Positions 1-64,000 of a stretch of DNA of 64,000 nt are shown here, one piece after another. Every line of letters starts with the position of its first letter. Within the stretch, counting starts at the first letter, position 1. Both the position numbers and the translations under genes were made by a program. The stretch is from an uncultured Fibrobacter sp. (lineage in GTDB: Bacteria > Fibrobacterota > Fibrobacteria > Fibrobacterales > Fibrobacteraceae), in contig CAMHDS010000001.1 in the NCBI GenBank assembly GCA_946183925.1, positions 62,001 through 126,000 on the forward strand, written 5' to 3'. The notes below the pieces were generated by a model. It saw nothing but the letters and a program-made list of their open reading frames with translations, was not told the DNA's origin and made no database searches.

Positions 1-250
1 CAACAGTGCAAGGGGCGCCTTTGCACGACTCCAGGACTTAGGAATTTCTGGCGCCGCCCTGCAGGACTCCCTGCTGGGGGTAATGGCCCAAAGGCTCCTA
101 CGGAAAAAGTCCGGCGGGCGCATCGCCGCACTGGAACTGTTACGGCCCGACGGCACCTACGCCGACGGAACGCTGCAGGAATACGCAGACCGAATTGTAC
201 AGAACGGGCTTGTAGAAAAAGAAGAACTAGTTCGCATCTTGGGGAACTGA
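1..250 (+). CDS. C-terminal fragment of a GspE/PilB-type secretion or pilus ATPase
   Basis: The frame is open from base 2 and ends at TGA 248-250, so only about the last 82 residues are present. The fragment contains the block NSARGAFARLQDLGI, then DSLLGVMAQRLLRK and GGRIAALELL. These match the end of the type II secretion/type IV pilus ATPase fold, in which a conserved NSA-GA--RL-D-G stretch is followed by a hydrophobic LGV-AQRL helix. These ATPases power assembly of pseudopili or pili at the inner membrane. The Walker boxes lie outside the window, so GspE, PilB and PilT-like assignments cannot be separated. The gene ends 9 bp from the convergent mtgA stop. Confidence 0.75.
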   Translation, partial: NSARGAFARLQDLGISGAALQDSLLGVMAQRLLRKKSGGRIAALELLRPDGTYADGTLQEYADRIVQNGLVEKEELVRILGN

Positions 251-259
251 AGGATCGGA

Positions 260-1174
260 TTATTCCGATACAGGGGTCGAACTTTCCACAACCGCAGACT
301 CGGCAGCCGCAGGAGCCGGCGCCGCCACAGGTTCTGTAGGAGGCGGTGCCATCAGTTGCCTTAAGGAATCCACCAGCAGGCTGTCCTTCTTGGGGAACAT
401 GTTCTGGTAGATGACCGCCCGGCGTTTAGCCATGAACTGGCTTTCCCGCATGTTGGGGTGGTGCTTGCCGGGGCTAGCCAGCATGGCGGCCAGATTGATG
501 GCCTGGTCCACGCTAAGCTTGCTGCAACTCTTCTTGTAATAGGTGGAGCAAGCCGCCTGACATCCGAAAATATCCTTGCCCCACTGGGCGTAATTTAGGT
601 ACAGTTCCAGAATGCGGTCCTTCCCCAGCTCGTGTTCCATCAAAAGTGCGTAGGCCAGCTCCTTGAACTTCCGCTCCCAGGAGCGTTCCCCACTCAAGAA
701 CAGGTTCTTGGCCAGCTGTTGCGTGATAGTAGACCCGCCAAACTTGGTCTTGCCGGACATCTTGTTGGCGTTCAAGGCCTCGGCGATGGCGTTCACGTCA
801 AAGCCCGGGTGGAAATAGAACCCTGCGTCTTCGCTGGCAATCACCGCCTTCTGCAGGTAGGGGCTGATGGAATCCAGAGGTACATAGGTATGCTTGATTT
901 CTACCGCCGGATTGGAATCCACCAAGGCCTGCATGTAGCGGCTCATCTCGGGCTGGGTATCTTTCAGGGACGCCACACCGTCGTACAAGTTGTAGCCGTA
1001 AATAAAAGCCTTGTACAGGGCCACAGAGGCCACAATGCTGAACACCGCCGAATAGATGATGAGAATCAGCAGAGCACAACGCAACAAAAAGTTGATAAAC
1101 CCGTATATTCCCTTGAAAATCTTGAAAGCAAGACTGCCCCTGATCTTCTCGATGATGTCCTTAACTTTTTTCAT
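260..1174 (-). CDS. mtgA: Monofunctional peptidoglycan glycosyltransferase MtgA (GT51)
   Basis: A 304-residue protein that should polymerise lipid II into glycan strands at the outer face of the inner membrane. One TM helix lies at about residues 30-55. The GT51 domain follows, with SEDAGFYFHPGFD (catalytic Glu115), GGSTITQQLAKNLFL at 147-161 and the RKFKE...LYLN block at 169-194. There is no transpeptidase domain, so this is the monofunctional form rather than a class A PBP. The tail after residue 270 is Pro/Ala rich and probably disordered. It is convergent with the secretion ATPase gene and lies 29 bp downstream of the primase-like gene on the same strand. Confidence 0.93.
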   Translation of the reverse strand: MKKVKDIIEKIRGSLAFKIFKGIYGFINFLLRCALLILIIYSAVFSIVASVALYKAFIYGYNLYDGVASLKDTQPEMSRYMQALVDSNPAVEIKHTYVPLDSISPYLQKAVIASEDAGFYFHPGFDVNAIAEALNANKMSGKTKFGGSTITQQLAKNLFLSGERSWERKFKELAYALLMEHELGKDRILELYLNYAQWGKDIFGCQAACSTYYKKSCSKLSVDQAINLAAMLASPGKHHPNMRESQFMAKRRAVIYQNMFPKKDSLLVDSLRQLMAPPPTEPVAAPAPAAAESAVVESSTPVSE

Positions 1175-1203
1175 AAATCAACCGCACCAATATATAGTAT
1201 TTG

Positions 1204-2322
1204 TCAGTGCTTTCCGCCGAACCAGTCGTTCACGTCTTCGCCTTCCTTTATAGAAGAATCCAGATGTTCCATGCCCTCCCCCAGCACGATGGTGCGGATT
1301 CCCGCATTGCCGAACACCTCTTGCAGGTACTTGGTGGCCTCGCGACCGGCGTTGTCCTTGTCCATGCACAACACCACGTTCTTGTTCTTGAACAGGGGCA
1401 GCCATTCCACCTTGAAACTGCGCACACCGGGTATGCCCACCGCTTCGATTTTACGGCCTAAAAAGGTGAGGGTGTCCACCACTCCCTCGCACAGGTAAAC
1501 CCAGCCCGGCTTCTCGTCCAGGGCAGACATATTGTACGGGTAAGGCACCGTGCCCCGCAGGTTCATTTCCTTGGGCACTACGGAACTTTCCAGCGCACGG
1601 GACTGGAAATAAAAAGCCCTGCGCTGGGTGTCCAGGTACGGGAATATCAACGGGTGCTTGTAGAACTTCAGGTTTCCCTTCTCGTTGAACAGGCCCACGT
1701 ACTGCAAGACATCCATGCTGTAGGTGTCCTTGAGGGCGTTGTTCAGCTGGCCGTAGTCCTTGATGGTCCTAAGGAGCATCTTGTCCCATACGGGCTTGAA
1801 GATGCGACGCCCCATAAGCCAAGCGGCGGCCTGGGTTCCGTCTACCGGCGAAAGCATCTTCAAAAAATTCAGGATGATCTTTTTGCGTTCGTCTTCGCTG
1901 ACCAGCTCCTCTGCCGGTGCCGGTTCCGGCATGGGCATAGGCTCCGTAGCGTAGATTTCCTGGGGAGCCTGAGCGGCAACATTATGATGGGTGCCCACAA
2001 CAGGCTTGCCTGCCGGGGTGGACTTGCCCGCAGGGACCAAAAACGGAAAAGTTTCCCGAAGGTAATTCAGGGCCTCCATAAAAGAGCAACCCTTGTACTT
2101 TTGCACCAGGGAAATCACGTCGCCCCGCACGTCGTCGCAGACCCAGCAGCGGAAATAGCCCTTCTCCTCGGAAATGGAAACCGACGGAGTCCTGTCGCCA
2201 TGGGCATGGCGACTCGCAAAGGCACAACGGCACTTGCCCCGGACAACATCTATGCCCAGGGAACGGGCCACCGCCGTAATGGACAGGGAGGCCTTGAACT
2301 GCTTCAGCTCTTCGTCGGTCAT
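1204..2322 (-). CDS. Small DnaG-like primase: CHC2 zinc finger plus Toprim domain
   Basis: 372 residues. The N-terminus (about 10-95) is a CHC2-type zinc finger with ligands among C31/C33, H39/H41, C59 and C62, and the usual DRTPS and RGDVISL signatures. A Pro/Ala-rich linker spans about 95-140. The Toprim core has E279 (CEGVVD) and D321/D323 (MDKDNAG), and near the end EGEDVNDW resembles the primase KD-ND block. At 372 residues it is much shorter than replicative DnaG (about 600) and lacks the C-terminal helicase-binding domain. It could be an accessory, phage-derived or repair primase; the flanking genes are housekeeping. It starts at ATG 2322. Confidence 0.75.
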   Translation of the reverse strand: MTDEELKQFKASLSITAVARSLGIDVVRGKCRCAFASRHAHGDRTPSVSISEEKGYFRCWVCDDVRGDVISLVQKYKGCSFMEALNYLRETFPFLVPAGKSTPAGKPVVGTHHNVAAQAPQEIYATEPMPMPEPAPAEELVSEDERKKIILNFLKMLSPVDGTQAAAWLMGRRIFKPVWDKMLLRTIKDYGQLNNALKDTYSMDVLQYVGLFNEKGNLKFYKHPLIFPYLDTQRRAFYFQSRALESSVVPKEMNLRGTVPYPYNMSALDEKPGWVYLCEGVVDTLTFLGRKIEAVGIPGVRSFKVEWLPLFKNKNVVLCMDKDNAGREATKYLQEVFGNAGIRTIVLGEGMEHLDSSIKEGEDVNDWFGGKH

Positions 2323-2345
2323 CTAGGGGAATTATAGTAACTCTT

Positions 2346-2376
2346 AGACGAAAGACGAAAGACGAAAGACGAGAGA
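2346..2376. repeat. 7-bp tandem repeat, unit AGACGAA, about 4 copies
   Basis: Three perfect AGACGAA units plus a degenerate fourth (AGACGAG) lie between the divergent primase-like gene and murB, immediately upstream of murB. This is the first of about a dozen heptad-periodic tracts in the window; each has its own unit sequence. Confidence 0.9.
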
Positions 2377-2393
2377 TTTATAATATTGTCAAC

Positions 2394-3326
2394 ATGCAAA
2401 TTCTTGAAAATGAATTTATGTCCAAGCACACCTCCTTTAGGGTAGGCGGCCCTGCGCGGTATTTTGTCAAGGCAGATTCCATGGAAAGCCTGAAAAACGC
2501 GCTTTCATTTGCTCGGGAAAAACATCTCCCACATTTTATTTTGGGTAATGGGACCAACCTGTTGGTCGCGGACAAGGGCTACGATGGCGTGATCATCTCC
2601 CTCGCCGGAGATTTTTCGGAAATCTTGGACCTGGGGAACGGCAAGTTCAAGGTAGGTGCGGCAACACCCCTGGGCAGGTTCGCCCGGCACACCCTCAAGC
2701 AGGGCTACGCCGGAATCCACAAGCTGGCCGGCATCCCCGGAACCTTGGGCGGGGCGGTATACATGAACGCAGGCGCCTACGGCCAAGAAATCGGACAAGC
2801 CTGCACCGGCGTGACGGTCCTTGATGCGGTCGGAAACACCCGCGAGCTGTCCGCTGACGAATGCGGTTTCGGCTACAGACGGAGTGTTTTCAGTAACGGC
2901 AACAGTGGCGCCGGGGATGACAATGGAAAAATCATTCTCGCGGCTACGTTCCAGCTGCAAAGTGCAAGTTCGCAGGGATTGACGGCCGCCGACCTGGAAG
3001 CGGAACTGGCCGAGTGCATGGCCAAACGCAAGGCCACGCAGCCCCTGAACAAGCCCAACGCAGGCTCCACCTTCAAACGACTAGAAGTCGGCGCCGCCGA
3101 AACGCCCGCGCAATTGGCCCCGGGCTACTACATCGAACAGGCGGGGCTAAAGGGCTATCGCATAGGTAGCGCCGAAGTAAGCACGTTACACGCCAACTTC
3201 ATCGTGAATGCTGGCGGCGCTACGGCCCGAGACATCAAGAGCCTCAGCGAGTATGTACAAAATAAAGTTTCCGAAAAATTCAGGATTGAACTGAAACGGG
3301 AGATTATTCTGCTGGGGAAATTTTAG
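2394..3326 (+). CDS. murB: UDP-N-acetylenolpyruvoylglucosamine reductase MurB
   Basis: 310 residues; an FAD enzyme that reduces UDP-GlcNAc-enolpyruvate to UDP-MurNAc in cytoplasmic peptidoglycan synthesis. FAD-binding segments are visible at ILGNGTNLLV (49-58) and GIPGTLGGAVYMNAGAYG (113-130). The catalytic domain shows the YRRS motif (161-164), Ser225 in NAGSTFKR as proton donor, and Glu303 near the C-terminus. The GSTF context and length fit the shorter type II MurB rather than the E. coli type. It starts at ATG 2394, just after an AGACGAA heptad tract. The gene stands alone among cell-wall genes here. Confidence 0.95.
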   Translation: MQILENEFMSKHTSFRVGGPARYFVKADSMESLKNALSFAREKHLPHFILGNGTNLLVADKGYDGVIISLAGDFSEILDLGNGKFKVGAATPLGRFARHTLKQGYAGIHKLAGIPGTLGGAVYMNAGAYGQEIGQACTGVTVLDAVGNTRELSADECGFGYRRSVFSNGNSGAGDDNGKIILAATFQLQSASSQGLTAADLEAELAECMAKRKATQPLNKPNAGSTFKRLEVGAAETPAQLAPGYYIEQAGLKGYRIGSAEVSTLHANFIVNAGGATARDIKSLSEYVQNKVSEKFRIELKREIILLGKF

Positions 3327-3330
3327 AAGT

Positions 3331-3441
3331 TATGAGTCGTCAGTTGTGAGTTGTGAGTTCTTATAGTCGCGCCTTTGGCGCCAAATTATATACTGATAAC
3401 TGATAACCGACAACTCATTACTAATCTCACATTTCACATTT
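3331..3441. repeat. Two 7-bp periodic tracts between murB and the VanZ-like gene
   Basis: 3331-3360 reads as heptads of the GAGTTGT kind (TGTGAGT twice with variants). After a small GCGCC/GGCGC hairpin at 3369-3382, 3393-3441 reads as CTGATAA, CTGATAA, CCGACAA, CTCATTA, CTAATCT, CACATTT, CACATTT. The phrase CTGATAACCGACAACT recurs at about 13429, also beside the stop of a minus-strand gene. The second tract slightly overlaps the VanZ-like stop. Confidence 0.85.
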
Positions 3442-3847
3442 TTTTGTCCACTGGATCAAAGCGGTTCAATATCCGCGTGATGATGGCATAGACGATTCCG
3501 CCGAACAATCCACCAGTCAGGTCCGCCACCAAGTCCAGGGCGCTACAGTCCCGACCCTTTACAAAGCTCTGGTGGTATTCGTCGGTACAGCCGTAGGCCA
3601 AGGCGAGAACACCTACAATCAAGACCCGCAGCCACTGCCGCCTGGACCATTCCGTTCGCGTCCAGATCATGGCGTAACAGCCCGCGAGGGTGGCGTATTC
3701 CAGAAAGTGGGCCAGCTTGTCCCAAATCTGTGGAAAATCTTCCAGCTGTTCGTTGGTCAAGGACGACAGCTTGAAGACAATCGCCATGCAGAGGATGCAT
3801 GGTACAGCGCGAAAAAACGGGTATTTCTGGAACAAGGACTCGAACAT
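3434..3847 (-). CDS. VanZ-like membrane protein
   Basis: 137 residues with about four hydrophobic helices. It shows family hallmarks: WDKLAHFLEYATLAG in the second helix region, YGCTDEYHQSFVKGRDCSALD before the third, and a final helix DLVADLTGGLFGG. VanZ-like proteins are small inner-membrane proteins of uncertain biochemistry; the namesake gives low-level teicoplanin resistance, but most members are not linked to resistance. It lies 9 bp downstream of the Cys-rich secreted protein gene, so the two are probably co-transcribed. Confidence 0.85.
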   Translation of the reverse strand: MFESLFQKYPFFRAVPCILCMAIVFKLSSLTNEQLEDFPQIWDKLAHFLEYATLAGCYAMIWTRTEWSRRQWLRVLIVGVLALAYGCTDEYHQSFVKGRDCSALDLVADLTGGLFGGIVYAIITRILNRFDPVDKKM

Positions 3848-3856
3848 TTTTACTCC

Positions 3857-4411
3857 TTAGGGGACAACGCACCTTCCGACAAGGCCCACCAGCTTCAGCC
3901 GGAGCTTTTCCCGGTCCAGGGAAATTTCTTCTAGCAAGGACTTTACCGTGTAATTCTTTTTGATGTGCTTGTAGGCGCACTTGCAGCGGGACCTGTTTCC
4001 GCCGCGGACCACCCGGAGACATTCCTCCTCGATGGACTTTTCCATCTCAGGTGTAAATTCCAGTGGGAGGCATGGCGAAAGGAGCCGCATGCCCAGAGGG
4101 CCGAAATCCTTGATTTCGCCGTTGGCATCCATAGATTTCATCAAGAGGTAGAGCAAGGTATCGTTCCTGACCAGATGATTGAACGCACAGACACAGGTTT
4201 CTTTCGACTGTTTCGTTCCCAGCAGGCTATCCGCTTCGGCAGTGCACCTTTCCATGAAGGTAGGGCCAAAATTTTCGTCGTTCAGGAGCATCTGGATAAG
4301 CATCCGCTCGGTAGAGGATATGGAGACGTTCCCGGAACTACCCTGGGGCGGAGCGGCAAAAACGCTTACCGCAAGGCTCAACAAAAACAAAACGGGAACG
4401 GCAAATTTCAT
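3857..4411 (-). CDS. Secreted protein with two related Cys motifs, unknown function
   Basis: I do not recognise this family. With ATG at 4411 the protein has 184 residues and begins with a clear signal peptide ending near VSVFA-A; a longer reading from 4444 would bury it. The mature part carries two similar modules: C(x)nETCVCAFNHLVRND and C(x)nSRCKCAYKHIKKNY. Each has an upstream Cys, then CxCA(F/Y)xH, and both are followed by a short amphipathic helix. The spacing suggests disulfides or metal binding in the periplasm. The next gene downstream is the VanZ-like gene. Confidence 0.65.
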   Translation of the reverse strand: MKFAVPVLFLLSLAVSVFAAPPQGSSGNVSISSTERMLIQMLLNDENFGPTFMERCTAEADSLLGTKQSKETCVCAFNHLVRNDTLLYLLMKSMDANGEIKDFGPLGMRLLSPCLPLEFTPEMEKSIEEECLRVVRGGNRSRCKCAYKHIKKNYTVKSLLEEISLDREKLRLKLVGLVGRCVVP

Positions 4412-4510
4412 GAATTTTTCCAATAGTGGCGTAATAGACGACAAATTTAGATTATTTCAGCATATTTTTACCGCCAACCTATACCAAAAAACAGCTTGTT
4501 TTAAAAACGT

Positions 4511-4539
4511 TTGACAAATCTGGTTGTTTTTCTTACATT
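4511..4539 (+). promoter_or_regulatory. Promoter for the Ser/Asp-rich lipoprotein gene
   Basis: TTGACA at 4511-4516, a 17-bp spacer, then TACATT at 4534-4539; the coding start is at 4573. This is the best two-box match in the first 20 kb. Confidence 0.7.
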
Positions 4540-4572
4540 CTTTACAAATTTGTCAACCTTGGAGAAAATACC

Positions 4573-5523
4573 ATGAAAAAACAACTCTACGTCGGAATAT
4601 CCCTCGTTTCCGCCTCCCTCCTGATGAGTCTCGTTGCCTGCGGCGACGACAGTTCCAGCGGCACAGACAGCAAAGCCGTCACTCCCGATTTCGAAGTCCA
4701 GACCTTCGACGAACTGGGTATTTGCGCAAAGACCGCCGAAGGTACCGTCGGGTTCGTGAAAGACGACCAGGCCTCCTACACCTGCAAGTCCGGAGAATGG
4801 GTGAAAAATGATGAGAATTCCTCCAGCAAGGACAACGACTCGAAGGATTCCGACGACGATGGTGGAAAGACTCAGTCCGACGACGACAGCGGCAAAACCT
4901 CGTCTGACGACGACAGCGGGAAGACTTCTGCCGATGACGACAACGGCGACAAGACCCCGTCCGGCGACAACGGCGACGGGACACCATTCTCGTTTGGACC
5001 TGCCGGTGCCAGTCTCAGCTCTGAAATGTTTGAAAGCCTATCAGGCACAGCATGGGCAGATAAGGACGGTGACCTTCACGACAAATACACTTTCTCATCA
5101 CTAAGCGACGGGAAAATTCCTGTCGTGGCCACAATAATCAATGACGACGGAACACCTTACGATGAAACTTCATTCAACTATAGTCTTGATGTAACGCGAG
5201 GGGTTTTGGTGGACTCCTTTGGCGATGACGAAGACTATATAATTTATGCAGATGGGCTTCTTTTTAAAGTCTATCTTTTTGAAAGATTTGAAAGAGATGG
5301 TTTTTCAGAGGGTCTTGTAGGAAAATGGGTAACCGAAGATGGCGACTTTATAAATATAAGTGCCGACGGAAAACGGTCAATTAACAATGGTGTGACTTCC
5401 ACTTCCATAGAAAAAATGTCAAACGGTGTTCTGTACTGTAAATTAGGCAACGTGCAGGAAAACCTTTATTACGACGGGACTTACCTTTACGAAGTAAACG
5501 AAGTGTATTACCCAGTAGAATAA
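4573..5523 (+). CDS. Ser/Asp-rich lipoprotein of unknown function
   Basis: 316 residues. The type II signal peptide ends in LVACGDDSSSG, giving a lipidated Cys followed directly by an acidic Ser-rich stretch. A short folded segment (about 35-80, containing two Cys: ICAK and YTCKSGEW) precedes a low-complexity linker of DDDSGKTSS-like repeats (about 80-135). The C-terminal half (about 140-316) is a globular acidic domain I do not recognise, rich in Asp, Tyr and Gly. The layout suggests a surface-anchored protein on a flexible stalk. A TTGACA/TACATT promoter lies upstream. Confidence 0.7.
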   Translation: MKKQLYVGISLVSASLLMSLVACGDDSSSGTDSKAVTPDFEVQTFDELGICAKTAEGTVGFVKDDQASYTCKSGEWVKNDENSSSKDNDSKDSDDDGGKTQSDDDSGKTSSDDDSGKTSADDDNGDKTPSGDNGDGTPFSFGPAGASLSSEMFESLSGTAWADKDGDLHDKYTFSSLSDGKIPVVATIINDDGTPYDETSFNYSLDVTRGVLVDSFGDDEDYIIYADGLLFKVYLFERFERDGFSEGLVGKWVTEDGDFINISADGKRSINNGVTSTSIEKMSNGVLYCKLGNVQENLYYDGTYLYEVNEVYYPVE

Positions 5524-5697
5524 TCGTTTACAAGGATTACCTTTAACGATTCCTTGCGAAATTTCATCCAGCGTGTCCGTGATTGCGGGCACGCTTTTTC
5601 TTTCCAGATGGCATGTCAGGACGTTTGGGGTTTTAGGGGCTAAGCCCCTAGGAGAGGGGGTAGGAAAAGACTTGCCCTGAACGATAAGATGATAGGA

Positions 5698-5721
5698 GAT
5701 GCCCGCCTGCGCGGGCATGAC
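5698..5721 (-). repeat. Dispersed palindrome (GTCAT - GC-rich stem - ATC family)
   Basis: The stem ATGCCCGC/GCGGGCAT is followed by GAC. Read on the minus strand it follows the GTCAT-palindrome-ATC pattern also seen at 12402, 22644 and 30938. Confidence 0.75.
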
Positions 5722-5856
5722 AAGAAGAATCGCGGGCATAACACGATAGGGCGAGGCTTTGACGAGGGGGAGTCTTCCCCCCCCTAACTACGGCATAATC
5801 GCTAACCACTGTTTGCATCCTACCGCCTACTTTCCACCAACTACTTTTTCATATTT

Positions 5857-5880
5857 CTAGTAACTAGTAACTAGTAACTT
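5857..5880. repeat. 7-bp tandem repeat, unit CTAGTAA, 3 copies
   Basis: Three CTAGTAA units lie just upstream of purC and its TACATTTA promoter-like box at 5895-5902. Confidence 0.85.
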
Positions 5881-5910
5881 TGAGCTCTTTTTTCTACATT
5901 TAAGGCCACT

Positions 5911-6795
5911 ATGAGCTTAAAATTTGAAACCCCCATTACCGAAGTTCCGCTGTTCCACCAGGGCAAAGTACGCGACATGTACGACCTGGGCGACAGCTTC
6001 CTGATGGTCGCCAGCGACCGTCTTTCCGCTTTTGACGTGGTGCTCCCCACCCCGATCCCTGGTAAGGGCAAAATCCTCAACCAGCTTTCGCTGTTCTGGT
6101 TCAAGCACCTCGGCATGAAGAACCACCTCATCACCGCCGATGTGAACGAGTATCCGGAAGTGCTCAAGAAGCACGCCGACTACCTCCGCGGTCGTTCCAT
6201 GATCGTGAAGAAGGCTCATCGCCACTCCGTGGAATGCATCGTCCGCGGCTACATCGTGGGTTCCGGCTGGAAGGACTACCAGAAGACGGGCCGCATCTGC
6301 GGTCACGTGCTCCCCTCCAACATGCAGCTCTGCCAGAAGCTCGAAAAGCCGCTCTACACGCCGAGCACCAAGCCCGACGTCGGCCACGACGAGAACATCA
6401 GCTTCGAACAGACCTTCGACATCGTTGGCGAAAAGGTCGCTACCACTCTCCGTGACATGTCCCTCGACATCTACACGAAGGCCCGCGACTACGCCGCCTC
6501 CAAGGGCATCATCCTTGCCGACACCAAGTTCGAATTCGGTGAAATCGATGGCGAAACCATCCTCATCGACGAAGTGCTCACGCCGGACTCCAGCCGCTAC
6601 TGGCCGGCCGACAAGTACCAGGTGGGCAAGAACCAGGAAAGCTTCGACAAGCAGTACGTTCGCGACTGGCTCGAAACTCTCGACTGGGGCAAGACCTACC
6701 CGGGTCCGGAAATCCCTGCCGACGTGGTGAAGAACACGCTCGCGAAGTACGAAGAAATCTTCGTGCGCCTCACCGGCAAACAACCCGAACTGTAA
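5911..6795 (+). CDS. purC: SAICAR synthetase PurC
   Basis: 294 residues. Phosphoribosylaminoimidazole-succinocarboxamide synthase condenses CAIR with aspartate using ATP in purine synthesis. The N-terminus has HQGKVRDMYDLGD, the Gly-rich ATP-binding opening of the family, then ASDRLSAFDVVLP and IPGKGKILNQLSLFWF. Later blocks include RSMIVKKAHRHSVECIVRGY, DEVLTPDSSRYWP and KQYVRDWL, all standard. The length fits the longer yeast-like PurC group. ATG 5911 is preceded by AAGG at 5-nt spacing and by TACATTTA at 5895-5902, so the mRNA leader may be very short. Codon use is strongly biased to C-ending codons, suggesting high expression. Confidence 0.96.
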   Translation: MSLKFETPITEVPLFHQGKVRDMYDLGDSFLMVASDRLSAFDVVLPTPIPGKGKILNQLSLFWFKHLGMKNHLITADVNEYPEVLKKHADYLRGRSMIVKKAHRHSVECIVRGYIVGSGWKDYQKTGRICGHVLPSNMQLCQKLEKPLYTPSTKPDVGHDENISFEQTFDIVGEKVATTLRDMSLDIYTKARDYAASKGIILADTKFEFGEIDGETILIDEVLTPDSSRYWPADKYQVGKNQESFDKQYVRDWLETLDWGKTYPGPEIPADVVKNTLAKYEEIFVRLTGKQPEL

Positions 6796-6813
6796 CAAAC
6801 CGAATCGCAAGCC

Positions 6814-7272
6814 ATGCGCATTTCCACCAAGGGGCGGTACGCCTTGAGAGTCATGATAGACCTTGCCTCCCGCAAGGAGGGGGAATTCGTGAAACTCCAG
6901 GACCTTTCTACCCACCAGCAGATTTCCGAAAAGTACCTGGAAGGGATTCTCGGGACACTTGTCCGCGGGAATTTCCTGGAAGGTGCCCGCGGAAAAACTG
7001 GCGGATACAGGCTCAAATGCGACCCCAAAAAATGTAGCGTCTGGGATATACTCTCCCAGACGGAAACATCGGTTGCGCCCGTGGCCTGCCTTGACGACAA
7101 GAAGAACGCCTGCAAGCGGGCCGCCATCTGCGTCACGCTCCCCGTGTGGACTGAACTGGACCGGGTCATCCGCGATTACCTGGGAAGCGTCAGGCTGGAC
7201 CAGCTGGCAAAAAAGACCCAAAAAGTCCGCGGCACTTCGGGTATCGGAAAAGACTGGAACTGTGAACTTTAA
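6814..7272 (+). CDS. Rrf2-family transcriptional regulator with three-Cys cluster motif
   Basis: 152 residues. The N-terminal winged helix starts MRISTKGRYALRVMIDLA and includes ISEKYLEGIL (recognition helix region) and GARGKTGGYRL (wing). C92, C100 and C106 lie in the segment that binds an Fe-S cluster in IscR, so the protein may sense Fe-S status, redox state or nitric oxide. No isc or suf genes are in view to name it IscR. It is 18 bp after purC and 57 bp before the CobW-family gene, so its target may be the latter. Confidence 0.85.
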   Translation: MRISTKGRYALRVMIDLASRKEGEFVKLQDLSTHQQISEKYLEGILGTLVRGNFLEGARGKTGGYRLKCDPKKCSVWDILSQTETSVAPVACLDDKKNACKRAAICVTLPVWTELDRVIRDYLGSVRLDQLAKKTQKVRGTSGIGKDWNCEL

Positions 7273-7279
7273 GCAGGCT

Positions 7280-7304
7280 CCACTGTTTTCACTACGAGCA
7301 GTGG
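7280..7304. promoter_or_regulatory. Inverted repeat upstream of the CobW-family gene
   Basis: CCACTG - 13 nt - CAGTGG lies in the 57-bp gap between the Rrf2 regulator and the metallochaperone gene. It could be an operator or a weak RNA hairpin; it does not match a Zur or Fur box that I recognise. Confidence 0.3.
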
Positions 7305-7329
7305 GCGCTTGCAATTCAAAGGAATCAAA

Positions 7330-8625
7330 ATGAAATCAGTACCTATTACGCTGCTCACCGGTTACCTCGGAGCCGGAAAAACCACCCTTCTCAACTACAT
7401 TCTCAACAACCAGCAGGGTTACCACGTGGCCGTTATCGTGAACGATATCGGCGAGGTGAACATCGACCAGACCCTCATCGAGAAAGGCGGAAACATCACC
7501 AAAGAAGATTCCGGAAAGGTAGTTCCCCTCAGTAACGGCTGCATCTGCTGCTCCCTGAAGGCTGACCTGCTGGAACAGATTGCCGAAATCCTGGAGATGG
7601 GCAAGTTCGACTACATACTGATTGAAGCCAGCGGCATCTGCGAGCCGGTACCTATCGCCCAAACCATCTGCATGGCCGGAAGCCAGCTGCAGGGCAAGAA
7701 CGGCCAGCGTCTGGCCTGCCACCTGGACAACATCGCTGCTGTGGTGGACGCGCTCCGCCTGGCCGACGAATTCGGCGGTGGCGAAAAGCTCTTGGACAAG
7801 GACCTGGAAGAAGAAGACATCGCAAACCTCTTGATCCAGCAGATCGAATTCTGCAATACGGTTATCCTGAACAAGGTGGACATGCTTTCCAAGGGCGACC
7901 TGGAACACGTGAAGGCCGTAGTGAAGGCCTTGCAGCCCACCGCCAAGATGATCGAGACCAACTTCGGCAAGGTGGACATGAAAGAAGTCCTGGACACCAA
8001 GCTGTTCGATTTCGAGAAGGTGGCGGAGTCCAGCCGTTGGGCCATTGAACTCAACAAGACGGACAACGACATGGATGATGATGACCATGACGAGCATGAA
8101 CATCATCATCACGATCACGATGATGACCACGATCATGACGAGCACGAGCATCACCACCATCACGACCACGATGAAGAAGATCACAGCCACTGCGACCACG
8201 AGCACGGGGTCTGCCATTGCGGCCACCACCACGACAAGGACCATCCCCATGGCGACGAATACGGCATCAGCACCTTCGTCTACGAGCGCCGCCCGCCTGT
8301 GAACCGCAAAAAGTTCGAAGAATTCCTGGACGACTATCCCAGCTGTATCATCCGTACCAAGGGACTCATGTGGTTCAGCGACGAACCGACAGAGAGTTAC
8401 CTGTTCGAGCAGGCTGGCAAGCAGGCCTCCGCCCAGAATTTCGGGCGCTGGTTCGCCGCCGAAAGCAAGGCCGTGCAAGACCAGCTACTGCGCGAAAACC
8501 CGCAGCTCAAGAACATCTGGGACGAAAAATACGGCGACCGCACCAACCGTCTGGTCTTTATCGGCCAGCACATGGACAAGAAAAAAATTATCGCCGCTAT
8601 GGACAACTGCCTGGAAAAAGAATAG
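7330..8625 (+). CDS. CobW/COG0523 GTP-dependent metallochaperone with His-rich insert
   Basis: 431 residues from ATG 7330. A SIMIBI G3E GTPase has Walker A GYLGAGKTT at 11-19, the family metal motif CICC at 71-74, and a NKVD guanine-recognition motif. A roughly 65-residue insert (about 247-312) is almost entirely His, Asp and Glu with a few Cys, an obvious metal reservoir. It separates the GTPase from the CobW C-terminal domain. Members deliver or insert zinc, cobalt or other metals during limitation; the insert favours zinc or nickel/cobalt, but the metal cannot be read from sequence. The regulator just upstream has three Cys ligands. Confidence 0.9.
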   Translation: MKSVPITLLTGYLGAGKTTLLNYILNNQQGYHVAVIVNDIGEVNIDQTLIEKGGNITKEDSGKVVPLSNGCICCSLKADLLEQIAEILEMGKFDYILIEASGICEPVPIAQTICMAGSQLQGKNGQRLACHLDNIAAVVDALRLADEFGGGEKLLDKDLEEEDIANLLIQQIEFCNTVILNKVDMLSKGDLEHVKAVVKALQPTAKMIETNFGKVDMKEVLDTKLFDFEKVAESSRWAIELNKTDNDMDDDDHDEHEHHHHDHDDDHDHDEHEHHHHHDHDEEDHSHCDHEHGVCHCGHHHDKDHPHGDEYGISTFVYERRPPVNRKKFEEFLDDYPSCIIRTKGLMWFSDEPTESYLFEQAGKQASAQNFGRWFAAESKAVQDQLLRENPQLKNIWDEKYGDRTNRLVFIGQHMDKKKIIAAMDNCLEKE

Positions 8626-8626
8626 C

Positions 8627-9547
8627 CTAGACTTGGCTATAGGTCCACTTCACGTGGCCTTCCAGGAATTCGTGAGCATCAAAGACCAGACCAAAATGGT
8701 CTTTGATTTTTTGTACCTCGAAACGCATGGGATTGTCGTCCCAGCCTAGGTCCTTTTCTACAATCTTGGACTTGCAGCCGGGCTTTTGCGCCACCATCAG
8801 TTCCGCGATTTCTTTCCAGCTAATCCACACGTCTCCAAGCCCCAGGTAGATTTCCTCGTTCTTGTCGGATTCCAGCAGGTTCGTGTAGAGCATGGCCTGC
8901 TGGCTTGCGTGGATAAACTGGGTACCGTCGTTTTTCACGATATGAATGTCCTTGTCTTCCTTGACGGCACGGGCCATTTCAAAGAAACGGCGGTCCGGCT
9001 GGGAACATCCGTCGGGGAACGCGGGGTTACCGAAGGTGTAGCCCGGACGGATGATATTGCGCTTCATGGAAACTTCGGGGAACTGTTCTCCGTAACCCCT
9101 GCGGAAGCCTAGCACGTAGGCCTCCCCTGCCGCCTTGGTGGCGCCGTACAGGTCCAGAGGCAGGTTGCTGGTCACTTCGCGCATAGAGGGCCGCATCACG
9201 CCCATGGCTGCCGTACTGGAGGTATAGATAAACTTCTTGCAGCCCGCCTTGGCGGCGTTTTCCAGCAAGAAAACGGTAGCGCGGGTGTCGTTCATCAGCA
9301 TGGTGCTGGGAGTCTCGCCCCAGCCAAGAGCGATATGGATACAGGCGTCACAGCCTTCCAGCCCCTTGGCAAGCTTGTCAAAGTCGGTCAGGGAGGCTTC
9401 TACGAAACTCACACTGGGCTGGGAACGCAGGCTTGGCACCTTGTTAGGATGCCTTGTAGCGATAACCACCTCGTGACCTTTCTCCAAAAGGGCACGAACT
9501 ACGTAGTGACCGATAAATCCTGTTCCGCCAGTGACGAATACTCGCAT
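8627..9547 (-). CDS. NAD(P)-dependent epimerase/dehydratase, extended SDR
   Basis: 306 residues. A Rossmann nucleotide site GGTGFIGHYVVRALL lies at 7-21, the active-site Ser/Thr region at YTSSTAAMG, and the catalytic YxxxK at YGATKAAG. The C-terminal part is that of a nucleotide-sugar or aldehyde-type extended SDR; the substrate is not evident. Its stop is 1 bp from the stop of the convergent CobW-family gene, so neither gene has room for its own terminator. Confidence 0.85.
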   Translation of the reverse strand: MRVFVTGGTGFIGHYVVRALLEKGHEVVIATRHPNKVPSLRSQPSVSFVEASLTDFDKLAKGLEGCDACIHIALGWGETPSTMLMNDTRATVFLLENAAKAGCKKFIYTSSTAAMGVMRPSMREVTSNLPLDLYGATKAAGEAYVLGFRRGYGEQFPEVSMKRNIIRPGYTFGNPAFPDGCSQPDRRFFEMARAVKEDKDIHIVKNDGTQFIHASQQAMLYTNLLESDKNEEIYLGLGDVWISWKEIAELMVAQKPGCKSKIVEKDLGWDDNPMRFEVQKIKDHFGLVFDAHEFLEGHVKWTYSQV

Positions 9548-9617
9548 AATAACCTCTTTAGTTTCCGTTCCTAAAAATAAAGTCTTTAGGAATTCCGGGC
9601 AAGGGCCCTTTCAAAAT

Positions 9618-10886
9618 TTACAGGTAAAAACCGATGAGTCCCGCCGTGCAGAGGCAAATCAGCACCACCGCAGGCAAAATGGGGCGACGCATGGACTTTG
9701 CCCCCAGCACGCACACAAGACCGCCCTTGGTAAGGGTGTTGGCAAGGCTTGCAAGCAGCATGGCAAGCACCAGTTCTTGCACAGGCAAGCTCGACTTCAT
9801 GCTCATGTCCAACAGGGAGAATGCCACCGCATCCATCTCGGCGGCACCGCCCAGAAAACTGCAGGCCAAAAGGGCACCCGAACCCAGATAGACCCGGGCC
9901 GCATTGGCCACAAACATGACCGCCGTAAACACGATACCGAACTTGATGGCCGGGAGCAGATTGAAAGGATTGTTGAAGGTCGAGTTCTTCGCCTTGTGGT
10001 CCATGCCGTCCTTGACTTTCAGGTAGAAAGCGTAAAGCAACGCGGGCACCGCAGGCAACAGGAGCGGTAGTGCCAAGGGCTTTGCAAGTTCTGGCACCAG
10101 CACGATACAAATCAGGTACAGGCGCACATACATCACCGCCCAGCTGAGCACGATTCCCAGCGCAAAGTTTCCGGAGTAATCCTCGTTCTCGCGGCTTCGG
10201 CCTGCAAGGTTCAGCGTCAGGGCAGTACTGCTGGCCAGGCCCCCTAAAAGTCCCGTAAGCCAGATGCCCTTGCCGGGCCCCACCAGCTTAATCAAGATAT
10301 AGCCTACAAAACCGATACCGCAGATAAAGACCACAAAAAGCCAGATGGTATGGGGATTCAAAACCTCGAGCCCCGCAGGGCCGTAGGCCTGGTTGGGCAA
10401 GAAGGGCAAGACCATCAGGGAAATGACGGCAAACTTCACCGTAGCGATAATGTCTTCGGTAGAAATCCGGCTGGCAAACTCGTGGAGCTGCCGTTTCAAC
10501 GTCAAGAGCCACACGATGACAATCATCAAAATGCAGGATTCCAACAGCCGGTTGTACCAGCACAGCGCTCCCAAGAAATACACCACGATGAGAGCAAAGC
10601 TGGTGGTCAGGCCGTCTTCTTCCTTGTTCACGAAACCGTGGGCCACATGGCTTGCCACCAGAAGGAGGCCCACCACCACAAAGCCAGTGATGAAGGGGGC
10701 TACGGAACTCATGAGTTCCGAAAGGAAGGATGCCAGAGCGCCGCACAGGCTGATGATAGAGAAGGTACGCACGCCTGCCGGATGGCGGCTTGCGCTTTCG
10801 GAATAGGACTTCTCCCGCTGCATGCCGATGATAAAGCCGATACCCAAAGCCGCGGCCAGCTTGTAGAATTCGTTGAATTCAATCAT
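9618..10886 (-). CDS. MgtC/SapB-type membrane protein with DUF4010 domain
   Basis: 422 residues, about 12 TM helices. The first 140 residues match the MgtC/SapB fold: LGIGFIIGMQREK at 14-26, then GVRTFSIISLCGALASFL. The rest is a DUF4010-type region with GLLGGLASSTALTLNLAGRS and a final FLGGAAEMDAVAFSLLDM block. MgtC-like proteins influence magnesium and phosphate homeostasis; the fused form is widespread and uncharacterised. Same strand as folA, 19 bp downstream. Confidence 0.85.
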   Translation of the reverse strand: MIEFNEFYKLAAALGIGFIIGMQREKSYSESASRHPAGVRTFSIISLCGALASFLSELMSSVAPFITGFVVVGLLLVASHVAHGFVNKEEDGLTTSFALIVVYFLGALCWYNRLLESCILMIVIVWLLTLKRQLHEFASRISTEDIIATVKFAVISLMVLPFLPNQAYGPAGLEVLNPHTIWLFVVFICGIGFVGYILIKLVGPGKGIWLTGLLGGLASSTALTLNLAGRSRENEDYSGNFALGIVLSWAVMYVRLYLICIVLVPELAKPLALPLLLPAVPALLYAFYLKVKDGMDHKAKNSTFNNPFNLLPAIKFGIVFTAVMFVANAARVYLGSGALLACSFLGGAAEMDAVAFSLLDMSMKSSLPVQELVLAMLLASLANTLTKGGLVCVLGAKSMRRPILPAVVLICLCTAGLIGFYL

Positions 10887-10905
10887 AGGGCACCTCCCTT
10901 AAAAA

Positions 10906-11394
10906 TCAGTCCCGCTCCCAAATCTGAAACAGTGTAGGGAAATCGTTCTTCTCGTCGGCGGGGAAAGCATCTTCGCTGACCATACGCCAGCCGTCTCCCC
11001 ACTCCGGGAAAAACACGTCACCTTCCACCTGGGATAGCACCTTGGTCAGGTAAAGCTTTTTCACCCTGGGCATAGCCTCGCGGTAAACTGCAGCACCGCC
11101 GATGATAAAGCATTCCGTCTCGCCTGCAGCCTCCGCCTTTGCAAGGGCAGCCTCTAAAGACGAACACACGATACAGCCGGGAGCCTCAAAAGAGGCGTTT
11201 CGGGTCAGCACGTAGTTTGTGCGGTTTGGCAAGGGGCGACCGATGTCATCGTAATTCTTGCGGCCAAGAATAATGGAATGGCCCGTAGTGATAGCCTTGA
11301 AACGCTTGAGGTCGGCAGACAGGTGCCAGGGCAGGTGACCGTCACGACCGATGACGTTATTCTCTGAAACAGCAACAATAGCGGAAATGAGCAT
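10906..11394 (-). CDS. folA: Dihydrofolate reductase
   Basis: 162 residues, the usual size. It reduces dihydrofolate with NADPH, regenerating tetrahydrofolate after the thymidylate synthase reaction. Visible blocks: ISAIVAVSENNVIG, the LPWHLSADLKRFK substrate-binding helix with its acidic residue, GRKNYDDIG, NYVLTRN and IIGGAAVYREAM (NADPH site). It is downstream of thyA on the same strand, a classic pairing, but the 144-bp gap is filled by heptad repeats. No resistance substitution can be inferred. Confidence 0.96.
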   Translation of the reverse strand: MLISAIVAVSENNVIGRDGHLPWHLSADLKRFKAITTGHSIILGRKNYDDIGRPLPNRTNYVLTRNASFEAPGCIVCSSLEAALAKAEAAGETECFIIGGAAVYREAMPRVKKLYLTKVLSQVEGDVFFPEWGDGWRMVSEDAFPADEKNDFPTLFQIWERD

Positions 11395-11402
11395 AGTAAG
11401 AA

Positions 11403-11537
11403 GTGATTAGTGGTTAGGCCGTAAGGCCGTGGTTAGGTTTTAGGTATTAGGCAGTAGGTGTTAGGGCAGCTGGAGGCAAGATGAATTAATGTGGAATGTG
11501 AAACTACTCATTACCCATAACCCATAACTCACAACCT
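11403..11537. repeat. 7-bp periodic tract between thyA and folA
   Basis: Reads as heptads: GTGATTA, GTGGTTA, then GGTTAGG, TTTTAGG, TATTAGG, CAGTAGG, TGTTAGG; after a short gap AATGTGG, AATGTGA, AACTACT, CATTACC, CATAACC, CATAACT, CACAACC. Unit sequence drifts while the 7-bp phase is kept. Confidence 0.85.
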
Positions 11538-11538
11538 C

Positions 11539-12351
11539 CTACACCGCGATCGGTGCTTTAATCGTGGGCCACGGGTCGTAATCCGTGAGTTCAAAGTCCT
11601 CGAACTTGAATTCAAAAAGGTCCTTCACATCGGGATTCATCTTCATGGTGGGGAGCTTGCGAGGCGTGCGGGAAAGCTGTTCCTTGGCCTGATCAAAATG
11701 GTTGCTGTACAGGTGCAAATCCCCGAAGGTATGCACGAACTCGGCGGCCTCGTAACCGCAGACCTGGGCAAGCATCATGGTCAACAGGGAGTACGATGCA
11801 ATGTTGAAGGGCACACCCAAAAACATGTCGGCGCTCCTCTGGTACAGCTGGCAACTGAGCTTGCGCTTGCCGGACTCCCCTACACCGCCTACGTAGAACT
11901 GGAAAAGGCAGTGGCAAGGGGGCAGGGCCATCTTGTTCACTTCGGCCACGTTCCAGGCACACACCAGGTGCCGTCTGGAATCGGGATTGTTCTTGAGGCT
12001 GTCGATCAGGTTCTGGATCTGGTCGATGTGGCCTCCGTCAGGAGTAGGCCAGCTACGCCACTGGTGGCCATAGACAGGCCCCAGGTCGCCGTTCTCGTCG
12101 GCCCATTCGTCCCAGATGGTCACCTTGTTGTCGTGAAGGTACTTGATGTTGGTGTCCCCCTTCAAAAACCACAGCAGCTCGTGAATGATGCTGCGCAAGT
12201 GAAGTTTCTTGGTGGTGAGGCAGGGGAACCCCTTGGAAAGATCGTAACGGTTCTGGCGACCAAAAACGGAACGGGTTCCCGTACCCGTACGGTCGGAACG
12301 GTCTACCCCATTGTCCATGATATCTTTCAACAAGTCTAGATACTGCTGCAT
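11539..12351 (-). CDS. thyA: Thymidylate synthase ThyA
   Basis: 270 residues. Methylates dUMP to dTMP with methylene-tetrahydrofolate. Conserved blocks: [12 protein letters not shown] (phosphate binding), the catalytic Cys146 in [33 protein letters not shown], and the C-terminal [16 protein letters not shown] with the functionally important end. Typical bacterial length. ATG at 12351; folA lies downstream on the same strand, so the pair supports folate-dependent dTMP synthesis. Confidence 0.97.
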
Positions 12352-12401
12352 AAAATCCCTTTATTTATCAAGCGGCCCATTTCTCCTTGTACAGCCAACA
12401 G

Positions 12402-12426
12402 GTTCTCGCATTCGCGAGGATGACAA
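12402..12426 (-). repeat. Dispersed palindrome (GTCAT family)
   Basis: Minus strand: GTCATCCTCGCG-AAT-GCGAGAAC, same pattern as at 5698, 22644 and 30938. It lies between thyA and the next gene on the same strand and precedes a weak CGCTT/AAGCG hairpin at 12439-12454 that may help terminate that gene. Confidence 0.7.
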
Positions 12427-12479
12427 AAAAGAAACGCCGCTTGTAAAAGCGTTCTACACCAAAGTATAAAAAAACGGCT

Positions 12480-13349
12480 CTACCGTCCTGAATTTTTGAG
12501 ATTCGGGTTGAATTTTTGGCAATCCCGATTCTTAGGGAGCAGGCTAAAGAATTTCAGTTCCTTGGAAAGGAAACCTTTCGCGCTGGCATTCACCCTCCAG
12601 TGGCTACCCGAAGGGCAGTTTTCCAGAGTCTCCTTGGATTCGGCGTCAATGTAATTGCGCCCTACCCTAAAGGTGTAATATTTGCCATCGGTGAGGGAGT
12701 CAAGACCCAATTGTTTTGCACTGCCAAGGGCTTTACTCTTGTTAAAGAAGGCTCGCTGGGTTGACATATAGCCCTGAACCTTGGTATTCAATTCATGAAG
12801 GGCAGCTTCTTGAGCCTGGGCGCTAGATACCAGCATACAGCCGCGAATGCCAAAAACAGCCAGCACAATAGCAAGAATTACACCGGCTACAATTCCCAGC
12901 TTTTTTAGCGAAGCCGGGCTCAAGGTCAGCTGCTCGCCCTCGCTTTCATTTTCACCATCGACAGGTTGCCATTTCAAGAGTTTCAAGGCCACCAGCACAT
13001 GCCCCGACTGCCTCGGCAAAGCAAGTCCCACCAGGGCAATGACGAAAAGCACAACGCTCAGCACCAGAAGCAAGGTCAGGGCGGTCTCTACCGTAGGAAT
13101 CAGTCCCTTCAACTCGTTCAGCATCGAAAGGAGCTTCTTGTCTTCGGCAAAGTTGTTGGCGGCAAAGCGCCCCGTGAAATTACCGTAGCGTGCAAAGGCC
13201 AGGTCCAGAATTTCTTGGGCCATCGTCATGGCAATAGACAAGATACGCTGGACCAGCAGGCAGAACATACCCGCCACAGCCACTACGGCCGACACCAGCC
13301 GAACAGTCCGTATAGGAGTAAAGCCTTTTTCAACGTTACCTTCGCTCAT
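12480..13349 (-). CDS. Three-TM protein with pilin-like C-terminal segment, unknown
   Basis: 289 residues, not a family I recognise. Hydrophobic helices lie at about 15-40, 90-112 and 150-172. The third is followed directly by an amphipathic stretch (QAQEAALHELNTKVQGYMSTQRAFF) and a small domain containing two Cys (NCPSG and RDCQK) and a YYTFRVG strand. A membrane helix running into an amphipathic helix and a small disulfide domain recalls type IV pilins or minor pseudopilins, but there is no prepilin peptidase site at the N-terminus. Function unknown. Confidence 0.55.
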   Translation of the reverse strand: MSEGNVEKGFTPIRTVRLVSAVVAVAGMFCLLVQRILSIAMTMAQEILDLAFARYGNFTGRFAANNFAEDKKLLSMLNELKGLIPTVETALTLLLVLSVVLFVIALVGLALPRQSGHVLVALKLLKWQPVDGENESEGEQLTLSPASLKKLGIVAGVILAIVLAVFGIRGCMLVSSAQAQEAALHELNTKVQGYMSTQRAFFNKSKALGSAKQLGLDSLTDGKYYTFRVGRNYIDAESKETLENCPSGSHWRVNASAKGFLSKELKFFSLLPKNRDCQKFNPNLKNSGR

Positions 13350-13353
13350 ATCA

Positions 13354-13464
13354 GTTTCGAGTTACGGGTTATGAGTTGCGAGTTATGAGTTATGATACTT
13401 TAGACAGGAACTTCTAGAAACCAGCACACTGATAACCGACAACTGAGCACCACACATTCCACAC
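13354..13464. repeat. 7-bp periodic tract downstream of the LplT-Aas gene
   Basis: 13354-13398 reads GTTTCGA, GTTACGG, GTTATGA, GTTGCGA, GTTATGA, GTTATGA. A second part from about 13429 has CTGATAACCGACAACT, identical to the tract at 3400, then CACACATTCCACACTT. It ends at the stop of the minus-strand gene at 13465, as the 3393 tract does for its neighbour. Confidence 0.85.
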
Positions 13465-16400
13465 TTATTTAATCCCTGCCAGTTCTTTCGCGAGCTTCTT
13501 CGCTCCGGTAAAGTCCGCCTTGCCGGTCCCAAGCTTCGGCACCTTTTCCACCGGGAAAGCCAGGGCCGGAAGCATGATGGGCGGGAATCCGCTGGCGCGA
13601 AGTTCCGAAAGCACCTGCTTCGGGTCCTTATCGCCCTGATAGAGCAGCACAATCTTTTCGCCCTTGGCGGAATCGGGAACCGTAGTCACCAGGTAGTCGC
13701 AGCCTTCCAGCACCGGCGTATCCTGGATTTTCTTTTCGACGGCACCGAGACTCACCATCTCGCCGCCAAGCTTTGCGAAACGGCTGTAGCGGTCCACGAT
13801 GGTGAGGAAGCCATCTTCGTCCAGATAACCCTTGTCGCCCGTGCGGTAATAGCGGATGCCGTTGATGTTCACGATGACGCTCTTGGTACGGTCCTCGTCC
13901 TTCAGGTAACCCTGCATCACCTGGCACCCGCCGATAAGAATCATGCCAGCCTCCCCCGTGGGGAGCGGTTCGTTGGTCTCGGGGTCCACAATCAGGAATT
14001 GGGTTCCAGGGAGTGCCGGACCAACGGTACCGGGCTTGTTGTTCACCTGCATGGTCATGTAGTCGTTCAGCAGGGTGTTCTCTGTATTGACCGACGCCAC
14101 AGGGGCGGTCTCGGTACAACCGTAACCTTCGTAAATTTCCTTACCGAACTTGAGGCGGAATGCCGTAGCCAGTTCAGGTCGCAAGGCTTCGGCACCTGCG
14201 ATGATGATACGCACATACTTGAACACCAAGGGGTGTACATAGCGGCTCACGGTAAAGGCCCGCAAGAAGGTGGGGGTCGCCACCATGCAGGTCACGCGGA
14301 AGCGGGAGCACACGCGGGCCATGGTCTTCACGTCGGTGGGGTCCGCCACCGCCACAATGGGGCAGCCTTCCGTCAGGTTCAAGAGCGTGGTCACCGTCAG
14401 GCCGAAACTGTGGAACAGCGGAAGCTCCGAAAGCATCACGTCACCGCGGCTCACGTTCAGGATACAGGCCAACTGCTGGATGTTGCCCATCAGGTTGCGG
14501 TGCGAAAGGAGCACGCCCTTCGGGGTTCCTTCGGAGCCGGAACTGAACACGATGACGGCGGTATCGTCGATACGGGTACGCTTGCAGAACACAAAACGGA
14601 TAAGCCATGCGGGCATAATCATGCAAAGCACCAGGAGGGCCGCAATCTTCACCTTGGGAATTTCCTTCATCAGGTCTTCGGCATAGAGAATGCGGACCTT
14701 GTCCGAAGCCACCTGGGAGTAGTCGTTACCCCGACCCTTCAACTTTTCCACGAACTGGCGGCTAGAAATCACGGTGGTAACATCCGCCTTTTCGCAGCAG
14801 TACTTCACGTTATCTACAGAAGAAGTGTAGTTCAGGTTCACGTTGGTCTTGCCCATAACCCAAAGAACCAGGTTCACAATCACGCCTGCGGGACTTGGCG
14901 GAAGCATAATGCCAATATTCTGCTCCTGCCTACCCAACTTCTTTTTCAGAAGCCCGCGGAAGGCCATGACCGCGCCCATGAGCTTGTATCCGGAGAAATG
15001 CCCACCATCGGTGTTGTAGATGGCGGGTCCGTTCTTCACGTACTTCTTGCAGGTCTTGATCCAAGAGGCCGCAATAGGACGCACAAACTTGACCGCATAC
15101 TGCCAAGCCTCGATAGAAATCTTGCGGACAATGGCACGGACCTCGTTAGGCGGAGTCTTTGCAGAAATGGGTTCACCAAAGGCCACCGTCACAGAACGGT
15201 CCGAAGAGGCACCGTACATGTCGGAGCCACTATAACTGTAGTTGGAGCCCCAAAGTCCCTGGATATAGAACGGAAGCAGCACGGCGTCCGTCCCTTCCAC
15301 AGCCTTGGTGTAATCCAGATTGAACGGTTCCACGTGGGGGGACTTTGACACTTCGCCTGTGGGGAACATGACCACCGCCTTGCCCGCCAAAAGGGCCTCG
15401 TGGATTTTTTCCATGGCCTCTTCGGGATGGCGGTTGTCGATGCGAATCATTCCCAAGCGCTTCAAGATTGCCCGCAAGTACCACCTTTCAAAGTGGTCCT
15501 TGTTGCTTGCAATGCAGAGCGGTCGGGGGCTTGCCATCTGGAGCATGGCCCAGTCGATAAAGCTATGGTGGTTACCCACCATGAGCACCGGGCCCGCATT
15601 GGGAATGTTGCCCACGTTCAGCACGCGAATTTTGTGGCGGCTGAACACCAGGCGCAAAAGGGAGCGGAGCAAAGCCTGGGGCAGGTTCGTGATGGTCCAG
15701 GCGAACACGCACAGGGAAATCAGGCCAAGTCCCACAAAGTAGAGTTGCGGACGGATATGGGTGTAATGCACCATCACCGAATAAAGCACGAGGAATATTC
15801 CTAGGATAACAGCCTGAATCAGGTTCGCAAGGGCAATGACCCAGCCGGAGTTATTGGGTCGGGTATTGTACTGCAAGAGGGCGTTCACAGGCACCAGGAA
15901 CATGCCACCAAAGAAGCCCACCAGTACATAAATCACGGAAAGGGCCACAGGATGCACCATAAAGGGAATTAGGAGCATGCAAAGGGAGGCCCCAATCATG
16001 CCCAGGGGGATAAAGCCCGTCTCGATAAAGTCCTTGGAGTTCCTGGCCGCAAAGATGGAGCCCACCATCAGCCCCCCGATGGCAAAGGGCAGGTAGTTCT
16101 GGATCATGTCCACCGTCTCGGAGCCGGATACATCCTGGAACAGAAGGGTGAACACCTGGGCCATGGCCCAGAACATGGAGAGGGCGATTATGGTGGCGCG
16201 CAGAGGACGCTGGCGCCAGCCCAGGCTAAACCTGCGCCGGGCGGTGGTAAAACTAACGTTGGGGTCGGCATACTTGACCTTGGGGATCAAGAAACTCGCC
16301 ACGGTACCAAGCACGCTCACCCCCACCAGAATCCAGGGAATCACCACTGATTTAGAGATAATCCTGCCCACGGCCTCGTACTTGGCAAGGCTACCCAGGT

Positions 16401-16893
16401 CAATAAGATTCACGCCCACGATGGCAAGCCAACTGGCCGCAATGATACCGCTCAAGGAGAAAATCTGCAAGAAGGCGTTGGCATAGCTCAGGTTCCGAAC
16501 GCCGAACATCTCTTTCAGCACGGCGTACTTGGCCGCACTGTGCACCGCAAAACCCGTCGAAAGACCGATACAGAGCCAGAACGCCACACGGGGAACTCCG
16601 CAGGTCACCAGCACCGCCATAGCTATGACGAATGCCGTCATAAAGAGAGACGACCAGGCCAGCACCCTGTTCTTGGAAAACTTGTTGGAGAAAAGCCCCG
16701 CCGCCCATACGAACAACACGTAGGGGGCGATAAAAAAGATCTGCAGCATCAGGCTCTGCCAGTTCTGGCCGCCCTCCACCCCGGCAAAAGAGCCGGACAG
16801 AATCTTCTGGGCGTAAATGAACACACCCATCTGGACAAACGTTACCGCAAGGATAGAAAGAAAGAATCGGATCGCTCCGCTATATTTCCACAT
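13465..16893 (-). CDS. aas: LplT-Aas trifunctional fusion: lysophospholipid flippase, acyltransferase, acyl-ACP synthetase
   Basis: 1142 residues in three parts. About 1-410 is an MFS-like transporter with 12 predicted helices, equivalent to LplT. About 425-620 is a PlsC-type acyltransferase with GNHHSFIDW (HX4D) and the later FPTGEVSKS motif. About 640-1142 is an AMP-forming synthetase with VFSSGSEGTPKGVLLSHRN near 785, GYGCTETAP and a YRTGDKG block. In E. coli LplT and Aas are separate neighbours that import and re-acylate lysophosphatidylethanolamine; fusion makes one inner-membrane recycling machine. ATG at 16893. Nothing suggests truncation. Confidence 0.9.
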   Translation of the reverse strand: MWKYSGAIRFFLSILAVTFVQMGVFIYAQKILSGSFAGVEGGQNWQSLMLQIFFIAPYVLFVWAAGLFSNKFSKNRVLAWSSLFMTAFVIAMAVLVTCGVPRVAFWLCIGLSTGFAVHSAAKYAVLKEMFGVRNLSYANAFLQIFSLSGIIAASWLAIVGVNLIDLGSLAKYEAVGRIISKSVVIPWILVGVSVLGTVASFLIPKVKYADPNVSFTTARRRFSLGWRQRPLRATIIALSMFWAMAQVFTLLFQDVSGSETVDMIQNYLPFAIGGLMVGSIFAARNSKDFIETGFIPLGMIGASLCMLLIPFMVHPVALSVIYVLVGFFGGMFLVPVNALLQYNTRPNNSGWVIALANLIQAVILGIFLVLYSVMVHYTHIRPQLYFVGLGLISLCVFAWTITNLPQALLRSLLRLVFSRHKIRVLNVGNIPNAGPVLMVGNHHSFIDWAMLQMASPRPLCIASNKDHFERWYLRAILKRLGMIRIDNRHPEEAMEKIHEALLAGKAVVMFPTGEVSKSPHVEPFNLDYTKAVEGTDAVLLPFYIQGLWGSNYSYSGSDMYGASSDRSVTVAFGEPISAKTPPNEVRAIVRKISIEAWQYAVKFVRPIAASWIKTCKKYVKNGPAIYNTDGGHFSGYKLMGAVMAFRGLLKKKLGRQEQNIGIMLPPSPAGVIVNLVLWVMGKTNVNLNYTSSVDNVKYCCEKADVTTVISSRQFVEKLKGRGNDYSQVASDKVRILYAEDLMKEIPKVKIAALLVLCMIMPAWLIRFVFCKRTRIDDTAVIVFSSGSEGTPKGVLLSHRNLMGNIQQLACILNVSRGDVMLSELPLFHSFGLTVTTLLNLTEGCPIVAVADPTDVKTMARVCSRFRVTCMVATPTFLRAFTVSRYVHPLVFKYVRIIIAGAEALRPELATAFRLKFGKEIYEGYGCTETAPVASVNTENTLLNDYMTMQVNNKPGTVGPALPGTQFLIVDPETNEPLPTGEAGMILIGGCQVMQGYLKDEDRTKSVIVNINGIRYYRTGDKGYLDEDGFLTIVDRYSRFAKLGGEMVSLGAVEKKIQDTPVLEGCDYLVTTVPDSAKGEKIVLLYQGDKDPKQVLSELRASGFPPIMLPALAFPVEKVPKLGTGKADFTGAKKLAKELAGIK

Positions 16894-16930
16894 TTTGGAC
16901 CTTCGTAAAAATTTGAAGGTAAAGATAGTA

Positions 16931-16996
16931 ATTAGGGGCTAGGATTTAGGGGCTAGGATCTAGGGGTTAGGGGTTCGAGACTCGAGGTTCGGGGTC
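16931..16996. repeat. 7-bp periodic tract (GCTAGGA / TTAGGGG type)
   Basis: Heptads ATTAGGG, GCTAGGA, TTTAGGG, GCTAGGA, TCTAGGG, GTTAGGG, GTTCGAG, ACTCGAG, GTTCGGG between the LplT-Aas start and the aminopeptidase stop. Confidence 0.85.
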
Positions 16997-17016
16997 TTTT
17001 TCTTGGGGCAAGAAAC

Positions 17017-18384
17017 CTATCCCTGCATCAGCCGCTCAATCTCCGCGATTTCTTTCGGGATTTTCTTTGAAATGTTCAAAAAGCCCGTTTTTGTAATCAG
17101 CAGGTCATCCTCGATGCGGATACCGATCTTTTCGCGGTAGCGCCGCCCGTTGAACACCCCCTCGAATTCACCATACAGTCCCGGTTCACAAGAAATCAGC
17201 ATGCCCGGTTCCAGAACCGTGTCCAGGGAACGGGAACCGGGGTCCCCGTCGTGGATATGCTCGCCGATAAAGTGGCTTACCCCGTGGGGTCTCTTGTCGT
17301 AACACAGCTTGAACTTGCCCTTGTGGGCTTTTACCAATCGGGCATCCAGTTCATTCATGATATATTCCCAAGGAATCTGCCCAATATCTTTTAGACTCAC
17401 ACCAGGCTTCACAAACTTCTGATAAACTAACACCGAATCCAAAACAATCTGATACAGCAAGGCCTGCAGGGGATTAAACTTTCCGTTCAGGGGAATGGTC
17501 CTGGAAATGTCGCTATGGAGGGTCCCGTAACGCACGCCAAAATCCAAGAGAATCATCCGACCCGACTTCAACGGCTCGTCGTTTTTCACGTAGTGCAGAC
17601 AGCAGGCGTTTTCTCCGGAAGCTGCAATGGTCGGAAACGCCAGGTCTCCGTCACTTCGGCTTTGCATCTCGTAGTTCAGGTACAGGTACAGTTCCCGCTC
17701 GTTCTTGAAGGTTTTCACCTTCGGGAGCAGGTTGCGGAAAGCCTTCTCCGTAATGGACTGTGCCTTCTTGGCGTCGGCGATGCGCTCCGGCCCTAACGGA
17801 AGCCTCTCTGCAAAGTGTATCGGCGAGCAGGTCTTCACCTTCATCCCCTGCCGGCCAAGGACCTTCGCCACCTGGTCTTTCAGTCTGTCGTTATGGTCAC
17901 CCCTGACCTTTTCAAAATAATAGACGTAACCGAACCCCCTGGACCGGTATTTTTTCGCCATGGATTCCACAAAGGCTAAAAAATCTTGAGCATCACGGAC
18001 ATCGGCAATGCCCGTCACCCTAGAGACATCGTCATTTCCAGGTTCAACACCGAGACGTTTTCCGTTCCAGAATTCCCGAAACAGGTCCTTTTCAGGCACA
18101 AAGAGTACAGACTTTTTTGCCCTAGGGTCCAGCACCAGGTAGCACCCCGGCTGGTTCACCCCCGTAAGGAACAAAAAAGCCGGATCCTGAACAAAGCGGG
18201 TCCAAGTCTCCGTAAAAGACTCTTCGGCCCCCGGCTCCCTGGGCATCCCTCCAAAAATGCAGAAGGAATCCAGTTCCTTCATCATCTGGTCACGTCTTTT
18301 CTTGTACAGGGCGCAGGAATCGTAGTCGGGAGAGGAAATAAAGACCTGGGAATAAGATTTTCGCAAAATTTCAGCAATTTTCAT
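17017..18384 (-). CDS. pepP: Xaa-Pro aminopeptidase (aminopeptidase P, M24B)
   Basis: 455 residues. Removes N-terminal residues preceding proline. An N-terminal creatinase/prolidase domain (about 1-170) is followed by a pita-bread M24 domain. Metal and catalytic residues appear in order: LLDFGVRYGTLHSDISRTIP (two Asp), GVSHFIGEHIHDGD (His ligands), SCEPGLYGEFEGV (Glu) and IGIRIEDDLLIT (Glu). Length and order match bacterial PepP. It starts at ATG 18384 and is transcribed divergently from the small lipoprotein gene. Confidence 0.93.
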   Translation of the reverse strand: MKIAEILRKSYSQVFISSPDYDSCALYKKRRDQMMKELDSFCIFGGMPREPGAEESFTETWTRFVQDPAFLFLTGVNQPGCYLVLDPRAKKSVLFVPEKDLFREFWNGKRLGVEPGNDDVSRVTGIADVRDAQDFLAFVESMAKKYRSRGFGYVYYFEKVRGDHNDRLKDQVAKVLGRQGMKVKTCSPIHFAERLPLGPERIADAKKAQSITEKAFRNLLPKVKTFKNERELYLYLNYEMQSRSDGDLAFPTIAASGENACCLHYVKNDEPLKSGRMILLDFGVRYGTLHSDISRTIPLNGKFNPLQALLYQIVLDSVLVYQKFVKPGVSLKDIGQIPWEYIMNELDARLVKAHKGKFKLCYDKRPHGVSHFIGEHIHDGDPGSRSLDTVLEPGMLISCEPGLYGEFEGVFNGRRYREKIGIRIEDDLLITKTGFLNISKKIPKEIAEIERLMQG

Positions 18385-18464
18385 AAGGATTTCACTTTTT
18401 TACAACTTTTTTGCCGTAAATAATATACATTTTACGCAACACAGACTAGAATGGAGCCTGAATA

Positions 18465-18758
18465 ATGTCATTTTTGAAAAATTGGAAACTGATCCTTGCC
18501 GCTTTCACAGTAGCCCTCTTCACCGCTTGCGCCGGCTCTTCCGGTGGTAGCAGCGACGAAGGTGGCGCCGAAGGAGGCGCAGCCGGCGGTGCTGGTGGAA
18601 AGGCCGCTGTCCAGAAAGAAAAGATCGACGAAAACAAGCTAAAGAAGAACGAAGACGAAGCCATGGCCATGACCGAAGAAAACCATAAGCTCCGTAAGGA
18701 AATCTTCGACGCCAAGAACAAGTTGGGCATTCCGGTGGAACGTCCCGACGCCGAGTAG
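18465..18758 (+). CDS. Small lipoprotein, Gly/Ala/Ser-rich then charged helix
   Basis: 97 residues. Signal peptide with lipobox FTACAGSSGG; then a Gly/Ser/Ala-rich stretch (about 21-47) and a highly charged Lys/Glu helix (about 48-97) with some heptad character. No family recognised. ATG 18465 has a GGAG eight bases upstream; AATATACATTTTAC at 18422-18435 is a plausible -10 region. The stop is 5 bp from the TTG start of phoH, so the three genes to pgpH may be one transcript. Confidence 0.6.
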   Translation: MSFLKNWKLILAAFTVALFTACAGSSGGSSDEGGAEGGAAGGAGGKAAVQKEKIDENKLKKNEDEAMAMTEENHKLRKEIFDAKNKLGIPVERPDAE

Positions 18759-18763
18759 GTCAT

Positions 18764-19705
18764 TTGGAACATTACTCCATCTCTGATAACCTGAAACGGA
18801 TGGTTTCAGGAGAGAACGAAACGGTTTTCCGCTTATTGGAAGGCCGTTTTTGTGTTGAGATACAGACCAGACTCCCGGGCCTCAACTTGAAGCCCAAGGA
18901 CGGTGCAGACCTACAAGGCCTGCTGACGGTCCTGGACCAGCTGAAAATCGCCGCAAAACACGGGGAATCCTTTACCGCCAAGCAGGTGGAGCGCCTTCTC
19001 GGGAAATCGTCGTCTGCCGTACAGGAATTCGACCTTGGCGCAGCCCCCATCATCCGGAACCGGTTCGGCATATCCATTGGCCCCAAGACGCCCTCCCAGG
19101 CAGAACTAGTAAAGGCTGTCGAAAAGAACGATGTCATCTTTGCCAAGGGCCCCGCCGGTACAGGCAAGACGTTTCTTGCGGTAGCTCTGGCCGTCGCAAG
19201 CCTCGAACGCAACGAGGCCGAACGGATATGCTTGGTCCGGCCTGCCGTAGAGGCGGGAGAATCCCTCGGGTTCCTACCCGGCGACCTGAAAGAAAAAATC
19301 GCGCCCTACCTGCGCCCTATCCACGACAGCCTCTCCGAGCTGCTGCCTCCAGAAAAGCTCCGTCGCTACGAAGAAACTGGAGCCATTGAAGTGGCACCGC
19401 TAGCCTACATGCGCGGACGCACCCTCAAGCGGGCCTTCATCATTCTGGACGAAGCCCAGAACACCACGGTGCCCCAGATGAAGATGTTCCTCACCAGGCT
19501 CGGGCCCCACAGCAAGGCCATCATTACCGGGGACACCTCCCAGGTGGACCTGGCCCAGGGTCAAAAATCTGGACTGGAACACGCCATGACCATCTTGAAC
19601 GGAATCAGGGGCATCGCCCAAGTCAAATTTACCGCCACCGATGTTTTACGGCATCCCCTGGTGAAAGACATCTTGTCCGCCTACGAACAAAAGGACTCCA
19701 AATGA
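18764..19705 (+). CDS. phoH: PhoH-family ATPase
   Basis: 313 residues starting at TTG 18764; the first in-frame ATG is about 12 codons further. An N-terminal KH-like region is followed by the P-loop [19 protein letters not shown] and a Walker [12 protein letters not shown], then [21 protein letters not shown], all diagnostic for PhoH/YbeZ. These cytoplasmic ATPases are linked to RNA metabolism and usually partner with the YbeY endoribonuclease. Here phoH overlaps pgpH by 4 bp, an order also seen in other phyla, but ybeY does not follow within the window. Confidence 0.92.
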
Positions 19706-21993
19706 AAAAGAAGAAGAAAAAACTCCATCTTTTCCTTGGCTGCGTGCTGGTCGCGGCCATCGCCATATTCCTGTTCCCCGACAAGAACATTGCCATGCAG
19801 GCGGACCACCCCCACCTGGGCCAGCTCAGTACCCGCACCATCATCTCCCCCATCAATTTCGACATTCCCAAGTCCAAGCAAGAAATTGAGGCCGAGCGCC
19901 AGCGGGCCGAAGAAAAGGTCAACGCCATTTTCGAGTACAACTCCGACGAAACCAACCGCATCAGCGAGGACTTGAAACAGTACCTGCACAAGCTCGCCCA
20001 ATACGGCAGTTTACAAGCACAAATTAATGCTCCCGGAAGCACAAATCCTGAAGCCGCCGACACCTTGCAAATGAAGGTGCAGCAGGCATCCCGTATTTAC
20101 GAAGTTTTGAAGCAAAGGCTTTCGATTACGGCAATCAAGCCCCTGAGTCAAAACGCAAAGGCCCGCGACTCTATCCTTTCTGTGTTCAACCAGATGCTCA
20201 AGCGTGGTATTTCCAACACCCTGCTTGCAAAAACAGAAACAGAACTAAAACTGTTCATGGAATCCTACAATGTCCAGGATATCAAGCACCTTATCTACAA
20301 CAAGACCACGGTGGCCATGATTCGCGACAGCGAAGAAATGACGCTGGAAACAAGCGCCATACAACCCTTACAGCGCCGTATCGATGAATCCTTTGCGCAA
20401 TTGCAGCAGGCATTTCCCAGTGATCAAGGTCTGCAGAGTGCCTTCTACGAAGTCCTCTACGTATTCTCACTGCCTAATGTATTCTACCTAGAAAAAGAAA
20501 CCGCTGCTCGTAAGGCTTCTGCCCGAGACAAAGTGACTCTCATCAAGGGCATGGTTCCCCGCGGTATGGAAATCGTGAAACAGGGTGACCCCATTACCAG
20601 AGAAATCCTGGAAAAAATGGAAGCCCTACAGCAAGCCCAGCAGAAAGAGGAAAACCAGAGAACCCTGACGGCTCCCTTCGGCCAGTCCATCATTCTCGCC
20701 CTCATTATCATCGCCTTCTTCTTCTATTTCTTCTACAACGAGACGGTGCGCAAGTTCAAAAGCCCAAGACAACTCTGGAGCCTTGTTCTCCTGGCTGTTA
20801 TCCAACTGGTGAGTTTCTGGGCAGTGCACTACCTGTCCAATTCCCTGAACAGGCCCGAAGCCATGGTACTTCCCGAAGGGGTTGACTTCATGTGGCTTTA
20901 CCCCTTTGCCTTTACCCCCGTCATCGCCACGGTTCTTTTCAACTACCGGCTGGGGCTCGCTTTCTCGGTGTTGTCTTCCTTGATATTCGGCATTCTCAAC
21001 GGCTATGACCTGGCGGCCACCATTGCCGTATTTGCGGTCTTGATTATTTCACTCGTTCCGTTAGTGAAAATCCGTTACCGTGTGCAGTTTATCTACGCCA
21101 TTTTCGTGGGCATCCTTTCTATGGCAGCGTCCATCAGTATCATGTTCCTGCTACGTAACCGCATGAGTTTCGAAGCCTTCTACCAGACCCTTATTGCGGC
21201 AAGCGCGAACTTTGCCGTATGCATCGCTATCGCCTCTGCGTTCTTTGTGCACTTGATGGAACGCATCTTCGGCATCACCACGGTGCTCACCCTCATGGAG
21301 ATGTCCGACTTCAACCGTCCGGCCCTAAAGCGTATTTCCGAGCTTGCCCCCGGCACCTTCCACCACAGCATCCAGGTGTCGAACCTGGCCGAAAAGGTGG
21401 CCGAAAGTATCGAAGCCAATTCCCTGCTGGTCCGCGTCATGGCGCTGTACCACGACATCGGCAAGACCATGCGTCCGGAATTTTTCACCGAAAACCAGAA
21501 ACAGGGAATCAACCCTCATAACTCCCTGGATCCATCCCAGTCGGTCAAGATTATCATCGGGCACGTGACCCAGGGCTATGCCCTTGCCCAGGAATACAAG
21601 ATTCCCGAACTGGTGGCTGCAGGTATCTCCGAACACCACGGCACCACCACCATCCAGTATTTCTACCACAAGGCTCTTGAAGCCGCCAAGGAAGACCCCA
21701 CAAAGGTCGTAAAACAGGAAGATTTCCAGTACAAGGGACCCAAGCCCCAGAGCAAGGAAACGGCAATCCTCATGCTGGCCGACATCATCGAGGCTACCAG
21801 CCGTTCCATGTCCAACATGGATTCCGAAGCCCTGCAAGAAATGATCCACAATACCATCCAGGGCCGTTTCAACGAGGGGCAGTTCAGCGAATGCAACCTG
21901 TCGGTCCGTGAGCTGTTCAAGCTGGAACAGGCGTTCCTCCGCAGCCTGGACGGCACCTACCACACCCGGGTGAAATACCCCGGACAGAAGTAG
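19702..21993 (+). CDS. pgpH: HD-domain phosphodiesterase with 7TM region (PgpH/YqfF family)
   Basis: 763 residues. One N-terminal helix (about 10-27), a large extracytoplasmic 7TMR-HDED domain (about 30-310), seven TM helices (about 325-520), then an HD domain with [15 protein letters not shown] and [12 protein letters not shown] (HD pair near 583), EHHGTT and [12 protein letters not shown]. In Listeria PgpH degrades cyclic di-AMP, so c-di-AMP turnover is the likely role, with the outer domain sensing a signal. No diadenylate cyclase is visible here. It overlaps phoH by ATGA, indicating translational coupling. Confidence 0.9.
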
Positions 21994-22002
21994 GAATCTC
22001 CC

Positions 22003-22032
22003 TTGACATTCGGCTTTTTTATGCTATATTTG
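22003..22032 (+). promoter_or_regulatory. Promoter for the small membrane protein and tRNA pair
   Basis: TTGACA at 22003-22008, a 16-bp spacer and TATATTTG at 22025-22032. It could drive the small ORF together with tRNA-Val and tRNA-Asp, since no other promoter or terminator separates them. Confidence 0.75.
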
Positions 22033-22057
22033 CGCAGTCACTTTAAGGTTGTGTAAG

Positions 22058-22249
22058 ATGATGAACAAGAAAAATTTCATTTTGATTGCTATCGGAATCT
22101 TGCTCCTGGTAATCGGCTTCTTCTGCCTCCAGCAGGGTCCTGCCGACAATCCGGTCAGCCTTACGGTCGCACCTCTTATCCTGGTCCTTGCCTACGTGGT
22201 GGTCATTCCTCTCGGAATCCTCTTCGGCGGTAAAAAGCAGGACAAGTAA
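22058..22249 (+). CDS. Small two-TM membrane protein (DUF3098-like)
   Basis: 63 residues from ATG 22058 (a TTG at 22049 is in frame but less likely). Two hydrophobic helices (about 6-22 and 32-55) are joined by QQGPADNPVSLTV and end in a basic GGKKQDK tail. The pattern GFFCLQQGP...APLILVLAYVVVIPLGI resembles small FCB-group proteins of the DUF3098 type. Function unknown. It lies 7 bp upstream of tRNA-Val, so its mRNA probably also carries the tRNAs. Confidence 0.6.
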   Translation: MMNKKNFILIAIGILLLVIGFFCLQQGPADNPVSLTVAPLILVLAYVVVIPLGILFGGKKQDK

Positions 22250-22256
22250 CCCTTTC

Positions 22257-22331
22257 GGGCGATTAGCTCAGTTGGTTCAGAGCGTCTGCCTTACAAGCAG
22301 AATGTCAGCGGTTCGAATCCGTTATCGCCCA
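22257..22331 (+). tRNA. tRNA-Val (anticodon UAC)
   Basis: Acceptor GGGCGAT pairs with ATCGCCC; D-arm TAGCTCAGTTGGTTCAGAGC; anticodon stem CTGCC/AGCAG (one mismatch-free closure) around loop CTTACAA with anticodon TAC; T-loop GGTTCGAATCC. CCA is not encoded. Confidence 0.93.
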
Positions 22332-22354
22332 CTACCGAAAATCGGAAACGATTT

Positions 22355-22430
22355 GGGGTGGTAGCTCAATTTTGGTTAGAGCACCGGCCTGTCACGCCGG
22401 AGGTTGCGAGTTCAAGCCTCGTCTATCCCG
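22355..22430 (+). tRNA. tRNA-Asp (anticodon GUC)
   Basis: Acceptor GGGGTGG pairs with CTATCCC using two G-T pairs; anticodon stem CCGGC/GCCGG around loop CTGTCAC, anticodon GTC; T-arm GCGAG TTCAAGC CTCGT; discriminator G as expected for tRNA-Asp. CCA is not encoded. It lies 23 bp after tRNA-Val. Confidence 0.93.
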
Positions 22431-22436
22431 CGAAAG

Positions 22437-22468
22437 CAAAGCCCTCTCTTGCGAGAGGGCTTTTTTTT
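22437..22468 (+). terminator. Rho-independent terminator after tRNA-Asp
   Basis: AAAGCCCTCTC - TTGC - GAGAGGGCTTT followed by a run of T. Confidence 0.9.
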
Positions 22469-22470
22469 AA

Positions 22471-22564
22471 CGACCGCTCGGGCTAAATTTGGGAAAAACT
22501 TCTCTGGTTAGCCCTCGCTCTCGCAACCGCCCCTAGTTAATACTAGGGGCTTTGTTGCTCACCG
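22471..22564 (+). repeat. Structured intergenic element, copy A (about 94 nt)
   Basis: Begins AACGACCGCTCG and ends GTTGCTCACCG. It can form GGGCTAA/TTAGCCC enclosing about 25 nt, then a nested structure GCAAC...GTTGC around GCCCCTAG-TTAATA-CTAGGGGC. A second copy at 34858-34950 shares the order, the TTAATA loop and the flanks, but has different, still complementary stem bases. It lies after the tRNA terminator, in a gap before a minus-strand gene. Whether it is an RNA or a DNA repeat is unknown. Confidence 0.65.
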
Positions 22565-22608
22565 AAAGAGAGGGCTTTTACTTTTTATACCCAGCAGGAG
22601 AAACGAAA

Positions 22609-22632
22609 AACCCCGGCAGTGCCGGGGCTTTT
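22609..22632 (-). terminator. Terminator for the GH51 gene
   Basis: On the minus strand AAGCCCCGGC - ACT - GCCGGGGTTTTTC, 47 bp after the GH51 stop. Confidence 0.85.
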
Positions 22633-22643
22633 CCTTGCTAGGA

Positions 22644-22669
22644 GATCCCCGACCGAGCCGGGGATGACA
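22644..22669 (-). repeat. Dispersed palindrome (GTCAT family)
   Basis: Minus strand: GTCATCCCCGG - CTCGG - TCGGGGATC. Same family as at 5698, 12402 and 30938; here it sits between a gene end and its terminator. Confidence 0.75.
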
Positions 22670-22678
22670 GTCCATCAA

Positions 22679-25600
22679 TTACTCGATGGTAATGAGGGTA
22701 ATGGTGCGCTTGCCGACCTTGATCGGCTTGCTCACATCGACACCCTTCTTGGCCTTCTTGGACGGGTCATTGGCCCAGCCTTCCTTGAGCTTTTCGGAGC
22801 TGCGGTCCAGAGTCTGGACGGTAGCCTTGCCGGAGAAGCCAGGGATGGAGAGCTTCAGTTCGTAGTCGCTGTAGGGGTTCTTGTTGATCACCAACAGGGA
22901 CTTCTTCTTGCCGTTCTCGGTGTAGTAGGTCGTGATGAGGGATTCCTTGTCACCGGAGATTTCGGTCTTGAGGAGCTTGCCGCGGAGAGCGTCAGAAGCC
23001 ATCTGGAATGCCCAGTAGCTCGGACGCGGGCAGTTCATGCATTCTTCTGCAGAACGGGTCAGGTAACCGTAGTCACCGCCTTCCGGAGTGATGTCGTTGT
23101 GGATATCCCAGTACTGTGCGTTGTCCACGTTTTCGGTGGCAAGCATAGCCAGGTAGTCAGCAACGAACAGGCCGTTTTCAAGAGAAATGGTCTGCGGGCC
23201 CGGGTTGAAGTCCACGGAGTTCCATTCCGTGAGCCACAGTTCGAACTTCTTTTCCTTATTGAAGTGCTTGGTCCACTTGTCCACCAGCTTGTGCAGGCGG
23301 CTGTAGATAGGCACCAGATCCTGCGGAGCAGAGAGCATGGCGAAGTCATTTTCTTCACCGTAGTGCTGCGGGTAGTGGTGAACAATGATACCGTCGGCAA
23401 TATCGCCGGTTTCACGAAGCACGTTGTCGTTCCATTCGCCATCCAGCACGCCGAGCACGGCCACCTTGATGGTGGGGTCAACCTTCTTCATGGCTTCGAT
23501 GAACTTGCGAGCGCGTTTACCATAGATGGTACCGCCATCCTTACCATACTTTTCGTAGTAGGGGTGCCAGTTACCATAGACTTCGTTACCGATTTCCCAG
23601 TACTTGATGCCGGCCTTCTTGTCGACGTTGGTGTGCTTCACCCAGGCAGCGGCTTCCTGTTCAGTACCGGAACCGAAGTTCACAGTGAACATGGCGTTAG
23701 AACCAGTCTTCTTCAACCAGGCGAGGAATTCGTCGGTATCCACCATCCAGTCGTGGTTGTCGAGGATTTCTTTCCAGTGGTCGTCATCGGCACGGAGACC
23801 GCCCGGGTAACGGATGATGCCGTGGTTGATGCGCTTGGCGTATTCAGCCGTCTGCACCTTGAACTTGGGGTTGTCCAGCATGTCGCCATCCCAGAGGGCG
23901 GCGTTGATACCGAAGAGGCCGCCCGAGATGTTCGGGTTGATCACGTCGCCGGTACCCTTGACTTCAACCTTCACGAGAGCCGGACGGTCGGCAGCCTTCA
24001 CTTCCTTCTGGTTGGTGAGCTTGATGTTGTCCACTTCGAAGCTACCATTGGAACCTTCTCCACCCGGTTTGAAGTCGAGAGAGACAACGCCCTTCAGGTC
24101 GAACACGCCATTTTCCTTGGCGGTAGGCGGCTGATAGTAGGGGAACTTGCTGAACGCACGGAACGGTACAATCACAGTGGTGCGGCCACGAGGCACACCG
24201 GTGTTGGCAACGAAGAGTTCATTGCCGGCATCACCGATCTGAACGGTAATGGACTGCCATGCACGTTCGGAGTAAACGTCGAACATAATGCCCCAGTGCT
24301 TGGTCCAGTCGCGATCGGCGGCAGAACGCTTGCTCTTGACCATGTCGAACACGATATCGACCCAGTCGGACATTTCGAAATGCTTCACGTTGAGGGAATT
24401 GCCGTCAAGCTTGGAGCTCTTGAAAGGCACTTCCACTTCGACCTTGGACTTCGGGCCCTTGGAGGGTTCCCACACATCACCCTTAAACTTGTCTTCGAAG
24501 TCGGTGATGATCAGGTCCTTCTCCTTGGAGTTCCAGTTATCCCACTTGATATCCGGGTCAACCCAGTCGATATTCTCGGTGAAGGTAATCTGATCGACAA
24601 AGATGGTCACAGGAGCGGGCTTGCCCGGTTCGCCCTGGTTTTCGCCCTTGCCTACAGAGAAGCGGATTTCCTGGATCTTGTTCCACTGGATATCCTTGGC
24701 AACTTCGGCCTGCTTGTTGGCGTCCCAAGCCTTGCCCTTGTCGCCAAACTTCTTCAGAGGAATCTTCACCAACTTCCAATCGGTGCCCACCTTGGCGCCT
24801 TCGATCCAGTCGTTCAGGCTGATCTTGGTCTGGCTCTTGATGTCGTTACCCTGGTTGTCCAGAAGACCCACGTAGACCTTTTCGCCACCGAGCTTACCCT
24901 TGATCCAGAAGTAGAGACCACCCTTATTGCGAACCTTGGAAAGGTCAGCATACTTGCCTTCGCCCATGGAGTAGGTCACACCGGACCAGTCGTTGTTGTC
25001 GATGTACAGGGCAAGCACATTGGGGTTGCCTGCCGTCTTGGACTTGGCTTCGCGCTGAGCCGAAAGACCACCGTAGCTGTAGCTGAAGCCCTTCAGGTTG
25101 TTATCGTAGAAGGTGACCAGAGTCTTGGCCTTGCCATCCAACTTTTCCGGGTTCTTCGGACCGTCAATGACGTCTTCGTTTTCATCCCAGTAAACAATCT
25201 TGGCCTTGGGTTTTGCCTTCTTGTTACCCTTCACGATTTCGATGTTATCTACCCAGACTTCGAAATCCTTGGCTCCGCTCTTGTCGATGGAGAATCGGAT
25301 TTCAGCAATCTTGTCCCAATCGATACGGGCAGGGAATTCAGACTTGCGGGTGTTATCCCAGTAGAGACCGCGGTCCGGGAAATCCACCAGAGGAATGGAA
25401 ACCTTTTTCCAGTCCGTAGTGATAGCACCGCCCTCGATGTACTTATTCATCGGGAGAACAACCTGAGTCTTCTTACCATCGGAAACTTCTTCGTCCAGAA
25501 GACCAACCTTCACGGATTCGCCGCCCTTCTTACCCTTGATCATGAATTCCAGCTTGGAATCCAGCATGTACTTGTTCAAATCAAAGGTTTCGTTGTATAG

Positions 25601-25855
25601 GCAGACGGAAGCGCCAGAATACTCACTGGGATCTAGCTTAATATCCAGTGCGGACTTGGACTTGAAACCGCCATCCTTGGTAATGGTGATTCCCTTGCTG
25701 GAACCGCCGTAAGCGTAGTCAAAGCCACCCTGACGATATTGGTCGTCAAAGAACTTGTAAACTACCAAACGGGGCGGTTTCTGCTGAGCCATAGCAGTCG
25801 TAGTCAACAGCCCTAGCAAGGCTATCGAGGCGACCTTCAGAGATTGCTTCATCAT
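22679..25855 (-). CDS. cel51A: Secreted multidomain GH51 glycosidase, resembles Fibrobacter endoglucanase F (Cel51A)
   Basis: About 1058 residues, near 118 kDa. The ATG at 25855 has AAGG seven bases upstream and is preferred to the ATG at 25864; residues below are numbered from 25864. Signal peptide 1-26. Two related beta-sandwich modules (33-213 and 245-430) share GFDYAYGG/GFSYSYGG and KGKKGGESVKVGLLD/KGKLGGEKVYVGLLD; a third (449-618) is CBM11-like. The catalytic domain (635-1061) has WEIGNE (acid/base E761) and LWLTEWN (nucleophile E880), as in clan A family GH51. Size and layout recall F. succinogenes EGF/EG2 with CBM30- and CBM11-type modules; arabinofuranosidase activity is the alternative for GH51. 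Confidence 0.85.
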   Translation of the reverse strand: MMKQSLKVASIALLGLLTTTAMAQQKPPRLVVYKFFDDQYRQGGFDYAYGGSSKGITITKDGGFKSKSALDIKLDPSEYSGASVCLYNETFDLNKYMLDSKLEFMIKGKKGGESVKVGLLDEEVSDGKKTQVVLPMNKYIEGGAITTDWKKVSIPLVDFPDRGLYWDNTRKSEFPARIDWDKIAEIRFSIDKSGAKDFEVWVDNIEIVKGNKKAKPKAKIVYWDENEDVIDGPKNPEKLDGKAKTLVTFYDNNLKGFSYSYGGLSAQREAKSKTAGNPNVLALYIDNNDWSGVTYSMGEGKYADLSKVRNKGGLYFWIKGKLGGEKVYVGLLDNQGNDIKSQTKISLNDWIEGAKVGTDWKLVKIPLKKFGDKGKAWDANKQAEVAKDIQWNKIQEIRFSVGKGENQGEPGKPAPVTIFVDQITFTENIDWVDPDIKWDNWNSKEKDLIITDFEDKFKGDVWEPSKGPKSKVEVEVPFKSSKLDGNSLNVKHFEMSDWVDIVFDMVKSKRSAADRDWTKHWGIMFDVYSERAWQSITVQIGDAGNELFVANTGVPRGRTTVIVPFRAFSKFPYYQPPTAKENGVFDLKGVVSLDFKPGGEGSNGSFEVDNIKLTNQKEVKAADRPALVKVEVKGTGDVINPNISGGLFGINAALWDGDMLDNPKFKVQTAEYAKRINHGIIRYPGGLRADDDHWKEILDNHDWMVDTDEFLAWLKKTGSNAMFTVNFGSGTEQEAAAWVKHTNVDKKAGIKYWEIGNEVYGNWHPYYEKYGKDGGTIYGKRARKFIEAMKKVDPTIKVAVLGVLDGEWNDNVLRETGDIADGIIVHHYPQHYGEENDFAMLSAPQDLVPIYSRLHKLVDKWTKHFNKEKKFELWLTEWNSVDFNPGPQTISLENGLFVADYLAMLATENVDNAQYWDIHNDITPEGGDYGYLTRSAEECMNCPRPSYWAFQMASDALRGKLLKTEISGDKESLITTYYTENGKKKSLLVINKNPYSDYELKLSIPGFSGKATVQTLDRSSEKLKEGWANDPSKKAKKGVDVSKPIKVGKRTITLITIE

Positions 25856-25958
25856 ATATCGCATCCTTATGTTGTTGATTTTTGTTTAAAATTAAACTTT
25901 TCCTACAGAAACACGAAGTTTCCGTCTAATCTTTGTGTGTACGGCCGAAACCAGCGGC

Positions 25959-26693
25959 TTACTTAGCCTCTTTCAGCATCTTTTCCACCAGTTCCTTGCT
26001 GAAACGGTCCTGGCGCTTGCCGTTGATGTAGAAGTTGGGCGTCCCCTGGACTCCGACCTCGACCCCAAGTTTGAAGTCCTTGTCGATACGGGCCTGCATG
26101 GCAGAATCGAGAACCATGTCTTTCTTGAACTGTTCCACGTTCAAGCCCACCTGCTTTGCGATTTCCACAAAGATGGAGTCGCCCAGTTCGCGGCTGTGGG
26201 GAGCGAGGGCATAACGGAATTCCCAGAACTTGCCCTGCTTGTGGGCGGCAATAGAGGCGGCCGCAGCAGCCGGGGCGTTAGCGTGGAAGCTCAGCGGGAA
26301 GTGCTTATAGACGAACTTGATTTTGTCGCCATACTTGTCATTCAGTTCCTTCATGGTCGGAGCAATACGTGAGCAGTAGGGGCACTGGAATTCGGTAAAT
26401 TCAACAATGGTGAGCTTCGGGTTCTTGGTATTGCCAAATACCGGGCTGTCCTCGTCGGGAATATCCCAGACCTTGTTGTCCGCTTCCATCTCGGCACGGG
26501 CCTGTTCCAGCGAGATTCCACGCTTGTCGAGGGCGTACTTGATAATTTCAAATTCTTCCTTGACCTGCTTGAAATCCTTTTCCAGGGAGTCTAGCTTGGC
26601 CTGCTGGTTGAAAGAAGAACCGGCAGAAGCCTGATTGCAAGCCACGAGGCTTGCGAAGAAGATTGCCATAGCAACGAGAGAGAGACGTTTCAT
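25959..26693 (-). CDS. DsbA-like thiol oxidoreductase lipoprotein (thioredoxin_4 family)
   Basis: 244 residues from ATG 26693. Lipobox SLVACN gives lipidated Cys19; a charged coiled-coil-like region (30-70) follows, then a thioredoxin fold with EFTEFQCPYCSRI (C104-x-x-C107), a helical insertion and VQGTPNFYING with the cis-Pro. The family introduces or isomerises disulfides in exported proteins; the CPYC pair and FQCPYC context fit the DsbA/DSBA-like thioredoxin group. Upstream of the GH51 gene on the same strand, separated by about 100 bp, so it may help fold secreted enzymes, but co-transcription is unproven. Confidence 0.88.
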   Translation of the reverse strand: MKRLSLVAMAIFFASLVACNQASAGSSFNQQAKLDSLEKDFKQVKEEFEIIKYALDKRGISLEQARAEMEADNKVWDIPDEDSPVFGNTKNPKLTIVEFTEFQCPYCSRIAPTMKELNDKYGDKIKFVYKHFPLSFHANAPAAAAASIAAHKQGKFWEFRYALAPHSRELGDSIFVEIAKQVGLNVEQFKKDMVLDSAMQARIDKDFKLGVEVGVQGTPNFYINGKRQDRFSKELVEKMLKEAK

Positions 26694-26843
26694 AAATGTC
26701 CTTTTGTCAGTTAAAAACAAGCAGATTTCTATCTGCATCCTCGGAGAATATACAATAAAACGAGTCCTTCTTTGGGATTCGTTTTTTGATTTGGCCTTTT
26801 ACCGCACTTTGTAAACAAAAAGAAACAGCGGTGGCAGATAAGA

Positions 26844-26973
26844 CTCGAACCTCATGCCTCAAAGCGAAGCGACCTCAAACCCCTAACCCCTAGATCCTAG
26901 ACCCTAGACAAATATGCGCGCATGGGTCTTTCTCTCCCCTAGATCCTAGCCCCTAGACCCTAGCCCCTATTTA
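26844..26973. repeat. 7-bp periodic tracts upstream of the SpmA-SpmB fusion gene
   Basis: From about 26844: CCTCATG, CCTCAAA, GCGAAGC, GACCTCA, AACCCCT, AACCCCT, AGATCCT, AGACCCT, AGACAAA; then, after a GCGCGC-containing spacer, CCCCTAG, ATCCTAG, CCCCTAG, ACCCTAG, CCCCTAT. The gap from the DsbA-like start (26694) to here holds no gene. Confidence 0.85.
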
Positions 26974-26974
26974 C

Positions 26975-26982
26975 TACATTTG
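26975..26982 (+). promoter_or_regulatory. TACATTTG box 4 nt before the SpmA-SpmB start codon
   Basis: Matches the Bacteroidetes -7 consensus TAnnTTTG; the ATG is at 26987. No Shine-Dalgarno fits between them. If it is the promoter, the transcript would start at or next to the ATG. Confidence 0.5.
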
Positions 26983-26986
26983 CGCC

Positions 26987-28231
26987 ATGGTTTTGAACAT
27001 CATCTGGCTCGTTTTCTTTCTGGGCGCCTTCGTGGCCTGCATGGTCCAGTGGCTCGCCTTCGGTGACTCCGGCATTTTCAACAAGGCAATCCTCGGCGCA
27101 TTCGACATGTCTAAAACGGCATTCGAAATCGCCATTGGCCTTACGGGAATCCTTTCCCTGTGGCTTGGCATCATGAAAATCGGCGAAAAGGCGGGAGCTG
27201 TGCAAATTCTTGCAAAAATCGTCTCGCCCCTGTTCAGCCGCCTGTTCCCAGAAATTCCAAAGGGCCACCCCGTGGTGGGCACCATGCTCATGAACATCAG
27301 CGCCAACATGTTAGGGCTCGATAACGCCGCCACCCCCATGGGGCTCCAGGCCATGAAGCAGCTGCAAGAAATCAACCCCAACGAAGACAAGACTGTCGCC
27401 AGCAATTCCCAAATCATGTTCCTGGTGCTGAACGCCAGCGGCCTTACGCTCATTCCCGTGAGCATCATGACCTACCGCGCCCAGATGGGAGCCGCAAACC
27501 CAAGCGATGTATTCTTGCCCCTTTTGCTCTCTACGTTCTTCAGCACCATCGCAGGCATTATCGCCCTGAGCTTTTTCCAGAAGGTAAAGCTCAAGGACCC
27601 CATCACTGTAGCCTGGCTCGGCGGTGGCGTTGCCGTTGTAGTCGCCATCATGGTTTACTTCAGCCGCCTTACTGCAGAAGCTATCGGCACTACCAGTCTA
27701 TTTATCAGCGGATTTGTGCTATTCGGAATCATTGTCGCCTTCCTGGGGCTTGCCATCTATAAAAAAGTCCAGGCCTACGAAGCTTTCGTGGAAGGGGCAA
27801 AGGACGGGTTCCATACCGCCGTCATGATTATCCCGAACCTGGTGGCCATCCTCGTGGGTGTCGCCGTATTCCGAGCCAGCGGAGCCATGGATTTGCTCAT
27901 GAACGGGATTTCGTGGGTGCTCGGATTATTCGGAGCCGGAAACGACGTGGTCCCGGCGCTCCCCACTGCCCTGATGAAACCCTTGAGCGGAAGCGGAGCA
28001 CGAGGCATGATGATTGACGCCATGAAGAGCATGGGTCCTGACAGTTTTGCCGGACGCTTAAGTTGCATGTTCCAGGGGGCTGCTGACACCACGTTCTACA
28101 TTATCGCCGTGTACTTCGGTTCTGTAGGCGTGAAAAAGACCCGCCATGCCGTTACCTGCGCACTGATAGCCGATGCCGCAGGCGTAATTGCCGCCATCGC
28201 CATCGCCTACCTGTTCTTCCCGCCAATGTAG
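26987..28231 (+). CDS. SpmA-SpmB fusion, nucleoside-recognition (Gate) membrane protein
   Basis: 414 residues, about ten TM helices. The first half (about 1-195) resembles SpmA, with IGEKAGAVQILAKIVSPLFSRLFPEIPKGHP and LGLDNAATPMGLQAM; the second half (about 240-414) resembles SpmB, with GAKDGFHTAVMIIPNLVAILVGV and GSGARGMMIDAM. In Bacillus the separate proteins are involved in spore maturation, yet homologues exist in many non-sporulating bacteria, where the role is unknown and probably transport-like. No spore genes are nearby. ATG at 26987 lacks a ribosome binding site. Confidence 0.88.
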   Translation: MVLNIIWLVFFLGAFVACMVQWLAFGDSGIFNKAILGAFDMSKTAFEIAIGLTGILSLWLGIMKIGEKAGAVQILAKIVSPLFSRLFPEIPKGHPVVGTMLMNISANMLGLDNAATPMGLQAMKQLQEINPNEDKTVASNSQIMFLVLNASGLTLIPVSIMTYRAQMGAANPSDVFLPLLLSTFFSTIAGIIALSFFQKVKLKDPITVAWLGGGVAVVVAIMVYFSRLTAEAIGTTSLFISGFVLFGIIVAFLGLAIYKKVQAYEAFVEGAKDGFHTAVMIIPNLVAILVGVAVFRASGAMDLLMNGISWVLGLFGAGNDVVPALPTALMKPLSGSGARGMMIDAMKSMGPDSFAGRLSCMFQGAADTTFYIIAVYFGSVGVKKTRHAVTCALIADAAGVIAAIAIAYLFFPPM

Positions 28232-28327
28232 CGACAAGCGCGATAATAAGCCCGACGAGTGCGGGCCTCGCTTACAAAAACATTCCTTTTTCCTTATTTC
28301 GGCTTTTTGATAAAAAAGTCCAAATTG

Positions 28328-28351
28328 TTTTCACAAAAAATGGTGTGAAAA
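28328..28351. promoter_or_regulatory. Perfect inverted repeat upstream of fabF
   Basis: TTTTCACA - 8 nt - TGTGAAAA, arms of 8 bp. It lies just upstream of a TATCTTTG box (28367-28374) and 45 bp before fabF. The size and symmetry fit a dimeric repressor site for fatty-acid genes; the regulator is not known. Confidence 0.5.
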
Positions 28352-28366
28352 TAGTACAAAATAAGC

Positions 28367-28374
28367 TATCTTTG
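28367..28374 (+). promoter_or_regulatory. TATCTTTG promoter-like box for fabF-fabV
   Basis: TAnnTTTG match 22 bp before the fabF ATG and 16 bp after the inverted repeat. Confidence 0.5.
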
Positions 28375-28395
28375 GGCGCAAAAAAAGGGGATTCC

Positions 28396-29646
28396 ATGAG
28401 CAAGAGAAGAATCGTCATTACCGGCATCGGTGCCGTAACTCCCGTCGGAAAGAATGTAGCCGACATGTGGCAATCCATCAAGCAAGGAAAGAGCGGCATC
28501 GCCCCCATTACCCTTTTTGACGCTTCCAATTGCTCCGTAAAAATCGCCGCCGAAATCAAGGATTTCAAGCCCGAAGAACACGGAATCGACCCCAAGGAAG
28601 CCCGCCGTATGGCCCGCTTCACCCAGTTCCTGGTAGGAGCCGCCAACGAGGCAGTTGCAGATGCGGGCCTTAGCCGCGAACAGCTGGCCAAAGACACCAC
28701 GGGAATCGTGGCCGGTAACGGCCTTTCCGGAATGGACGTGCTTGACGAGACATACAACAAGTATATCGAAGGCGGCAAGCGGAGGGTATCGCCGCTGGCC
28801 ATGCCGGAACTGATTCCCAACGAGGCCTGCGCCAACGTTTCCATCGCTCTGGGTATCACGGGCCTTGCCCATACGGTGTGCACCGCCTGTGCCTCCGGCA
28901 CCGACGCCATCGGGGTCGCCCTGGACTCCATCCGGTCCGGCCGTCTGGACGTGTGCCTGGCGGGCGGTTCCGAAAGCGGCATTACGGAATATTCCATCAA
29001 GAGCTTTGCGGGCATGCACGCCCTTACTGACAAGTTCAACGACGACCCCGAAAAGGCGTCCCGCCCATTCGACAAAGACCGCAGCGGCTTTGTCATGGGC
29101 GAAGGCGGTGCCGTGATGGTCCTGGAAGAGTTGGAACATGCCAAGGCCCGCGGCGCCAAGATTTATGCGGAACTGGCCGGCTACGGTGCCTCTGCCGACG
29201 CCTACCACATTACCAGCCCCCGCCCGGGTGGAGAGACCTGCGCCAAGGCCATGAGCCGCGCCCTAAAAGATGCGGGCATTGCGCCTACCGACGTGGACTA
29301 CTACAACGCCCACGGCACCTCTACCCACTTAAACGACATTACCGAAACAGAGATGCTGAAAATCGTGCTGGGCGAACACGCCTACAAGATCAAGGTTTCC
29401 AGCACCAAGAGCATGACCGGCCACTGTGTCGGCGCCGCGGGCGTCATCGAGGCCATCATCTCCACCCTCGCCATCCGCGACTCCTTCTACCCCGCCACCC
29501 TGAACCTGGACAACCCCGACGAGGGCTGCGACCTGGATTACGTGCCGAAGGTGGGCGTCGAAGGAAACATCGACGTGGCCGTTTCTGCATCCCTCGGTTT
29601 TGGCGGTCACAACGGCGTGGTCGTCATCAAGAAATTTAATGGCTAA
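28396..29646 (+). CDS. fabF: 3-oxoacyl-ACP synthase II FabF
   Basis: 416 residues from ATG 28396, which has GGGG at 5-nt spacing; an in-frame GTG at 28345 falls inside the regulatory inverted repeat. Condenses acyl-ACP with malonyl-ACP in fatty acid elongation. The Cys-His-His triad is visible: C165 in VCTACASGTDA, H306 in NAHGTSTHLND, H343 in SMTGHCVGAAG. Length and motifs are standard KAS II. fabV follows 26 bp downstream, making a two-gene elongation unit. Confidence 0.96.
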   Translation: MSKRRIVITGIGAVTPVGKNVADMWQSIKQGKSGIAPITLFDASNCSVKIAAEIKDFKPEEHGIDPKEARRMARFTQFLVGAANEAVADAGLSREQLAKDTTGIVAGNGLSGMDVLDETYNKYIEGGKRRVSPLAMPELIPNEACANVSIALGITGLAHTVCTACASGTDAIGVALDSIRSGRLDVCLAGGSESGITEYSIKSFAGMHALTDKFNDDPEKASRPFDKDRSGFVMGEGGAVMVLEELEHAKARGAKIYAELAGYGASADAYHITSPRPGGETCAKAMSRALKDAGIAPTDVDYYNAHGTSTHLNDITETEMLKIVLGEHAYKIKVSSTKSMTGHCVGAAGVIEAIISTLAIRDSFYPATLNLDNPDEGCDLDYVPKVGVEGNIDVAVSASLGFGGHNGVVVIKKFNG

Positions 29647-29672
29647 CAAGCCAAATCAAAAAAGGAAGTGTA

Positions 29673-30869
29673 ATGATCATCCAACCCATGATTCGTAGCA
29701 ACATGTGCATCAACGCCCACCCCAAGGGCTGCGCTGCCGACGTCGTTCGTCAAATCAAGTATGTGCAAAAGAAAAAGGCCGAAAGGGGCCAACTCAAGGG
29801 TGAACCCAAGACCGTGCTGGTAGTGGGATGCTCCACCGGTTACGGGCTTGCCAGCCGCATTTCTGCCGCCTTTGAATATGGTTCCGACACCATCGGCATT
29901 TCCTTCGAAAAAGAAGGCTCCGAACAAAAGTCCGGCACGCCGGGCTGGTACAACAACATGGCCTTCGACCGCGAAGCCAAGGCCGCAGGCCTCCAGTCCG
30001 TCACTTTCAACGGCGACGCCTTCTCTCACGACATGCGTAAGAAGGTCATCGAAACCGTAAAGCAGATGGGCAAGAAGATCGACCTGATTATCTACAGCGT
30101 GGCCTCTGCCGTCCGAGTGGACCCGGACACGGGCGTCATGTACCGCAGCGTGCTGAAGCCCATCGGAGAAACCTTCTCCGGCGAGACCATCGATTGCATG
30201 ACCGGCAAGATCAGCACCATCAGTGCCGAGCCCGCCACTGCCGAAGAGGCAGCCAACACCGTCAAGGTGATGGGCGGCGAGGACTGGGCACTTTGGATTA
30301 AGCAGCTCGCCGCCGCGGGCGTGCTGAACGAAGGCGTCAAGACAGTGGCCTACTCCTACATCGGCCCCAGCCTTTCCCACGCTATCTACCGTGACGGTAC
30401 CATCGGTGGCGCCAAGAAGCACCTAGAAAAGACCGCCAAGGAACTCCATGAGCAACTCCAGGCAAGCCTCAAGGGCGAAGCCTACGTGTCCGTGAACAAG
30501 GGCCTGGTGACCCGTTCTAGCGCTGTCATTCCGATCATCCCGCTGTACCTGTCCGTTCTGTTCAAGGTCATGAAGGAACAGGGCAGCCACGAAGGCTGTA
30601 TCGAGCAGATGGAACGTTTGTTTGCCGAACGCCTTTACACCGGTAGCACCGTTCCCACCGACGAAAACCACCTTATCCGCATCGACGACAGGGAAATGGA
30701 CCCCAAGGTCCAGGAAGAAGTCAAGAAGCGCATGGCCACCATCACCCAGGAAAACTTCGCCCAGGTAGGCGACCTGGAAGGCTACCGCCACGATTTCTTG
30801 GCCACCAACGGTTTCGACGTGGAAGGCGTGGACTACAACGCCGACGTGGCCTCTATGGAGACGATTTAA
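29673..30869 (+). CDS. fabV: Trans-2-enoyl-ACP/CoA reductase FabV
   Basis: 398 residues. NADH-dependent final step of each fatty acid elongation round; replaces FabI. Cofactor site VLVVGCSTGYGLASR at about 48-62; the diagnostic Y-x8-K is Y239-K248, in AIYRDGTIGGAKK; also NNMAFDREAKAAG and the C-terminal DGFDVEGVDY-like end. The spacing of eight between Tyr and Lys separates FabV from other SDR enoyl reductases, and FabV enzymes are typically insensitive to triclosan. RBS AGGAAG precedes ATG 29673. A strong terminator follows. Confidence 0.95.
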   Translation: MIIQPMIRSNMCINAHPKGCAADVVRQIKYVQKKKAERGQLKGEPKTVLVVGCSTGYGLASRISAAFEYGSDTIGISFEKEGSEQKSGTPGWYNNMAFDREAKAAGLQSVTFNGDAFSHDMRKKVIETVKQMGKKIDLIIYSVASAVRVDPDTGVMYRSVLKPIGETFSGETIDCMTGKISTISAEPATAEEAANTVKVMGGEDWALWIKQLAAAGVLNEGVKTVAYSYIGPSLSHAIYRDGTIGGAKKHLEKTAKELHEQLQASLKGEAYVSVNKGLVTRSSAVIPIIPLYLSVLFKVMKEQGSHEGCIEQMERLFAERLYTGSTVPTDENHLIRIDDREMDPKVQEEVKKRMATITQENFAQVGDLEGYRHDFLATNGFDVEGVDYNADVASMETI

Positions 30870-30937
30870 GCGCAAAATTCAAGGCGACACTAAGCGCCAT
30901 ACCAGCGAATTAAAAGTCATCCCCGCGACCTTTACTC

Positions 30938-30967
30938 GTCATCCCCGCGAACGCGGGGATCTTTTTT
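30938..30967 (+). terminator. Terminator of fabV formed by a GTCAT-family palindrome
   Basis: ATCCCCGCG-AA-CGCGGGGAT followed by C and six T. A half copy (GTCATCCCCGCGAC) lies just upstream at 30916-30929, suggesting duplication of the dispersed repeat. Confidence 0.85.
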
Positions 30968-31005
30968 GTATCTTTACGGGAGACAAATTAGCACAGGAGC
31001 ATCAT

Positions 31006-31131
31006 ATGTCCGATTGGCTGTTTAAATCGTGGGTAAAGGTTTCCATCGTGACGGTTATCCTTTTCTTTTTCTACCACCTGTTCATCTCCCTGAAGCTGGA
31101 CCAGGAAAACTCCAACAATTCAAACGACTAA
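31006..31131 (+). CDS. 41-residue single-TM peptide
   Basis: ATG 31006 with AGGAG six bases upstream, and TATCTTTA at 30969-30976 as a possible promoter box. The translation is a short basic start, one long hydrophobic helix (WVKVSIVTVILFFFYHLFISL) and a hydrophilic Asn/Ser tail. It ends 10 bp before the deacetylase-like gene, so it is the first gene of a four-gene run. Small size leaves some doubt, but the ribosome site and composition support a real membrane peptide. Function unknown. Confidence 0.6.
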   Translation: MSDWLFKSWVKVSIVTVILFFFYHLFISLKLDQENSNNSND

Positions 31132-31141
31132 GGTTCTCCCT

Positions 31142-31912
31142 ATGGAACAGAACAAGGACATCGCCGATATCCAAGCCGCCGAAGCGGTATTCCACAAGAA
31201 GAAAAAGTTCATCCTGTGCTACCACAGCTTTAGCGTGATGAACTTCAAGAAGGCCCGCGTACAGATTCGGAAAATTGCCGAAGCCGCAGGGTCGCCCATC
31301 AGTATTGCCGTGGTGCCCGCCTTTGGCGCCGCACCGGAATCCGAAGCCGAAGAATTCCGCGAAGAACTGGAAAAGTTCGTGCAGGAAGGCTACGAAATCA
31401 TGCTCCACGGTGCCCGCCACCGCGCAGACCTTTCCCTGAAGCGTAGCCTTCAGGGCAAACTGGCCCTCATGATTTCCAATAACGGGGCCGAATTCGCCGG
31501 CCTCAACGAACGCCTGACCCAGGCTCTCCTCAAGCGAAGCCTCGCCCTCTGGAAAGCCCACGGTACTGGCAAACCCTCCGGATTCATTCCGCCCATCTGG
31601 TTTGGCAACAAGTACCTCAAGGAACAGGCCCTGGAAATCTTCGACTACTACGAAGACTACCACGGCATCTACAAGAAGGTTGGCGACAAGATCAAGAAGA
31701 CCTATTCCAAGACCCTCAGCTTTGCCGTTATCCCGAGTGCACTGCTGGGACTTGCCCAGACCTACGCCTGCCTCCGTATGCTCCTGCCGGGGGGCGTCCA
31801 CCGTCTGGTGTTCCACGAAAAGGACTTCAGGACCATCGGCGAAAAGCGCATTCTGAACATGGTGCGCTACACCTCCACCATGCGTGAAAAAATCATGTAC
31901 AAGGATCTATAA
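31142..31912 (+). CDS. DUF2334 polysaccharide-deacetylase-like protein
   Basis: 256 residues. NodB-like fold signatures: FILCYHSFS near the start, AVVPAFG, then EGYEIMLHGARHRAD with the paired His of the metal site, and GFIPPIWFGNKYLKEQALE later. The DUF2334 group is related to carbohydrate deacetylases but its substrate is not established. No signal peptide is visible, so it may act in the cytoplasm. It precedes the acyl-CoA synthetase by 23 bp. Confidence 0.75.
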   Translation: MEQNKDIADIQAAEAVFHKKKKFILCYHSFSVMNFKKARVQIRKIAEAAGSPISIAVVPAFGAAPESEAEEFREELEKFVQEGYEIMLHGARHRADLSLKRSLQGKLALMISNNGAEFAGLNERLTQALLKRSLALWKAHGTGKPSGFIPPIWFGNKYLKEQALEIFDYYEDYHGIYKKVGDKIKKTYSKTLSFAVIPSALLGLAQTYACLRMLLPGGVHRLVFHEKDFRTIGEKRILNMVRYTSTMREKIMYKDL

Positions 31913-31935
31913 GGTCTGTACACGGGAACTAAACA

Positions 31936-33687
31936 ATGATACTGAATAAGTTTCTCTCCCGGACGGAATACAGTTCTTACGAAGACCTATACAAGAACTT
32001 CAAGATTTCCATTCCGGAAAATTTCAACTTCGCCTACGACGTAGTAGACGAATACGCCAAAGAAGAACCCAAGCGCGAAGCCCTGGTCTGGTGCGACGAC
32101 GAAGATGAAAGCCATATTTTCACCTTCAAGGACTTGTCCCTGGCTTCCCAGCGTACGGCCAACTTTCTAGTAGAACAGGGAATCGTCAAGGGCGACCGGG
32201 TGATGCTTATCCTCCGCCGCCGTTATGAATTCTGGTTCTTCTTGCTGGCCCTGCACCGTGTAGGCGCCATCGCCATCCCGGCCACCAACATGCTGGCCGC
32301 CGAAGACCTGGAATACCGTTTCAAGGCCGCCGACGTAAAGATGGTGGTAACCTACGACGAGCCCGCCCTCCAGAAAGAGGTGGACAAGGCCAAGGCAAAG
32401 TGCCCCTCCGTAGAAAAGCTGGTGACCGTGGGCCAGACCGCCCGCCAGAACTGGGTCAGCTTCTACGACGACTACGAAATCTTCCCGGCCCACTTCCCGC
32501 GCCCCGAAGGAGATGCCGCCACCCACAATGACGATATCATGGTGGTGTACTTTACCAGCGGCACAAGCTCCAACCCCAAGATGGTGGCCCACACCTTTAC
32601 CTACCCCCTGGGACACATCGTTACCGCCAAGTACTGGCAGCACGTGGTAGACGGAGGCCGTCACCTGACAGTGGCAGAGACCGGCTGGGCCAAGGCCCTC
32701 TGGGGAAAAATTTACGGACAGTGGATCGCAGGCTCTGCCGTGTTCACCTACGACATGAAGGTGTTCATCCCGGGCAAGCTCCTAGAGAAGATGGCCGAAT
32801 ACAAGGTCACCACCTTCTGCGCACCGCCCACCGTGTACCGCTACATTTTGCACCACGGACTTTCCAAGTACGACCTTTCCAGCCTCAAGTACTGCACCAC
32901 TGCAGGCGAGGCTTTGAACCTGGACATCTACAACCAGTTCTTTGAGCAGACGGGCATCCGCCTGCAAGAGGGCTACGGCCAGACGGAGCTGACCCTTACC
33001 ACCGGAAACTTCGGATGGGATATCCCGAAGCCGGGCTCCATCGGCAAGCCTTCGCCGGGCTACCGCATGGAAATCGTCAACGCCGAAGGCGAACCCTGCG
33101 GAGTGGACGAAGTAGGCGAACTGATTATCCAGATCGATCAGGGCAAGCCTTTCGGCATGTTCGGCGGCTACTACCGCGACGAAGAACGCACCGAGAAGGT
33201 GTTCGCAGGCGGAGTTTACCATACCGGCGACACCGCCACCCGCGACAAAGACGGGTACTTCTGGTTCGTAGGCCGCACCGACGACCTGATCAAGAGTTCC
33301 GGTTACCGCATCAGCCCCTTCGAAGTGGAAGAAGTGCTCCACAAGCACCCCGCCGTACTGGAAGTGGCCGTCACAGGCATCGAGGACAAGGACCGCGGCC
33401 AGGCCGTAAAGGCTACCATCGTGCTCCAGAAGGGTTACGAGGCCTCCAAGGAACTGTCCAAGGAAATCCAGCTGTTCGCCAAGAAGATCGCCGCAAGCTA
33501 CAAGAGCCCCCGCATCATCGACTTCGTGACTGAACTGCCCAAGACCATTAGCGGAAAGATCCGCCGTGCCACCATCCGCGACAAGGACAAGGAGCAGGCA
33601 GATCAGGCATCGCAAGCGGAATCCGCAAACGACGCTTCCACAAGCCCCGCCACCGAAACACAAGCAAGCGAGAATAAAGAAGCCTAA
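31936..33687 (+). CDS. AMP-forming acyl-CoA synthetase, medium/short-chain type
   Basis: 583 residues. ATP-dependent thioesterification of a carboxylic acid to CoA. Motifs: VYFTSGTSSNPKMVAHT (P-loop), EGYGQTELT, YHTGDTATRDKDGYFWFVGRTDDLIKSSGYR (hinge) and PKTISGKIRRATIRDK (catalytic Lys). N-terminal FNFAYDVVDEYAKEEPKREAL is like ACSM-type butyrate/medium-chain and acetyl-like synthetases, not long-chain FadD. The last 30 residues are a Ala/Ser/Glu tail of low complexity. It is 3 bp from the transporter gene. Likely substrates are short or branched acids; not determinable directly. Confidence 0.88.
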   Translation: MILNKFLSRTEYSSYEDLYKNFKISIPENFNFAYDVVDEYAKEEPKREALVWCDDEDESHIFTFKDLSLASQRTANFLVEQGIVKGDRVMLILRRRYEFWFFLLALHRVGAIAIPATNMLAAEDLEYRFKAADVKMVVTYDEPALQKEVDKAKAKCPSVEKLVTVGQTARQNWVSFYDDYEIFPAHFPRPEGDAATHNDDIMVVYFTSGTSSNPKMVAHTFTYPLGHIVTAKYWQHVVDGGRHLTVAETGWAKALWGKIYGQWIAGSAVFTYDMKVFIPGKLLEKMAEYKVTTFCAPPTVYRYILHHGLSKYDLSSLKYCTTAGEALNLDIYNQFFEQTGIRLQEGYGQTELTLTTGNFGWDIPKPGSIGKPSPGYRMEIVNAEGEPCGVDEVGELIIQIDQGKPFGMFGGYYRDEERTEKVFAGGVYHTGDTATRDKDGYFWFVGRTDDLIKSSGYRISPFEVEEVLHKHPAVLEVAVTGIEDKDRGQAVKATIVLQKGYEASKELSKEIQLFAKKIAASYKSPRIIDFVTELPKTISGKIRRATIRDKDKEQADQASQAESANDASTSPATETQASENKEA

Positions 33688-33690
33688 GAC

Positions 33691-34857
33691 ATGAACAACC
33701 GCATCCTCAACATTCTCGTTCCGGGAATCGGGCTCCCCCTTTCCCTGGGCACCGTCTACAACTATTCCCAGTACTCCGTCAACATCATGGAGTGCTTCGG
33801 AATTTCCAAGTTCCAGGCGGACATCGGTTTCACCCTGATCACCTTCTTCTTGGGGATGTGCGCCGCAACCTTCGGGCGCATGGTGGAACTGAACCCTAAG
33901 AGGATGTCGGTGGTTTCTACTACCCTGTTTGCCATCGGTATGTTCACCCTGTTTGCCGCCACCAAGTTCGGCATACTCCCGCTGTACTACATCGGCTGCT
34001 CCTTCATGGGAGCGGGAACGGGTATCGGCTACGTGTGCCCCATCAAGCAGTTGCTCTCCAACTTCAGCGACCACAAGGGCCTGGCCTCCGGACTTGCCAT
34101 TACCGGGTTTGGCGCAGGCAAGTTCGTTGCCGCCCCTGCCATCGAGGCACTTCTTGCAAACTTTGAACTGCCCTACCTGTTCCTGATTCTCGGATGCGCC
34201 TTCCTTACGGTCATGTCCGTATGCTCCTGGCTGTTCCGCCCCAATCCGGCCTTCATCATGACCAAGAAGACAGCCATTCCCTTCAAGGACCTGGTCCACA
34301 CCAAGTTCCTGACCATGGAATACGTTTCCATCTGGGTCATGTTCTGCATCAACATTTCCTGTGGTCTCGCCCTCATCGCCCAGGAAAAGAGCCTCCTGAA
34401 ATACCTGGGCTTCAAAGAAATTGCCCTCATCATGGCCCTTACCGCCGTGTTCAACGTGCTGGGCCGTTTCGGCATGAGCACCCTTTCTGACTATATCGGC
34501 CGTAAGGGAGCCTACCACTACGTCTGCTCCCTCAGCATCTTGGCGGCATTCCTCTGCTACACTGAACAGGCCTGGCTTGCCATTTGCGGTATCATGATGG
34601 TGGAATTCGCCTACGGCGGAAACTTCTCCGTACTGCCTAGTCTTCTGGCCAAGCGTTTCGGGACCTCCTGCGTTTCCACGGTACACGCCATGACATTATC
34701 CGGCTGGGGTATCGCGGGCATCATCGGCCCTACCCTCGGAAACATCTTTACGGGGAACAACCTGTTCCTGGTGCTAGGCGGACTTTACCTGTTCGGGTTC
34801 ACCATGATGGAAATCTTCGTGAAAAGGGATTCCCATCAGGAGATTAGGGGAGTATAA
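33691..34857 (+). CDS. MFS transporter, oxalate/formate antiporter-like (OFA) family
   Basis: 388 residues, about 12 TM helices. N-terminal PGIGLPLSLGTVYNYSQYSV and the ITFFLGMCAATFGRMVE loop fit the OFA branch; GAGTGIGYVCPIKQL and GRFGMSTLSDYIGRKGAYH are the conserved inter-helix motifs in both halves. OFA members carry small carboxylates. Starts 3 bp after the acyl-CoA synthetase stop, so uptake and activation are probably coupled. Its TAA stop is also the first bases of structured element B. Confidence 0.85.
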   Translation: MNNRILNILVPGIGLPLSLGTVYNYSQYSVNIMECFGISKFQADIGFTLITFFLGMCAATFGRMVELNPKRMSVVSTTLFAIGMFTLFAATKFGILPLYYIGCSFMGAGTGIGYVCPIKQLLSNFSDHKGLASGLAITGFGAGKFVAAPAIEALLANFELPYLFLILGCAFLTVMSVCSWLFRPNPAFIMTKKTAIPFKDLVHTKFLTMEYVSIWVMFCINISCGLALIAQEKSLLKYLGFKEIALIMALTAVFNVLGRFGMSTLSDYIGRKGAYHYVCSLSILAAFLCYTEQAWLAICGIMMVEFAYGGNFSVLPSLLAKRFGTSCVSTVHAMTLSGWGIAGIIGPTLGNIFTGNNLFLVLGGLYLFGFTMMEIFVKRDSHQEIRGV

Positions 34858-34950
34858 CGACCGTTCGCACTAAATTCAGGTGCTACATCTCCGGCCGGTG
34901 CTCACTCTCGCAACCACGCCTCGTTAATACGAGGCGTTTGTTGCTCACGG
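34858..34950 (+). repeat. Structured intergenic element, copy B (93 nt)
   Basis: Shares with copy A the start AACGACCG, the CTCTCGCAACC box, a TTAATA loop and the GTTGCTCAC end. Stems differ but pair: CGCCTCG/CGAGGCG around TTAATA, GCAAC/GTTGC outside it, and GCACT with GGTGC upstream. The ends GACCG and CGGTC can also pair. It occupies exactly the bases between the MFS stop codon and the hemL stop codon. Confidence 0.65.
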
Positions 34951-36237
34951 TCATAAAGCTTTAAAAACTTTCCTGGCGGCATCGACGGTACGGTCGATGT
35001 CGTTTTCTGTATGGGCGGCACTCACGAAGATGGCCTCGAACTGGCTAGGGGCCAGGTAGATGCCCTGCTCCAGCATGCCCAAGAAATAACGACGGAACAG
35101 TTCCAGGTCAGATTTCTGCACATCGGCAAAACACTGCACCGGACCTTCGGTAAAGAAGATACAGCCCATGGAGCCCACCTGGTTTGTGGAAATCGCAATT
35201 CCCGCAGAGGCGGCTGCGTCCTTGAGGCCTTCCAGCAGGCACCTAGTCATCGATTCCGCATGCACGTAGTATTCGGGATGGGAGTTCAATTCTCGCATGG
35301 TGGCAAGACCTGCCGCCATGGCCACCGGGTTACCAGAAAGGGTTCCCGCCTGGTAGATTCCGCCCAAAGGTGCAATCTGCTGCATCACGTCCAGACGACC
35401 ACCGTAGGCGCCCACCGGCATGCCTCCGCCGATAATCTTTCCGAAAGTGGTCAAATCCGGCTTGATGCCGTACAGTCCCTGGGCGCAGTGGATCCCTACG
35501 CGGAAACCCGTCATCACCTCGTCCACAATCAGGAGGGCGCCGTGCTTCTGGGTCTCTTCGGAAAGGGCCTGCAAAAATTCCGGCCTGGCGGGCACTACCC
35601 CCATATTTCCGGCCACAGGCTCCACAATTACGCCGGCAATTTCGTCGCCAATCTGGTCGAACAGTTCCCTAACTCCCGCCACATCGTTGTACTGTAGCGT
35701 GAGCGTATACTTTGCGAGGTCCGCCGGAACGCCCTTGCTGCTGGGCTTGCCCGTAGTGAGCATCCCCGAGCCCGCCTTGATAAGCAGGCTGTCGCTATGG
35801 CCATGGTAACAGCCTTCAAACTTCACAATCTTGTCGCGTCCCGTAAACCCGCGAGCCGCACGGATGGCGCTCATGGTGGCCTCTGTGCCACTGTTCACCA
35901 TGCGGATCATCTCCACGCTGGGCACCAGGCTCATCACCAGCTTAGCCAGTTCCGATTCTAGTCCACAGGGGGCACCAAAACTAAGGCCATTCTTGGCAGT
36001 CTCTGCCACCGCGCTAATAACCGCATCGTGAGCATGTCCCAAAAGCATGGGGCCCCAGCTGCCCACGTAATCGATATAGTCGTTACCGTCCACATCGTAG
36101 ATGTGGCTACCCTTCGCGCGGGCGATAAAAGGAGGTGTGGCCCCCACGTTGCTGTATGCACGTACCGGGCTGTTCACGCCGCCCGGCATCAAATTCTTGG
36201 CTTCGGTAAAAAGTTTTTCGCTAATGGAGTGGTTCAT
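34951..36237 (-). CDS. hemL: Glutamate-1-semialdehyde 2,1-aminomutase HemL
   Basis: 428 residues from ATG 36237 (an in-frame TTG at 36246 is less likely). PLP enzyme of the C5 pathway that makes 5-aminolevulinate. Motifs: [37 protein letters not shown], and the PLP lysine K267 in [17 protein letters not shown]. Full length. hemB lies upstream on the same strand with a lipoprotein gene between; hemA is not in the window. Confidence 0.96.
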
Positions 36238-36251
36238 AGCCCCCAAAATAG

Positions 36252-36280
36252 AAAATCCAGCCCGAGGGCTGGACTTTTTT
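36252..36280 (-). terminator. Terminator of the 107-residue lipoprotein gene
   Basis: Minus strand TCCAGCC-CTCG-GGCTGGA followed by TTTTC; it separates the lipoprotein gene from hemL. On the plus strand the hairpin is also followed by T residues. Confidence 0.8.
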
Positions 36281-36303
36281 AAAGGTATTCGCTTTTTTAG
36301 CGA

Positions 36304-36627
36304 TTATTCGGCAGACATCTTATTGAAGTTTTCGCAACCTGCTTCGGCCATTTTCTTCAGGTCATCAGCTGTAAGTTCTCCGGCATCCTCTTCCGTGTTA
36401 TTATCGGGGAAGTCGGAATAAGTAATGAGAATCTTGCCGCCTTCAAGTTTCCAAGTCGTTTCACTAGTGCCATAGCCCGGAACCGTCTGCACCATCGTTG
36501 CAGAGTTTTCTCCCGTCTTGACTTCGCACTTGGGGTCGGAACCACCAGCGGAAGAAGAAGAGTCATCGCCACAAGCGGTGAAGATAGCGGCAGCGCCGAG
36601 AGCGGCAAGAAGCATGAGTTTTTTCAT
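36304..36627 (-). CDS. Small lipoprotein beginning CGDDSSSS, unknown
   Basis: 107 residues from ATG 36627 (GGAG upstream at suitable distance); the longer open frame has no signal peptide. Lipobox FTACGDDSSSS, with the same C-G-D-D-S-S-S start as the 4573 lipoprotein. The mature part has two Cys (KCEVK and GCENF), a small beta-rich segment with TWKLEGGKILITYSDFP and an acidic helix ELTADDLKKMAEAG. No family recognised. It sits between hemB and hemL but has its own terminator. Confidence 0.65.
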   Translation of the reverse strand: MKKLMLLAALGAAAIFTACGDDSSSSAGGSDPKCEVKTGENSATMVQTVPGYGTSETTWKLEGGKILITYSDFPDNNTEEDAGELTADDLKKMAEAGCENFNKMSAE

Positions 36628-36731
36628 TTTTATTCTCCATTGATATGAATTGTGTTTCGGTTGCCTTAAATATATATTCAAATAAGGCAAATAACCCATA
36701 ACCATCCAACTTTATTGTAAAAATACTTTTA

Positions 36732-37700
36732 CTAAATCCAAAGACCCTTTTCCAGCACCTCTTTGGCATGGTAGGTAATGATGACGTCGGCGCCCGCCCG
36801 CTTGAATGCAAGCAGGTTTTCACGAATGATGGCATCTTCGTCGATAAGGCCAAGGTTTGCGGCAGCCTTCACCATGGCGTATTCACCGCTCACGTTGTAA
36901 ACCGCCACAGGCACGTCACTGACTTCAGCGGTCTGGCGGAGCACATCCAAAAAGGCAAGACCCGGCTTCACCATCACGATGTCGGCACCTTCTTCCAGAT
37001 CCAGTTCCACCTCCCGCAGGGCCTCGCGACCATTGCGCACGTCCATCTGGTAGCCCCTGCGGTTACCGCACTGGGGGGCAGAACCCGCAGCCTCACGGAA
37101 AGGTCCGTAATAGGCGCTGGCGAACTTCGCGCTGTAAGACATAATCGGCGTCATCTTGAAACCGTTTTCGTCCAACTTTTCGCGAATGGCCGCCACGCGG
37201 CCGTCCATCATGTCGCTGGGGGCCACCATGTCGGCACCGGCAACAGCATGGGACAGGGCGGTCTTCGCCAAAAGTTCCAGGGTAGCGTCGTTGTCCACTT
37301 CACCGTCCTTCAAAATGCCACAGTGTCCGTGACTCATATATTCGCAGAGGCAAACATCCGTAATGATGTAGAGTTCCGGGAACCTGGCCTTCAGGGCGCG
37401 GACCGCACGCTGGATAATACCATCATCGTCGTAGGCGGAACTGGCCATCTCGTCCTTCATGTCAGGAATGCCGAACAGCAGGATAGACTTTAGTCCCAGG
37501 GCCGCATAGCCGTCCACCTCTTTCAGCAATTCATCGATAGAAAAACGGAACTGCCCCGGCATAGACGGAATCTCTTCCTTAATTCCCGAACCCTCCTTTA
37601 CAAACAGCGGGTACACCAGGGATGCCGGATTCACAGCGGTTTCGGCAACCATGTTTCTGATGGTTTCATTCTTGCGCAGGCGACGGGGACGTTTAATCAT
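36732..37700 (-). CDS. hemB: Porphobilinogen synthase HemB (5-aminolevulinate dehydratase)
   Basis: 322 residues. Condenses two 5-aminolevulinates to porphobilinogen. The zinc-type cysteines C117, C119 and C127 are present in CLCEYMSHGHCG, so this is a Zn enzyme rather than the Mg/Asp-rich type. Schiff-base lysines K192 (SYSAKFAS) and K245 (VMVKPGLA) and the DMVAPSDMMDGR block are intact. Same strand as hemL, consistent with one tetrapyrrole locus. Confidence 0.96.
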   Translation of the reverse strand: MIKRPRRLRKNETIRNMVAETAVNPASLVYPLFVKEGSGIKEEIPSMPGQFRFSIDELLKEVDGYAALGLKSILLFGIPDMKDEMASSAYDDDGIIQRAVRALKARFPELYIITDVCLCEYMSHGHCGILKDGEVDNDATLELLAKTALSHAVAGADMVAPSDMMDGRVAAIREKLDENGFKMTPIMSYSAKFASAYYGPFREAAGSAPQCGNRRGYQMDVRNGREALREVELDLEEGADIVMVKPGLAFLDVLRQTAEVSDVPVAVYNVSGEYAMVKAAANLGLIDEDAIIRENLLAFKRAGADVIITYHAKEVLEKGLWI

Positions 37701-37762
37701 CTTCAGACCTTGGGTTTTTGGTTACAAGGATTAGGTTACTCGTCCAATATAACAAAAAAAGC

Positions 37763-37770
37763 TACATTTA
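37763..37770 (+). promoter_or_regulatory. TACATTTA promoter-like box for the 364-residue barrel gene
   Basis: TAnnTTTR match 30 bp before ATG 37800; no clear -35 box. Confidence 0.45.
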
Positions 37771-37799
37771 CCACCGAAAAACAATAGGAGTAGTATCTT

Positions 37800-38894
37800 A
37801 TGAAGTACGGTATCTTAAGTGCAGCCATTCTTGCGACAGGTGTTGCCGCCTACGCCGCAGATGCAGCAAGCGTCACTGACAACATGTCCCTCAAGGGCAA
37901 TGTCCAGACCCAGGTCACCAAGTCAATCAACGACCACGACAACAATTTCAGCAGCGGCTGGATTCGTGCCAACGTAGGTGGCCAGTACAAGAGCAACAAC
38001 CTGGACGGAACCATCATGCTCCGCATTTTCGCTCCGGAATTCGGCAACAAGAACGTAACAGATGTAGCCACCGACGAAAATGGCAATGCCAAGGCTACCA
38101 AGTCTGCACAAGACAAGATTCTCGCCGACCTCTACTGGGCAAACTACAAGTGGAAGGTCACAGACATTGACCAAATCAACCTGAAGATCGGTCGCTGGAA
38201 AACAGACTGGTCCCAGTCCACCCACTACGGCACCTACATCGACAAGGACCTGACCAAGCGCGGTCTCTGGATGCGCGACTATAGCCACAACGCCATCGAA
38301 CTGGGCTGGAAGCACCAAAACAACCAGCTGAACGCCATGCTCGCCACCAAGGACGGAAACGCCAACCAGGGATACCTACGTGTAGAAGACGACATGAAGT
38401 TCACCTTCCCGCTAGAAGTCAAGGCAGCCTACCGCGGAAACCTCATCGACGTGGTACAGAACACCGCCTACCTCACCCACCGTGTAGCCGCCTACGCAAG
38501 CTACTCCATTATTCCGAATCTGCGTCTCTATGGTGAATACGCCTGCATCTACACCCAAGATGACGACATCGACACCAAGGCTCCCAACTACATCGCTCCC
38601 GAATCCAAGTATTTCCAGCCGGGCATCTACTACCAGCCCACCTACGTTGGCCTGGAACTCCCGGTCCGCGTGGTTCCCATGATGAACATACTGCTTTCGA
38701 ACCTAATGGTGGAAGGCGAATACATCAACGACAGGCAGATTATGGCAGGCAGCAAGGCCGAAATGGATGACTGGGCATGGACAGTGGCCCTGGTCCGTAA
38801 CATCGGCAGTTCCAAACTGCAGTTCAGTGTCTACAGCGAAAACGAAGTCAGCGACGTGGCTCTCGCCTTCCGCCTCACCAGCACGATTAAATAA
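37800..38894 (+). CDS. Putative outer-membrane beta-barrel protein
   Basis: 364 residues with a signal peptide ending near AYAAD. The mature part alternates hydrophobic and polar residues in many short strands, rich in Tyr, Asn and Trp, for example IDQINLKIGRWKTDWSQ and HRVAAYASYSIIPNLRLYGEYA. The pattern is of a barrel of porin type; the family is not recognised and no plug or extra domain is visible. AGGAG lies 8 nt before the ATG. A terminator follows at 38914. Confidence 0.65.
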   Translation: MKYGILSAAILATGVAAYAADAASVTDNMSLKGNVQTQVTKSINDHDNNFSSGWIRANVGGQYKSNNLDGTIMLRIFAPEFGNKNVTDVATDENGNAKATKSAQDKILADLYWANYKWKVTDIDQINLKIGRWKTDWSQSTHYGTYIDKDLTKRGLWMRDYSHNAIELGWKHQNNQLNAMLATKDGNANQGYLRVEDDMKFTFPLEVKAAYRGNLIDVVQNTAYLTHRVAAYASYSIIPNLRLYGEYACIYTQDDDIDTKAPNYIAPESKYFQPGIYYQPTYVGLELPVRVVPMMNILLSNLMVEGEYINDRQIMAGSKAEMDDWAWTVALVRNIGSSKLQFSVYSENEVSDVALAFRLTSTIK

Positions 38895-38913
38895 TCAAAG
38901 TATAAAGTATAAG

Positions 38914-38943
38914 AAAGGGCGAGCCATCTGACTCGCCTTTTTT
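38914..38943 (+). terminator. Terminator of the barrel gene
   Basis: GGCGAG - 8 nt - CTCGCC followed by six T. Short AAGTATA repeats precede it. Confidence 0.85.
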
Positions 38944-38979
38944 ATTTCGTCATGGCGGCCACCAATCCGCCATCTAGAA

Positions 38980-39915
38980 TCACGGAGCAGGCGCTGGTGC
39001 AGCAGGCTGAGCGTCCGCTGCCGGTGTTTCCGCAGCGGGTGCGCTTGCCTCAGGCCCATTCGATGGTTCGGCAGCCTTGGGGCCAGCCTGGGTTTCCTGT
39101 TCCAGAATCTCCTGCAAAATTTCCGCAGCCTGTTCGAATTCTCCCGAAGTAGAGCATGTCTTGCTGTTCAAAATCTTCTGCAGGTACTGTTTCTGCATGT
39201 CCACGTTGCCTTCGGTGCTATAGATAGCCGCCAACTTGAACATGGTGGTACAGACCTTCTGGCCTTCGGGGAATGCGTCGGCAAGGCTGGTGAACACCTT
39301 CTTTGCCTTTTCTACCTGATTAGCGTCAATCAAGCAGAGGGCCATCCAGTACAGGGAATTTTCCCCAAGCTCTCCGGTCTTCATCTGCTCATAGACCTGC
39401 TTGAACCCGGCGTAGGCCAGCTTGTATTCACCGCGATGGTAATCGGAACGGGCCGTATTGAACATGGCTTCGGCTTCCACCAGCTTTTCAGCTTCCCGCT
39501 CTAGGCTGTCCATAGAGATGGGTGCTGTGGGAGCGCCACTGACCACAACCTTCTTGGCCAAAATCTTGTCGCTCTTGCCCAACAGCATATCCAAACGGTA
39601 AATGATTTCCTCTTGCCTGGAATCGTTCCTTTCCGATTCGTCGCCCATACGGCGCGACAACATAGTCACTTCGGCCATCATGCGCTTTTGCACCAGGGCA
39701 GAAGCCTCCAGTTGAGCCTTCAGGCTATCCATCTCCGCACGCAGGGAATCGTTCTCTGCAGAGAGTTTCAGCACGGCAGAATCCAGACCCTGCTGCATAC
39801 CCGTCTGTACATCGCTCCCCACCGCCTTCATCTCCTCAGTGCGGAGCATAGTTATCTTGGAGCAACCGACAAGCGCAAACGCAATCGACACTATTCCAAT
39901 AGCAATTTTTTTCAT
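38980..39915 (-). CDS. cpoB: CpoB/YbgF-like lipoprotein of the Tol-Pal system
   Basis: 311 residues from ATG 39915. Lipobox LVGCSK; then a coiled coil (about 30-110: ENDSLRAEMDSLKAQLEAS), TPR-like repeats (about 150-270: ARSDYHRGEYKLAYAGFKQVYE, YWMALCLIDANQVEKAKKVF) and a Pro/Ala tail. CpoB coordinates Tol-Pal with peptidoglycan synthesis at division and is normally the last gene of the operon, as here. Unlike E. coli CpoB it appears lipidated. Confidence 0.85.
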   Translation of the reverse strand: MKKIAIGIVSIAFALVGCSKITMLRTEEMKAVGSDVQTGMQQGLDSAVLKLSAENDSLRAEMDSLKAQLEASALVQKRMMAEVTMLSRRMGDESERNDSRQEEIIYRLDMLLGKSDKILAKKVVVSGAPTAPISMDSLEREAEKLVEAEAMFNTARSDYHRGEYKLAYAGFKQVYEQMKTGELGENSLYWMALCLIDANQVEKAKKVFTSLADAFPEGQKVCTTMFKLAAIYSTEGNVDMQKQYLQKILNSKTCSTSGEFEQAAEILQEILEQETQAGPKAAEPSNGPEASAPAAETPAADAQPAAPAPAP

Positions 39916-39941
39916 GTTCAACCGCTTTATTTTTCTACGAC

Positions 39942-39978
39942 AATTCTTAATTCCGAAATCCAAATTTCGAATTAAAAA
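39942..39978. repeat. 7-bp periodic tract inside the tol-pal operon
   Basis: AATTCTT, AATTCCG, AAATCCA, AATTTCG, AATTAAA between the pal stop and the cpoB start. Related to the perfect AATTCCG tract at 48709. Confidence 0.75.
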
Positions 39979-40563
39979 CTACTGCTTGATATTCACGCGG
40001 AAGTTGGCACGACGGTTCTGGGAATAGGCTTCTTCCGTTTCACCAGCAGCCTTGGGAGCTTCCTTACCGTAACTCACCGATTCCATACGGCTGTTCTCGA
40101 TACCATAGGCGGCCAGGAATTCCTTCACCTTCATGGCGCGCTTTGCACCCAAAGTAAAGTTGTAGTCTTCTGTACCGCGGGCATCGGTGTGGCCTTCGAT
40201 AGTGATGGTGAAGCGTTGTTCCTTCAGCAACAACTCGCCCACCTGGGCCAACAGTTCCTTGGCCTTTTCCGTCAGTTCGGAACGGTCAAAGTCAAAGTAA
40301 ACGTCCTCGGACATAATCTGGTTGATGAGTGCTTCCAGGCGGGCGCGTTCCGCTTCCAGGCGTTCAGCCTCTAGGCGGGCCTGTTCGGCAGCCAGGGAAT
40401 CAGCCTGTGCCTGGGTCATAGCCGGTTCTGCACTCTGGGCGGCATCTGCAGCAGGAGCTGCATTTGCGGCAGGGTCAGTCTGGGGCTGCTGCTTCTTGGC
40501 GCAAGCCACCAGGGCAAGGCACGCCACGCTAGAAATCAATGCAATCTTGACGATGTTCTTCAT
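39979..40563 (-). CDS. pal: Peptidoglycan-associated lipoprotein Pal
   Basis: 194 residues. Lipobox LVACAKK, an Ala/Gln/Glu helical linker (25-75), then an OmpA-like domain with VYFDFDRSELTEKAKELL, ITIEGHTDARGTEDYNFTLGAKRA (diaminopimelate-binding Asp/Arg positions) and NRRANF. It anchors the outer membrane to peptidoglycan. The start overlaps the tolB stop by ATGA. Confidence 0.92.
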   Translation of the reverse strand: MKNIVKIALISSVACLALVACAKKQQPQTDPAANAAPAADAAQSAEPAMTQAQADSLAAEQARLEAERLEAERARLEALINQIMSEDVYFDFDRSELTEKAKELLAQVGELLLKEQRFTITIEGHTDARGTEDYNFTLGAKRAMKVKEFLAAYGIENSRMESVSYGKEAPKAAGETEEAYSQNRRANFRVNIKQ

Positions 40564-41867
40564 TTGGATCCTTCTTTAGGTTGTGGTTTATTTTCTTCGT
40601 AGAACCAAGACCATGTAGGCGCAGTGTTCTCGCCGGCCTGGGTAATGCGGGTCACGTTGCTTCCGTCTTTCCGCATAATGTAAATCTGGTAAGTACCGCT
40701 CCGGTTGCTGGCAAAGGCGATAAGCTTGCCGTCGGGCGACCAGGTGGGGTGTTCGTTGTTTCCCGCATTGTTGGTGAGCTGCACAATGTCGCTACCGTCC
40801 AGGGCACAGGTGTAAATGTTCATCTTGCCGTTGTCCATGGAGGTGTAGGCTATGCGGTCACCTTCGGGAGACCAGCTAGCACGCTCGTTGTAGCGGCCCA
40901 TAAAGGTCACACGACGCAAGTCACTTCCGTCCTTGCCCATCACAAAAATCTGAGGGCCGCCGCCACGGTCGCTGGTGAAGAGCACTTCGGTAGCGTACGG
41001 GCTCCAGGCAGGGCTTGTCTGGTTGCTCTTGAGGTAGGCAAACTTGCGAGCCTTGCCCGTTTCCATGTTGCCGATATACAAATCCGTCTTGCCGTCCTTA
41101 GAAGACGAGAACAACAGTTCCCCGTTCACAGGGTTCACCGCAGGACTATATGTCTGGTCGAACTGTTCAAACAAGGGCTTTTCGGGCCTGCCAAAGTTCT
41201 TGGTGTAGAGTCTCGGGCGGTTGGTCTTGAAATTCACATATACAAGGCCCTTGTTACCGCGGGTCCACACCGGCATCATGCTGATGGTAGAATCCCTGGT
41301 AATCTGGGAGCGGTGGAATCCATCGTAGTCGGACACCACCACCTGCTTCACGCCGTCAATCTTCGAAACGTATGCAATGCGGGTACTGGCTACGCCGCGT
41401 TCGCCCCACAGCTGGTAAATCACCTTGTCAAAGAAGGCATGCATGGCCCGGCGAAGTTCCTTCTGGGGCACCGTATAGCGTTCACCCAAGAGCAAGTCCT
41501 TGGACTGGGACACATACAGGTAGCAATCTACAGCAAGGCGACCATCGCTGGTAGGTTCCACCTTCCCTGTCATGTAGTGCTTTGCCTTGGAACGGCTAAA
41601 GAGGGCCAGGTTAAATTTCTCAGAAGCCACCACGTCAAAGCGGCCCGAAAGGTTCGCGTCGCGGGTCAAAATCTGGTGGGGTTTTTCTTCGATCCAGTCA
41701 ATCCCCGGTTTTTCTTCAAAGGGAACAATGCCAATGGGAGTGGTTTTGAAAACAGAAATTCCCACATCCACAGCAATGGTATCGATAGAGGCAAACACGC
41801 CCTGCGGCACTACACACACCAAGGCAAGCACAAAGCCCCAAATAAACCTTTTCAAATTTTCTCTCAT
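40560..41867 (-). CDS. tolB: TolB periplasmic protein
   Basis: 435 residues from ATG 41867. Signal peptide, N-terminal TolB domain (about 25-160), then a six-bladed propeller with repeating PAWSPYATEVLFTSDRGG, ASWSPEGDRIAYTSMDNGK, PTWSPDGKLIAFASNRSG units. It interacts with Pal in the periplasm. Start and stop are tightly packed with tolA and pal. Confidence 0.94.
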   Translation of the reverse strand: MRENLKRFIWGFVLALVCVVPQGVFASIDTIAVDVGISVFKTTPIGIVPFEEKPGIDWIEEKPHQILTRDANLSGRFDVVASEKFNLALFSRSKAKHYMTGKVEPTSDGRLAVDCYLYVSQSKDLLLGERYTVPQKELRRAMHAFFDKVIYQLWGERGVASTRIAYVSKIDGVKQVVVSDYDGFHRSQITRDSTISMMPVWTRGNKGLVYVNFKTNRPRLYTKNFGRPEKPLFEQFDQTYSPAVNPVNGELLFSSSKDGKTDLYIGNMETGKARKFAYLKSNQTSPAWSPYATEVLFTSDRGGGPQIFVMGKDGSDLRRVTFMGRYNERASWSPEGDRIAYTSMDNGKMNIYTCALDGSDIVQLTNNAGNNEHPTWSPDGKLIAFASNRSGTYQIYIMRKDGSNVTRITQAGENTAPTWSWFYEENKPQPKEGSK

Positions 41868-41899
41868 TCTTAAAAACACTCTCTTACAATTATACAAAA

Positions 41900-42613
41900 T
41901 CAGTTAGGCGTAAAGTTAAAATTCAACACCAAATTCGGAGCGCGGTAATTGAAGGGCAACTCCGGCACCTTGGAAATTTGGATAGCACGCACCGACAGGT
42001 GGTCCCAGGCCTTGTTGCCCGAAGACTTCTTGAGAATCACCGCCGTAATCTTTCCAAAACGGTCCACCGTAAACTGCACCGTGGTCTTGGCATCACGCCC
42101 CACCTTAAGGTCCTTTGGCGGTCTGAAATTACCCATGATAATTTTCTTCAACTGTTCCAGGTACACCTGCATCAAGGGGTCCATATCCACAGAACCCACC
42201 GGATCTAGGCTCGGCGCTTCCATAGCCACAGGCAGATCCATGTCGTCCACCGGAAAATCGTCTACCGGTTCCGGCTCAGGCTCAGGCGGCCTCGGCTCCT
42301 CGTCTACCACCTCCGGCTTTTCCTCAGGTTCGGGCTTGATATCCGGCGGCAACCTCTTGTTGACCTTAGGCTTTGGCTTAGGTTTTGGCGGAGGGGGCTG
42401 CGTCTTGGGCGGAGCGGGTGGTGTTGGTTGCGATACCTGCACCATTTCGAACACAGGAATAGGCTCCGGTTCAGGCTTCAGGTTTACGTAATGGAAAGCA
42501 ATACAGATAGCCACGATGGCCAAATGGAACACCACCGCGCATACGATAATCTTGAGCAGCGTAGAATCTACGCCGGACGCAAAGTACAGTATCCTATCCT
42601 GAACTCTTCTCAT
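41900..42613 (-). CDS. tolA: TolA/TonB-type energy transducer
   Basis: 237 residues. Cytoplasmic start, one TM helix (about 18-42), a Pro/Glu/Lys-rich periplasmic rod (about 45-130) and a C-terminal TonB_C fold with TVQFTVDRFGKITAVILKKSSG. Position between tolR and tolB makes TolA the likely role, although the C-domain reads like TonB; a TonB paralogue is the alternative. Start overlaps the tolR stop by 4 bp. Confidence 0.85.
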   Translation of the reverse strand: MRRVQDRILYFASGVDSTLLKIIVCAVVFHLAIVAICIAFHYVNLKPEPEPIPVFEMVQVSQPTPPAPPKTQPPPPKPKPKPKVNKRLPPDIKPEPEEKPEVVDEEPRPPEPEPEPVDDFPVDDMDLPVAMEAPSLDPVGSVDMDPLMQVYLEQLKKIIMGNFRPPKDLKVGRDAKTTVQFTVDRFGKITAVILKKSSGNKAWDHLSVRAIQISKVPELPFNYRAPNLVLNFNFTPN

Positions 42614-43017
42614 TTACCCGGAGCATCTTTGGGGTTCATGGTCAAGAACCCTAGCTTGGTCACACCCAGCTTTTGCACCTGGGTCACTACCTGCATCACC
42701 AGACCATAGCGCACAGATTCGTCAGAATTGATGACTACCGCCATCTCTCCGTTCCAGAGGGACTGGAACACACTATTGAAACTGTCAAAATCTACCATCA
42801 TGTCGGCGATGTAAATTTCATCGTCCTTGGTGATGGAAACCTTCAAAAGCTTTTCCTGCTCCATGGTAGGGGCTTCTGCCTTAGGCAGGTCCACCTTGAC
42901 ACCCTGGCTCATGAGTGGTGCAGAAATGATGAACACGATCAAGATAGAGAACACGATGTCAATCATGTTCGTGAGGTTCATCTCCTGCTTTAGTTCTTTT
43001 CCGCGGCTACGCTTCAC
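42610..43017 (-). CDS. tolR: TolR/ExbD proton-channel subunit
   Basis: 135 residues starting at GTG 43017, with AGGAGG 5 nt upstream. One TM helix (NMIDIVFSILIVFIISAPLM) carries the conserved Asp in its N-terminal half, followed by a periplasmic domain containing LPKAEAP. Works with TolQ to convert proton motive force into TolA movement. Confidence 0.92.
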   Translation of the reverse strand: MKRSRGKELKQEMNLTNMIDIVFSILIVFIISAPLMSQGVKVDLPKAEAPTMEQEKLLKVSITKDDEIYIADMMVDFDSFNSVFQSLWNGEMAVVINSDESVRYGLVMQVVTQVQKLGVTKLGFLTMNPKDAPGK

Positions 43018-43026
43018 CTAGGCCTC

Positions 43027-43719
43027 CTAGCCCGCCACTTCTTCAAGAGCCAACAGGTCACCGCGTTTGAACAAGCTCAGCACCTGAGAACCGAAATTGA
43101 AATAAGAAATCTCGTTCTGACCGTTACAGCTGGTAAAGTAGTTGTAACCCGCAGAGGCAGGGATAGCCACCACCAGGCCGCCTACCGTGGTAATCAGAGC
43201 CATAGCGATACCGGGCGCCACCACGCTCAAGTCGGCAGAACCGTGCTGGCCAATCTGGAAAAAGGCAATCATGATTCCCCAAACCGTTCCCAAAAGTCCA
43301 AAGAAGGGAGCCAGGTTGGAACTGGTGGCCAAAAAGCTCAGGTATTTATCTTCCACAAGGCGAAGTCCCTCAATAGAGCGCTGGATGGTATCTTCCAAGA
43401 GGGAGGCGCGGTGCTGGATAGAGTCGTAACTTACGAAATTACTGAACTTGGAGGCTTCCTTAAGCACCTCAGCGGTAAGGCGACGTAGCGCACTGTCTTC
43501 GGCCTTTTCGCACAATTCTTGCAGTTCAACAAACTGGGTCACCGTATTGAACTTACGGAAAAATTCAGCATTGGCGTGTTTGTTCTTGAGGTAGGTAATG
43601 TACTTGACAATGATAATGCCCCAGGATCCCAGGGACATGATAGCCAATATGCAAAGGACCACAATGGTTGCAATATCGGACTGCAACACCATTTGCACCA
43701 AAGGAATGGAATTGTTCAA
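43027..43719 (-). CDS. tolQ: TolQ/ExbB proton-channel subunit
   Basis: 230 residues starting at TTG 43719; GGAGG five to six bases upstream decides this start. Three TM helices with the family blocks FATSSNLAPFFGLLGTVWGIMIAFF and VAPGIAMALITTVGGLVVAIPA. First gene of the tolQ-tolR-tolA-tolB-pal-cpoB operon. No strong promoter is seen in the A/T-rich 75 bp before it. Confidence 0.92.
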   Translation of the reverse strand: MNNSIPLVQMVLQSDIATIVVLCILAIMSLGSWGIIIVKYITYLKNKHANAEFFRKFNTVTQFVELQELCEKAEDSALRRLTAEVLKEASKFSNFVSYDSIQHRASLLEDTIQRSIEGLRLVEDKYLSFLATSSNLAPFFGLLGTVWGIMIAFFQIGQHGSADLSVVAPGIAMALITTVGGLVVAIPASAGYNYFTSCNGQNEISYFNFGSQVLSLFKRGDLLALEEVAG

Positions 43720-43794
43720 AAGAACCTCCGTATAGAATCAACATAAATAATATAGAAAAAACAACAAATAATTAAAAATTTTCTCCTTTTACCC

Positions 43795-43825
43795 TTGACA
43801 AGGCGCCCATATTTTTTGATATTTG
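43795..43825 (+). promoter_or_regulatory. Promoter of tRNA-Ala
   Basis: TTGACA at 43795-43800, 17-bp spacer, GATATT at 43818-43823 continuing into TG; the tRNA begins at 43837. Confidence 0.8.
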
Positions 43826-43836
43826 GTGAACCTTTC

Positions 43837-43909
43837 GGGGTTATAGCTCAGTTGGTAGAGCGCCTGCATGGCATGCAGGAGGTCAGGAGTTCGACTCTCC
43901 TTAGCTCCA
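43837..43909 (+). tRNA. tRNA-Ala (anticodon GGC)
   Basis: Acceptor GGGGTTA pairs with TAGCTCC (two G-T pairs), D-arm TAGCTCAGTTGGTAGAGC, anticodon stem CCTGC/GCAGG with loop ATGGCAT, T-arm GTTCGAC. CCA is not encoded. Confidence 0.94.
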
Positions 43910-43913
43910 CTCA

Positions 43914-43947
43914 AAAGACCTGCCGTTGATCGGCGGGTCTTTTTTCA
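43914..43947 (+). terminator. Bidirectional terminator between tRNA-Ala and lptD
   Basis: AAGACCTGCCG - TTGAT - CGGCGGGTCTT flanked by A-run and T-run, so it serves both the tRNA and the convergent lptD gene. Confidence 0.85.
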
Positions 43948-43954
43948 TTGCCAA

Positions 43955-46420
43955 TTACTTGTCCTGCTTTGTATCCGTACTGCCAGCGTTCAACTTGATA
44001 TCCGGCAGATCGCGTACGTAGATGGAGAAACTCCAACCAGCGGCAGGGCCCGTAGGTGTCCAGGTGAAGTCCAACTGCCAACAGTGGAGGGTTCGGTTGA
44101 AGGTAAACCGGTGGGTCACGAACTTGCCTTCGTTGTAGTCGTACTGAGTGCTGTAGCTCATCTCCCAGTTCAACGTGGGCTGAAAGGTAGCGGTAATGCT
44201 TGTGGAGTGAGAAATCTGGTCCTGGAACAGGTCTTTGGCCACTCGGGTACTGGAGAAGGTATAGCGGTAATCAAAGCCAAAGGACCACTTGAGCATTTCG
44301 TACTTGCCCATCTGGGACGGCAAGCCACCGTTAAAGTCACCGCTCCAACGGAAGGCTCGAGACAGCTCGTAACCCCAGTATATCAGTTCTGGCACCTGGA
44401 CCTTATTGGGGTCATCGCTAAACTTGTGGTAAACGCTATGGCGGGTATTGACCGTAAACATGTAATCGGGCAGTATCTGCAAGCCAAAACTAGAGGTAAT
44501 GTCCGAGAAATTCAAGGAGTCTGCCGCAAAATTGTATGACACGTTATGCCGGGTCGTTAGCACACGACGGTTACCATACTGATCTTCTACCGCCCCCGAA
44601 CCATCTTCCCTGGTCGTGTCCGCAGCGCGACCCACTACCTTCAGGTATTTGATATCAAAGTCGTTGTTCAAACCGAAACCCACCGTTTTCTGCTCAATCT
44701 GGTAGGGGGTCTGCCCTAACAAGGGGTGCGGTGCAAAGGTTTTGACCGTATCCATCTCGGGTGCGTAGGTATACGAAACACTTGGCGACAACACATGCCT
44801 AAGCCCCGTAAAGCGACCAATTTCTGGAACCCAAATTCCATACAACTTGGTATCCGCTGTAACGCTGTAGTTATGGTTGTAAGCCGCTTCACCATAGGTA
44901 TCGTGTTCCGGATCTAGACTCATGTAGCGCTTGCGGTATATCAGAGAATCCTCGGGATTGCGCCAGGAGGTTCCCGTCCAGAAACCGGTGAAGTTCGCCC
45001 GGGGCGTCAGGTTTATTACCCGAAGGACTCGCATGGAATAATCCAGAGAATAGGTTCCTGTGTAACCCACGTACTTGGCGGTAGTATCCACCTCGTTGAC
45101 GGTATCCTGCGCCCTGACGGTGTAGAAATTAAACCTATTGTTGAAGCTGTAGTTGAACTTTTCCAGGTAACTTGCGATGGAATGATCATCGTAAGCTTCT
45201 TCGTCTTCATCTATATCAAAATTGAACAGAGGGCCGCTCATGCGGTACTGGATGTCAGGGATTTCCCTTTGCATCATATCTGTCACCAGGTTGTGGTCTT
45301 GACGGACCTTCACCGTCAGACTCTTGTTGGTGCCGAACTTGCCAGAATAGGTCATCTGGGCGTTGGCCTGCTGATTCAAGATTGTTTCTGCATCCAGAGC
45401 ATTGTCCTTACGGACGCTTTGACTGGAAACAAATGAACCTGAACCGCTCAAAGTATGTTTTCCATCGGGCGTCAAGTTCTGATTATGAGAAAAACGTATA
45501 TCATAACCGCTGTTGGCCATATCAAATTCTTCTAAGTAGCTTGTGTAAGAAACATTTCCTTCTAGCACATAGCGCAACTTGTACCGCACCTCCCCTGTCA
45601 AGGTGGAACGTTCAAACCGAGCCTCCTCTCCTTCGATGATATCGCCCTTGACTGTAGCATCCCAATAATCGTTCGGTGCGTAATAAAAACCCAGATTACT
45701 CATGTAATAGCCTTGCACCTGGTCACCGCCAAACTTGGGTGTCAGAATACCCGACTTACGTCCGCTCTTGAGGGGGGCGACAATCATCGGCAGCACCGCT
45801 ACAGGCACATCCGCAATGTTCAGTACCACAGGTCGCGCCGTAATGGTTTCTTTGGGCTTTACCACCATACGACGTCCGTAGAAGTAAAAGTGCTGGTGGG
45901 TGGAGTCGTTACAGGTACTGAAGTCTCCTCGAGCAATTTGAATACGCTGGTCAGGCAAACGCCTCACTTCCATACCATTCAATTGCTGATTGTCTTGATA
46001 GGTGGTAGCGTAATAGATTTCGCCGATACGGCTTTTCATGTTATACTTGAGCCGCATGCCCGAAAGAGAAGGGTTCTTGGTTTCTCTGAGAATTGGATCG
46101 CCGCTGGCTGCGAGAACGCTGTTTTCTTGATCAAACCAAATGGTATCGGCATCCAAGGTAGCAGTGCGGTATTTCAACTGAGCGCTATTGTTCAGGTTGA
46201 AGGTGGATTTTTCCACATCGTAAACCAGGTCCACTGCGCGATATTCAATGGTGTCCACCCCAGAAGTATCGTTCATCCAGTTTACTTCGGTGGTGTCCTT
46301 TTCCTCTTCTTGAACCTGTTCCTCCAATTCAAACCGAGTCATCTCCTGGCCAGAGGCAGGGAGAGACAAGACCGTTACGGCAAACACCAAAACGGCCCAC
46401 AGGAGACTATGGGTTCTCAT
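43955..46420 (-). CDS. lptD: LPS-assembly protein LptD
   Basis: About 821 residues from ATG 46420; a GTG at 46438 is in frame, but the ATG gives a better signal peptide ending near SLPASGQ. N-terminal OstA-like domain (about 45-220: YDVEKSTFNLNNSAQLKYRTATLDADTIWFD), then a large barrel rich in Tyr and Arg strands, with SGILTPKFGGDQVQGYYMSNLGFYYAPNDYWD at the domain junction. LptD inserts LPS in the outer leaflet. The family is the FCB-type LptD. It is last in the lolA-recF-lptD run. Confidence 0.9.
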   Translation of the reverse strand: MRTHSLLWAVLVFAVTVLSLPASGQEMTRFELEEQVQEEEKDTTEVNWMNDTSGVDTIEYRAVDLVYDVEKSTFNLNNSAQLKYRTATLDADTIWFDQENSVLAASGDPILRETKNPSLSGMRLKYNMKSRIGEIYYATTYQDNQQLNGMEVRRLPDQRIQIARGDFSTCNDSTHQHFYFYGRRMVVKPKETITARPVVLNIADVPVAVLPMIVAPLKSGRKSGILTPKFGGDQVQGYYMSNLGFYYAPNDYWDATVKGDIIEGEEARFERSTLTGEVRYKLRYVLEGNVSYTSYLEEFDMANSGYDIRFSHNQNLTPDGKHTLSGSGSFVSSQSVRKDNALDAETILNQQANAQMTYSGKFGTNKSLTVKVRQDHNLVTDMMQREIPDIQYRMSGPLFNFDIDEDEEAYDDHSIASYLEKFNYSFNNRFNFYTVRAQDTVNEVDTTAKYVGYTGTYSLDYSMRVLRVINLTPRANFTGFWTGTSWRNPEDSLIYRKRYMSLDPEHDTYGEAAYNHNYSVTADTKLYGIWVPEIGRFTGLRHVLSPSVSYTYAPEMDTVKTFAPHPLLGQTPYQIEQKTVGFGLNNDFDIKYLKVVGRAADTTREDGSGAVEDQYGNRRVLTTRHNVSYNFAADSLNFSDITSSFGLQILPDYMFTVNTRHSVYHKFSDDPNKVQVPELIYWGYELSRAFRWSGDFNGGLPSQMGKYEMLKWSFGFDYRYTFSSTRVAKDLFQDQISHSTSITATFQPTLNWEMSYSTQYDYNEGKFVTHRFTFNRTLHCWQLDFTWTPTGPAAGWSFSIYVRDLPDIKLNAGSTDTKQDK

Positions 46421-46473
46421 CAAAAACACGTTGCGCACAATTTAGAAAAACAGACCTGTTAAAATGGTCAAGT

Positions 46474-47676
46474 CTAAGCAATCATCATTATTGAATCCGC
46501 TATGAACGGCAGTTCGTCGGGTTCGGGCGTGGCGATAATCACCTGGCACTGTTTTTCCCGAATCAAGGAGGCCACCGCATCTCGACGGTTCACGTCCAGC
46601 TCTGCAAACACATCGTCCAGCAAAAGAATGGGCTTGTTCAGGTAACGGCTCGCCACATCTACGGCGGCAAAACGCATGGCTATGGCCGCACAGCGGCACT
46701 GTCCCTGAGAACCAGAAGAACGCATTTCCACATCACCGATGCGGACCCCAAGGTCATCCTTATGAGGGCCAGACAGCGTAATCCCCTGGATTTTTTCGGC
46801 GTATTCTAGGCCCGAAAGCTTACGGCGGTAAGCCTCCCGCAGGGCATTTTCATCTACGGAACCATCGCTCATTTCTCCAGAATCCGACGCCAGGCAATCT
46901 GCGCTCCCGCTAGCCGAAGAAGCCACCTGGTCAAGCCCGAAATCGTCCAAAAATTCCGCACCGTCCAAGGCGTCCAGTTCCTTGAGGATAGAACTCTTGT
47001 AGACGCAAGTAATTTCGTCAATGCCTTTGGAAAGTTTGCGGTAATAGCCCGTAATAATCGGCGAAATTTCTTTTGAAAGCTCTATGCGGGCGGCCCAAAG
47101 TTTTGCACCCAGGTCGGCTAGCTGGTCCGTAAGCACCAGGAACAGTTCTTCGCCGCCGGTGGCTGCCCCCTCCCGCTTAAACTGCCTAAGCCACTGGTTC
47201 CGCTGTTGCAAAATCCGTCTGTAGTTCCGCAAGGTTGTGGCATTTGCCGCCGACCTGAAACAAAGAATTTCGTCTAGCCAGCGTCTGCGCACATCCGGAG
47301 CCCCGCGCAAAAGCTCGATATCCGAAGGTTGCATCACCACGGCGGGCAAGTTTCCGAAAAGAGCCGCTACCGACTTGAGAGATTCCCCATTTTCTCGAAC
47401 GTCGCAGGTTCTCCGCCCCACGCGAATCCCGCGGGCTGTCGAGCGGCCAGCATCTTCGAAATTTCCACGAAGAATAAATTCGTCAGCGTTCCAGGAGATC
47501 ATCTCCTTCAGGTCGCGAGCCCGAAAGGAAAACCCCTGAGAAAGCAGATGGACAGATTCCAGTACCGTAGTCTTGCCGCAGCCGTTGGGGCCGCCCACCA
47601 CGTTGATTCCCGGAGAAAACTTCAGTTCCCTGGAAACAAGACTCCGGACGTTCTCTATCCAAAGTTCCAAAATCAC
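46474..47676 (-). CDS. recF: DNA replication and repair protein RecF
   Basis: 400 residues starting at GTG 47676, overlapping the PorV-like gene stop by 4 bp. ABC-type ATPase: Walker A VGGPNGCGKTTVLESVHLLS, SLRSR-like ENVRSL at the start, ABC signature SGSQGQCRCAAIAMRF and Walker B LLLDDVFAELD. RecF loads RecA at gaps. Unusually it sits in an envelope operon rather than beside dnaN. Confidence 0.93.
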   Translation of the reverse strand: MILELWIENVRSLVSRELKFSPGINVVGGPNGCGKTTVLESVHLLSQGFSFRARDLKEMISWNADEFILRGNFEDAGRSTARGIRVGRRTCDVRENGESLKSVAALFGNLPAVVMQPSDIELLRGAPDVRRRWLDEILCFRSAANATTLRNYRRILQQRNQWLRQFKREGAATGGEELFLVLTDQLADLGAKLWAARIELSKEISPIITGYYRKLSKGIDEITCVYKSSILKELDALDGAEFLDDFGLDQVASSASGSADCLASDSGEMSDGSVDENALREAYRRKLSGLEYAEKIQGITLSGPHKDDLGVRIGDVEMRSSGSQGQCRCAAIAMRFAAVDVASRYLNKPILLLDDVFAELDVNRRDAVASLIREKQCQVIIATPEPDELPFIADSIMMIA

Positions 47677-48749
47677 GGGATGTAGCCTCGCAAGCCAAAG
47701 CTCAGGGGGTTCCAGAGGTCAGCCTCGGATTCGTAGGTCAGGGCATAGTTCACGTCGAACAAGTATTTCTTCTTTGCGATGGGAATGCGGAACTTGTAAC
47801 CAAGGCCCAACATGAAATTGCGGTCGTCCATACCCGTGCGGATAGTCCCGTCGGTAATGATTTCGCACTCAAAACCCACACGAGCGGTCCACAAGTGCCA
47901 ATGAGTATCAAAGACCAGGAGCGTGTCTGCTAGCTGGTAATCCAGGGCTTCCATCCAGGCGTAAACGGGCTTGCCCATCACCTTGGAGCGGTAGCCGGCA
48001 CCCATTTGCAAGACCTTCGGGCGCACGCCTTCGGTAGAAGGCACGGAATTGTCAGAACTCACCGTCTTGGTCCAGCGGGAAGACAAATTCCTGCTGAAGC
48101 TCAAGTTCCTGATGACCACCGAAGTGGACCACATTTCGTTCCACTGGCGAAGCCAACCGATGTTCAGCGAAACGGGGCTGGTATAGCCGTCGTTCAAGTC
48201 GATGTTTTCGTCTTCGTAGTATTCGGCAATGTCCATGTTGTCGTAGCTCATGGAAAGAGAAATACCAAAAGCGTCCCTGCGGGTAGCCCTGTATGAAAAT
48301 CCAAGGTACACCATGGAGAAAAACGGCGTGGCCGTACCGAGAGTCTGGTCGTCGTCATCAATAACTTTAAAATCCATGTCGCCACGGTAAAGCATGGCAA
48401 AACCAATTCCCATACGTTTGCCTACCGAAGACTCGATTCCAAGGGAACCACCGGTGCGGTCCAGGTCACGCTTTTCGCCGTTTAGCGTATAGTTCAGGTT
48501 CTGCCGAAAACCAAGAATCGCCGGATTCCAGTAGGCGCCGGGCATGGCAGAAGTATCCGCAGAACCGGTATTTCCACGTCCCAGTTCCCGAGTGCCAGCA
48601 CCCATGCGTTCCACGAATCCGTCAAAGCCGCCCAGAGCCGCTTTCTTTTCGACTACACCAGCAGCAGCGATGGACGAGAGAATCAGAACAAGGCAGACTA
48701 TCGCCAACAATTCCGAATTCCGAATTCCGAATTCCGAAATTTTCATCAT
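47673..48749 (-). CDS. PorV/UPF0164-like outer-membrane protein
   Basis: 358 residues. Signal peptide 1-30; mature start has GVVEKKA and then ERMGAGTRELGRGNTGSADTSAMPGAYWNPAILG, the hallmark of the PorV/PorQ/UPF0164 barrel group (G-R-x-x-x-G-x-x-N...WNPA). The remainder alternates as barrel strands and ends GLRGYIP. PorV shuttles type IX secretion substrates in Bacteroidetes; the role here is open. Residues 5-14 of the signal peptide are encoded by four perfect CGGAATT heptads. It overlaps both neighbouring genes by 4 bp. Confidence 0.75.
   Translation of the reverse strand: MMKISEFGIRNSELLAIVCLVLILSSIAAAGVVEKKAALGGFDGFVERMGAGTRELGRGNTGSADTSAMPGAYWNPAILGFRQNLNYTLNGEKRDLDRTGGSLGIESSVGKRMGIGFAMLYRGDMDFKVIDDDDQTLGTATPFFSMVYLGFSYRATRRDAFGISLSMSYDNMDIAEYYEDENIDLNDGYTSPVSLNIGWLRQWNEMWSTSVVIRNLSFSRNLSSRWTKTVSSDNSVPSTEGVRPKVLQMGAGYRSKVMGKPVYAWMEALDYQLADTLLVFDTHWHLWTARVGFECEIITDGTIRTGMDDRNFMLGLGYKFRIPIAKKKYLFDVNYALTYESEADLWNPLSFGLRGYIP
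48709..48736 (-). repeat. Four perfect 7-bp repeats inside the PorV-like signal peptide
   Basis: CGGAATT x4 on the coding strand, codons about 5-14. Seven is not a multiple of three, so gain or loss of a unit would shift the frame. Confidence 0.9.
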
Positions 48750-50380
48750 CGGCCGCCTCCCAGGCTCATAACCTTGCCCCAGCCCACGTGACCGTGGTTG
48801 TCCTTGACCCGCACATAATAGATGCCCATGGTGCAGGGCCGGCCCGCATCGTCCATACCATCCCAGAAATCTTCCTTAGCGTTGGTACTGCGGGATTCGT
48901 CTGCGGAACGGGGTGCGCCGTTCACAATCTTACGGACCCTGCGCATGTCGTAGCTGAAAACTTCGATGGTAATCTTGGAATCTTTGCCCACCTTGTAAGA
49001 CACCAAAGATTCCCCGCCTGCCACAATCACAGAAGGAACCATACGCACAGAGCCTAGGTTACCGCCCAGCTTCGCACGGTTGAGAACCGGCGTCCAGGTC
49101 TTGCCCGAATCGGCAGAAACCGAAATCCCGTTACCATCTGTGGCAACGGCAAGACCCATGGTCTTTGCGTTCAAGGGAAATTTCGTAATGGAAGTAATAA
49201 TGGCATCCCGGTCCGTCACCCCGGTCTCGAATCCGTGAAGCCAGGGGTCCGTAGATTCCGTACCCTGCCCGTGGGCACGCACCCCCTTGGAATCTAGAAG
49301 CAGATAACCGCTGACAGAACCTCCTGCCACCCACACACCCACATAAGCCTTGTCCCCCATGAAGGCGACACCCGTTACCGTGTAGTCTGCGTTGTCGTAA
49401 ACGTCTTTTTTCTGAGCCGCACCTGCGGAATCCAAGAAGGAAACCTTCTTGAAATCATCCTTTGCGCCCAGAACCTTCCGCCAGAGCCCTCCAATGGATG
49501 CACCTTTGTTCAAGGCAGATGTTTCCACAATGGCCTGCAAGGGCTTGCCGCCAATCCACACTCCTGTAACACGCTCTTTTTCAAGGGCCTTGGAAGCACA
49601 CACAACTTCGCCAAACCCGGACTGCATCCAAAGACCCTCGGAGGTAGCAATCCACATGTCCCCCGTCTCGGAATTCAACTCCAGGTCAAACACGTCTAGG
49701 TACTTTGAAAAATCCACCAATCCCGCTGATGGCAGCTTTTCCCACTTATGGTTTTTCTTGTTCAAGATTTTTTCGGCAATTTTCGGATTCCCCGCTCCCT
49801 TGGAAATCTCGTATTCCACAATGCCCAGGCGGCCACGAGCTGCATACAGGGTCTTTGCCTTTTCGCTGTAGGCAAAACCGCCGACAGCATAGTCCATAGG
49901 GTTTTCGATGGACTCCGCCGAAGAGGGAACGTCTAGCGGCGTTGGAACAGAACTAGATTCCTTCAGGGAGAAGAATCCTCGGGGTTCCGTAAAAAGGTCC
50001 TTCTCGTCGAGACCAAACATGGGGAGAACCACACCCAAGTCGCCCGCCTCTTCCATCGGGAACCGCCGGCGTTCTGCAAGTTTGTCCGCATACGTCTGGT
50101 AATGCATAGCAGAAAATTCGTTATCTACGGATTCCACCTGGGATTTGCCCACCTTGACCTTGCCGGAGGCGTTCAAATTTAAGTTCAAGAGGGCAACGCC
50201 CTGGTTTACCTCACCGCGAGAATACACCCAGAGCTGCCCGTCCGTAGGCCCAGGAGCTACACTTACAGTCCAGTTGCTAAAGAGGGTCTCTCCTTCGGCA
50301 AAGGCAGCGCCAGTCCCGCACAGGAGCATGGCTAAACCCGCCGCAAATCGGCTTGCCATTTTACCATTCAAAAAAAACAT
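48746..50380 (-). CDS. Secreted beta-propeller protein with FlgD/T9SS-like C-terminal domain
   Basis: 544 residues. Signal peptide 1-28; several propeller-like repeats (GDMWIATSEGLWMQ, KAYVGVWVAGGS, GNGISVSADSGKTWTPV) and a C-terminal immunoglobulin-like domain with SYDMRRVRKI and GMDDAGRPCTMGIYYVRVKDNHGHVGWGKVMSL. The latter is the FlgD_ig or type-IX-sorting-like fold, ending in KVMSLGGGR. No precise family. Adjacent to the PorV-like gene with a 4-bp overlap. Could be a T9SS-type exported protein or a scaffold. Confidence 0.7.
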   Translation of the reverse strand: MFFLNGKMASRFAAGLAMLLCGTGAAFAEGETLFSNWTVSVAPGPTDGQLWVYSRGEVNQGVALLNLNLNASGKVKVGKSQVESVDNEFSAMHYQTYADKLAERRRFPMEEAGDLGVVLPMFGLDEKDLFTEPRGFFSLKESSSVPTPLDVPSSAESIENPMDYAVGGFAYSEKAKTLYAARGRLGIVEYEISKGAGNPKIAEKILNKKNHKWEKLPSAGLVDFSKYLDVFDLELNSETGDMWIATSEGLWMQSGFGEVVCASKALEKERVTGVWIGGKPLQAIVETSALNKGASIGGLWRKVLGAKDDFKKVSFLDSAGAAQKKDVYDNADYTVTGVAFMGDKAYVGVWVAGGSVSGYLLLDSKGVRAHGQGTESTDPWLHGFETGVTDRDAIITSITKFPLNAKTMGLAVATDGNGISVSADSGKTWTPVLNRAKLGGNLGSVRMVPSVIVAGGESLVSYKVGKDSKITIEVFSYDMRRVRKIVNGAPRSADESRSTNAKEDFWDGMDDAGRPCTMGIYYVRVKDNHGHVGWGKVMSLGGGR

Positions 50381-50394
50381 AACTACCGAGCACC

Positions 50395-51027
50395 CTACCG
50401 CATGTCGATTTCATCTACCCCGGGCAGAGCCTTGTACCGGAAGTCCTCGACAGAAACGTTTTTCATGACCTTCAGGTTCACGATGTTGTACCAGCTGGAA
50501 TTGCCCGACGGGTCCACCGTAAAGAGCCGCACCGGAGAAAAGTCCTTCTGAGATAGCCAGACCTCCATCTGGGTAAACTGGCCCTTGTACTTGGAGGGGT
50601 CCAACTTAAGCACCCAGAGTTTCTGGTTGGCAAACACACCTTCCGAAACGCTTAGGGCCTTGCAATTCAAGTACTTGAACAACAGTTCCGAAGGGTGCAG
50701 CGAGGAGGACAGGTCTTCCACCGCCTTGATAAGCACCTGACCCTGCTCCACATTATGCTGCCACATGCTCTCGCCGTCGCTGTAGAAATTAATACCCGCC
50801 AGTTCCAGTTTGAACTTGTCCCCCTCAGCCACAACGAGCTTGCCCTGCTGGCTTACGATATCTGGGGAGTCCGCATAAAACAACTGCAACTTAAATTCTA
50901 AACTCCATGCTTTGCCAGACTTGAACCAGTCCTGGGATTTTTTCATGACCTGGTCAGCATTGATGGCGTAAGCGGCAGAGACCAAAAAGCACAAAAAAGG
51001 CAATAAAAAAAGACAGCGATTTCTCAT
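50395..51027 (-). CDS. lolA: LolA-like lipoprotein carrier protein
   Basis: 210 residues from ATG 51027 with GGAG close upstream. Signal peptide ending SAAYA; mature part has QDWFKSGKAWSLEFKLQLFYADSPDIVSQQGKLVVAEGDKFKLELAGINFYSDGESMWQHN, the open beta-sheet typical of LolA/LolB-like carriers that ferry lipoproteins across the periplasm. It is the first gene of the envelope operon, 14 bp before the beta-propeller gene. A LolA-like protein of other use is possible. Confidence 0.8.
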   Translation of the reverse strand: MRNRCLFLLPFLCFLVSAAYAINADQVMKKSQDWFKSGKAWSLEFKLQLFYADSPDIVSQQGKLVVAEGDKFKLELAGINFYSDGESMWQHNVEQGQVLIKAVEDLSSSLHPSELLFKYLNCKALSVSEGVFANQKLWVLKLDPSKYKGQFTQMEVWLSQKDFSPVRLFTVDPSGNSSWYNIVNLKVMKNVSVEDFRYKALPGVDEIDMR

Positions 51028-51142
51028 ACATCTCCGGGGATTAAGTAAAAAATACAAAAAGGAATGGCTGCTTTTTACCTAATCGCTAGTTTTCCTTGTA
51101 AAAAATTTCTATTTTACGCCTGTACTTTTTTGAAAGGATTTT

Positions 51143-52264
51143 ATGCGTAAACTGTTTTTACCCATGGCACTGGCATGCGTTTCCTTCGCTTTTGCCGCCG
51201 AAGTGGAACTTCACGGGTCCGTCAATGCGGACTACGCCACCTATTTTGACAGCGATTTTGACCCCACCAATGCAGCGAACCAGGACATCGACCTTGCGGC
51301 CACCGCCCACATGGACGAAAACTTTTCCGTTACGGTGAAGACCAACACTCACAGCACCTATGTTACAGACAGTACCGGCAACAGGGAGGCCTCGGAAATC
51401 CGCAGACACAATCTAGCCAGAAGCACCGCCATGGGTGATGGCGGACGCTTTACCGAATTCAACTTCGATGGTGTGGAGTTCCGCTGGGATGTGACCCATG
51501 CTGTAGCCCTGGTATTTGGCGACCTAACCTATAGTGCCGGTGCTTTTAACTATTACTATTGGAGAGATCCCGCTCGTTACGCAGTCATTAGCCGCGAAGA
51601 AGGACTGAGGGGTGTCGGCGCAGAATTTGGCAACGACAAGTACGGCAAGGGCAAAGTCTATTTTGGCGCTTCCGAAGACACTGACCACACCGTCGCCCTG
51701 TTCGGAACTTATGCCTTCCCACTCCTGAACCGCGCCAACGAGCACCTGGTGCTCACCCCGAGCCTGGACTGGATGTTCGGCCAGCACATCAACCGTACCC
51801 ACACCTATGTACTGGGTACTGAGGTTGACTACTCCAAGAGCTATGAAAATCTGAACTATGGCATCTACGCCGTCTGGGGTCTTCACCCCTACAAGGGCAA
51901 AGGCGTACACTCCTTCTTGTTGGAGCCCAGCTTTAACTTCTACTTCTTCAATCTTGGTCTTACCTATTTCTATACTATTACAGACAAGGACTATGCCGCA
52001 GAGCCCCAGCTGTTTACCGATGACCAGTACATGTTTGCTGTGGAGCCCAGCTTCAACCTTCACAAGAAATTCACCATGGGAGTGTCCTACGAATATCATG
52101 ACCCCGACAGAGAAATCCATGGCGATGACTACACGTTCCTGGGTATGAACTACTATCTGTACCCCACCATGGGTAGCGAGGTCGTGTTCTGGTTCGGTTA
52201 CAATTTCAGCGACAACTTTGATACCGACTTCGCCCTAGGTATCAGTGGCAAAGTGGAGTTCTAG
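51143..52264 (+). CDS. Putative outer-membrane barrel protein ending in Phe
   Basis: 373 residues. Signal peptide cleaved near FAFAAE; the mature part is a run of amphipathic strands (FNFDGVEFRWDVTHAVALVFGDLTYSAG, HLVLTPSLDWMFGQHIN, FSDNFDTDFALGISGKVEF) with a C-terminal aromatic as in barrels inserted by BamA. No family recognised. TATTTTAC at 51111-51118 may be the promoter -10. The EcsC-like gene follows 6 bp after. Confidence 0.65.
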   Translation: MRKLFLPMALACVSFAFAAEVELHGSVNADYATYFDSDFDPTNAANQDIDLAATAHMDENFSVTVKTNTHSTYVTDSTGNREASEIRRHNLARSTAMGDGGRFTEFNFDGVEFRWDVTHAVALVFGDLTYSAGAFNYYYWRDPARYAVISREEGLRGVGAEFGNDKYGKGKVYFGASEDTDHTVALFGTYAFPLLNRANEHLVLTPSLDWMFGQHINRTHTYVLGTEVDYSKSYENLNYGIYAVWGLHPYKGKGVHSFLLEPSFNFYFFNLGLTYFYTITDKDYAAEPQLFTDDQYMFAVEPSFNLHKKFTMGVSYEYHDPDREIHGDDYTFLGMNYYLYPTMGSEVVFWFGYNFSDNFDTDFALGISGKVEF

Positions 52265-52270
52265 TTTTTC

Positions 52271-52906
52271 ATGACAGAAGAAACATCCAAGAATGGCAAG
52301 AAAGAAACTCTGAAAATAATTTCCGAGAAGGCCACTGGACTTCTGTTTGATATCATTACCGAAATTCCAGGTTCCCTTTACAGCCCTATCCAAAATCCCG
52401 ACGAAAAAGTGAAGCTCTTAAGTCAGAGGGCTGCCTGGAAATCGGCTACGGTCAGCACATCCCTTTCTATACCTGCGGGAATCACGGGTATCCTTACCGC
52501 TATCCCGGACATTGCTGCCATCTGGAAAATTCAGGCCCAGCTGGTAGCGGACATCGCTGCCAGTTATGGCAAGCTTGCCCTTTTGAGCCAAGAAGCCATG
52601 ATTTGGTGTCTATTTCGCCACAGTGCAGCCCAGCTTTTGCGAGATGTCGCCGTCCGTACTGGCAGCAGAATTGTGGTCCAAAAGCTCTCCACAACCGCAG
52701 TCAAGGCTCTCCTCGCCAAAGTTGGGACAAAGGTTTCTTCTAAATTCCTCGGGAAAACCTTACTTCGTGCCATTCCCGCCATAGGCGCTCTCGGAAATGG
52801 AATATACGCCTACATGGACACCTGCGAAGTTGGCAAGACGGCTGCGGCCTATTTTAGGGCCCTGGCCGACAACGAAGTGGAAAACAACGAAAAAAGCGGT
52901 AGTTAG
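52271..52906 (+). CDS. EcsC-like protein
   Basis: 211 residues with no signal peptide. A central GITGILTAIPDIAAIWKIQAQLVADIAASYG segment and a second hydrophobic helix AIPAIGALGNGIYAYMDTCEVGKTA match the pattern of EcsC-like proteins, whose biochemistry is not known. The C-terminus is hydrophilic. Its TAG stop lies in the loop of a hairpin that serves as the terminator of the opposite-strand gene. Co-transcribed with the barrel gene. Confidence 0.6.
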   Translation: MTEETSKNGKKETLKIISEKATGLLFDIITEIPGSLYSPIQNPDEKVKLLSQRAAWKSATVSTSLSIPAGITGILTAIPDIAAIWKIQAQLVADIAASYGKLALLSQEAMIWCLFRHSAAQLLRDVAVRTGSRIVVQKLSTTAVKALLAKVGTKVSSKFLGKTLLRAIPAIGALGNGIYAYMDTCEVGKTAAAYFRALADNEVENNEKSGS

Positions 52907-52917
52907 ACTACCGCTTC
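52889..52917 (-). terminator. Terminator of the TRL-family gene, overlapping the EcsC-like CDS end
   Basis: Minus strand AAGCGGTAGT - CTA - ACTACCGCTT followed by TTTTTC. It overlaps the last codons and stop of the plus-strand EcsC-like gene. Confidence 0.8.
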
Positions 52918-52940
52918 CATGCCTAAGATTACTGCAAAAA

Positions 52941-53258
52941 TTATTCACCCGTCACGACAACAGTGTATTTGGCATAAATGCCGAGAATGTTTGTTGCCTT
53001 GACGTCGACCGTTTTCACCTTAGTAATGCCGCCGTTCTTAGCCGCTTCGGCAACACTGGCATTACCCGTAGCGATAATTCCCAGAATTGAAGAAGCAGAA
53101 GCTTCGCCGGTCTTGGAGCCCTGCTCATTAGATGTTGCCGTAACAGGATAATCCACATCGGTGTAAATAAAGCCTGTCACCGGGGAAGAAACCACAGCAC
53201 AACCAGAAAGGACTGCGGATGCAGCAATCGCAGATGCAAGAAGAATTGCTTTTTTCAT
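52941..53258 (-). CDS. TRL-family lipoprotein
   Basis: 105 residues from ATG 53258 (the longer open frame begins outside any signal peptide). Lipobox LSGCAVVSSPVTGFIYTDV; mature part AVVSSPVTGFIYTDVDYP, ASSILGIIATGNASVAEAAKNGGI and VKATNILGIYAKYTVVVTGE match the TRL (tRNA-locus-like) family of small lipoproteins of unknown function. A/T-rich sequence and AAGGAG precede the start. Confidence 0.8.
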   Translation of the reverse strand: MKKAILLASAIAASAVLSGCAVVSSPVTGFIYTDVDYPVTATSNEQGSKTGEASASSILGIIATGNASVAEAAKNGGITKVKTVDVKATNILGIYAKYTVVVTGE

Positions 53259-53408
53259 AGAGAACTCCTTTTTTTGTTGTTTTAGTAAAAAAAAGCGAGA
53301 AAAATATAGCATTATCCCATACAAAGAAACTCTTTTTTCTCTAAAAAAAGCTTTTCTCGTTCCTTTTTTGTTCTTTTCCAGAACCAACCCATTTCAAGGG
53401 GGCAGGGC

Positions 53409-53439
53409 TTGAACGATCCCCCTTTTTTTTCTACATTTG
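53409..53439 (+). promoter_or_regulatory. Promoter of fusA
   Basis: TTGAAC at 53409-53414, 17-bp spacer, TACATTTG at 53432-53439, 44 bp before the fusA ATG. Confidence 0.75.
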
Positions 53440-53482
53440 GGCGCAACTCAAACAAACATCAACTCCATTTGTGGAATAAAAA

Positions 53483-55612
53483 ATGAAAAACATCGAAAAA
53501 CACAGAAACATCGGTATTTCTGCCCACATCGACTCGGGTAAGACTACCCTTACCGAACGCATCCTCTACTTCACAAAGCGTATCCACGCTATCCACGAAG
53601 TTCGTGGTAAAGACGGCGTCGGCGCCACGATGGACTCCATGGAACTTGAACGCGAACGCGGCATCACGATTCAGTCCGCTGCTACGTTTGCAAACTGGAC
53701 CCACACCAAGTCCGGCGAAGCCGACTCCATCAACATCATCGATACCCCGGGGCACGTGGACTTCACGATTGAAGTGGAACGTTCTCTCCGCGTGCTTGAC
53801 GGCGCTATCCTCGTTCTTACCGGCGTGGAAGGCGTTCAGTCCCAGTCTATTACCGTCGACCGCCAGATGAAGCGCTACCATGTGCCGCGCGTCGTGTTCG
53901 TCAACAAGTGCGACCGCTCCGGTGCTAACCCGCTCCGCGTTGCCGAAATGCTCCGCGAAAAGCTCAACCACAAGCCCTGCGTGATGCAGATTCCTATCGG
54001 TCTCGAAGACCAACTGAAGGGCGTGGTCGACCTCGTCGAAATGAAGGCCTACTACTTCGAAGGCGCCAACGGCGACGAAATGATCGAAAAGGAAATTCCG
54101 GCCGAACTCGTTGACCAGGCCAACGAATACCGCACCAGGCTCATCGACTGCTGCGCCGACTACAGCGACGAAATCATGGAAAAGGCCATGGAAGGCATCT
54201 ACGGTGTCGACGAAATCGACAAGGGCCTCATCAAGAAGACCATCCGCGAAGCCACCATCCGTCTCGACATCACCCCGGTGTTCATGGGTTCCGCCCACAA
54301 GAACATTGGCGTGCAGAAGCTCCTCGACGGTGTTATCGACTACCTCCCCTGCCCGACCGACGTTGAAAACAAGGCTCTCGACCTCGACAACAACGAAGCC
54401 GAAGTTATCCTCAAGAGCGAAGACAACGCTCCGCTCGTCTGCTACGCGTTCAAGCTCGTGAACGACCGCTATGGCCAGCTCACCTACATCCGCGTGTACC
54501 AGGGCCAGCTCAAGAAGGGCGACATGATCACCAACATGGCCACCGGCAAGAAGGTGTCCGTGGGCCGTCTCGTGCGTATGCACGCCGACGAAATGGTGGA
54601 TATCACCGAAGCCGGCGCCGGCGACATCGTGGCCCTGTTCGGTATCGACTGTGCCTCCGGTACTACCTTCACCGACGGCAAGAACCACTACAACATGACC
54701 TCTATGCACGTGCCGAACCCCGTGATCGAACTCGTGATTGAAGCCAAGAACCGCGACGACCTGGACAACATGTCCAAGGCCCTGAACCGCTTCACCAAGG
54801 AAGACCCCACTTTCCAGGTGGAAGTGAACAAGGAATCCGGCGAAACCATCATCAAGGGTATGGGCGAACTTCACCTGGACGTGTACATCGAACGTATGCG
54901 CCGCGAATACAAGGTGGACGTGCAGACCGGTGCCCCGCAGGTGGCCTACCGCGAAACCATTACCCGCGAAGCCAAGTTCGAATACACCCACAAGAAGCAG
55001 ACCGGTGGTTCGGGTCAGTTCGCCAAGATGTCCGGCGTGATGCGCCCGATGCCTGTCGAAGGCGACTCCGAAAAGGTCTACAACTTCGTCAACTCCGTCG
55101 TCGGCGGACGTATTCCCAAGGAATACATCCCGTCTTGCGATAAGGGTTTCCAGAGCTGCATGGAAGCCGGTTCCCTCATCGGGTTCCCGGTTGTCGGCAT
55201 CGAAATGGAAGTCCAGGATGGTGCTTTCCACCCGGTCGACTCCTCTGACATGGCGTTCCAGATTTGCGCCCGCATGGCTTTCCGCGAAGCTTTCGCCAAG
55301 GCCGGCGCCCAGATTCTCGAACCTATCATGAAGGTCGAAATCGCCACTCCGACGGAATTCCAGGGTAACGTCGTGGGTAACGTGTCCCAGCGTCGTGGTT
55401 CCATCACCGGAACCAGCGAAGAAATGGGCACCACCACCATTACCGCCGAAGTCCCGCTTTCTGAAATGTTCGGTTATGCTACCGACCTGCGTTCCATGAC
55501 CCAGGGTAAGGCCGAATTCACCATGGAATTCGCGAAGTACGCTCCGGTGCCGAAGAACATCCAGGAAGAACTGATCAAGAAGTACGGCGACAAGGCCAAG
55601 GCTAGAGCATAG
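53483..55612 (+). CDS. fusA: Translation elongation factor G, mtEFG1/spdEFG1-like
   Basis: 709 residues. GTPase of ribosomal translocation: G1 [10 protein letters not shown]2 region [25 protein letters not shown]3 DTPGHVDF, G4 NKCD, followed by domains II-V ([20 protein letters not shown]). The [14 protein letters not shown] and [19 protein letters not shown] wording matches mitochondrial EF-G1 and the spirochaete/planctomycete spdEFG1 group rather than the common EF-G (HIDAGKTTTTERIL, MDWMEQEQERGITITSAAT). Codon use is strongly biased, fitting high expression. No rps12/rps7/tuf neighbours. Confidence 0.93.
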
Positions 55613-55653
55613 TAAGGCACTCGCCTAGAAGCGCTCGGTTTCAAGACAACATA

Positions 55654-55686
55654 AAACGCAGGCCCATGAGGCCTGCGTTTTTTTCT
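55654..55686 (+). terminator. Terminator of fusA
   Basis: AAACGCAGGCC - CATGA - GGCCTGCGTTT followed by T-run. Confidence 0.9.
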
Positions 55687-55925
55687 TGCCTTGCGGCAAG
55701 TCTCACCCTACATTCATAAAAACTCAAAAAGAGAGTGCTTCCGGTAGGTCCTACCCCGCGGTTCGATCCGGCATCCCTTCTCCAGAACCAGGACTTACTG
55801 GAAGCACATCCATAATATAACCCCAAAACAAAAGTCCGGACAAAAAAAACTGTCCGGACCATAATCCACATTGGAATGTTCTTAGTTAGGTGTTAAGCAT
55901 TAGTCGACAAACGTGTTTTACTCGA
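55687..55925. other. Intergenic region with a large unexplained hairpin
   Basis: No gene found. 55735-55752 (GTGCTTCCGGTAGGTCCT) pairs with 55790-55807 (AGGACTTACTGGAAGCAC) over 18 bp with two G-T pairs, leaving a 37-nt loop that holds GGTTCGATCC. A second hairpin, GTCCGGAC repeated at 55834-55841 and 55852-55859 around an A-run, is followed on the minus strand by CTTTTGTTTT and is the likely terminator of the siroheme genes. The remaining bases to 55925 show weak heptad-like phasing. Confidence 0.55.
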
Positions 55926-56864
55926 CTAGCTCATTTTTGCTTGTTTCCACTGTTTTTCTAAATCTGCGAGATTATCGCCCCATTCAGCCTGAATTTTCTG
56001 CTTGAGTTTTTTCGCAAGAGAGGGAGCACGCCCCTGCGTAGAAACCGTCACAGCAATATTTTCGCCAAAATCCATACGCGCAGGCACAATAAAGTCTCCA
56101 TCCAAGTAGTCGCAGGCATTGTTTACCAAAATACGACGGGCGCGAGCATCATTGCTCACCTGAGCGTTTACCACCGGCTGGTCCGTACAAATAAACACCA
56201 TAAAGACACCCCGAAGATCCAGAGACTCATAAGGCCGTTTTTTTAGAATTACGAGACATGAGGATTGGGGTTGGGCTTCACCCTTTGAGGAAAGATTCTC
56301 GAATTCCGGGTCAATCTGCGGGGCGACAACGGTAATACGGGCTCCCGTAGGCAAGAGCGTTTTCACCTTGCGGAGAGCAATACGGCCTCCACCGACCACA
56401 AGAACGTTACGGCCCTCTAAGTTCAGTTCGATGGAAAGAAGGCTTGAGGAATGAGGCCGCGCCTGCGGCGCTTTAAGCTGTGAACTCGCACCGGTGGTGC
56501 TCTGAGAATTTTCGCGTTGTGCCTTGCGCACCCCTTCTACCACCATATCGCCAAATTCCCTCCAGTCACCGAGGCAAGGCAAAAGGGATATAGGAATCTG
56601 CGGGAACTCTGCCTGCAAGCGGGCCACCACGCGAGGCACGTCTTTTTTTGCATGCTGACCGTTCAGCAGTAAAAAAGGCAAAAGCGTAACTGATTCCACA
56701 TCCTCACGAAGCAATGTCCGCAAGTCATTTTCCAGATCCAAGAGGCTAGTGCTCGCCACACGGGTGCCGGGCAAATCATGGTGCAGCTTGTCCAAGATTT
56801 CCTCGAAGCCCTTGTAGGCTCCCGGTAATATACAATGGTGAGCAATTATCAGGATCGCTTTCAT
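55926..56864 (-). CDS. CbiX/SirB-type chelatase fused to precorrin-2 dehydrogenase (SirC/Met8)
   Basis: 312 residues. The first 115 look like a small CbiX/SirB-type chelatase (MKAILIIAHHCILPGAY, HAKKDVPRVVARL); after a Ser/Gln linker (116-145) comes a SirC/Met8/CysG-N domain with NVLVVGGGRIALRKVKTLLPTGARITVVAP and later ILVNNACDYLDGDFIVPARMDFG. Together they would oxidise precorrin-2 to sirohydrochlorin and insert the metal. Start overlaps the CobA-HemD gene by ATGA, so the two proteins supply most of siroheme synthesis. The CbiX part is short and its active-site His is only tentatively placed. Confidence 0.75.
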   Translation of the reverse strand: MKAILIIAHHCILPGAYKGFEEILDKLHHDLPGTRVASTSLLDLENDLRTLLREDVESVTLLPFLLLNGQHAKKDVPRVVARLQAEFPQIPISLLPCLGDWREFGDMVVEGVRKAQRENSQSTTGASSQLKAPQARPHSSSLLSIELNLEGRNVLVVGGGRIALRKVKTLLPTGARITVVAPQIDPEFENLSSKGEAQPQSSCLVILKKRPYESLDLRGVFMVFICTDQPVVNAQVSNDARARRILVNNACDYLDGDFIVPARMDFGENIAVTVSTQGRAPSLAKKLKQKIQAEWGDNLADLEKQWKQAKMS

Positions 56865-58432
56865 TTGGTGTAATACTCTACAATCTTATTCACCAGCGAA
56901 TCCATGGTGGTTTCGTCGGAGGTGACCGTTTCAAAGTCATGCTTACGGGCAGCAGATTCGGTCATGCGGCCAATGCAGAAGGAGGTTCGAGGCACGGAGT
57001 TCGAATCCATATCTTCGTCCCTTTGTGGCATGGTCTTAATGAAATTTTCCACAGCGCTGGTACTAGCAAAGACCACAGCGTCGGCCATGGCCACCGCTTC
57101 ACGCTTCCATTCCGGCAGTTCCGATACCGGAAGAGTCTCGTAGACCACCCAACGAGTAGCCTTAGGCAAAAGCCGCTGCAGAGTATCGTCAGCCAAGTTG
57201 CCCTGCAAAAGGAGAACGCGAGAATCATCCAGGTTCAGCGACGCAAGCAGTTTTCCAAGGCCATCACCAGTGTGGTCTTCGGGTACGTAATCGCAACGGA
57301 TACCGTATTCCAGCAATTTCTTTTCAGTAATTTTCCCAACGCTAGCGATTTTCTTACCGGCAAGGACACGCACATCATAACCGGCGGCGAACAACTGTTT
57401 GAAAAAGCTTTCCACTCCGTTCACGCTGGTAAAAGCAAGAATGTCGAAGTCTGCGATGGTATCAAAAACGGAGGCTTTGGATTGCCGCGCCCCCGCTTCG
57501 ACTGCGCTCAGCGACCTTGGGCTCGCAATGACTTTTGGCGTTATTGGCGCCGACAGCGTTCGGGTCTCTATCATGGGCGTCTCGATAACTTCGGCGCCGA
57601 GGGCAGCCAAGCGGGCCGTTATCCCGCTCGCCTGCTTGGCAGCGCGGGTCACCACCAACCGCTTTCCCGAAAGGGGCAAGTTCTTTTTCCAGGCGAGGCT
57701 CCTGCCAAGCTCGACGACGCCCCCCATGATGGTGATGGCGGGGGCCGTCACATTCTCACGCGCGATGGTCTCCCCCGCTGTCGCAAGCGTGGCCATGACC
57801 GTCCGCTGGTACGGAGAGGTTCCCTTCTCGATAAAGGCAACCGGAGTTTTCGGGTCCTTGCCGCATTCCACAAGGCGCTGTGCGATAAAGTCCATGTTGG
57901 CAATACCCATCAAAAAGATGAGGGTGCCCTGACACTTCGCGAGAGTCTCGAAGTCGAGAGAAAGTTCACCGTTCGATTCAGCCTTTTCATGACCGGTAAT
58001 GATATGGAAGCTCGTAGCGATACCGCGGTGGCTTACGGGAATTCCTGCGTAGGCCGGCACAGAAATGGCAGAGGTAATGCCCGGAACAATCTCGAATTCC
58101 ACGCCGGCAGCTACAAGTTCCAGAGCCTCTTCACCGCCTCGACCGAAAACAAAGGGATCTCCGCCCTTCAGGCGAGCAATGGTCCCATCCGGCATTTCGC
58201 TGGCGAATTGCACCAACAGTTTGTTTATTTCGGATTGCTTGACCTTATGGTGCTGGGGCATCTTGCCCACATCCACCATTTTCGCCTTCGGATTGCACAT
58301 CCCAAGAATGGCAGGCGAAACCAGACGGTCGTAAACGACTACATCCGCCTTTTCGAGAATCTCCTTGCCACGCAGGGTCAAGAGACCCGGATCGCCAGGA
58401 CCAGCACCAATCAGATAAACCTTTCCAGACAT
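56861..58432 (-). CDS. CobA-HemD fusion: uroporphyrinogen-III methyltransferase and synthase
   Basis: 523 residues from ATG 58432 (an upstream ATG at 58459 gives a less likely start). N-terminal SAM-dependent methyltransferase (1-245) with VYLIGAGPGDPGLLTLRG, GGDPFVFGRGGEE and VVPG-type blocks; C-terminal HemD domain (about 260-523) with LVVTRAAKQASGITARLAALGAEVIETPMIETR, FTSVNGVESFF and FASTSAVENF. It makes uroporphyrinogen III and converts it to precorrin-2, feeding the CbiX-SirC protein next to it. hemC is not in view. Confidence 0.92.
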   Translation of the reverse strand: MSGKVYLIGAGPGDPGLLTLRGKEILEKADVVVYDRLVSPAILGMCNPKAKMVDVGKMPQHHKVKQSEINKLLVQFASEMPDGTIARLKGGDPFVFGRGGEEALELVAAGVEFEIVPGITSAISVPAYAGIPVSHRGIATSFHIITGHEKAESNGELSLDFETLAKCQGTLIFLMGIANMDFIAQRLVECGKDPKTPVAFIEKGTSPYQRTVMATLATAGETIARENVTAPAITIMGGVVELGRSLAWKKNLPLSGKRLVVTRAAKQASGITARLAALGAEVIETPMIETRTLSAPITPKVIASPRSLSAVEAGARQSKASVFDTIADFDILAFTSVNGVESFFKQLFAAGYDVRVLAGKKIASVGKITEKKLLEYGIRCDYVPEDHTGDGLGKLLASLNLDDSRVLLLQGNLADDTLQRLLPKATRWVVYETLPVSELPEWKREAVAMADAVVFASTSAVENFIKTMPQRDEDMDSNSVPRTSFCIGRMTESAARKHDFETVTSDETTMDSLVNKIVEYYTK

Positions 58433-58493
58433 CTGGTATAAAAATAAAAAAAAGCGCATGTCCGTAGGTCCGAACGCGCACTTAAGAAGGATT

Positions 58494-58523
58494 TTCCCTA
58501 GCCCCTAGATCCTAGACCCTGGC
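58494..58523. repeat. 7-bp periodic tract overlapping the stop of the EAL gene
   Basis: CCCTAGC, CCCTAGA, TCCTAGA, CCCTGGC; the TAG stop of the minus-strand gene (58512-58514) lies inside a CCTAGAC unit. Confidence 0.75.
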
Positions 58524-60482
58524 CTCTACATCATAATGTTCCTGCATGTAGGCCAAGGCCTTTTCGGGAGCCAGCGGCTTGCTGAAGTAGTAGCCCTGAA
58601 TATAGCGGCAGCCTTCGCGTTTCAAGAACTGCAGCTGCTCTTCTGTTTCTACCCCTTCGGCAATCAGGTCCAGGTTCAAGGTGTTGGCAATGCTTATCAC
58701 CATCCGCGCAAAGGTGGCGTCCTCTTCATCGTCGGCAATGTGGTCGATAAAGGACTTGTCCATCTTCAGGGTATGCACCGGATAGCGTTTGAGATAAGAA
58801 AGGGAGCTATAACCTGTGCCGAAATCGTCAATAGAAATCTGGAGTCCCATGTTGGAAAGGGTTCGCATAATGTCTATGGCCTTTTCCACCTCGCACATGG
58901 CGGTGTATTCCGTAATCTCCAGCTTCAAATTCTTGGGATTCAGGTGAGTTTCGGCAAGCACCCGCTTCACGTCGTCCACCATGTTATCTAGGGTGAACTG
59001 CTTTGCAGAGAAGTTTACGGCCACACGAATATCGGTGTACCCCATATCCACCCATTTCTTGGTCTGTTCGCAGGCCATCCGCAGAATCTGGGCACCCATA
59101 GGCACAATCAGACCGGTCTCTTCGGCCAGAGGGATGAATTCTGCCGGGGACACCACCCCATGTTCGGAATTGTTCCAACGAACAAGGGCCTCGAAACCGG
59201 ACACTCTGTTTCCCTGCTCAATATCTACAATGGGCTGGTATACCAGCACGAATTCCTGGGCTTGTATGGCCCTGCGGATTTCGTACTCCAGCTTGTAAAG
59301 CTTCATAGCCTTTTCACGAATTCCACCTGCAAAGAACTGAATGCCGCCATGATTACCGCCCTTCTTCAAATCCCTGAGTACCGCCGTGGCATTAGAGAGC
59401 AAATCTTCTACGCAGTCCACGTCTTTGTTCACCACAACCGCCATGGACACGCTGATATAGAGTTCCCGACCATCCAACTGGATAGGCGTTTTCACCTTGT
59501 TGTGGAGACGCTTTACCGTGGGCATCAGTTCGTCATCGGAGCCTTTGCCTTCGATATCGTGAATCACTACGGCAAACACGTCGGGGCCGATGCGGGCCAC
59601 GCAATCGTTGTTCCTGCAGGTGGAACGGATACGGTCAGAGACAATCTTCAGAACGTTGTCACCAAAATTCATGGAATAGGATTCGTTGATGGCCCCAAAG
59701 CTATCGATATCCAAGAGCACCACCGCGAAGGTGTAATCCGGCTTCTGGGCAGCCATATCCACATCTACCTTCAGCTTTTCCAAGAAGAACTTGCGGTTAT
59801 ACACACCGGTAAGGGCATCACGATAAGCGTAGAACTGGCGGTTGCTTTCCTCTTGTTCATGGGCGCCCGTAATGGAGCCGATAACGCGGATGGGCCTACC
59901 CTCTTCGTTACATTGCGGCCTGCCCGAAACAATGATTTCAGAATTTCCGTCTTTCGGCACATTCAAAAGCCGAAGCTTCGACGAGAAAGGCGCATTATCT
60001 TCCAGAGAACGAAAGAATTTCTCCTTAAAAACAGTCCAGTCGCTTTCCAGAACGGCATTCTTGAGGGTATCAAAGGAATCCACGATGTTCGCTAACGGAA
60101 TATTCAAGAACTTTGCCACCCTGTTGGACCAATAGACCTTTCCCGTGGGCACATCAAAGGTCCAGAATCCGTCGGAGGACACGTCCACCAACATCTGGAA
60201 CAATTCATCCTTTTCGGAAAGGTCCTTCTGGTAATCCCGGGCAGGAATCTGCTCTACCTTCTCGGGAATCTCCACATCATTACGAATTTTCTTTTTGTTC
60301 CCTTGGACCGGGAACCTGTAGAAAAGTGAAACATAGGCAAGAAAGATGATTGCGAAGAAATAGGGCACAAAGCCCATGGGTTTATCAGACAAATGAACAA
60401 TATCTGGAATAAACGCGGCAAAAAGAAAGCACGCAAATAAAAGCGCAAAACGCAAAACAGAATGTTCGTCAAACAATCTCAT
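58512..60482 (-). CDS. Membrane PAS-GGDEF-EAL protein, c-di-GMP phosphodiesterase with degenerate GGDEF
   Basis: 656 residues from ATG 60482. Two N-terminal TM helices (about 8-55), a PAS domain (about 95-215), a GGDEF-like domain (about 225-395) whose signature reads IGPDVF near 297, so cyclase activity is improbable, and an EAL domain (about 415-650). EAL catalytic residues are present: FEALVRW, VAVNFSAKQ, LEITE, DDFGTGYSS, LKMDKSF, AEGVETEE and YIQGYYFS. It likely hydrolyses cyclic di-GMP in response to a PAS signal. Its stop lies in a heptad tract. Confidence 0.9.
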   Translation of the reverse strand: MRLFDEHSVLRFALLFACFLFAAFIPDIVHLSDKPMGFVPYFFAIIFLAYVSLFYRFPVQGNKKKIRNDVEIPEKVEQIPARDYQKDLSEKDELFQMLVDVSSDGFWTFDVPTGKVYWSNRVAKFLNIPLANIVDSFDTLKNAVLESDWTVFKEKFFRSLEDNAPFSSKLRLLNVPKDGNSEIIVSGRPQCNEEGRPIRVIGSITGAHEQEESNRQFYAYRDALTGVYNRKFFLEKLKVDVDMAAQKPDYTFAVVLLDIDSFGAINESYSMNFGDNVLKIVSDRIRSTCRNNDCVARIGPDVFAVVIHDIEGKGSDDELMPTVKRLHNKVKTPIQLDGRELYISVSMAVVVNKDVDCVEDLLSNATAVLRDLKKGGNHGGIQFFAGGIREKAMKLYKLEYEIRRAIQAQEFVLVYQPIVDIEQGNRVSGFEALVRWNNSEHGVVSPAEFIPLAEETGLIVPMGAQILRMACEQTKKWVDMGYTDIRVAVNFSAKQFTLDNMVDDVKRVLAETHLNPKNLKLEITEYTAMCEVEKAIDIMRTLSNMGLQISIDDFGTGYSSLSYLKRYPVHTLKMDKSFIDHIADDEEDATFARMVISIANTLNLDLIAEGVETEEQLQFLKREGCRYIQGYYFSKPLAPEKALAYMQEHYDVEARV

Positions 60483-60577
60483 ATCATCCCTAATGGGGGG
60501 AATATAACTTAATATATCGGTTATTTGGGCGCACTGCGCAGTCCAACTCAAACTATTCCAATTTGGAATAGTTGCCG

Positions 60578-60907
60578 CTATTTCAGTTCTTCTAGCCTAG
60601 AATAAAGGCTGTAGAGCTTTTGGACCCCATTTTCCAGCCCATAGTAGTGCCTAATGTAAGGAATAAGTAAGGTTAGGAACAGGATATCCAGAGCCAAAAC
60701 CAAGTACTCCGGCATCGCTACAAAAAAAAGGAATCCCCCCACCGTAAGCAGGGCAAAGAGAATCATGATCAATTCGTGGACCAGCCTTTCGTGCTGGAAA
60801 AAGCCGATATGTGTCCGAACCGAGAGCAATTCTTCGGACGAAAGGGGTGTCCCCCCGACAAGACGTTGCTCCAAATAGTTGGCGTAATCCTCTAGCTTCT
60901 TCAACAT
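60578..60907 (-). CDS. Small two-TM protein, unknown
   Basis: 109 residues from ATG 60907; an upstream ATG at 60955 is less likely. A charged N-terminal helix (KKLEDYANYLEQRLVG) is followed by two hydrophobic helices (about 48-65 and 71-90) and a C-terminal charged helix ending YSRLEELK. No family recognised. Divergent from the acyl-CoA synthetase gene, 69 bp away, and convergent with nothing. Moderate confidence that it is expressed. Confidence 0.5.
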   Translation of the reverse strand: MLKKLEDYANYLEQRLVGGTPLSSEELLSVRTHIGFFQHERLVHELIMILFALLTVGGFLFFVAMPEYLVLALDILFLTLLIPYIRHYYGLENGVQKLYSLYSRLEELK

Positions 60908-60976
60908 ATCCTTCAATATATAGATTTTTTTCAAAAAAAATGAACATTTCGTCATTAAGAATATTATTTTCAGTGT

Positions 60977-62770
60977 ATGGAGTCCCTAAAATTCAATTCA
61001 CTCCCCGAATTGTTCTTTGCCACCTGCCATCGAGAGGATTTTGGCGGCTGGTACCAACGGCAAAACGGGGACTGGACTCACTTTTCAAAGGAAAGCCTGG
61101 AACGGGATACCCAGGCCTTGGCCCTTGCACTCCATAACCGCGGGGTTAAAGAGAAAGAAAGCATCGGAATAATCGCCGGAAGCTCCCCTTACTGGATAAT
61201 GGCCGATATCGCCACCCAAATTAACCACGCACATGTAGTCCCCCTTTTTCCGAACATTTCCTCGGAAAATTTCGCTTTTCAATGCGAAGACGCTGTCGTA
61301 CACATCTTGGTCATAAACAACATGAACGACCTAGATGCACCCCTGAAAGAAATCCTCACTAAATTCACCACAATTATCTGCATTGACGCCGCCTCTCCCC
61401 TCCCAGAAAACGGCATATACTGGGACGAGCTTTTGGCCGAAGGCTACGGGATGCTGCAAGACCCTGAAAATGCAAACTGGCTCCATCAGCAAATTGGGGC
61501 CATTTGTCCCGATGAACTTTTCAGTATCATCTACACCAGCGGATCCACCGGCAGACCCAAGGGTGTGGAACTTACCCACAGGAACATGCTCTCCCAAATT
61601 CAGAGCATTTTAGACCTTTATACCGTGGATCCAGAAAAAGACCGGTGCCTTACCATGCTGCCCGTGGCCCATGTTTTCGAGAGAATGGCAGTGTACTTCT
61701 ATATCTTGAATGGCGCCACCATTTATTTTGCCGATTCCCCAAAGAACGCGGCCAGAATCATGACCGAAGTAAAGCCCTCTGTAATGATTGTGGTCCCGAG
61801 AATTCTTGAGCGGCTTTACGAAAGCATGACCGCAGCGGCAGACAAGGCCAGAGGACCTAAGCGGATCCTTATCAAGAGTGCCATCAAGCTAGCAAAACTA
61901 AACGACCCCACCAAAAAGCGCTGCCACGCCTTAAAGCTTTACGACAAACTGGTTTACTCCAAAATGCGTAGCGCCATCGGCGGAAACTTCAGGCTTATTA
62001 TCTCTGGCAGCAATGCACTGAACAAGAGTATTCTCAGGTTTCTGTTGAACATCGGACTGCCCGTCTACGAAGGTTACGGCCTCACAGAATGTTCCCCTGT
62101 AGTCAGCGCTAACTGCGACCATGCCCTTGCTTTGGGCAGTGTGGGCAAGCCCCTAAAGCATTTGCAGGTAAAAATTGGCGAAAACAACGAGGTCATGGTG
62201 AAAGGCGACAGCGTGTTTACAGGCTACCACAACATGCCGGAACTCAACGCCGAAATCTTTACCGAGGACGGTTTTTTCAAGACCGGGGACCAAGGAAGCA
62301 TAGACGAAAAAGGGTTTCTTTCCCTTACAGGCCGCATCAAGGAGCTTTTAAAGACCAGCACCGGCAAGTACGTAAGTCCAAACCCCATCGAACTAGAAAT
62401 TAGCCGACATCCTCTGGTAGAGCAGGCTTTGGTTATCGCCAACGACCGGAAATTCGCCTCAGCGCTCATCTGGATCAACCCGGAAGGGGCCCGTCGTTTG
62501 CTCCGAATTTCCAAAGAGGACTTCCGCATGGATTTGGCATTAAAGTCCCTCCGTGTTAGAGAATCCGTATTCCGGCACATTAACCGCATCAACCGCAAGC
62601 TGAACCACTGGGAAAAAATATGCCGATGGGTCCTGATTGGGGACGAACTCACCATAGAGTCCGGATTGTTGACCCCCACCCTAAAAATTCGCCGAAAAGT
62701 GGCCGAAGAACGCTACGCCGACAAGATTGAAGGGATATACGAAACGCCAAATCCTGTAGCAAAGCCATAA
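60977..62770 (+). CDS. Long-chain acyl-CoA synthetase (FadD15-like AMP ligase)
   Basis: 597 residues. AMP-forming ligase: P-loop IIYTSGSTGRPKGVELTHRN at about 183-202, EGYGLTECSP, FFKTGDQGSIDEKGFLSLTGRIKELLKTSTGKYVSP, and a C-terminal Lys region TPTLKIRRKVAEERY. The hydrophobic insertion around RILIKSAIKLAKL and the PVAHVFERM block are typical of FadD15-like long-chain enzymes. Activates fatty acids for lipid synthesis or recycling. Single gene. Confidence 0.9.
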   Translation: MESLKFNSLPELFFATCHREDFGGWYQRQNGDWTHFSKESLERDTQALALALHNRGVKEKESIGIIAGSSPYWIMADIATQINHAHVVPLFPNISSENFAFQCEDAVVHILVINNMNDLDAPLKEILTKFTTIICIDAASPLPENGIYWDELLAEGYGMLQDPENANWLHQQIGAICPDELFSIIYTSGSTGRPKGVELTHRNMLSQIQSILDLYTVDPEKDRCLTMLPVAHVFERMAVYFYILNGATIYFADSPKNAARIMTEVKPSVMIVVPRILERLYESMTAAADKARGPKRILIKSAIKLAKLNDPTKKRCHALKLYDKLVYSKMRSAIGGNFRLIISGSNALNKSILRFLLNIGLPVYEGYGLTECSPVVSANCDHALALGSVGKPLKHLQVKIGENNEVMVKGDSVFTGYHNMPELNAEIFTEDGFFKTGDQGSIDEKGFLSLTGRIKELLKTSTGKYVSPNPIELEISRHPLVEQALVIANDRKFASALIWINPEGARRLLRISKEDFRMDLALKSLRVRESVFRHINRINRKLNHWEKICRWVLIGDELTIESGLLTPTLKIRRKVAEERYADKIEGIYETPNPVAKP

Positions 62771-62848
62771 AAATTTTTTCTTTGACATAATTGACAAGCG
62801 GATTTTTTTATTTTTTGCCCCGTGAACAAAAAAAGCAAAGGATAAATT

Positions 62849-63322
62849 ATGGCTTATTTGAACAAAGTGATGCTCATTGGCAATATTGGTAAGGACCCTG
62901 AATTCCGCATGAGCCAGACCGGTGGACGCAAGCGCGTCTCCTTCTCCCTCGCCACCAGCCGTCGTTACCGCGACAACAACGGTGAACAGAAAGAACAGAC
63001 CGACTGGCACAACATTGTGGGTTGGGGCAAAACTGCCGATATCATTGAGCAGCTTGGCGTACACAAAGGCATGAGCCTTTATGTAGAAGGCACCCTTACC
63101 AATCGCAGCTGGACCGACCAGAACGGCCAGAAGCGTTACGCTACCGAAGTCAACATGGACACCTTCCAGCTTCTTGGTCCCCGCACCCAGGGCGGTTCTC
63201 CTTCTTACCAGGGCGGCAATTCCTACCAGGGTAGCTCCAACAACTACAGCCAGCCTCAGGGTGGCGCTCCGGCATACGACGCCCCCATGCCCGAAGACGA
63301 CGGCTCCGACCTCCCCTTCTAG
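62849..63322 (+). CDS. ssb: Single-stranded DNA-binding protein Ssb
   Basis: 157 residues. OB fold starting MAYLNKVMLIGNIGKDPEFRMSQTG, with RRYRDNNGEQKEQTDWHNIVGWGKTADII, the WTDQNGQKRYATEVNMDTFQLLG block, a Gly/Gln/Ser-rich linker and the acidic DGSDLPF tip that recruits partner proteins. ATG 62849 has AAGGA six bases before it. The upstream A/T-rich stretch contains two TTGACA motifs (62782 and 62791). Confidence 0.95.
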   Translation: MAYLNKVMLIGNIGKDPEFRMSQTGGRKRVSFSLATSRRYRDNNGEQKEQTDWHNIVGWGKTADIIEQLGVHKGMSLYVEGTLTNRSWTDQNGQKRYATEVNMDTFQLLGPRTQGGSPSYQGGNSYQGSSNNYSQPQGGAPAYDAPMPEDDGSDLPF

Positions 63323-63325
63323 CCC

Positions 63326-64000
63326 ATGAACTCGGATGTAGCTGAAATTGCCCTGATGTACGTGCTCCCCCTGGGAGTCACGTTCATTACCATATTGCAG
63401 ACGGCAGCCTCGGAATACCGCAGCCAGAAACTGGCGGGGGCATTCTTGTCCCTCATCGTCGTTGTCCTGGACTGCCTGTTCTACTTTAGCAAGAACTCCT
63501 TCATCGCCTACAACAACGACGGCGGACTTCTGCTCGCCTTCGGGAGCCTGTTCTTTTTTGCGATTCTCTACGTAATCAAGAGCGACGAGACTCCTGCGAA
63601 GGTGGCAAACATCCTTTTTGCCGTGCTAATGCTTGCAGGAATTGTGGGAATTTCTTACTGGGATAGACCTACATTGGTCATTACCTCCCAGTATTCCGCC
63701 GCAGACATTGCAGCCCAGAACGCCCTGTACCAGGACTACATCACCTCGTTCCAGAACGGGACTCCGGCCAAGGCTACAAAAAGCAAGGTGACCGGAACCC
63801 AGATCAGGAACTCTGGCGCAACAGGCGAAAACGTGCAGGGACAAAGGCCAGCAAAGCCCGCCACCCTTTCCGAGGGCGCAAAGGCCCGACTGGAAAGCTA
63901 TATGGACGAATCCCGCACCGTCATGAAGCGCATGCAGGAGGTGGAATCGGCCATCAACGGCTTTGGCAAGCTGCCGCCAAATGTTTCAGAAGCAGACCGC
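63326..64000 (+). CDS. Membrane protein with C-terminal soluble tail, truncated by window end
   Basis: ATG 63326 is 3 bp after the ssb stop and the frame is open to the end of the window (225 codons). Four hydrophobic helices (about 8-25, 37-57, 68-84, 92-110) precede a hydrophilic, Ala/Ser/Lys-rich region with a helical segment LESYMDESRTVMKRMQEVESAI. No signal peptide or recognised domain. Co-transcription with ssb is likely from spacing. The family is not recognised. Confidence 0.6.
   Translation, partial: MNSDVAEIALMYVLPLGVTFITILQTAASEYRSQKLAGAFLSLIVVVLDCLFYFSKNSFIAYNNDGGLLLAFGSLFFFAILYVIKSDETPAKVANILFAVLMLAGIVGISYWDRPTLVITSQYSAADIAAQNALYQDYITSFQNGTPAKATKSKVTGTQIRNSGATGENVQGQRPAKPATLSEGAKARLESYMDESRTVMKRMQEVESAINGFGKLPPNVSEADR

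Follow-up and report, generated by a model that had tools for sequence, protein, structure and literature searches.

Two intergenic stretches of the window, the 64,000-nt segment of an uncultured Fibrobacter genome analysed here, carry the same motifs around stems of different sequence, and raise the question of what kind of element has been placed there. In the initial annotation they were described as two copies of one structured element, either an undescribed RNA or a structure-dependent repeat. Both copies were recovered on the + strand with the layout, motifs and stems as described, about 2 nt to the left of the positions first given. Copy 1 (22469..22562, +) was located from the sequence and matched a covariance model at 103.8 bits (model match 22472-22562), and copy 2 (34856..34948, +) matched at 102.5 bits (34859-34948) and was placed with the help of gene calls. 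Both are bounded by AACGACCG at the start and GTTGCTCAC at the end. Hairpin 1 of copy 1 (22480..22514, +) is formed by pairing of GGGCTAA (22480-22486) with TTAGCCC (22508-22514), as seen in sequence and fold. Hairpin 2 (22523..22558, +), as seen in sequence and covariation, has an outer stem GCAAC/GTTGC, an inner stem GCCCCTAG/CTAGGGGC and the loop TTAATA (22537-22542). The corresponding hairpins of copy 2, taken from sequence and fold, pair GCACT (34867-34871) with GGTGC (34897-34901; hairpin 1, 34867..34901, +) and combine the same outer stem with an inner CGCCTCG/CGAGGCG and the loop TTAATA (34924-34929; hairpin 2, 34910..34944, +). Stems of both hairpins therefore differ between copies and yet pair in each, with one G-T in GCACT/GGTGC. 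RNA folding of the + strand gave -42.1 kcal/mol for copy 1 (z = -6.6) and -32.2 kcal/mol for copy 2 (z = -4.3), and none of 200 shuffles was as stable.

Copy 2 lies between two genes. By gene calls, its GACCG begins 1 nt past the TAA (34855-34857) of an upstream MFS transporter gene (33691..34857, +; ORF, Pfam MFS_1), whose stop abuts the copy in sense, and the stop of a convergent, hemL-like class-III aminotransferase gene (34951..36246, -; ORF, Pfam Aminotran_3) lies 2 nt past its other end. Copy 1 lies just 3' of the intrinsic terminator of a tRNA pair (22438..22467, +; identified in the sequence), a site that is empty in the related genomes G002 and G017. The 3' half of this terminator is partly repeated past copy 1 at 22572-22585 (GAGAGGGCTTTT), which places copy 1 inside a duplicated terminator. 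The copy is adjoined by the gene of a large minus-strand protein (22679-25864) with CBM30 and CBM11 carbohydrate-binding domains. Copy 2 is thus of a stop-adjacent kind and copy 1 of a behind-terminator kind.

The window's genome (a 2.76-Mb draft, 81% complete, 167 contigs) was searched for further copies. The pattern GCAACC-N(14-40)-GTTGCTCAC gave 13 matches and none in a reversed control, and blastn with copy 1 returned 22 places, so the window copies are not chance resemblances. A count of two proved an understatement: at least 32 copies are present in this genome. A covariance model built from 17 copies matched 18 of 18 same-genus relatives and 0 of 12 more distant genomes in an initial search. 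Across 168 genomes of the phylum it matched 84, made up of 78 of 80 Fibrobacter genomes and six in two sister genera (g10, g15), and the remaining phylum genomes gave no match. Up to at least 36 copies were found per genome; these numbers are lower bounds, as a limited number of candidates was scored at the first pass, and distant copies are under-counted because the model was seeded from one genome. When the exact pattern was searched in a collection of 84,980 species (one genome each), all of the matches listed belonged to Fibrobacter, Fibrobacteraceae or Fibrobacterales, and included Fibrobacter succinogenes, Fibrobacter sp. and a few Fibrobacterales or Fibrobacteraceae MAGs. The exact pattern had no match in IMG/VR viral contigs, and virus-borne dispersal was rejected. 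In Rfam, tRNAs were the sole matches in the window, with nothing near the gathering threshold at copy 1, and the open-licence papers searched contained no account of such a repeat in Fibrobacter. The description as an undescribed RNA or structure-dependent repeat is supported by this genus-wide distribution and by stems that keep their pairing in 93-95% of cells.

The unit is about 90 nt long and reads GACC - hairpin 1 - TCTC - hairpin 2 - TCAC(GG), the linkers GACC, TCTC and TCAC being near-invariant and single-stranded. Near the base of hairpin 1 there is usually a 2x2 mismatch (G-Y-TC-G ... C-TC-R-C, with covarying Y and R), replaced in some copies by four perfect pairs. In hairpin 2 the TTAATA-type loop is conserved, and there is an internal bulge (CTT/TTT). 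Of the pair cells in 99 distinct copies, 94.7% were paired (70% when shuffled, at most 52% when slid). All 20 of 20 pairs covaried with changes on both sides, none of 500 shuffles being as good, and 431 cells held double changes against 140 +- 8. A second alignment, mostly of other copies, gave the same picture (92.9% of pair cells paired). Tandem arrays with a period of about 95 nt made up 31 of 155 arrays, and a partial unit, the first 22 nt again, followed the last unit in 22 of 155 (1 of 775 in a control). The ends GACCG...CGGTC are present in some copies (copy 2, L007, L135) and absent from most.

Part of this covariation has an origin other than stepwise change. Among 159 copies, 146 hairpin-1 and 116 hairpin-2 sequences were counted, and 19 exact hairpin-2 sequences were each combined with two or more hairpin-1 sequences. 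Where different species carry the element at the same gene, they may have one hairpin in common while the other is replaced, as at pta (G003/G010) and gdhA (G004/G010). Hairpins are exchanged between copies as whole modules while the linkers stay fixed, and part of the covariation is accordingly whole-hairpin exchange. The initial reading of the covarying stems calls for one refinement: much of the covariation comes from whole-hairpin replacement and not from stepwise compensatory mutation. Since G-U pairs also make up just 1.4% of pairs, covariation alone is no proof of selection at the RNA level. G-U and A-C cells numbered 13:12 on the first 99 copies and 53:32 on 209 copies, 15 of the latter G-U cells coming from one position of the second alignment; in the same DNA, the comparison gave 154:76 for terminators and 690:744 for non-terminator hairpins. 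Pairing chemistry alone gives no decision between RNA and DNA, and strand assignment from G-U counts was dropped, 13:12 and 53:32 being too weak to decide.

Strand was approached through gene context, with copies grouped into 155 arrays from stretches of Fibrobacter genomes (mostly drafts) and genes called for this analysis with a codon-model caller; orthologous copies are counted among the arrays, and independence is incomplete. A gene was called on the GACCG side of 140 arrays and lay in sense in 116 of these. In 72 of the 140 a sense stop codon lay no more than 12 nt from the array's start, which mostly followed it by 0-4 nt, and several arrays provide the final bases of the stop codon. The opposite geometry, a convergent gene's stop within 12 nt of the other end, was found in just 3 arrays. 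The strand as written is therefore the mRNA sense strand, which largely settles a point that two copies had been thought unable to fix. Of all non-coding TAA sites in the same DNA, only 4.7% lie at a sense stop; over an equal range of distances the figure for arrays was 71 of 140 (51%; P = 3e-55). Near-complete genomes taken singly agreed (G003, 12/25; G005, 14/25; G010, 15/27). A terminator-like hairpin with a T-tract was present within 150 nt downstream of 47 of the 72 stop-adjacent arrays, which places those arrays in predicted 3' UTRs, and directly upstream of none of the 72. Among the other 83 arrays, 18 start directly behind a terminator (1.2% for random positions). Only 2 of 155 arrays ended 12 nt or less from the start of a downstream gene, and a riboswitch or 5' leader was rejected on this count.

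The genes that bear arrays include, among 10 chosen (non-random) examples, those for EF-G, EF-P, NADP glutamate dehydrogenase, citrate synthase, serine hydroxymethyltransferase, phosphate acetyltransferase, class II aldolase, malate dehydrogenase, rubrerythrin and a methylmalonyl-CoA decarboxylase-type subunit, the last below the family cut-off. Codon adaptation, measured against ribosomal-protein codon usage as a proxy for expression, was higher in bearing genes than in other genes at the same loci in two clades (0.69 vs 0.53, P = 2e-9; 0.66 vs 0.50, P = 1e-4), and the difference stands at several length cut-offs.

Occupancy varies among relatives. The site just 3' of the EF-G gene (53483-55612; Pfam EF-G domains) is empty in the window (55610..55616, +; stop at 55612) and holds elements in G016 and G010 by alignment. 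On the hemL side (34856-34953) the element is forward in the window's genome, inverted in G002 (L135) between GACCG...CGGTC, and absent from G016; the opposite orientation in G002 reflects either an inversion or an independent insertion. Differences between occupied and empty sites were also seen at the tRNA terminator, nth, leuB and other loci, and no constant target-site duplication was seen at the occupied and empty sites compared. Bearing orthologues were common to genomes more often than expected (G003/G010, 5 vs 0.13; G005/G010, 6 vs 0.16), counts that rest on incomplete sampling, and were common across divergent clades too, often with different hairpins. Either functional retention or a repeated targeting of these genes would fit such sharing above chance.

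Several copies showed further local features. At leuB (L013:1150-1300) the stem-1 5' arm coincides with the gene's last codons (GCTTTGGCTTAA) and is complemented by the 3' arm; the last-codon bases recur behind the element, and the site is empty in G002. Copying of stem-1 arms from the host gene, though the match at this locus is striking, is not claimed, as similar stem types recur elsewhere. In copies from several genomes (L084:3299-3466, L161, L181, L182 and L194) the TTAA|TA loop of hairpin 2 is interrupted by a different small hairpin-rich sequence (ATAAACCTAAGCCGAACACAGCAGAAACAAG...), which looks like a second small mobile element landing in that loop. Another hairpin element (CCACCTAAAGGTGGCCATG...) splits the linker between hairpins 1 and 2 (L011:1425-1500, L028:204-347), and in G014 and G015 some copies have hairpin 2 split by a third sequence (AAAGCGTGCAAAACGAG...; L107:5072-5240, L169).

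The observations to be joined are the family, its structure, strand polarity, 3'-UTR placement in about half of the arrays, codon-adaptation bias, turnover and module exchange. The two-hairpin element probably represents an mRNA tail module of an undescribed kind, one that is also mobile and recombining. Its fuller description, as a mobile or recombining 3'-UTR hairpin module that acts like E. coli REP and is dispersed in Fibrobacter and close relatives, is favoured with about even confidence. By analogy, the hairpin pair in a 3' UTR would work as a REP behind a stop codon does, blocking 3'-to-5' exonucleases or acting on terminating ribosomes. The element may thereby govern how stable abundant mRNAs are and how much they yield, a role that would hold it at the same genes. 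A DNA process, either mobile or of the gene-conversion type and using the conserved linkers, would create new sites and hairpins, and the spreading enzyme would be something other than a REP transposase carried by most of these genomes. Against a 3'-UTR module stand the roughly half of the arrays that lie away from a stop codon, among them the 18 of 83 behind a terminator, where the upstream gene's transcript would as a rule already be over. G-U pairs, rare and modestly in excess of A-C, speak only weakly for selection at the RNA level, and genes with strong expression may also be preferred insertion targets. ProQ, considered as a 3'-UTR partner, is absent, and a ProQ partnership was rejected.

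The strongest rival, judged somewhat less probable, is a mobile DNA element that is selfish and serves no function in the host, and whose insertion prefers gene 3' ends in a fixed orientation. Its machinery, possibly supplied in trans and acting on hairpin single-stranded DNA, would have a TAA-like motif, the stop codon or a terminator T-tract as target, and pairing in the stems would be maintained by a need for folding during transposition or by hairpin-templated repair that keeps palindromes perfect. Presence and absence among close relatives, tandem arrays with trailing partial units, the opposite orientation at the hemL site of G002, the arrays directly behind terminators and the few G-U pairs all speak for such an element. 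It is opposed by an enrichment at sense stops far beyond that of a TAA target (51% vs 4.7%), by bearing orthologues common to divergent clades and by the lack of a constant target duplication at the sites compared. It is also opposed by the distribution of REP-type transposases: a search for PF01797 (Y1 REP transposase) gave nothing in the 81%-complete genome of the window, and of 19 Fibrobacter genomes searched 13 lacked it, among them the near-complete G003 and G010, which hold at least 32 and at least 34 copies. Dependence on a REP transposase was rejected, as PF01797 is absent from most many-copy genomes.

A bolder form of the favoured mRNA-tail module, in which a mobile RNA-structured module is placed or kept in sense behind the stops of the most-translated mRNAs, perhaps by mRNA- or translation-coupled insertion, is regarded as unlikely. 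The hairpins would then be interchangeable cassettes swapped via the linkers, and the whole a genus-wide self-spreading 3'-UTR system and not a classical REP. Less likely still is a family of stand-alone small RNA genes with their own promoters, for which the position behind genes would be incidental: the stable fold, conserved unpaired linkers and genus-wide conservation would suit it, but sense abutment to stop codons leaves those arrays no promoter room, and sRNA genes do not usually form tandem arrays or exchange hairpins. An intrinsic terminator family is the least probable reading and was rejected as a stand-alone function, since the strong GC-rich hairpin 2 at gene 3' ends with its following short CTT or TTT is accompanied by no T-tract (TTTGTTGC follows hairpin 2 and pairs back with GCAAC), a separate terminator lies downstream in 47 of 72 stop-adjacent arrays, and copy 1 is already behind a good terminator.

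An abundant element with no match in Rfam or the searched open-licence papers is thus present in a dominant cellulose-degrading rumen genus, as a mobile structured repeat tied with strict strand polarity to the stops of codon-adapted genes. It has long been debated whether repeats of this sort are selfish DNA or working parts of 3' UTRs, and here natural pairs of occupied and empty sites, together with the same gene carrying different hairpins, make the question directly testable. Swapped hairpins between fixed linkers are also a warning that covariation among repeat copies can stem from module exchange.

Several known systems invite comparison. MITEs, derivatives of DDE transposons, have terminal inverted repeats and a constant target-site duplication; in the Fibrobacter element the ends GACCG...CGGTC occur in some copies and are absent from most, and no constant duplication was seen at the occupied and empty sites compared. 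The bcr, BOX, ERIC and Correia types are small dispersed structured repeats. The Fibrobacter element resembles them in being short, non-coding, folded, genus-restricted and present or absent at orthologous sites, and differs in its strict strand polarity to stop codons, codon-adapted host genes and modular hairpin exchange. The TAACTGA repeats of Beggiatoaceae are likewise oriented intergenic repeats proposed to act on mRNA (PMC4679880). They are heptamers mostly oriented towards the start codon of the downstream gene (PMC4679880), unlike the two-hairpin unit behind stop codons. The closest parallel is with the REP/BIME repeats of E. coli, which are also dispersed, palindromic and intergenic, and many of which lie near stop codons: 260 of 496 are within 15 nt of an upstream stop codon, as quoted in PMC12306157 from an earlier study, beside the 72 of 140 arrays within 12 nt in sense found here. 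REPs in 3' UTRs of E. coli are reported to stabilise mRNA, and those less than 16 nt from a stop codon to have an effect on ribosomes (PMC12306157). The element was not filed as a REP because the Y1 REP transposase is absent from most many-copy genomes, the window's draft genome and most relatives having no RAYT transposase, and it may still work like one. In build it departs from the single short palindrome with a GTAG/GGAG foot: by alignment, the Fibrobacter unit of about 90 nt joins two dissimilar hairpins with exchangeable stems through the fixed linkers GACC, TCTC and TCAC, and is set in sense with the upstream gene.
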